DNA from: a virus | Length of the DNA: 22,680 nt | Virus record (IMG/VR): IMGVR_UViG_3300008114_000233 | Location: 1 to 22,680 of that record | Reading direction: 5' to 3' (one strand) | Shown here: in pieces, positions 1 to 22,680 of the stretch | How positions within the stretch are numbered: position 1 is the first letter of the stretch | Layout: every line of letters starts with the position of its first letter | The notes under the pieces: model-generated | Told to the model about the DNA's origin: nothing | The model's database searches: none | What the model saw: the letters and a program-made list of their open reading frames with translations, nothing else | Program-made: the position numbers and the translations under genes

Positions 1-41
1 GATACTAAAAATAAAACCCATGCTACTTGTCTATCTGCCAT
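1..41 (-). CDS. Start of a further gene, possible small membrane protein (partial)
   Basis: An ATG at 41 opens a frame that stays open to the window edge and reads MADRQVAWVLFLV. It overlaps the last 11 bases of the deformylase gene in another frame, the same tight packing seen between other genes here. The A-rich, purine-rich stretch before it is only a weak ribosome binding site. The run of hydrophobic residues after a short polar start would suit a membrane helix. Only 13 codons are visible, so the product cannot be named; a second ATG at 21 (reading MGFIFSI) is a less convincing alternative. Confidence 0.4.
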   Translation of the reverse strand, partial: MADRQVAWVLFLV

Positions 42-627
42 TTTTCTTTTTTCGTGTAATTGTTTTAATAATTTTATCTTGTTTTTGTCTTGCTAACCTC
101 AATGAAACTGGCCCAGCATGTTGCACAAACTTGATACCATTCATATGGTCTAGTTCGTGTTGATAACATCTTGCAGTTAAACCTTCCATTTTCATTTGAA
201 TGTGTTCGCCGTTTTCATTATAGAATGAAGCCATAATCCATGACGGTCTTTCTATTTTAAGATATAAAGCAGGATAGGAGAGGCAACCTTCGTTATCTTT
301 TATCATTTCTGCCGATTGGTCAATAATTTGTGGGTTGATACAGGCAAACTGAAAGTGTTCGGTGCCGATTACAAACACTCTTTCAAAAACACCACATTGA
401 TTAGCTGAAAGGCCTAATCCATTAAATTGTTTCATAGTCATCTTTAATCGTTTAATTAAAGTATTCATGTTTTGATTAGGTAATGCGTTCTTATATTGTG
501 GTACTGGTTTGCTTAACATTGGATGATTTTCATCAAACAATGGCAATGGTTCAATCTTTTCTTCTTTTGTAATATTAGCACCAGTATCAATGGTGAATAT
601 TTCTTGACTTAATATATCGTCACTCAT
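31..627 (-). CDS. def: Peptide deformylase (phage-encoded)
   Basis: The enzyme removes the formyl group from the N-terminal methionine of new proteins in the cytoplasm. All three family motifs are present: GLGLSANQ (residues 70-77), EGCLS (113-117, metal ligand Cys115) and QHELDH (156-161, ligands His157 and His161 with catalytic Glu158). The 198 residues include a 25-35 residue N-terminal extension and a basic C-terminal helix ending in RKKKNGR. The start is supported by a 4-base ATGA overlap with the gp46 stop and an AGGA upstream, so it is probably translationally coupled to gp46. Phage deformylases are well known in marine T4-like phages, where they are thought to keep host or photosystem-type protein turnover going; the reason for its place beside the recombination nuclease is not evident. 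Confidence 0.95.
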   Translation of the reverse strand: MSDDILSQEIFTIDTGANITKEEKIEPLPLFDENHPMLSKPVPQYKNALPNQNMNTLIKRLKMTMKQFNGLGLSANQCGVFERVFVIGTEHFQFACINPQIIDQSAEMIKDNEGCLSYPALYLKIERPSWIMASFYNENGEHIQMKMEGLTARCYQHELDHMNGIKFVQHAGPVSLRLARQKQDKIIKTITRKKKNGR

Positions 628-2336
628 TTTACAATCCTACTAAAGTTTTTAATCTTCTCAAATTTAATTACATTGTTAAACTTATCTTGTAGAATATCAC
701 CTTTGTGAGAAATTACAAACAGGTTGACATCTTCAAGCATATGCAGTATCTTAATCAATTCATCGGTACCATTTACATCAAGGCTTGAATCAAATATTTC
801 ATCAAGTATTAACAGATTAGTATTAGATGAATTTTTAAGTTTAGCAATAGCACGCCATGTTAGCATAAGTGCCATATCAATTCTTTGTTTTTCACCTTCT
901 GAAAAGTTATTATAGGTAAACTCATCACGGTGCCTTGATTTAATGGTTTCTTTGAATGATTCATCAAGGTTAAAGTTCACAAAAAAGTCTAATGATGCCA
1001 AATACTTGTTCACTAATTTATTAATGATTGGTAAGTATTGTTTAATAATCTTTGTTTTAATACCAGTATCTTTTAATAGACCAGATGCCACTTCGTAATA
1101 TGTTTTCTCATCAATTAATTCTTTAAGTTCTTTTTCAGCTTCATCAATCTTAACTTTAAGTTCTTCTAATTGTTTCTGTTCGGTGTCTGATATGTCTTTG
1201 GTATTTTTCAACTCATCAATATGTTTTTCAATACGAGCAATATATTTCTTTATCTCGGTAATAGATGTAGTGTTGGTTGCAATTTTAATTTGTAGTTCTT
1301 GTATTTGTTTTTGTTTATCACTAATTTCATTTAGTTTATTTTGTTCTTCAAGTAATTTGATTTCTAATTGTGACAAACCAACGGTACACTCTGTAATCTT
1401 ACTTGTTAAATTACCAATTTCTTCTTCTTTGAAATGTTTATCAATGGCTTGTCGGCATGTAGGACAATTATCATTATGTTCAAAGAAGTTGACATCTTTC
1501 TTATATTTGTTTAGATTGGTTTCAATCTGTGTTTCTAATTGATTAAACTTTTTAACCTTTTGTTCTGTTTCTAAACGAGATGTCACATCAGCTTGTAATG
1601 TATCAATCTTGCCTGTATGTTCATTTGTTTGTGTTTCCAATGTCACAATATGATTTGAATTGTTGGCAATATCTAATTCATATTCAGCAATCTTTTCATC
1701 ATTGTTTTGTTTTAATTGTTTGATGTGTGTTTCTTTGAGTTCATACTTTTGTTGGCCAATATCAATCTCGTGTTTTTTGGCTATAGATAAATCTTTATTA
1801 TTACTTAACTTTTCTTTAACCAATCCATTCATAGTAGAGAATATCTGAATATCAAGCAAGTCTTCAATGATTGCTCGTCTATCAGTATTTGATAATTGCA
1901 TGAATGGAGTAAATGATGCTGAACCTAGAATAACAATCTGTGTGAAAGATTTGTAATTCATTTTAAGAATAAACTTCTCTAGGTATTCTTGGTAATCACG
2001 AGCAGCTGCATCCTGATTTAATAATTCACCATCTTGGTAAATCTCAAAAGTATTTGGTTTGATACCACGAATAATCTTATATGATTTGTTACCAGCATTA
2101 AATTCAACTTCAACAACAGTATCTTTACCATTGATTGAATTGATTAGGTTAGGTTTAACGATTGAACGGAAAGGTTTACCAAAAAGACCAAAGCATAAAG
2201 CGTCTAGCATTGTAGATTTGCCAGAGCCATTTTCACCAACAACAAGTGTGTTACTTGTATTGTCTAATTTAATTTCGGTAAAATAATTACCAGTTGAAAG
2301 AAGATTCTTCCAACGAACATAACGAAAGACGAGCAT
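624..2336 (-). CDS. 46: Recombination endonuclease subunit gp46 (Rad50/SbcC-like)
   Basis: ATPase subunit of the gp46-gp47 complex that resects DNA ends for recombination-dependent replication and degrades host DNA. It is an SMC-type ATPase: Walker A GENGSGKST at residues 34-42, a long coiled coil on both sides of a zinc hook CPTC (Cys291 and Cys294), the ABC signature FSEGEKQR starting near 478, and Walker B LLILDE with Asp512 and Glu513. Length (570 residues) is close to T4 gp46 (560). The start codon shares one base with the gp47 stop (TAATG), so the two subunits are likely made by coupled translation in a fixed ratio. It lies third in the operon headed by the promoter at 3663-3691. Confidence 0.97.
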   Translation of the reverse strand: MLVFRYVRWKNLLSTGNYFTEIKLDNTSNTLVVGENGSGKSTMLDALCFGLFGKPFRSIVKPNLINSINGKDTVVEVEFNAGNKSYKIIRGIKPNTFEIYQDGELLNQDAAARDYQEYLEKFILKMNYKSFTQIVILGSASFTPFMQLSNTDRRAIIEDLLDIQIFSTMNGLVKEKLSNNKDLSIAKKHEIDIGQQKYELKETHIKQLKQNNDEKIAEYELDIANNSNHIVTLETQTNEHTGKIDTLQADVTSRLETEQKVKKFNQLETQIETNLNKYKKDVNFFEHNDNCPTCRQAIDKHFKEEEIGNLTSKITECTVGLSQLEIKLLEEQNKLNEISDKQKQIQELQIKIATNTTSITEIKKYIARIEKHIDELKNTKDISDTEQKQLEELKVKIDEAEKELKELIDEKTYYEVASGLLKDTGIKTKIIKQYLPIINKLVNKYLASLDFFVNFNLDESFKETIKSRHRDEFTYNNFSEGEKQRIDMALMLTWRAIAKLKNSSNTNLLILDEIFDSSLDVNGTDELIKILHMLEDVNLFVISHKGDILQDKFNNVIKFEKIKNFSRIVK

Positions 2337-3406
2337 TATTCGGTTGTTTCCGTGTTAAGTGCTTCTACATAGAGTTCACGCATGAGTGTTTTTAGTTTAT
2401 CACTATTTACATTCAAGGTAAGGTTATCAATATACTTACTTAATATAGTCATTGTATCTTCAGCTTGGTCAACAATATCTTGGTCAGTATCAAAACTTGT
2501 GTCAGTAAAATCTTCAACAATGGATATATCTGATACGCCAGCTTTATATAAATTGTCAATCACATTATCAAATAGATAAGGGTTTTGTTTATTAACTACA
2601 ATCACTTTAACATATGTTTCTTTTAATTTAGAAAAGTCATATGCCTTCCAGAATTCAAAGTCTTGAGCGCCATCATCATAGTTTAATTTATGAAACATAC
2701 GATATGGGTTTTGTATGAATTCCATTTCACGAGTTGCCGTATCAAAGATATGAAAACCTCGTGGGTCATTATAATCAGCCCAAGTCATTTCATTTGGAGT
2801 GCCAACATAATAGATATGACCATCATCTGATTTATGATGGAAATGTCCAGTTAATACCATATCATACTTGATAAGTTTGTTTTTGTCAATACCACCACGA
2901 CAAACATTACCACGATCCATTTCAAACCCATCAATCTCAAAATGGCCAAATGCTAATTGCGATTTACTTTCGTTGATTGCCTTAAAGATTGTTTCTTCAT
3001 TTTCAGGACAGAGCCAAGGAATAATATCAAAAGAAACACCATCAAAATCAATGGTAGAAAAATTATCATATACAGTAATGTTGTCATAGTCTTTTAATAA
3101 TAGTTGTGGAGAATTAACTTCAAGTGTATTCTTAAATGAAATATCATGGTTACCAAGGATGGTATAGAATGTGATATTATTTTCTTTTAATTTATCAAAG
3201 AAGTATTTACGGCACAGATAGAGTGAATTAAAATTAATAAACTTTCGTCTATCAAATAAATCGCCCAGCTGAAACACGGTCGTGATATTATTTTCTTTCA
3301 AATACGGAAAGAATACATCATCATAAAACTTCTTAATATATTTGTGGAATTCTAGCGAATCGCCACGCATACCAAAATGGGTATCACCCAATACACATAA
3401 TTTCAT
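2336..3406 (-). CDS. 47: Recombination endonuclease subunit gp47 (Mre11/SbcD-like)
   Basis: Nuclease subunit of the gp46-gp47 complex. It is a calcineurin-type metallophosphoesterase with the full set of metal-binding motifs: GDTH (Asp8, His10), GDLFDRR (Asp49), GNHD (residues 85-88), GHFE (His155) and GHFHH (His188, His190). Its 356 residues are close to the 339 of T4 gp47. The C-terminal third lacks obvious motifs and is expected to carry the capping domain and the part that binds the gp46 coiled-coil base. The start overlaps the stop of the small upstream gene by one base (TAATG) and its own stop overlaps gp46 the same way, making a tightly coupled three-gene unit. Confidence 0.96.
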   Translation of the reverse strand: MKLCVLGDTHFGMRGDSLEFHKYIKKFYDDVFFPYLKENNITTVFQLGDLFDRRKFINFNSLYLCRKYFFDKLKENNITFYTILGNHDISFKNTLEVNSPQLLLKDYDNITVYDNFSTIDFDGVSFDIIPWLCPENEETIFKAINESKSQLAFGHFEIDGFEMDRGNVCRGGIDKNKLIKYDMVLTGHFHHKSDDGHIYYVGTPNEMTWADYNDPRGFHIFDTATREMEFIQNPYRMFHKLNYDDGAQDFEFWKAYDFSKLKETYVKVIVVNKQNPYLFDNVIDNLYKAGVSDISIVEDFTDTSFDTDQDIVDQAEDTMTILSKYIDNLTLNVNSDKLKTLMRELYVEALNTETTE

Positions 3407-3603
3407 TAATATTTAATTCTTGTTTGATTGAATTGTTGTTTAAGTGTTTCTATTTCTCTTTTGAGATTAAGTTTATGGTATTTTAATTTGCTAAGGTCGG
3501 CATCATTCACAAACTGACTATATCCTTCCTTAATTTGGCTATCTAAAATTAAATGCTCTTCTTCTAAATCTCTAATATGTTGAAGCAACTTTTCTGTATT
3601 CAT
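3406..3603 (-). CDS. Small coiled-coil protein, DUF465/YdcH-like
   Basis: A 65-residue, highly charged helical protein. Its pattern (EEHLILDSQI, a short linker, then LSKLKYHKLNLKREIETLK) matches the two-helix layout of the YdcH/DUF465 family, in which an 'LKxxKLxLKxEI' stretch is typical; this is recognition by eye, not a search. I placed the start at the ATG at 3603 because GAGGA sits 5 bases before it; an ATG four codons upstream (3615) has no ribosome binding site. It is the first gene after the sigma70-type promoter at 3663-3691 and its stop overlaps the gp47 start. Function is unknown; co-transcription with gp47 and gp46 makes a small accessory role possible (inference). Confidence 0.75.
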   Translation of the reverse strand: MNTEKLLQHIRDLEEEHLILDSQIKEGYSQFVNDADLSKLKYHKLNLKREIETLKQQFNQTRIKY

Positions 3604-3662
3604 TTGTATCCTCATATGAAAACGAATTAGGAAATCTGAATCCTACTTCAGCGCACCCACCG

Positions 3663-3691
3663 ATAATAACACATAATAAAATTAAAGTCAA
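3663..3691 (-). promoter_or_regulatory. Sigma70-type promoter for the 47-46-deformylase operon
   Basis: Minus strand shows -35 TTGACT (3686-3691) and -10 TATTAT (3663-3668) with a 17-base spacer; each box has one mismatch to consensus. It lies in the 103-base gap between gp55 and the small DUF465-like gene and implies a leader of roughly 50 bases. The leader contains TAGGA and TCCTA arms that could form a short hairpin. Host-polymerase transcription fits the early/middle need for gp46 and gp47. Confidence 0.65.
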
Positions 3692-3706
3692 GTGTTTCAC
3701 AGGTAA

Positions 3707-4249
3707 TTATAGGTCTTCGTTAAGAAATTGATCCAATCCTTTAGCCTTACCTTCTTTTTTCTTTTTCTTGTTTTCTTCAAAGTTATGAATGAATTCTGAT
3801 ATGTTATCATATAATTCAAACTGTTTGGCTACACCATCTGAATCTTCTAGTAATTCATATTCATCTAATATGCCGAATTGCTCGGTAGCTTTGTATTTGA
3901 CATATAATTGTTTCTTCTCTTTCATAATACGGCGAAGAAATGCGAAGTATATGATTTGTGTAAAGTATGCAAATGGGTTCTTTGATTTAGCTGGGTCAAA
4001 GTTACGGAAATACATCATACAGTTTTCAATACCGTCAGCTATCATTTCATCTCTGAAAGAATATGAAATAAAATTAGGTTTACGGGATAGATGTTCAGCA
4101 ATCTTTAGAAAACATTCACCAACATAATTTGGAATATTGGGTTCTTCTTTTCCTGCTTTATTTGCCACATCACACTTTTCTTTATACTCTATTAGAGCCT
4201 TCAAGAAGTCGGCGTTATTTACATAATGTTTTGGTTTCTTTTCACTCAT
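3707..4249 (-). CDS. 55: Late transcription sigma factor gp55
   Basis: T4-type late sigma factor that directs host RNA polymerase to TATAAATA late promoters together with the sliding clamp. The 180 residues (T4: 185) begin MSEKKPKHYVNN, much like T4 gp55, and keep the core with RDEMIADGIENCMMYFRNFD and NPFAYFTQIIYFAFLRRI-MKEKK, the stretch equivalent to sigma region 2. The C-terminus GLDQFLNEDL (171-180) resembles the hydrophobic-acidic tail by which T4 gp55 holds the gp45 clamp. A lysine-rich linker (KKKKKEGKAKG) precedes it. AAGGA lies 8 bases before the ATG. It is the last gene of the uvsY-uvsW unit and also lies downstream of a late box at 5028-5035. Confidence 0.94.
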   Translation of the reverse strand: MSEKKPKHYVNNADFLKALIEYKEKCDVANKAGKEEPNIPNYVGECFLKIAEHLSRKPNFISYSFRDEMIADGIENCMMYFRNFDPAKSKNPFAYFTQIIYFAFLRRIMKEKKQLYVKYKATEQFGILDEYELLEDSDGVAKQFELYDNISEFIHNFEENKKKKKEGKAKGLDQFLNEDL

Positions 4250-4288
4250 AATTCATCCTTAATTGCCTCATAATGTGCTTGACTTCTG

Positions 4289-4660
4289 TTAGTCTAGCGG
4301 TGTCCCCTTTGATTGTAATTGCTTTAGTACCTTATCCAATAATGTTAGCACTTTAACACGATACCCAAATCCTAACATTCCTGATTTAGTTCCACTTTCA
4401 TGTGGAGGTTTTCTACCTGTTGAATAATATTGGTCAACTGTTAAATCAATTAGATGACCTTCTTTATCAACTGCCCACCAATGATAGATACCTTCATCAT
4501 CTAGGGCACGATATAGTTTAATTATTTTAGTTCCAAATATCTTTTGTAAGCAAGCTGAAGCTGTATGACAATGACCAAACATAGGATTAGATTCATTTCT
4601 TTTTATCCATTTCTTTGGTAATAAATCTGGAGTTAAATTATTTACTATCACATCACTCAC
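4289..4660 (-). CDS. YunG-like small protein with a possible Cys-His-Asp site
   Basis: A 123-residue protein of unproven function. It reads NPMFGHCHTASACLQKIFG (25-43), then YHWW (His60) and LIDLTVDQYY (70-79, Asp72, Gln77). This order, NP-x2-G-x-C with a following helix, H-x-W, and hDLT-x-x-Q, is the layout I associate with the YunG family and other small papain/transglutaminase-like folds, where Cys, His and Asp form the centre. That assignment is from memory of the pattern. Translation appears to start at a GTG (4660) with no clear ribosome binding site; the first in-frame ATG is at codon 27 and would remove the conserved NP. It lies 5 bases after the Sm-like gene and 39 bases before gp55. 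Confidence 0.65.
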   Translation of the reverse strand: MSDVIVNNLTPDLLPKKWIKRNESNPMFGHCHTASACLQKIFGTKIIKLYRALDDEGIYHWWAVDKEGHLIDLTVDQYYSTGRKPPHESGTKSGMLGFGYRVKVLTLLDKVLKQLQSKGTPLD

Positions 4661-4665
4661 TAATT

Positions 4666-5007
4666 TTAAATTATCTGTAATATTTTCAACACATCATCAT
4701 TCTTTGCTACTGATATTTTAGCTTGTTCAACCATATTATTATAATATTCAATTAAATCTTCTTTTGGTTCAGCAAATGTTAATACATCGTGAAAAGATAT
4801 AGTGGCTATATTATCAGAAACTACTTCAAGTGGCAACCATGGTACCATCATCATTACCGTTCCTTTTACAGACCTTTTGACAATCAATGACATAGGATCG
4901 TTCAATTGAATCCATTCATCTTTTTCATTTGTAATACAATCGGAAATAAGGTCTTCTCCGTTTTGTAATCGGATAATTTTAACTCTATGTTGTGGGAGTG
5001 CTGTCAT
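4666..5007 (-). CDS. Small Sm-like (LSm-fold) protein, unknown role
   Basis: A 113-residue protein. The N-terminal half (VKIIRLQNGEDLISDC, then an acidic loop, then WIQLNDPMSL, residues 9-41) has the alternating pattern of an Sm1 motif: a strand, an NG turn, a strand, a loop and a third strand ending in hydrophobics. The second half (VPWLPLEV and FHDVLTFAEP) could supply the closing strands, and the tail is an amphipathic helix. Similar small proteins next to uvsW are common in marine T4-like phages, as far as I recall. The ATG at 5007 overlaps the uvsW end by 23 bases in another frame and has no strong ribosome binding site. A perfect late box (TATAAATA) is 21 bases upstream. Confidence 0.7.
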   Translation of the reverse strand: MTALPQHRVKIIRLQNGEDLISDCITNEKDEWIQLNDPMSLIVKRSVKGTVMMMVPWLPLEVVSDNIATISFHDVLTFAEPKEDLIEYYNNMVEQAKISVAKNDDVLKILQII

Positions 5008-6466
5008 GTTTTAAGTCTATGTTATAATATTTATAGTTAAACTTTTCATCATCATATATCTTAACACGCTCTATGAAATGTTTCAAGGTGTAATTGGCAA
5101 ATTTGCCTATACGAAAATCATCAGCGATGTCAAATAAAACTGCAGCTTCTTTGTTATCACCAATTCTTAAACCACGGCCAATAGATTGAAGATTACGAAT
5201 ACGAGATTTGCTTGGTGATGCGAATATAATATTATGTAGGTTGCGAATGTTGACGCCTGTTGAAAAGGTGCCGTATGATGCTACAATGATGGCGTCTTTT
5301 TCTTTTTCAGTAATTGAACGGACCGATTCACGAACCTCAACATCAGTTCCGCCAAATACAAAGAATACATGCCTATTTTTTGCATGTTGTTTAATATTAG
5401 CGTAAAGGTCTTTGCCATGTTTTTCAACAAATTGGAATAAAATAAGTGAGTTGCCTTCTAGCGATAAAGCTAGATTGCGTATAAAATCATTACGAGCTTT
5501 GTTTGCGACTATGAAATCAATTTCTTGATTATAATCCCAATCACGAGCCATCTTACATATAGGTTCAGGATACTTGAGAATCAGACATTTAATATTAAAA
5601 TCTGCTAATTGACCTTTCTCAATTAATTCAGATGTTGAGGTTGCCTTATAAACTGGACCAAATAAACCCTCTAGTACCAAACGATGAGTTTGAGTTCCGT
5701 CTAAAGTTCCTGTGGTACCTATTCTATATTTAGAATTTGAGCAACCTGTGAGTATCGTGGTAAGTGATTTAGCTTTGAATTGATGTGCTTCATCGCCCAA
5801 AACAAAATCAAATTGTTCAAAATACTCTACTGGATTTTTGTAAATGGACTGCCAAGTGGTGATGGTTAGAAAATTGTTTGTATGTTTATCTTTACCAGAA
5901 TATTGACGATGACAATATCTATCAGAATCATAACCATAAGATTTGAAATCGGAAAACATTTGTTCAACCAACGATGTAGTTGGAACAATCAATAAACCTT
6001 TTTTGATACCAGATGATTGTAAATAACGGACAATTAAATAAAGTATAAGTGATTTACCTGAAGCTGTAGGAGATAGTAATAATATTCTTTTATTTCGGAT
6101 AGCATGAATAAAAGATTTTAATTGATAATCACGAACTTCATGTGGAAGATTTAATGTCTTAATAAATTCTTCAGCTTCTACCACAGATAATACTTCGGTA
6201 GATATAACATCTGAATCTATCTCAAGTTTGTAACTTCTTTCTTCACAGAACTTTTGAATATAAGGAACTAAACCATGATATATGGTAAAGTTGCGTAAGT
6301 CCGCTAGTCTTATCTTTCCATCCCAGAGCCTACTTTTATAAGCTGGAACGAATTGATAACCTGGAACAAAGAATGTAAAGTAGTCACTTAATTCTTGTGC
6401 GATGTTTCTTTCACACTCAAACTGAATGAATACTTCATTCTTCTTATGTAGAATTAAATCAGACAC
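4985..6466 (-). CDS. uvsW: RNA-DNA and DNA helicase UvsW
   Basis: Superfamily 2 helicase that remodels recombination intermediates and unwinds R-loops, shutting down origin replication in favour of recombination-dependent replication in T4. Motifs in order: Walker A SPTASGKS (132-139), motif Ib region VPTTSLVEQM (161-170), DEAH box (225-228), TTGTL (251-255), FSTGVNIRN (401-409) and QSIGRGLR (427-434), which holds the arginine fingers. The N-terminal ~100 residues correspond to the DNA-binding extension of T4 UvsW. Length 493 is close to the family. Its start overlaps the uvsY end by 8 bases, so the two are probably coupled. Its 3' end contains the late box at 5028-5035. Confidence 0.95.
   Translation of the reverse strand: MSDLILHKKNEVFIQFECERNIAQELSDYFTFFVPGYQFVPAYKSRLWDGKIRLADLRNFTIYHGLVPYIQKFCEERSYKLEIDSDVISTEVLSVVEAEEFIKTLNLPHEVRDYQLKSFIHAIRNKRILLLSPTASGKSLILYLIVRYLQSSGIKKGLLIVPTTSLVEQMFSDFKSYGYDSDRYCHRQYSGKDKHTNNFLTITTWQSIYKNPVEYFEQFDFVLGDEAHQFKAKSLTTILTGCSNSKYRIGTTGTLDGTQTHRLVLEGLFGPVYKATSTSELIEKGQLADFNIKCLILKYPEPICKMARDWDYNQEIDFIVANKARNDFIRNLALSLEGNSLILFQFVEKHGKDLYANIKQHAKNRHVFFVFGGTDVEVRESVRSITEKEKDAIIVASYGTFSTGVNIRNLHNIIFASPSKSRIRNLQSIGRGLRIGDNKEAAVLFDIADDFRIGKFANYTLKHFIERVKIYDDEKFNYKYYNIDLKHDSTPTT
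5028..5035 (-). promoter_or_regulatory. T4-type late promoter box TATAAATA inside the end of uvsW
   Basis: The minus strand reads TATAAATA, identical to the T4 late -10 element, 21 bases upstream of the Sm-like gene start. The spacing matches the other late boxes in this window (20-23 bases). It lies within uvsW coding sequence, so chance occurrence in AT-rich DNA is possible. If real it would drive the Sm-like gene, the YunG-like gene and gp55 late in infection. Confidence 0.5.
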
Positions 6467-6893
6467 CTTGTATGAATCTTTCCCATGCTATAAAATCTCT
6501 TAATTGGAATGTTCGGCTATTTAATTCTTTGAGTATTGAACCACACACATCTACGATTTCTTCGTGCATAGCCTTTTGTGCTAAACGACTATTGATGTCA
6601 GTATCAGCTTCAATATAGTTATTGACTTCAGCCTTTAAGACATAAGGAAATGGTTCCCAACCATATTGTTTTAGTTGGTCTTCATCTAATTTACCTGTAT
6701 AGTATTCCCATTTCAAAACTCTCATCTTGTTAAGCTTAAAGTCAGCCTCTTTGGCAAGCAGACGGTGTTTTGAAAGAATATTCAAATACTTACTATGTAA
6801 TTTGGGTATATCTAATAACGCTTTGCCCGGTTCTGTTCTATCTATATCAGAATCCTTGCGCCACATTTCTAATAATTCTTCAAGTTGTTTCAT
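6459..6893 (-). CDS. uvsY: Recombination mediator UvsY
   Basis: UvsY loads the UvsX recombinase onto single-stranded DNA coated by gp32. This 144-residue protein matches T4 UvsY (137 residues) in length, in its helical, charged make-up and in the layout: an N-terminal region with DSDIDRTEPG, a central lysine-rich segment ending in WEYYTGKLDED (T4 has a similar LDYYSGR), and a C-terminal region CGSILKELNSRTFQLRDFIAWERF similar to T4's CSGALDAIKSRGFAIKHIQDMRAFE. It is first in its operon, preceded by a strong AGGAGG and the promoter at 6917-6945, and overlaps uvsW by 8 bases. Confidence 0.92.
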   Translation of the reverse strand: MKQLEELLEMWRKDSDIDRTEPGKALLDIPKLHSKYLNILSKHRLLAKEADFKLNKMRVLKWEYYTGKLDEDQLKQYGWEPFPYVLKAEVNNYIEADTDINSRLAQKAMHEEIVDVCGSILKELNSRTFQLRDFIAWERFIQGV

Positions 6894-6916
6894 ATAGTTG
6901 CTATCCTCCTATTTCA

Positions 6917-6945
6917 AGGATACATCACTTCCATTAAGTTGTCAA
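6917..6945 (-). promoter_or_regulatory. Sigma70-type promoter for the uvsY operon
   Basis: Minus strand shows a perfect -35 TTGACA (6940-6945), a 17-base spacer and -10 TATCCT (6917-6922, two mismatches). It lies in the 59-base gap between the tube-like gene and uvsY and would give a leader of about 20 bases holding AGGAGG. This separates recombination genes from the late structural block upstream. Confidence 0.65.
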
Positions 6946-6952
6946 GCGTTTT

Positions 6953-7492
6953 TTAGAATAATTTCTCTACATCAAAGTAACTATACCGAAATGTAGCATC
7001 AGCTGTAATTATGGTATCTGGCGAATCTGTCGCACTCATTACAAAGGTAGAAAGAGTAGTTGGAAATACATCATAGAATCTGAAATTATAATATGGTGTA
7101 TTTGATGATGAGAGTAATGTAATAGTTGCATCAGAGTATTGTGGTTTTACTGTCGGTATATTTGTTGTGTATCTGTTTAATCTATCTAATTTTTTATATT
7201 CTTCAAATTCTTTAGGGAAAGTCATAGCACGGATCCAATCGTGAATCTCAAGCCATGATTTCAATTCTTCATCAACGATAAAGGTGATGTTTAACAAATC
7301 ATAAATTGCCTTTTCGCCAGGAACATAGACATCAACAAACGGAGTGGTTTGTGGAACTTCAGACATTGAAATACCAGGCACACTTAAAGATTGGCAAAAG
7401 TACCTGACATTAGGTGACCGACCAAAGTTTAATTGATACTTGTTTGGCTGTAGAAAATTAGGATTTGTTGGGTTACGATTGATTGCTGTCAT
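6953..7492 (-). CDS. Tail-tube-like virion protein (gp19-type fold), probable
   Basis: A 179-residue protein that I recognise by pattern as a tail-tube-fold protein: NKYQLNFGRSPNV, then CQSLSVPGI (34-42), TPFVDVYVPG (50-59), LNITFIVDEEL (67-77) and EIHDWI (82-87), which is the order seen in tube proteins (a ligand-poor N-terminus, the 'PG' loop, a long strand pair, then the helix with an E-x-x-x-W). It differs from the clear gp19 at 14148-14693 and is not an obvious recent copy. Position after gp23 and before uvsY is where marine T4-like phages often carry a gene labelled gp3 (tail completion), whose T4 length (176) is similar, so a gp3-type tail terminator or a tube initiator (gp54-like) are alternatives. 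No strong ribosome binding site is visible. Confidence 0.65.
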   Translation of the reverse strand: MTAINRNPTNPNFLQPNKYQLNFGRSPNVRYFCQSLSVPGISMSEVPQTTPFVDVYVPGEKAIYDLLNITFIVDEELKSWLEIHDWIRAMTFPKEFEEYKKLDRLNRYTTNIPTVKPQYSDATITLLSSSNTPYYNFRFYDVFPTTLSTFVMSATDSPDTIITADATFRYSYFDVEKLF

Positions 7493-7510
7493 AATGCTTT
7501 ATTTATGCTC

Positions 7511-7545
7511 AAAAAAAAGAGGACTCTTTTTAGGGAGTCCTCTTT
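7511..7545 (-). terminator. Intrinsic terminator after gp23
   Basis: On the minus strand an 11-base-pair stem (arms AAAGAGGACTC and GAGTCCTCTTT) with an 8-base loop is followed directly by a T-run (8 T including the stem end). Stem coordinates are 7535-7545 and 7516-7526. It closes the head operon 55 bases after the gp23 stop and sits only about 20 bases before the next gene. Confidence 0.88.
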
Positions 7546-7600
7546 GAGATTTACTACTTTTCTAGTCTTTTATTATAGTTATAATTATAAGACTTTTAGA

Positions 7601-8923
7601 TTACATTAAGTTTGCAATCTTGAACGCACGGTAGTAGTTGTTAGACAACACATTCAATGCGCCATTACCTTGTGTAGTACCTTCTGCAAATGGATTAGCA
7701 ACTAAACCGTAACGAGTTTTGAAGCCAATTTTTGGTTGGAAGTTGTTTGTGTCAACTGCACGAACCATTTGTAAAGGAACATATGGGCAGTAGAATAAAC
7801 CTGCGTCATAAGCGTTTGAACCTTTGTAACCAACAACTGCAAATTCTGAAGATGCTGATGTTGGAGCATATGGATCAATATACACTTTGATACGACCGAA
7901 GAGAGTACCAGCAAATGTATTGCCTGTATCATCAACTGTCAAGTTTACATTTGATTGTAAAGCTGAATTGTAGTCAAGGATACCAGCCATTGCTAAAGCA
8001 GATGCAACATCGCTTGAGCAAATCATAACATTACCTTTACCTCTACGAGTTGTTTTAGCAATCGTATTAGCTTCTCTTTCAATTTGGAATGCTAAACCTT
8101 TAACTTTTTCAACCATCCAACGACCGTTAGAATCAGTATCAAGGTCAAATCTACCAACTGCTGTAGTACCTACTGCACAACCTGTTTTAGCTGTACCGTA
8201 GATTGTTCTAACAACTTCACGGTTGATTTCAGCAAGAATTTCAGCAGACAAGATGTTTGCTAATTCTGTTTCTGCATCTAAACCATGAACTGCTTTAAGG
8301 TCTTGTGCTAACTCAATTGAGTATTCAGCTTTAAGAGCTCTTGTTTTAGCAGTAACAGTTACTTTCTCAATTGAGAATGCCATTTCTTGGAATGTTAAAT
8401 CTTCAGCAGTAGCTGTTGCCATTGCTGTGCAAGCAGCTGCGTTACCAACAAATGTGTTAGCAGTAGAAGCACCAACTGCAAGAGCTGTTTGTGTGCCTAG
8501 AGTACCACCAAAACCTGTGTTAGCTTCGTTATAGAAAGCTTCAACTGCGCCAGCAGTCACATTAGATGTGCTATATGATGAACGCATAGCGAAGATTAAA
8601 CCAGTTGGGCCTGTCATTGGTTGAACACCGCACACATCGTATGCGATTAAGTTCGGTAATGAACGGCGAACTAAACTGATTAAGATTGGGTCAAAACCGG
8701 CAACTGGACCACCAGCAGCAGCTGAACCACCAAAACCGCCTGTACCAGCAGAGTTAGCAGGTGCTGTTTCGTTAAGAACTTGACCTGCTTTTTGCATTTC
8801 TTGAGCTTGATTTTCAAGAACAACAGCAGTTACAGCCTTACGATATGGGTCTTTAATTGCAGGTAAGTCAGGATGGTCAAGAACACCTTCCCACTTTTTC
8901 TGTAAATTTTCGGACAAATACAT
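7601..8923 (-). CDS. 23: Major capsid protein gp23
   Basis: Main shell protein of the T4-like head, HK97-fold. The 440 residues are shorter than T4 gp23 (521), as in marine relatives. The N-terminus (LQKKWEGVLDHPDLPAI) is the typical gp23 propeptide, and a gp21 protease site LNE (50-52) followed by TAPANSAGTGG predicts cleavage after Glu52. Further hallmarks are DPILISLVRRSLPNLIAYDVCGVQPMTGPTG (written here in parts: LVRRSLPNLIAYDVCGVQPM and TGPTG) and the C-terminal NYYRAFKI. AGGAG lies 7 bases before the ATG. No late box was found in the 24-base gap, so it is probably read from the gp22 promoter, and it ends at the strong terminator. Confidence 0.97.
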   Translation of the reverse strand: MYLSENLQKKWEGVLDHPDLPAIKDPYRKAVTAVVLENQAQEMQKAGQVLNETAPANSAGTGGFGGSAAAGGPVAGFDPILISLVRRSLPNLIAYDVCGVQPMTGPTGLIFAMRSSYSTSNVTAGAVEAFYNEANTGFGGTLGTQTALAVGASTANTFVGNAAACTAMATATAEDLTFQEMAFSIEKVTVTAKTRALKAEYSIELAQDLKAVHGLDAETELANILSAEILAEINREVVRTIYGTAKTGCAVGTTAVGRFDLDTDSNGRWMVEKVKGLAFQIEREANTIAKTTRRGKGNVMICSSDVASALAMAGILDYNSALQSNVNLTVDDTGNTFAGTLFGRIKVYIDPYAPTSASSEFAVVGYKGSNAYDAGLFYCPYVPLQMVRAVDTNNFQPKIGFKTRYGLVANPFAEGTTQGNGALNVLSNNYYRAFKIANLM

Positions 8924-8947
8924 TTTTATCTCCTAGTTAAATACTAA

Positions 8948-9991
8948 TTAAATTTTTGTTTTACTAATTGCGTTTGATACTGCAGCTACAAATGGGTCAT
9001 TGATGACTTTCTTTTCGCCTTCAGCATCTTCAACTGTTTCGTTTAGTTGTGATTCATCTGCTTTTTTAACACCAGATGGGAAATAATTCTCACGAATTGT
9101 TTCAAGTTTGTTTTTGTATTCGTCCTCTGTGGAGAATTCAACACTCTCTGCGAGTGATTTGATTTTTTCAACTTGAGTTGCTGTGAGACCTTCACATACT
9201 TCACGAGTTACTTCATTTTTGCGTGACTCAACAAGAGCTTTTTTGAACTCTACACCACGCTCAATTTCTTCGTTTAACTTAGCTTCAAGTTCTTCAACTT
9301 GGCCAGCTAATTCATCAACGAGGTCAACTTTCTCAGCAGGAACATCAATATAGTGTTCTGCAAATAAGTTGCGTAAACCTGCGATGAAGTCGTCTGTTAA
9401 TTCTGAGCGTAAGCCAGATTCAATAGCGATTTCGTTGTCTGCCATCCATTGTTCAACAACATAAGAAAGGTAATCATCTACCTTCTCTGTTAAGTCGTTA
9501 CGAACAGATGAGATTGCTTCTTCAAGCATGTCAGCATATTTGCCTTCAATTTCTTCTTGAATTTGTGAAACACGGTCATTAACACGAGCTTCAAAAATTG
9601 TAGAAACTTTAGATTTGAAATCTTCAGAAATTGTAGAATCGTCAGCAAAAAGGGCATCAATGTCCTCTTTCATCTTTTTCTTCATTTCTTCTTTATCTGT
9701 GTGAGAAGTTTCTGCAATTACTTCAGCATCTTCTTGTTCTGCTTCTTCTTGTTTAGGTGAAGCATCGGATGGTTTAGTTGTTGGTGCAGTAGCAGATTTA
9801 GCTGCTTTAGCGCCGTCAACTTTATATTTGTCATAGATGTCGCCACCAGCTTTATTAGCGCCTACATCTTGTTTTGGGCCACCTAGGTCTACGACCTGTG
9901 TGTCCACTTTGTGCATTGGTTCAGCGGGTGCGGATTGTTTGCTTGACGCAAGGGCTTCAGCAGCTGCTTCCATGAGTTTATTTGTTGCCAT
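8948..9991 (-). CDS. 22: Prohead core scaffold protein gp22
   Basis: Main internal scaffold on which the prohead shell assembles, later degraded by gp21. The 347 residues are acidic and mostly helical, with a low-complexity Ala/Lys/Pro-rich N-terminus, a strongly acidic stretch (QEEAEQEDAE, 81-90) and a coiled-coil region around VDELAGQVEELEAKLNEEIE (224-243). Candidate gp21 sites of the (L/I)xE type include IAE (92-94) and LNE (316-318). Placement directly between gp21 and gp23 matches T4. AAGGAG precedes the ATG by 8 bases and a perfect late box lies 23 bases upstream. Longer than T4 gp22 (269), as in marine relatives. Confidence 0.87.
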   Translation of the reverse strand: MATNKLMEAAAEALASSKQSAPAEPMHKVDTQVVDLGGPKQDVGANKAGGDIYDKYKVDGAKAAKSATAPTTKPSDASPKQEEAEQEDAEVIAETSHTDKEEMKKKMKEDIDALFADDSTISEDFKSKVSTIFEARVNDRVSQIQEEIEGKYADMLEEAISSVRNDLTEKVDDYLSYVVEQWMADNEIAIESGLRSELTDDFIAGLRNLFAEHYIDVPAEKVDLVDELAGQVEELEAKLNEEIERGVEFKKALVESRKNEVTREVCEGLTATQVEKIKSLAESVEFSTEDEYKNKLETIRENYFPSGVKKADESQLNETVEDAEGEKKVINDPFVAAVSNAISKTKI

Positions 9992-10013
9992 TAGGAATCT
10001 CCTTATGATTTCT

Positions 10014-10021
10014 TATTTATA
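10014..10021 (-). promoter_or_regulatory. T4-type late promoter box TATAAATA for gp22-gp23
   Basis: The minus strand reads TATAAATA in the 33-base gap between gp21 and gp22. With transcription starting about 6 bases beyond it, the leader would be about 17 bases and contain AAGGAG. An intergenic position, an exact consensus and a good leader make this the best late promoter in the window. Confidence 0.78.
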
Positions 10022-10024
10022 AAA

Positions 10025-10675
10025 TTAAAGTTTTCTGAGGTAATTTTCAAACAGTTTTAAGGCTACTTCTTCAATTTGTTTTGAAGATGCCTTGCGAATT
10101 TGCGATTTTGCACGGTCAAAGTCAGCTTCTACAAACTTGCCTTCAATAAACATCCATTCTTTATTTTCCATGATGCCATTTACAAAGGCACCCGGTGCTG
10201 ATGGATCCGCAACAATGTCTGCCGCTGTTGCTAATTTTAGGTCATCTTGGACAAGGTTATAACCTTCTTTAGTTGTAACTACTGAACCAAGAGCTCTTGA
10301 AGATACACCGATACTTACATCATTGTCAATAAAGTTTTTAACGATTTGACCGTATGGTGTTTCAAGGATCAGAGCTTTACCATAGAATGTATTACCATCT
10401 TCTGATAGTGATACAATTTTATGAGAAACTCTTTCAAGATTGATTGATGGTGTGTCAGGATGGCCTAACTCACCTAATGCACGATTCGTTTTAATATATT
10501 CTTCGTTGTAACGATTTACCTCACCACGGAGAGTATCCATTTTATACATTCTGTTATTACGATTAACAGTATCACCTACAAGGAAAGTACCTTCAATATA
10601 AAGATGCTTTTTACCGTTTTCAGAAGCCTCTGTGATGTATTTTACATTTTCTACGGTTTCTCTAATAAGTTTCAT
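10025..10675 (-). CDS. 21: Prohead core protease gp21
   Basis: Serine protease that cleaves gp23, gp22 and the other core proteins at (L/I)xE sites during head maturation, then digests itself. The 216 residues (T4: 212) show the herpesvirus-assemblin-like arrangement: GELGHPD with His72, the DVSIGVSSRALG loop with the nucleophile at Ser125/Ser126, and ADIVADPSAPGAF with a candidate third residue Asp153. The N-terminus YIEGTFLVGDTVNRNNRMY (26-44) is typical of the family. AGGA lies before the ATG; the gene starts 2 bases after the small upstream gene. Confidence 0.95.
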   Translation of the reverse strand: MKLIRETVENVKYITEASENGKKHLYIEGTFLVGDTVNRNNRMYKMDTLRGEVNRYNEEYIKTNRALGELGHPDTPSINLERVSHKIVSLSEDGNTFYGKALILETPYGQIVKNFIDNDVSIGVSSRALGSVVTTKEGYNLVQDDLKLATAADIVADPSAPGAFVNGIMENKEWMFIEGKFVEADFDRAKSQIRKASSKQIEEVALKLFENYLRKL

Positions 10676-10677
10676 TT

Positions 10678-11028
10678 TTAGAATCCTGTTAATGGTGTTG
10701 CATAAGTTGTTTCTTTTGATACTTCTAATACTAATGTACCGCCGGTATTAACTGTAATCACAATAGACGAAGTGCTATTGTTTGCAATTGAATAACCATA
10801 ATCGTCAAGGCGCATTTCACCTGCACTATGTAAAGAGGCAATTGGCACAGAATTTCGGACAATTTGAATATTGCCGTTTGTTGACCAATTCAATCTTTTA
10901 ATGTTTGCAGCTGTTACAGTTTCATTAGCATTTGCAGCTAAGTTAGCTAAAGCAACCGTAGTTGTACCTGTTCCTTCAACACGAATAATTGAAGAACTTC
11001 TTATAGTGTTAATAATTTCAAATGGCAT
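10678..11028 (-). CDS. Small beta-rich protein of unknown function in the head operon
   Basis: A 116-residue protein with few charges and many Thr, Ser, Asn and Val residues in alternating patterns (TTTVALANLAANANETVTAA, then NIQIVRNSVPIASL and SSIVITVNTGGTLVLEVS), which predicts a small beta-sandwich or jelly-roll. No signal peptide, cysteine or catalytic motif is apparent. Translation starts 1 base after the gp68-like gene with AGGA upstream, and it ends 2 bases before gp21. T4 has no gene here between 68 and 21. A minor virion or head-decoration protein is possible, by place and composition only. I do not recognise it further. Confidence 0.8.
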   Translation of the reverse strand: MPFEIINTIRSSSIIRVEGTGTTTVALANLAANANETVTAANIKRLNWSTNGNIQIVRNSVPIASLHSAGEMRLDDYGYSIANNSTSSIVITVNTGGTLVLEVSKETTYATPLTGF

Positions 11029-11029
11029 T

Positions 11030-11494
11030 TTATTTTAGTCCTAATCCGGCTCTTCTTCGCATAGACATCTTTCGTTTTATTAATGTCCTACGAAGTTTTG
11101 CTCTTCTAGTTGTTTTCCATGACCGTTTTAATAAACGGGCTTTTCTAATTCTTGTTGTTGCTGGTATTCGTCTAACGGTGTTACCTGATACACGATACCC
11201 TTTTATACCTGAACGCCTTCTGTTCTTTTGAACAACAATTCGCCCTTTAGCATTTCTTCTGATTCTACGGCGAATCTTTTGAATTCTTCCCATCTTAATA
11301 ATGTTGGGATTACGGCGAGTAGCTTCTTCAAGCTCTTCTGCCTCTTCAAATCTGTCCGCTGCTACATATCGCTTAGCACTTTCTATACGCTCTGCGACCA
11401 TTTCATCAAGACGGTCAAATAATACTTTTTTTGCTTCGTCTAATTTGTTCTGTAATATTAAATCAACAAAACTTATCACTTCATGTTTTTCCAT
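11030..11494 (-). CDS. 68: gp68-like prohead core protein with an arginine-rich tail
   Basis: A 154-residue two-part protein. Residues 1-57 are helical and charged (FVDLILQNKLDEAKKVLFDR, residues 9-28), resembling the N-terminus of the gp67-like protein upstream. Residues 58-154 hold 27 Arg and 12 Lys and no Asp or Glu. Candidate gp21 sites (LDE 18-20, LDE 29-31, LEE 55-57) would separate the basic tail from the head part exactly at the boundary. Position between 67 and 21 fits T4 gp68. A released basic peptide would be suited to binding packaged DNA (inference). The start overlaps the previous gene by 19 bases. Confidence 0.7.
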   Translation of the reverse strand: MEKHEVISFVDLILQNKLDEAKKVLFDRLDEMVAERIESAKRYVAADRFEEAEELEEATRRNPNIIKMGRIQKIRRRIRRNAKGRIVVQKNRRRSGIKGYRVSGNTVRRIPATTRIRKARLLKRSWKTTRRAKLRRTLIKRKMSMRRRAGLGLK

Positions 11495-12180
11495 GAAAAC
11501 TCTGCTGCTTTTTGTAGATGATGGTGTGACTTACCAACCATGTCTGCAAATTTCTTTTTATTCTCATCGTTCAAGTTTTTATGAACGGTAAGAATCGCAT
11601 GAGCGGTTTGCACATCAATCTTACTTGAAGTTCCGTCACTATGTTTTACTACACCATGCTGTTGATTATCTTTAATCTTTTGCAGCTCAGCCATAGCACC
11701 TTCATTGATGGTATTTATACCGCTTTCAAAATCTTCTGCCTGTATGTTGGCATCAACACCAGGACCATATGGAACACTAAAGTATTTGTTTATTTTATTA
11801 TTATAATAAAGAGCGACCTTTTCTCCGTTTGGATATAAACGAATGGCCTTTCTCTTTAATACCAACACAAATGGTGGATCATTTGGGTTCATAGCTTCAT
11901 CAAGCTCTTCATATTCTTCACGAACCACTTGTTTCGTTTTTTGGAACAACTGTTTATTTGTAATTAAATCAGTCATTCTCATAAAGAGCATTTGTATTAA
12001 TGCACGGTCAGCTGGGTTGAAATTTGGTTTTTCTTCGCCCATTTTACCCAAAATACGATGAATTCTTTGTATTTGAGATTTGTTTGCTAAACCAGCTCGT
12101 ACCAATGTGTCAAATTTGGAGTAGTCTTGCTTCTCCTCTTCAACGATTGGTTCTTGTTTGAACTCTCTTAAAAGTTTCAT
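11476..12180 (-). CDS. Putative processed head-core protein, unknown family
   Basis: A 234-residue protein I cannot assign to a T4 gene. It has a helical N-terminal half (charged, with HRILGKMGEEKPNFNPADRAL), a central beta-type segment LVLKRKAIRLYPNGEKVALYYNNKINKYFSVPY (107-137, written only in part in similar phages), and a helical C-terminus with AHAILTVHKNLNDENKKKFADMVGKS-type repeats of charged residues. Candidate gp21 sites LDE (93-95) before Ala96 and INE (158-160) before Gly161 would cut out the central basic/aromatic segment. It overlaps the gp67-like gene by 4 bases and the gp68-like gene by 19, inside the core operon. An internal head protein is likely by context. Confidence 0.75.
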   Translation of the reverse strand: MKLLREFKQEPIVEEEKQDYSKFDTLVRAGLANKSQIQRIHRILGKMGEEKPNFNPADRALIQMLFMRMTDLITNKQLFQKTKQVVREEYEELDEAMNPNDPPFVLVLKRKAIRLYPNGEKVALYYNNKINKYFSVPYGPGVDANIQAEDFESGINTINEGAMAELQKIKDNQQHGVVKHSDGTSSKIDVQTAHAILTVHKNLNDENKKKFADMVGKSHHHLQKAAEFSWKNMK

Positions 12181-12443
12181 GCTTCTACTGGAGTATCTTC
12201 CGTATTTTGAACTTCAATATCGCCCATTTGAACGCCATTAATTTCATTAGCATCCAATACTTCAATATCTACTTGTTCTTCGTCTTGGTTTTGTTCTACA
12301 CCACCAAAGGCTGATTTAGCAATTTCAATCTTACGATTTTCAAGTGCTTCAAAAGCTTTAGCAGATAAAATATCTGTTAGTGTGTCTTTAGCTTGAGCGG
12401 CTTCGCCAGCTGCAAGTTGGTCAATAAATTGTGATGTTTCCAT
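12177..12443 (-). CDS. 67: gp67-like acidic prohead core protein
   Basis: An 88-residue protein right after the portal gene, where T4 carries gene 67 (PIP, 80 residues). The N-terminal half is helical (FIDQLAAGEAAQAKDTLTDI, residues 6-25, then ALENRKIEIAKSAFGG), very like T4 gp67's 'AIKSNDLVAARKLF...KIAIARNF' layout. The 40-residue tail (49-88) has 13 Asp/Glu and no Lys/Arg. Such core proteins shape the prohead and are digested by gp21. GGAG precedes the ATG and a CATAAATA late-type box lies 20 bases upstream, within the portal gene's last codons. Confidence 0.78.
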   Translation of the reverse strand: METSQFIDQLAAGEAAQAKDTLTDILSAKAFEALENRKIEIAKSAFGGVEQNQDEEQVDIEVLDANEINGVQMGDIEVQNTEDTPVEA

Positions 12444-12454
12444 AATTTTCTCCG

Positions 12455-14101
12455 TTAATTTCTATTTATGCTACTATACTTTTCCACATCAGCATCAAGT
12501 TGTGGAGTTTTTGAATCTTCAGCACCCTTTTCAACGGTGTTGTCTTCTGGTGGATATTGCTCAGGTGAAACCTGTTCACCGTCTTGCATTGTTGGACCAC
12601 CTGTACCGTTATCTTCTTCTTCTTTGATTTCTTTTTCCATCTGTTGAATATCTTCGTCATTCATTTGAAGAATATTCTTACGAACCCATTTAGCAGAATA
12701 ATAACGACCAATATATGGGTCAACTGTCTGTAATAGACCTACTCTTTCACGGAGTAGTTCAGCGTCACGCATTTCGGTAAAGTTATTATCTTTTAAGAAG
12801 TCATAGTAAATAGCTTCTTTGAAATCTTCCCATTCTTCTTGTGTGCAAATACCTTTAAGCACCAATTGAACACGAAGAGCCTGGTCAAAAATTTGAGAGA
12901 ATTTATTTCTTAATCTTTGGATGAATTTAGCAAACTTAACTTCATCTCGTGTCACTTCAGATGTTCTACCAACACCAATCATACCGCCTTGTTGTGGTTC
13001 TAATCGTGAGATAGGAACATTTAATGACTGTAATAGTTTTTGACGGAAATACTTCACATCTTCCAACTCACCAAGATTTTGGCCAGCTGGTAATGTAGTA
13101 ATTTCAGTACCTTTGCCACCTTCACGGCGTGGTAACCAGAAATCTTCAAGCATTGACATGTGCTTGCGGTCATCTCTTAACTCACCAGTAGCTGCGTCAT
13201 ATACCATCTTGTTACGATACTTGACCATAACATCACGGAGATATTGTTCAGCTTTACCTTTAGGAAGATTACCTACATCAATGTAGAATATTCGTCTTTC
13301 AGGTGCTCTTGATAAGCGATAGATAACGATTGCATCTTCAATCATTCTTAATTGATTGAGTGGCTTAATTGCTTTATGTAAGTATGAAATAACAAAAGTG
13401 TTCTTTGCATCCATCAAACCTGAATTCACATTAATGATAGATTCTGGTGCAATTCTTAAACCAGCATTTACATTACTTGTATAGGTTTGAGTTGTAGAAC
13501 CTTTGTCATTATAAACATAATACTCAGCAATAGATGCTATAATTTGAGCGCCAGTTTTTGGGTCACGCTCTTTTTTAATCTCACGCACTTTACGAATCTT
13601 GCGTGGGTCAATATATCTTAATTCCTTGATACCTTCTTTAGGTGTTTTCTCATCAACGACTATATGAAAGTTAATTCTACCGTCAATATACCAACGCTTA
13701 AATAAGTCATCAGCCAGATTGCTAAAGTTAAGCATCTTCTGAACATTATTGTATTCTTCAAGGATTTTCTTTTTAATAGATTCAGGTTGTTGTAGTTTAT
13801 CTAAAACAATATTAGCTACTTTGCCTGTTTCATCATGGGTGATGGCTTCATTGACAATATCATCAATCGCCATTTCTAATTCTGGATGGTTTGCCATCTC
13901 ACGATAGCGTGTTACTAATTCAATTTCATTACGAACTGAACCTTCTAAATCTACATAAGTTCCATAGTGAGCCGTAGATGTAATGGTAACTGCACCATCA
14001 TCCATGCTCTCCGTTGGAAGTGTAAAGGAAGGCTGCTCAGGTAATTGCGGTTGGACAATGTCCTTCCGACCTAAGGTGAACCCAAAGAGTTTGACTGCCA
14101 T
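12455..14101 (-). CDS. 20: Portal vertex protein gp20
   Basis: Forms the dodecameric portal ring through which DNA is packaged and to which the neck attaches. The 548 residues (T4: 524) show the conserved gp20 stretches: the N-terminal THDETGKVANIVLD region, INFHIVVDEKTPKEGIKELR, LRYIDPRKIRKVREI, YRLSRAPERRIFYIDVGNLP and the FLKDNNFTEMRDAELLRERV near the C-terminus, then an acidic tail. AGGATGA lies before the ATG. A strong UUCG-loop terminator stands between gp19 and this gene, so its expression may rely on read-through, which would suit the small number of portal subunits needed (inference). Confidence 0.97.
   Translation of the reverse strand: MAVKLFGFTLGRKDIVQPQLPEQPSFTLPTESMDDGAVTITSTAHYGTYVDLEGSVRNEIELVTRYREMANHPELEMAIDDIVNEAITHDETGKVANIVLDKLQQPESIKKKILEEYNNVQKMLNFSNLADDLFKRWYIDGRINFHIVVDEKTPKEGIKELRYIDPRKIRKVREIKKERDPKTGAQIIASIAEYYVYNDKGSTTQTYTSNVNAGLRIAPESIINVNSGLMDAKNTFVISYLHKAIKPLNQLRMIEDAIVIYRLSRAPERRIFYIDVGNLPKGKAEQYLRDVMVKYRNKMVYDAATGELRDDRKHMSMLEDFWLPRREGGKGTEITTLPAGQNLGELEDVKYFRQKLLQSLNVPISRLEPQQGGMIGVGRTSEVTRDEVKFAKFIQRLRNKFSQIFDQALRVQLVLKGICTQEEWEDFKEAIYYDFLKDNNFTEMRDAELLRERVGLLQTVDPYIGRYYSAKWVRKNILQMNDEDIQQMEKEIKEEEDNGTGGPTMQDGEQVSPEQYPPEDNTVEKGAEDSKTPQLDADVEKYSSINRN
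12463..12470 (-). promoter_or_regulatory. Late-promoter-like box CATAAATA before gp67
   Basis: The minus strand reads CATAAATA, one mismatch from the T4 late element, 20 bases upstream of the gp67-like start. It overlaps the last codons of the portal gene. The spacing is equal to that of the other late boxes, and the genes it would drive (core proteins) are needed in far larger amounts than the portal. Confidence 0.4.
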
Positions 14102-14114
14102 TTTATATCATCCT

Positions 14115-14146
14115 AAAAAAAATAGAGAAAGGCCGAAGCCTTTCTC
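14115..14146 (-). terminator. UUCG-tetraloop intrinsic terminator after gp19
   Basis: On the minus strand a perfect 9-base-pair stem (GAGAAAGGC and GCCTTTCTC; 14138-14146 and 14125-14133) closed by a TTCG tetraloop is followed by TA and eight T. It begins right after the gp19 stop and ends about 14 bases before the gp20 start. UUCG loops are unusually stable, so this should be an efficient terminator. Confidence 0.9.
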
Positions 14147-14147
14147 G

Positions 14148-14693
14148 TTACACTACACCGTCTTCAACTGATTCCCACCATTGGTAGGAAAGTGTTACTG
14201 TGAATTCTTCAATTGTATCATTAGCACCCCAATCAACATCAATTGGAGCTAAATCTGTTGGGAATAAACCAACAAATTTATATTTCTTGAGTGTGTCGCC
14301 TGCTTTGCTGAATTGTCTAACATCACCATCAACTGTGTAACCTGCAGGAGCTTGAGCTACTGGATTACGCACATTAAGATTGTGACTATTGATACCGTTC
14401 ATCCATCTTTCAAATGCGTTACGGATAACAAAGTCTTCATCGTTGATAATTGTGATTGTCCAATCTGCAAATGTTCTATTGCCAGCAAATTTTAATTCAC
14501 GACCAAAGTATTGAACAGGCACAACACCGATAGTTGCACCGGGTAATTGTGCTGTCTTACACATGAAAGTCAATTTAGTTTGTGCGTTTCCTGGCGCAGA
14601 GAACGCAGGAAAGGGCATGGACACCTCAAATAGATTTGGGCGAGCGCCGTCACCAATCAGTTGGCTTCGGAATTCATTTACATTAAATGCCAT
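14148..14693 (-). CDS. 19: Tail tube protein gp19
   Basis: Polymerises into the inner tube of the contractile tail. The 181 residues (T4: 163) begin MAFNVNEFRSQLIGDGARPN, followed by LFEVSMPFP, the CKTAQLPGA loop (46-54), REL-KFAGNRTFADWTITI and FERWMNGIN, then GLFPTDLAPIDVDWGANDTI and the C-terminal strand FTVTLSYQWWE; all are gp19 hallmarks. AGGAG lies 7 bases before the ATG. An AATAAATA box is 20 bases upstream, at the gp18 stop. A terminator follows the stop directly. Confidence 0.95.
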   Translation of the reverse strand: MAFNVNEFRSQLIGDGARPNLFEVSMPFPAFSAPGNAQTKLTFMCKTAQLPGATIGVVPVQYFGRELKFAGNRTFADWTITIINDEDFVIRNAFERWMNGINSHNLNVRNPVAQAPAGYTVDGDVRQFSKAGDTLKKYKFVGLFPTDLAPIDVDWGANDTIEEFTVTLSYQWWESVEDGVV

Positions 14694-14712
14694 TTATTTT
14701 CTCCTGTTTCTC

Positions 14713-14720
14713 TATTTATT
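14713..14720 (-). promoter_or_regulatory. Late-promoter-like box AATAAATA before gp19
   Basis: The minus strand reads AATAAATA, one mismatch from the T4 late element, 20 bases upstream of gp19 and overlapping the gp18 stop codon. It is weak alone; the fixed spacing shared with three other boxes supports it. Confidence 0.38.
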
Positions 14721-16416
14721 AGAACTTCCCAACAACTTCGTCAAAGCTTACGCCTGTTCTTACTGCAACAAAGTTGAGTTGGATAAAGTTGATTGAACGA
14801 GCAGGTTTGATGTAGATGTCACCAACAAACTCATTTCTATCTATAACTTCTGGTGTATTATTTGATTCGTCACAGACCACACGGAAGTCAAAAATACCAC
14901 GACGACCTTGAACATCTCGTAAATATGGTTCTACAAGATTTACAAACTGTGCTCTAGTGAATTGGTCATTGAACTCAAATAGAGAGAAGCGAGCTGCACG
15001 AGCAAGAGCTTTCTCAAGCACAATAAACAATCTACGAACATTGATACGGTCAAATGCACTTGGTTTAGATAAGAGTGTCTTATCACCAAATAACACTACA
15101 CCTTCGCCTTGGAATGAAACAACAGGATTAATACCTTTTACATACAAATCATCACGATTTGCTTTTGTTGGATTCCATGCGAGTTTAATTACATTTTTGA
15201 TAATACCACGATTGAGACCGCCTGGTGAAAACCATGGGTCACGCTCAAGGTCTGTTCTTGCACATAGACCAGCGATGTCACCATTTAATGGTACCCAGCG
15301 ATATACATCGTTATATTTGTCGTATTGATATTTCCAGTTACCGTCTAATACAGCGTATGATGTGCTTGTAAGAGTTTCACGGTATGCTTTGATGTCTGTT
15401 ACTTCAGAACCAGCATTGTCAACCACATCTGCTTTTTCTGGAGATACAAATACTAGGCAATCTTTACGAGTTTCTGCCATTGAAATTAAATCAGTTACAA
15501 CTGTTGCATTAGCAGGACCAGATACAACTAAAGATATATCTACAGCTTCTGCATTTTCAAAATAGTCGTATGCAGTAACCACATTAGCAGTTGAAATTGT
15601 ACCGTCTGCACCACCAATGAGTGAGATTGTAGCATTAGCTGTTAAGTTAGTAAATGAGATGCCTGCAGCTGCACTTCCCCATGTTGAGGATGCGTTAGCA
15701 TATGAAGCACCTGCGTTAGCTGTTGGATGTGATAACCAATGAATGTATTTTGATTTGTTTGCAATAACATTCTTGTAGTAGTTTGTATTGCCTGAATCAT
15801 CTTTAGCATCTGAAGCTTTAGATACAAAGGCATATTTTTCAAGAACTGTGCCTTGTGTACCTGTAAATTTACCATCTTCGTCAACAACGATAATGTGAAT
15901 TTCGTCATTAGCGCCACCAGCATTTGATGTGTATGTTGATGTAGAAGGTGCTGATGTAAACTGTGTAGCATAAGCCCAACCAGTATATGTGTTTGCATCA
16001 GCAACAGAAACTTTAAGTGAGTTACCTAAAGCGCCTGCATAGCGAGCTGCAAATTCACCATATGTGGTTGCACCACTTGAACGATTATCTAACCAATCGT
16101 CATCGTTTTTAATTAATACTGCTGAACCGTTAGATACAGCGTTCTTTGTTGATGCAACATTAGCCGCACGAACAACTTTAAGATTATTTGAGTATGCTAG
16201 GAAGTTTGCTGCTGAGAACCAGTATTCATAGTTATCAGTTGTAGGTTTACCAAATCTATCTACTAGATTCACCTCATCTGAAATAGTTATAATTTCACCG
16301 ACTGGACCCCACAAAAACACCCCCGCAAATGCTCCAATTGATGTTGGAACGGAAGGGACAATTGTAGTCAAATCTACTTCTGATACATTTACCCCAGGTG
16401 AGAGCTGAAATGCCAT
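14719..16416 (-). CDS. 18: Tail sheath protein gp18
   Basis: Contractile sheath subunit around the tail tube. The 565 residues (T4: 659) begin AFQLSPGVNVSEVDLTTIVP, the conserved N-terminal arm, followed by GAFAGVFLWGPVG. The C-terminal core is strongly conserved: LDGNWKYQYDKYNDVYRWVP, DRINVRRLFIVLEKALARAA, RFSLFEFNDQFTRAQF and the final IKPARSINFIQLNFVAVRTG. The middle (about 110-260) is Thr/Ala/Asn-rich and is the variable surface domain, reduced compared with T4. AAGGAG lies 7 bases before the ATG, in a 78-base gap after gp17 that shows a TATAAAAA stretch but no convincing promoter or terminator. Confidence 0.97.
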   Translation of the reverse strand: MAFQLSPGVNVSEVDLTTIVPSVPTSIGAFAGVFLWGPVGEIITISDEVNLVDRFGKPTTDNYEYWFSAANFLAYSNNLKVVRAANVASTKNAVSNGSAVLIKNDDDWLDNRSSGATTYGEFAARYAGALGNSLKVSVADANTYTGWAYATQFTSAPSTSTYTSNAGGANDEIHIIVVDEDGKFTGTQGTVLEKYAFVSKASDAKDDSGNTNYYKNVIANKSKYIHWLSHPTANAGASYANASSTWGSAAAGISFTNLTANATISLIGGADGTISTANVVTAYDYFENAEAVDISLVVSGPANATVVTDLISMAETRKDCLVFVSPEKADVVDNAGSEVTDIKAYRETLTSTSYAVLDGNWKYQYDKYNDVYRWVPLNGDIAGLCARTDLERDPWFSPGGLNRGIIKNVIKLAWNPTKANRDDLYVKGINPVVSFQGEGVVLFGDKTLLSKPSAFDRINVRRLFIVLEKALARAARFSLFEFNDQFTRAQFVNLVEPYLRDVQGRRGIFDFRVVCDESNNTPEVIDRNEFVGDIYIKPARSINFIQLNFVAVRTGVSFDEVVGKF

Positions 16417-16494
16417 TGGATTTCTCCTTTAATTAATAGCTTTACGAATAATATAGTGTTGTTGTTAAATTCTTTTTATAGTCTATTTAGTTTT

Positions 16495-18123
16495 TTAGAA
16501 AGTTGAAGGAGTATAACCTCTTTCCGTCCATATATCATTATTTTCACGGTCAATCGTAATTTCTTCTCGTTTTCCGTCATCTATGATACCAACAGGGGCT
16601 AAATCTTCATCAACCAACATGTTCTGCTCTGCCAACATTAACTTTCTTACATCAATACTTGTAGAATCCTTAAAGAAAGTCTGCGCTGTCAACCACGCAA
16701 ATAGAACTAATCCCATCACCAAATCGTCATTGTTGCCTTCTTCAGCTGCGTAACTATCACGAACCCTTGAAAAGGTATTCATTTCAGCTATTGTGTCAAA
16801 GTCATTAATGATTAACTTATCGTTTTCAATAAGTGTTTTTAAGTTAGCACACCCAATTTTCTTCACAGATTTGGTTGTTTTAATACCAAAGGAAGTAGAC
16901 CGTCTAAAACCAGCCGATATACTCTGACCTTTGATATGGTGGTGTTCTAACTTATAAATGTTTTCATACTCTAAATCATAATGCAATATGTCAACCACTT
17001 GTTGACCAATGTTATTTGTTTCAATTAACGCATAGGCCTCATTATATTTCTTGGCCACCGAATAGATGATGGTTGGAAAGAATAATAAAGGCAATTTATT
17101 ATTTCTATATTTAGCGACCTGCCTATAAGGTGTTTCTGTCACATCAACCACATTAATGGTAGAATAGTCAGCCTCTACACCCTCAGCACAGTCAACCGTG
17201 CAAATATAAAGTCTGCCAGGTATAGGTTGTTCATATATGTCCAAACCCTCATCTGAAGATATTGGATTATGAAATGCTAAACTTCTTAACTTGGTTCCAG
17301 AAATCAATGTTGCTGATGAACCAATAAATTCTGTTTCAAACTCTACACGGAACTGTTCTTCACTTGTATTCCGTATTGTTTCTTCTTTCCACTTTTCATC
17401 ACGGCCTGGTACCATTGACCAATGGACTTCCAATGGTTTGTATGTAGAACGACCTTCAATTGCATCAGTCCACATTTTATAAAACTGGTTCAATCCGTTT
17501 GGTGTGGATACAATAATAACTTTGGTCGTTTGACCAGAAGAAATCACAGGATAAGTTGATTGGAAAAAGTCTTGCGCCATATTGTGAGGCACAAACGCAA
17601 ACTCATCAAGGAATATTAGATTATAAGAACCGCCTCGGACACCGGCTGCGGATGTTGCATATGCAAATATCTTTGAACCATTTTCTAATTCAATATTACC
17701 TTTATTCCAAACCACAACGCCTTGCTGTAACCACAAAGGCAAATATTCATAGGCCTTTGTTAATCGGTCCAAAATCTCACGAGCTAATGAACCCTTATTT
17801 GCTAAAATACCAACTGTATAATCTGGATTAAATAAAACAGACCATAACATATAACCTACTGTCGTGGTTGTTTTACCAACCTGACGAGGCATTTTTGCAA
17901 TACAAAAACGATTCTCATGGAAAGTTTTGACCATTTTTTCTTGGAATGGCCACATGTCAAACGGAACCAAACCGTGGTCCACATTGACAATCTTTACATA
18001 ATTCTTAATAAAGTGTACCGGGTCTTCGGTACATTTAATAATTTCTGCTACTTGTTCTTCTGTATAAGATAGTTCAACACCCACCCTTTTGAGGCGGTCA
18101 TTACCAAGATATCCGTCAGACAT
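16495..18123 (-). CDS. 17: Terminase large subunit gp17 (packaging ATPase-nuclease)
   Basis: Motor that translocates DNA into the prohead and cuts concatemers. ATPase domain: WPFQEKM adenine-binding region (58-64), Walker A PRQVGKTT (79-86), Walker B IFLDEF with Asp173 and catalytic Glu174, and the STPNG coupling motif (206-210). Nuclease domain: Asp311 (TVDCAEGVEADYS), Glu368 (LIETNN) and Asp466/467 (NNDDLVMG), matching the T4 acidic triad. The 542 residues lack part of the T4 N-terminus (610). The ATG lies 1 base after the Dps stop with no ribosome binding site of its own, so translation is probably coupled to Dps. Confidence 0.98.
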   Translation of the reverse strand: MSDGYLGNDRLKRVGVELSYTEEQVAEIIKCTEDPVHFIKNYVKIVNVDHGLVPFDMWPFQEKMVKTFHENRFCIAKMPRQVGKTTTTVGYMLWSVLFNPDYTVGILANKGSLAREILDRLTKAYEYLPLWLQQGVVVWNKGNIELENGSKIFAYATSAAGVRGGSYNLIFLDEFAFVPHNMAQDFFQSTYPVISSGQTTKVIIVSTPNGLNQFYKMWTDAIEGRSTYKPLEVHWSMVPGRDEKWKEETIRNTSEEQFRVEFETEFIGSSATLISGTKLRSLAFHNPISSDEGLDIYEQPIPGRLYICTVDCAEGVEADYSTINVVDVTETPYRQVAKYRNNKLPLLFFPTIIYSVAKKYNEAYALIETNNIGQQVVDILHYDLEYENIYKLEHHHIKGQSISAGFRRSTSFGIKTTKSVKKIGCANLKTLIENDKLIINDFDTIAEMNTFSRVRDSYAAEEGNNDDLVMGLVLFAWLTAQTFFKDSTSIDVRKLMLAEQNMLVDEDLAPVGIIDDGKREEITIDRENNDIWTERGYTPSTF

Positions 18124-18124
18124 T

Positions 18125-18559
18125 TTATTTGATTAGACTACTCAAGAACCATGCTTGTTTTTGGTGTTGGTCTAATATATCCTGTAAGAAGTTAGATATT
18201 GCTGGTTCACCAGCTTGGTCAGCTAAAACAATACCAGCTCTTAAATGAATAATGAAACGGTCATTATCACTCTTTAATTGTGTAAACATTCCAATAGCTG
18301 TTGGTATATTTTCATTGTCTTGAATGTCACATAGTTCAAGCATTCTATCCAAACCTGTTGGAGAATATGAACCTAGCATACGAATCTTTTCAGAGATTAA
18401 ATCTGTATTGTTCCATACTTGGGTATAAAATGCACCTAGAAAGGCGTGATAATCATTGAAATTTGGGCCTTCTACATTCCAATGAAATGAGTGAGCCTTA
18501 AAATACAAACCAAAGTTTGTACCTAAAATTGTTTTGAGTTGTGCGACTAATTTTTCCAT
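18125..18559 (-). CDS. dps: Dps-family ferritin-like protein (DNA protection / iron oxidation)
   Basis: Dps proteins form 12-subunit shells that oxidise Fe(II), usually with peroxide, store iron and shield DNA. The 144 residues carry the family block YFKAHSFHWNVEGPNF followed by YHAFLGAFYTQVW and DLISEKIRMLG. The inter-subunit ferroxidase ligands are all present with exact spacing: His26, His38, Asp53, Glu57 (intervals 12, 15, 4, as in Listeria Dps 31-43-58-62). The C-terminus HQKQAWFLSSLI is also typical. There is no Lys-rich N-terminal tail, so direct DNA binding may be weak. AAGGA lies 7 bases before the ATG. It sits between gp16 and gp17, 8 bases after one and 1 base before the other, an unusual insertion in the T4 core order. 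Confidence 0.9.
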   Translation of the reverse strand: MEKLVAQLKTILGTNFGLYFKAHSFHWNVEGPNFNDYHAFLGAFYTQVWNNTDLISEKIRMLGSYSPTGLDRMLELCDIQDNENIPTAIGMFTQLKSDNDRFIIHLRAGIVLADQAGEPAISNFLQDILDQHQKQAWFLSSLIK

Positions 18560-18567
18560 AGTAATCC

Positions 18568-18981
18568 TTATTTATTGTTCTTCAAAAACTTAACTAATTC
18601 GTTTGTAGAACCAACAAAAATAGCCTTATCTACATTTAGATTTTTTGCGTTTCCTGCAAAACCATCTCCATTAGGTGTTAAATCTTTGCGTTTTTTTTGC
18701 AAATCCAACAAATCTTTATTCATATCTGCCAAACTTTTAATTAAAGTTGCAGCCACTTCATATGCACGAGGATGTTCTGATTCTTTAGCCACAGCTAATA
18801 GTTGATCCATAGCTTGATTGCCTTTGGCTATAAGTGTTCTCATATTACTACGAGCAAAATCAGCATCTTCTTCAACCTGATTTGTTGGAATAACTTCTTC
18901 AGGTTGCACTTCAACCACAGGGTTAATTTCTATGGGCTCAGTATTTAGCGCTTCACTTATCTTATTATTTAATTTACTCAT
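18568..18981 (-). CDS. 16: Terminase small subunit gp16
   Basis: Regulates DNA recognition and gp17 activity at packaging initiation. The 137 residues (T4: 164) have the gp16 central helical pair: DFARSNMRTLIAKGNQAMDQ and LLAVAKESEHPRAYEVAATL, then IKSLADMNKDLLDLQKKRKD, flanked by a disordered acidic/Pro-rich N-terminus and a C-terminus with VGSTNELVKFLKNN. Position between gp15 and gp17 fits T4 apart from the Dps gene. The start overlaps the gp15 stop by 4 bases (ATGA). Confidence 0.88.
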   Translation of the reverse strand: MSKLNNKISEALNTEPIEINPVVEVQPEEVIPTNQVEEDADFARSNMRTLIAKGNQAMDQLLAVAKESEHPRAYEVAATLIKSLADMNKDLLDLQKKRKDLTPNGDGFAGNAKNLNVDKAIFVGSTNELVKFLKNNK

Positions 18982-19976
18982 GGTGAATCTGGATATTCAT
19001 ATATGGTTTCAGTAAATCCAAAATCATCATCAACATTAGCTGTGATTGGGTCTGGATTGGTAATAATTATAACAGTCTTAACTGGATTAGCATCAACGGT
19101 TTTAATAGTATATTTAGCGTTTGTTTGGGTACCAAGAACAATATCATTAGCTTGTAATGGTTTATTAAGATTACCTACTACTAAAACGCCTGTATTTGAA
19201 TTACTAAAATAAGCTACATCACCGGTAACACCACGGTCTTCTACAAAAATAGTTTCTTCTTCAGCAAAGTAATTAGAACCATTTGCATAATCTACAAAAA
19301 CTTTCTGTGAAGTTCTTGAGATGGTATCAATATGTAGGTTCGTATTTGCTTGCTCAATAATGTTTTGACTTGTTTTAACTGGTGGGTAAATGAAACCTTT
19401 GGCAGTAAAATCTAAAGTCCAAATAATTAATCGTGTTGATAACATATCACCCTCATAATCAACTTCAGGTGAAGCTGAGTTGAGTATAATGGGCATGTCA
19501 TATTTCTGTGTCATGTTTGAATTGAAATTAACAGTGACATTAAAATCTGGTGTAAAGAACGGCAATATTTGTTCAAGTATTTGTGTGCCGTCTTCATGGT
19601 TTCTCACATAAATTGATAAGGTAAAATCAAAGTTATATGGAATTGGAGCATATTGTGTTTTGAGCCCATCGGCAGTATTGTATGAAAAGTTTTGTAATGT
19701 AGATACTTGCTTACGAGAAGAATCATAACCCAATCCAATGAGTTCAAAGGATATACGAGGAACGACCGTGGCGATAGATTTAGTTAAGTTTGGGTCAGAA
19801 GTAATACGAGTTAAGTATTTCTCTTTGGAACCATAGGATAATGGAACTCTAAAGACTTCTTTTTTGGTTGCCCCATCCAATGTATACCTTTGTAGGATAA
19901 TATCATTAAAAAGAGAACCAAAAGCCACTACGACTTTTCGTATTGTTCTATTATAAAATTGTGCGTTACCTAGCAT
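18978..19976 (-). CDS. 15: Tail sheath stabiliser / tail terminator gp15
   Basis: Caps the tail and joins it to the neck. The N-terminal 200 residues match gp15: FYNRTIRKVVVAFGSLFNDI, IILQR, VFRVPLSYGSKEKYLTRI (T4: IRVPITYASKEHF), then VVPRISFELIGLGYDSSRK. At 332 residues it is about 60 longer than T4 gp15 (272). The excess is a C-terminal beta-rich region: residues 239-295 resemble a segment of gp14 (see findings), followed by an acidic tail. The start shares a base with the gp14 stop (TAATG), implying coupled translation. Confidence 0.93.
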   Translation of the reverse strand: MLGNAQFYNRTIRKVVVAFGSLFNDIILQRYTLDGATKKEVFRVPLSYGSKEKYLTRITSDPNLTKSIATVVPRISFELIGLGYDSSRKQVSTLQNFSYNTADGLKTQYAPIPYNFDFTLSIYVRNHEDGTQILEQILPFFTPDFNVTVNFNSNMTQKYDMPIILNSASPEVDYEGDMLSTRLIIWTLDFTAKGFIYPPVKTSQNIIEQANTNLHIDTISRTSQKVFVDYANGSNYFAEEETIFVEDRGVTGDVAYFSNSNTGVLVVGNLNKPLQANDIVLGTQTNAKYTIKTVDANPVKTVIIITNPDPITANVDDDFGFTETIYEYPDSP

Positions 19977-20860
19977 TAATCACCACCAAACGGATTTGTT
20001 TCTGTCCAATCAATAATACCATCACTTTCAGCTTCAATACGAGCATTATCTTGTATATCTTCAAAGACAGTATTCATTTCTAACAAGTTGTCAACGGTAT
20101 TAATTGTCCATTGAGCATTACTTGTATTACCTTTTAGTGTGCCTGAACTGAATGTTCCAATGGTTCTATAAACTTCAATATATGTATTTGGAACAAAATC
20201 ATAAACTAATGCTTGTGCAGTAGCGGAAGCTAAATTAGCACCAACATAAACAAACTCATCATTAACATATTTGCCAGAACCGCCAGCACCAATTGTAATT
20301 TTTGTTCTTGGATATTCATCACGGATTTGTTCATCAATATCTGGAATACCTGTTTCAATAATCTCATTAGAAAATACAAACTGTTTAAGTTTAAGTGCAT
20401 AGACATAAACATTGGCGCCACGACCACGGCCTAATGTATAAAACATAGCCGATTCGTTTTCATGTTCTACAAAGGTAATTTCAAAGAAGTTTTGAACCAA
20501 AGGAACATAAATTAAATCACCTTCTTTTGGTCTATTTTGAGGAATGCTAGCTGCAAATCTACGGCGAGAAACAAGTAGTCTAATTTCATCACGAATTTCA
20601 AGACCAAATTTAGAAATAAAGTCTTGTTCACCTTCCATACCCGTTACATCTTCTAAATACATTTCAAGAGGATAGGCAGACACATATTGTTTGAGTGTAT
20701 CTTCACCAAAGATATAATCAACCGTATCACGACTGGTTCTTGGCATGTAATAAACATCCATACCATGAATCTTGAGTGATTCAATGACTAAATCTTCAAC
20801 GAGCAGTTGCTCTGAAGTTATATTCTTCGGAAAGTTATTGAAATAAAGATTGGTTGCCAT
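19976..20860 (-). CDS. 14: Neck protein gp14
   Basis: Head completion protein that with gp13 seals the portal after packaging and makes the tail docking site. The 294 residues (T4: 256) open with NLYFNNFPKNITSEQLLVED, then DVYYMPRT (36-43), EMYLED-TGMEGEQDFISKF and EIRDEIRLLVSRRRF (88-102), and PKEGDLIYVPLVQNFFEI (111-128), all typical of gp14. Residues 200-257 form an extra beta-type insert before the C-terminal DNARIEAESDGIIDWTETNPFG, which is again family-typical. It starts 6 bases after gp13. Confidence 0.94.
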   Translation of the reverse strand: MATNLYFNNFPKNITSEQLLVEDLVIESLKIHGMDVYYMPRTSRDTVDYIFGEDTLKQYVSAYPLEMYLEDVTGMEGEQDFISKFGLEIRDEIRLLVSRRRFAASIPQNRPKEGDLIYVPLVQNFFEITFVEHENESAMFYTLGRGRGANVYVYALKLKQFVFSNEIIETGIPDIDEQIRDEYPRTKITIGAGGSGKYVNDEFVYVGANLASATAQALVYDFVPNTYIEVYRTIGTFSSGTLKGNTSNAQWTINTVDNLLEMNTVFEDIQDNARIEAESDGIIDWTETNPFGGD

Positions 20861-20866
20861 TCATCA

Positions 20867-21826
20867 CTAACCCATAAACATTTCATTTGGCAATACATTG
20901 TAAGATTGCATTTCTTCTTCTATTTTATCAATTTCACGCTGTGCTTCTTCCATAATTCTTGGACCATCAAGTGTCACTCCACCTGGTAATTGAACACCAG
21001 CAAATTTACTTAAATTAGAACCCCATTGATACTTAATTTTGGCTGTTGCATATTGTTTTAAGAACCTATCGTCCCAAACATCCGATACACCAGCTTTTGA
21101 CATCGTGTTAGAAGTCACATTAGCAGATAAGGTGTTAGCTGCAATTACAATTTCTGTGGGTGAATTAATCTTACGCACTTGAACTTCTTGACCATCAGAG
21201 AGTGTAATAAAATCATTTTCAATAATTTCTTGGTCAAACACAGTAGATGTGCCCGTAAGTGTATTAGATGATGTATTACCTGTAACAGTACCGGTCAATG
21301 TGATTGTAGCTGGATCCAATTTACGGTAACATTCAATAATAACATACTTACCTAATTGTGCATCTCTTGACCAATCAATATCAAGCATCAATTTATTTTG
21401 ATGACGATTGAATCTAAATTGTGGTGTGCCAGAGAATAATAAATTTAATGTGCGAATATGTTGCATTGTGATTTCATATGACACATAAGATACGGATGTA
21501 AAATCATATAAATCATGCAAGCGTAATTGATAACGCAAGTCAAACATATTGACTGAAGAATTTGAATCGTCAAACGGTAAAACAGAATGAACAAATATGA
21601 CAGCATCTGGACAATAAATCCATCTACGGTCAATATCTTCTTGTGTGAATTGATGCTTCATGTAAATCTTCTCACAACCATCAAAATGATAATCATAGAA
21701 GAATTGAAGAGCATCATCAACACGGTCTTCTACTTGGTCATCATCCACATTTATTTCAATGACAGGATGACCTAGTCTTCGTTTGCAATAATCTATAAAT
21801 TGAGCTCTTGTTGTTGGTTTTGCCAT
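20867..21826 (-). CDS. 13: Neck protein gp13
   Basis: Partner of gp14 in the neck. The 319 residues (T4: 309) show RAQFIDYCKRRLGHPVIEIN, then DDQVEDRVDDALQFFYDYHF, FDLRYQLRLHDLYDF and the C-terminal DVWDDRFLKQYATAKIKYQW followed by GGVTLDGPRIMEEA. Residues about 174-245 are a Thr/Ser/Asn-rich beta segment (TGTVTGNTSSNTLTGTS at its start) inserted between the two conserved parts. TTAGGG lies before the ATG, which follows the fibre-like gene by 3 bases. Confidence 0.95.
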   Translation of the reverse strand: MAKPTTRAQFIDYCKRRLGHPVIEINVDDDQVEDRVDDALQFFYDYHFDGCEKIYMKHQFTQEDIDRRWIYCPDAVIFVHSVLPFDDSNSSVNMFDLRYQLRLHDLYDFTSVSYVSYEITMQHIRTLNLLFSGTPQFRFNRHQNKLMLDIDWSRDAQLGKYVIIECYRKLDPATITLTGTVTGNTSSNTLTGTSTVFDQEIIENDFITLSDGQEVQVRKINSPTEIVIAANTLSANVTSNTMSKAGVSDVWDDRFLKQYATAKIKYQWGSNLSKFAGVQLPGGVTLDGPRIMEEAQREIDKIEEEMQSYNVLPNEMFMG

Positions 21827-21829
21827 GTT

Positions 21830-22680
21830 TTACCCTAATGCGATTGAAAGAGCTAATACATCACCAATGGATGCACCAGCACTTATAGCCGTTGTTGTTA
21901 CAGAGGTCACACGACCATTAGATGCAAGTGTAACTGTTGGAACATAGGTTGCATTACCATAAGTTCCTGCTGTTACTGAAACTGTTGTATAATCGGTATT
22001 AGCAATACCTGCGGTACCGTTTGCTAAATCATAAGCGTTCTGTGCAGTAGTCGCAACAGTATTTGCTTTATCAAAAGCGCCATTAGCATGCGTGTAAGCT
22101 AGGCCTGCCGTTGTTGTTGCTGTATTTGCTTGATTGAAAGCACTATTAGCGTGGGTGAATGATGAATCTAAACGAGCCGCATCAGCAATATCATAGTAAG
22201 TTGAACCATCATTAGTGAATGTCCATTTATCGGAAGATTCATTCCAAAGTAATGACACATTAGCAGATGAACCACGGTCAACTTCAACACCAGCGTTTAC
22301 AGTTGGCGCTGATGCTTGATTGATAGCTGCATTAAGTGTAAGAACATTATCAGCGATTAATGCGGTTGTTGTGTTTGCATATATGGTTTGACCAATAAGA
22401 GTCAAATTACCTGTAACAGAAACATCACCTGATATTGAACCACCAGAAGAACTAAACTTGGTATTTGAATTATCAAATGCCGCTTGTGCTATCACATTGG
22501 CAGAATTAGCTTTAGCGAAAGCTGCATCAGCGGTTGTGGTTGCCGTATTGGCTTTATCAAACGCACCATTAGCATGATTATAAGCTAAACCTGCGGTAGT
22601 TGTAGCGGTGTTGGCTTGATTATAACCAGACTGTGCAAGAACATTTGCAGAATTAGCTTTATCAAAAGCTGCATTAGCAT
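21830..22680 (-). CDS. Repeat-rich fibre/fibritin-like virion protein (C-terminal part, runs off the window)
   Basis: The frame is open to the window edge, so the true start is outside; 282 residues are visible. An internal ATG at 22495 is not the start because coding repeats continue upstream. The sequence alternates helical repeats of the kind AFDKANTATTTA with beta domains: SISGDVSVTGNLTLIGQTIY and LLWNESSDKWTFTNDGSTYY are typical of phage fibre and knob-base proteins. Two 29-residue units are nearly the same. The position just before gp13 is where T4 carries wac (fibritin), itself a repeated coiled coil, so a whisker or short fibre protein is plausible. The C-terminus (TTVSVTAGTYGNATYVPTVT) resembles a small beta cap. 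Confidence 0.6.
   Translation of the reverse strand, partial: ANAAFDKANSANVLAQSGYNQANTATTTAGLAYNHANGAFDKANTATTTADAAFAKANSANVIAQAAFDNSNTKFSSSGGSISGDVSVTGNLTLIGQTIYANTTTALIADNVLTLNAAINQASAPTVNAGVEVDRGSSANVSLLWNESSDKWTFTNDGSTYYDIADAARLDSSFTHANSAFNQANTATTTAGLAYTHANGAFDKANTVATTAQNAYDLANGTAGIANTDYTTVSVTAGTYGNATYVPTVTLASNGRVTSVTTTAISAGASIGDVLALSIALG
22058..22144 (-). repeat. Fibre repeat unit, copy B (29 codons)
   Basis: Encodes SAFNQANTATTTAGLAYTHA then NGAFDKANT. It matches copy A (22544-22630) at 26 of 29 residues, counted by hand. The two copies are 486 bases apart and separated by a beta domain. Confidence 0.85.
22544..22630 (-). repeat. Fibre repeat unit, copy A (29 codons)
   Basis: Encodes SGYNQANTATTTAGLAYNHA then NGAFDKANT; same length and phase as copy B. 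Flanking shorter repeats (AAFDKANSANVLAQ near 22640-22680 and AAFAKANSANVIAQ near 22480-22522) are related to each other, so the array continues beyond the window. Confidence 0.85.

Follow-up and report, generated by a model that had tools for sequence, protein, structure and literature searches.

A Dps-type mini-ferritin gene nearly fixed between the terminase genes of a group of uncultured T4-like phages, with exchange of alleles in place

A Dps gene within a T4-like terminase module

We analysed a 22,680-nucleotide stretch of viral DNA (the window; positions 1 to 22,680 of IMG/VR record IMGVR_UViG_3300008114_000233). Homologues of gp15, gp16, gp17, gp18 (sheath), gp19 (tube) and gp20 (portal) lie there in the order of the T4-like terminase module, all on one strand, with a Dps gene placed in the same run between the gp16 and gp17 homologues. 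The features referred to below are, in the direction of the run:

18978-19976, minus strand: gp15-like tail sheath stabiliser, on the upstream side of the run (PF16724, 2.3e-70)
18568-18981, minus strand: small terminase subunit TerS, gp16-like, 137 aa (PF11053, 1.5e-13; phrog_445, 1.5e-35)
18560-18578, minus strand: Dps leader with a Shine-Dalgarno sequence (TAAGGA, some 8 bases 5' of the ATG; duplex energy -6.0); it overlaps TerS at the 3' end of that gene
18125-18559, minus strand: Dps-type mini-ferritin gene, 144 aa, ATG start (Pfam, PHROG and PDB matches, AlphaFold2 model, ligands H26, H38, D53 and E57)
16495-18123, minus strand: large terminase subunit TerL, gp17-like, 542 aa (PF03237, 3.3e-28; PF17289)
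14719-16416, minus strand: gp18-like tail sheath, on the downstream side of the run (PF04984, PF17482)
12455-14101, minus strand: gp20-like portal, on the downstream side of the run (PF07230, 6e-180)

An earlier note, made from the sequence alone, had described a 144-residue Dps-type reading frame between gp16 and gp17 with gaps of 8 bases and 1 base. The profile matches of TerS and TerL and the coordinates of both genes bear this out, with 8 bases separating Dps from TerS and TerL starting 1 base past the Dps stop codon. Elsewhere in the window (31-627, minus strand), a protein with an HELDH motif resembles peptide deformylase as judged by eye; peptide deformylase is carried by marine T4-like phages.

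Fold and ferroxidase ligands

The predicted Dps protein matches Pfam Ferritin (PF00210) at 1.1e-20 (74 bits against a cut-off of 24.5) and phrog_3636 at 3.2e-29, in agreement with the family membership proposed for it in the note, and it also matches NCBIfam Dps equivalog models with scores below their strict cut-offs. The best solved relative in a phmmer search of the PDB is the Dps PA0962 of P. aeruginosa (8ff9, 3.8e-20). An AlphaFold2 monomer, inferred with 32 relatives as input (pLDDT 95.7), contains helices at residues 2-28, 34-61, 70-76, 88-115 and 119-143, that is, a four-helix bundle with the short BC-loop helix of the Dps type. Foldseek places it with solved Dps chains at TM 0.92-0.96, and VIA-align pairs it with such chains over the whole length at Z up to 23.3. 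The note had proposed a structure prediction as a dodecamer; the four-helix bundle was recovered in a model of the monomer only, and a dodecameric cage with ferroxidase sites between subunits would be expected from homology.

Bacterial Dps proteins (the PA0962 type 8ff9, MrgA, Dlp-1/2 and Listeria Dps) are alike in fold (TM 0.94-0.96, Z 20-23) and share both the short helix between helices B and C and the ligands H-x11-H-x14-D-x3-E. However, the window Dps is at most about 31% identical to the solved bacterial proteins, has Gly at the position of a fifth acidic residue, lacks an N-terminal extension and is encoded in a phage terminase operon.

The four ligands read from the sequence in the note (His26, His38, Asp53 and Glu57) proved to be correctly named. 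All 320 distinct full-length phage Dps sequences carry the H-x11-H-x14-D-x3-E motif, 188/188 from loci with Dps in the terminase slot and 132/132 from other phage contexts. The reading frame in the window is confirmed as a real protein of the Dps/ferritin fold with ferroxidase ligands. Classical Dps sites usually include a fifth acidic residue four positions after the second His (D67 in E. coli, D47 in Listeria). The corresponding residue of the window Dps is Gly42, not an acidic one, and is mostly Gly or Asn in slot members; in the nearest non-slot Dps, nearly all of them cellular, it is Met in 57 of 81. Because these relatives also lack the acidic residue, we do not read its absence as decay, and the idea of a dead enzyme was dropped, the four main ligands being invariant. 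The fifth residue thus seems to be a common but non-defining trait in this branch of Dps, and its absence could reduce activity.

Occupancy of the terS-terL slot

TerS and/or TerL adjoin Dps in all of the 80 best IMG/VR relatives, and both do so wherever the contig extends far enough. To avoid selecting on Dps, occupancy was counted on IMG/VR contigs picked by TerL alone. Dps fills the terS-terL slot at 64 of 69 decidable loci in the clade of the window, at 30 of 33 in its sister clade, and at 29 of 62 in a deep clade with TerL less than 50% identical to that of the window, the last figure being rough since TerS was not recognised at 15 of the 33 Dps-less loci. A search of T4-like genomes for Dps between genes 16 and 17, suggested in the note, hence returns a recurrent arrangement. 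Fifteen virus records, 58-231 kb long, have a single copy of Dps each. Across a large group of uncultured T4-like phages, Dps travels with the terminase operon as a nearly fixed gene, and it is non-essential in the deep clade, because about half of that clade is without it.

At Dps-less loci, TerS and TerL mostly abut or overlap. Two loci have an SNase-family gene (PF00565) instead of Dps between TerS and TerL (L438:1185-1613 and L448:2569-2997), and small ORFs fill the slot in some other Dps-less phages. The nearest cultured phages by TerL (54-57%) are Pelagibacter phage Mosig EXVC030M and T4-like cyanophages, which unlike the window phage carry no Dps at the junction; in Mosig a 69-aa ORF lies at this position, and S-SM1 has an SNase-domain gene upstream of gp17/TerL. 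The slot is better conserved than the gene that fills it.

The variety of occupants suggests a reading in which the terS-terL junction simply tolerates insertions, with Dps being useful cargo that gains guaranteed late expression and its packaging neighbourhood being meaningless. We put the chances of this reading just short of even. Related Dps genes in many phages are placed elsewhere, among virion or non-virion neighbours, as it would predict, yet one occupant being near-fixed over a large clade (64/69 and 30/33) is beyond what a free slot gives. A permissive junction is compatible with the role as an Fe(II)/peroxide sink proposed below and may well explain the position of the gene, so that our confidences in the two are not exclusive. 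Since the slot tolerates other genes or none, location by itself is no proof of a link with packaging. A special link with the packaging motor is but one reading among several, because the slot can also contain a nuclease gene or nothing and related Dps sit elsewhere.

Several loci in the collection depart from the compact arrangement. TerL is split into two or three frames about 600-800 bases apart in L025, L026, L028, L030 and L077, as expected of introns with homing endonucleases, or of inteins. About 670 extra bases lie between gp15 and TerS in L143, L149 and L151, and 170-575 extra bases between Dps and TerL in L144 and L014. The 15 virus records contain no psbA, a host marker, and so give no support for cyanobacterial hosts; PADLOC returned only marginal GajA matches, which we take as chance.

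Phylogeny and selection

A tree built from 110 phage and 79 cellular Dps separates the cellular side with SH-aLRT 96 and unites the phage proteins in one group. This group includes the Dps of L165 (CAIWHI010000271.1), a 132 kb contig that is binned as a Bacteroidetes MAG in GTDB but resembles a phage genome, with Dps among virion genes. The sampled phage Dps thus stand together, separate from the sampled cellular Dps, in a tree that includes only two other phages and a cellular set confined to the nearest hits; the deeper origin may differ. Two subtypes of Dps, about 40% identical to each other, are found in the slot. Median omega is 0.098 for Dps, similar to 0.105 for TerS and 0.054 for TerL, and the slot Dps is under purifying selection.

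Cellular Dps exist at about 36-40% identity, as a recent capture or a host gene fragment brought in by misassembly would lead one to expect, and a fragment of the latter kind had been named in the note as grounds for refuting a phage Dps. This explanation is ruled out by hundreds of independent contigs with the same gene order and by the phage-only group in the tree. The phage-like length and the purifying selection also speak against it, and we give it practically no credence.

Allele exchange in place

Co-inheritance of Dps with the terminases was expected, but Dps-TerL distances are almost uncorrelated (Mantel Spearman 0.13, p 0.035) as compared with TerS-TerL distances (0.74), a discrepancy that led to the following result. 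L109 and L110 share 99% amino acid identity in TerL and 98% in TerS but 60% in Dps. Their DNA identity of 95-98% drops to 57-70% only inside Dps and is restored at the start of TerL. Between L109 and L095 the Dps proteins are 92% identical and TerL only 83%; between L110 and L108 the figures are 96% for Dps and 82% for TerL. The same pattern of replacement is seen between L122 and L018 and between L035 and L096/L098, and the reverse case, similar Dps with distant terminases, is found in L020 and L053 (Dps 85%, TerL 46%). Among pairs with TerL identity of at least 97%, Dps divergence reaches the background level in 13%, as against 7% for the sheath and none for TerS and gp15, percentages that are descriptive since the pairs are not independent. 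Assembly chimeras are an unlikely source of this pattern, as each of the two alleles is seen in more than one independent contig (L109 and L112 versus L104, L105 and L110).

These comparisons indicate that near-identical phages exchange Dps alleles in place. Recombination through the flanking terminase ends would swap the Dps gene between phages, such that the slot stays and the allele changes.

Charge, tails and translation

The window Dps is acidic, with a pI of 5.4, and the pI ranges from 4.72 to 6.21 across all 188 slot members. A Lys/Arg-rich tail at the N- or C-terminus, the mark of DNA-binding Dps of the E. coli type, is seen at neither end of the protein: in the model, helix A begins at residue 2 and the chain closes with helix E. 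The note had remarked on the lack of a Lys-rich N-terminus, which the start of helix A corroborates, and had taken it to favour an iron role over DNA contact, a preference supported by the acidic pI of the slot members and the absence of both tails. Coating of DNA in the manner of E. coli Dps is unlikely for the phage protein, because it is predicted to lack the tails and its pI is acidic.

An acidic Dps without DNA-binding tails could also act on the host, by co-assembling or competing with host Dps and blocking condensation of the nucleoid, and alleles swapped to suit different hosts would agree with the replacement seen in near-identical phages. However, the ferroxidase ligands are not needed for such interference and are nevertheless invariant, and we consider it very doubtful.

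TerL has no Shine-Dalgarno sequence at any of 118 Dps-bearing loci (median duplex energy -0.4 kcal/mol), extending to the whole family the note's remark that gp17 lacks a ribosome binding site of its own. Dps tends to have one at Dps-bearing loci (median duplex energy -4.25), and the values in the window are -2.2 for TerL and -6.0 for Dps. The common Dps-TerL junctions are -1, +1 and +2 bases. Given these tight junctions and the missing Shine-Dalgarno sequence, translation of TerL is likely coupled to that of Dps. TerS genes also have weak Shine-Dalgarno sites, so the missing TerL site would come with the dense packing of the genes and need not be specific to Dps. Late expression of Dps is suggested by its position in the gene run; the T4 late-promoter sequence shows no excess over chance in the window, the consensus used being that of T4, which may not be these phages' own.

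Neighbours of related Dps genes

Related Dps genes in other phages adjoin virion structural, baseplate and head-closure genes. A rule that phage Dps sits in virion gene clusters nevertheless fails in a third set, with neighbours being cytidyltransferases, homing endonucleases and radical SAM genes. Three BFVD entries from uncultured phages (A0A6J7WPK9, A0A6J7XDU5 and A0A6J7WIS1) are automatically named 'Prohead protease' and include a complete Dps fold, which may mean that a head-maturation protease is fused to Dps. Targeted scans of the IMG/VR loci inspected found no fusion of this kind, and a long open frame in L167, considered as one, is only an upstream extension of the frame.

Virion neighbours, the terminase slot and the BFVD entries could all be explained if Dps, iron-loaded or not, went into the capsid or prohead, for instance as an internal protein or as iron cargo. 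We hold such a virion or head-assembly part to be rather improbable: no capsid-targeting signal was seen in Dps, the neighbours in the third set are non-structural, and the protease fusion is absent among the inspected loci, the BFVD names being automatic annotations. A broader version, in which Dps is a functional partner of packaging or head maturation, kept in the operon, coupled to TerL, with its allele matched to host or head, and joining virion assembly or being carried with iron in the virion, also appears unlikely. Both a virion role and interference with host Dps are possible, with little direct support.

Proposed role

Because the protein is acidic and without DNA-binding tails, we think it more likely to be a soluble, late-made sink for Fe(II) and peroxide than a coat for DNA or a part of the virion. 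Dps would most likely be made late, from a message shared with the packaging and neck/tail genes. In the infected cell it would act as an enzyme that takes up Fe(II) and uses peroxide to oxidise it at sites between subunits, built from H26, H38, D53 and E57. With the resulting Fe(III) stored in Dps, both Fenton reagents would be removed while unpackaged DNA accumulates, DNA that the phage Dps probably does not coat. The Dps stop codon beside the TerL start would couple translation of TerL to that of Dps. Ferroxidase activity and a benefit to the phage are what we infer from the conserved gene. The combined reading, of a working phage Dps that is a near-fixed passenger of the terminase operon, acts as a late-made sink for Fe(II) and peroxide, is coupled to TerL and has its alleles swapped, is in our judgement reasonably probable.

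So far, phage Dps has been regarded as an accessory gene that turns up now and then. In the present large group of T4-like phages it is near-core, lies in the operon of the packaging motor, has its catalytic motif in every sequence and is replaced allele by allele between near-identical phages. Handling of iron and peroxide seems to matter to these phages during DNA packaging, which offers a concrete, testable case of iron and peroxide in the infected cell limiting DNA packaging or progeny survival. It is also relevant to the question of whether host iron is moved or withheld by phages at lysis, and exchange of alleles in place provides a clean natural experiment on the selection of phage accessory genes.

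Relation to known phage Dps

Dps-like genes with a suggested role in oxidative stress are carried by myophages of Lactobacillus plantarum, near replication genes (PMC6669764), and by the gut Gratiaviridae and Flandersviridae, for which a terminase slot is not described (PMC8008677). These lineages differ from that of the window, and we found no report of allele exchange for them. Dps in phages is thus already known; the near-fixed terminase slot and the allele exchange are apparently new, as we found no earlier report of Dps between terminase genes or of in-place exchange in the open-licence literature. Cultured phages in the collection have only remote Dps, at most about 38% identical over a short stretch. 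The one T4-like cultured case with the location of Dps examined is Synechococcus phage S-SRM01 (MW015081, Kyanoviridae), likewise an aquatic phage. However, its Dps is only 28% identical to that of the window, and the gene is some 57 kb distant from that of the terminase, surrounded by small unrelated genes. In the GenBank entry of S-SRM01 (MW015081.1, 128216-132177), the names of the tail sheath and the large terminase seem to have been exchanged, and the RefSeq copy calls the TerL match terminase.
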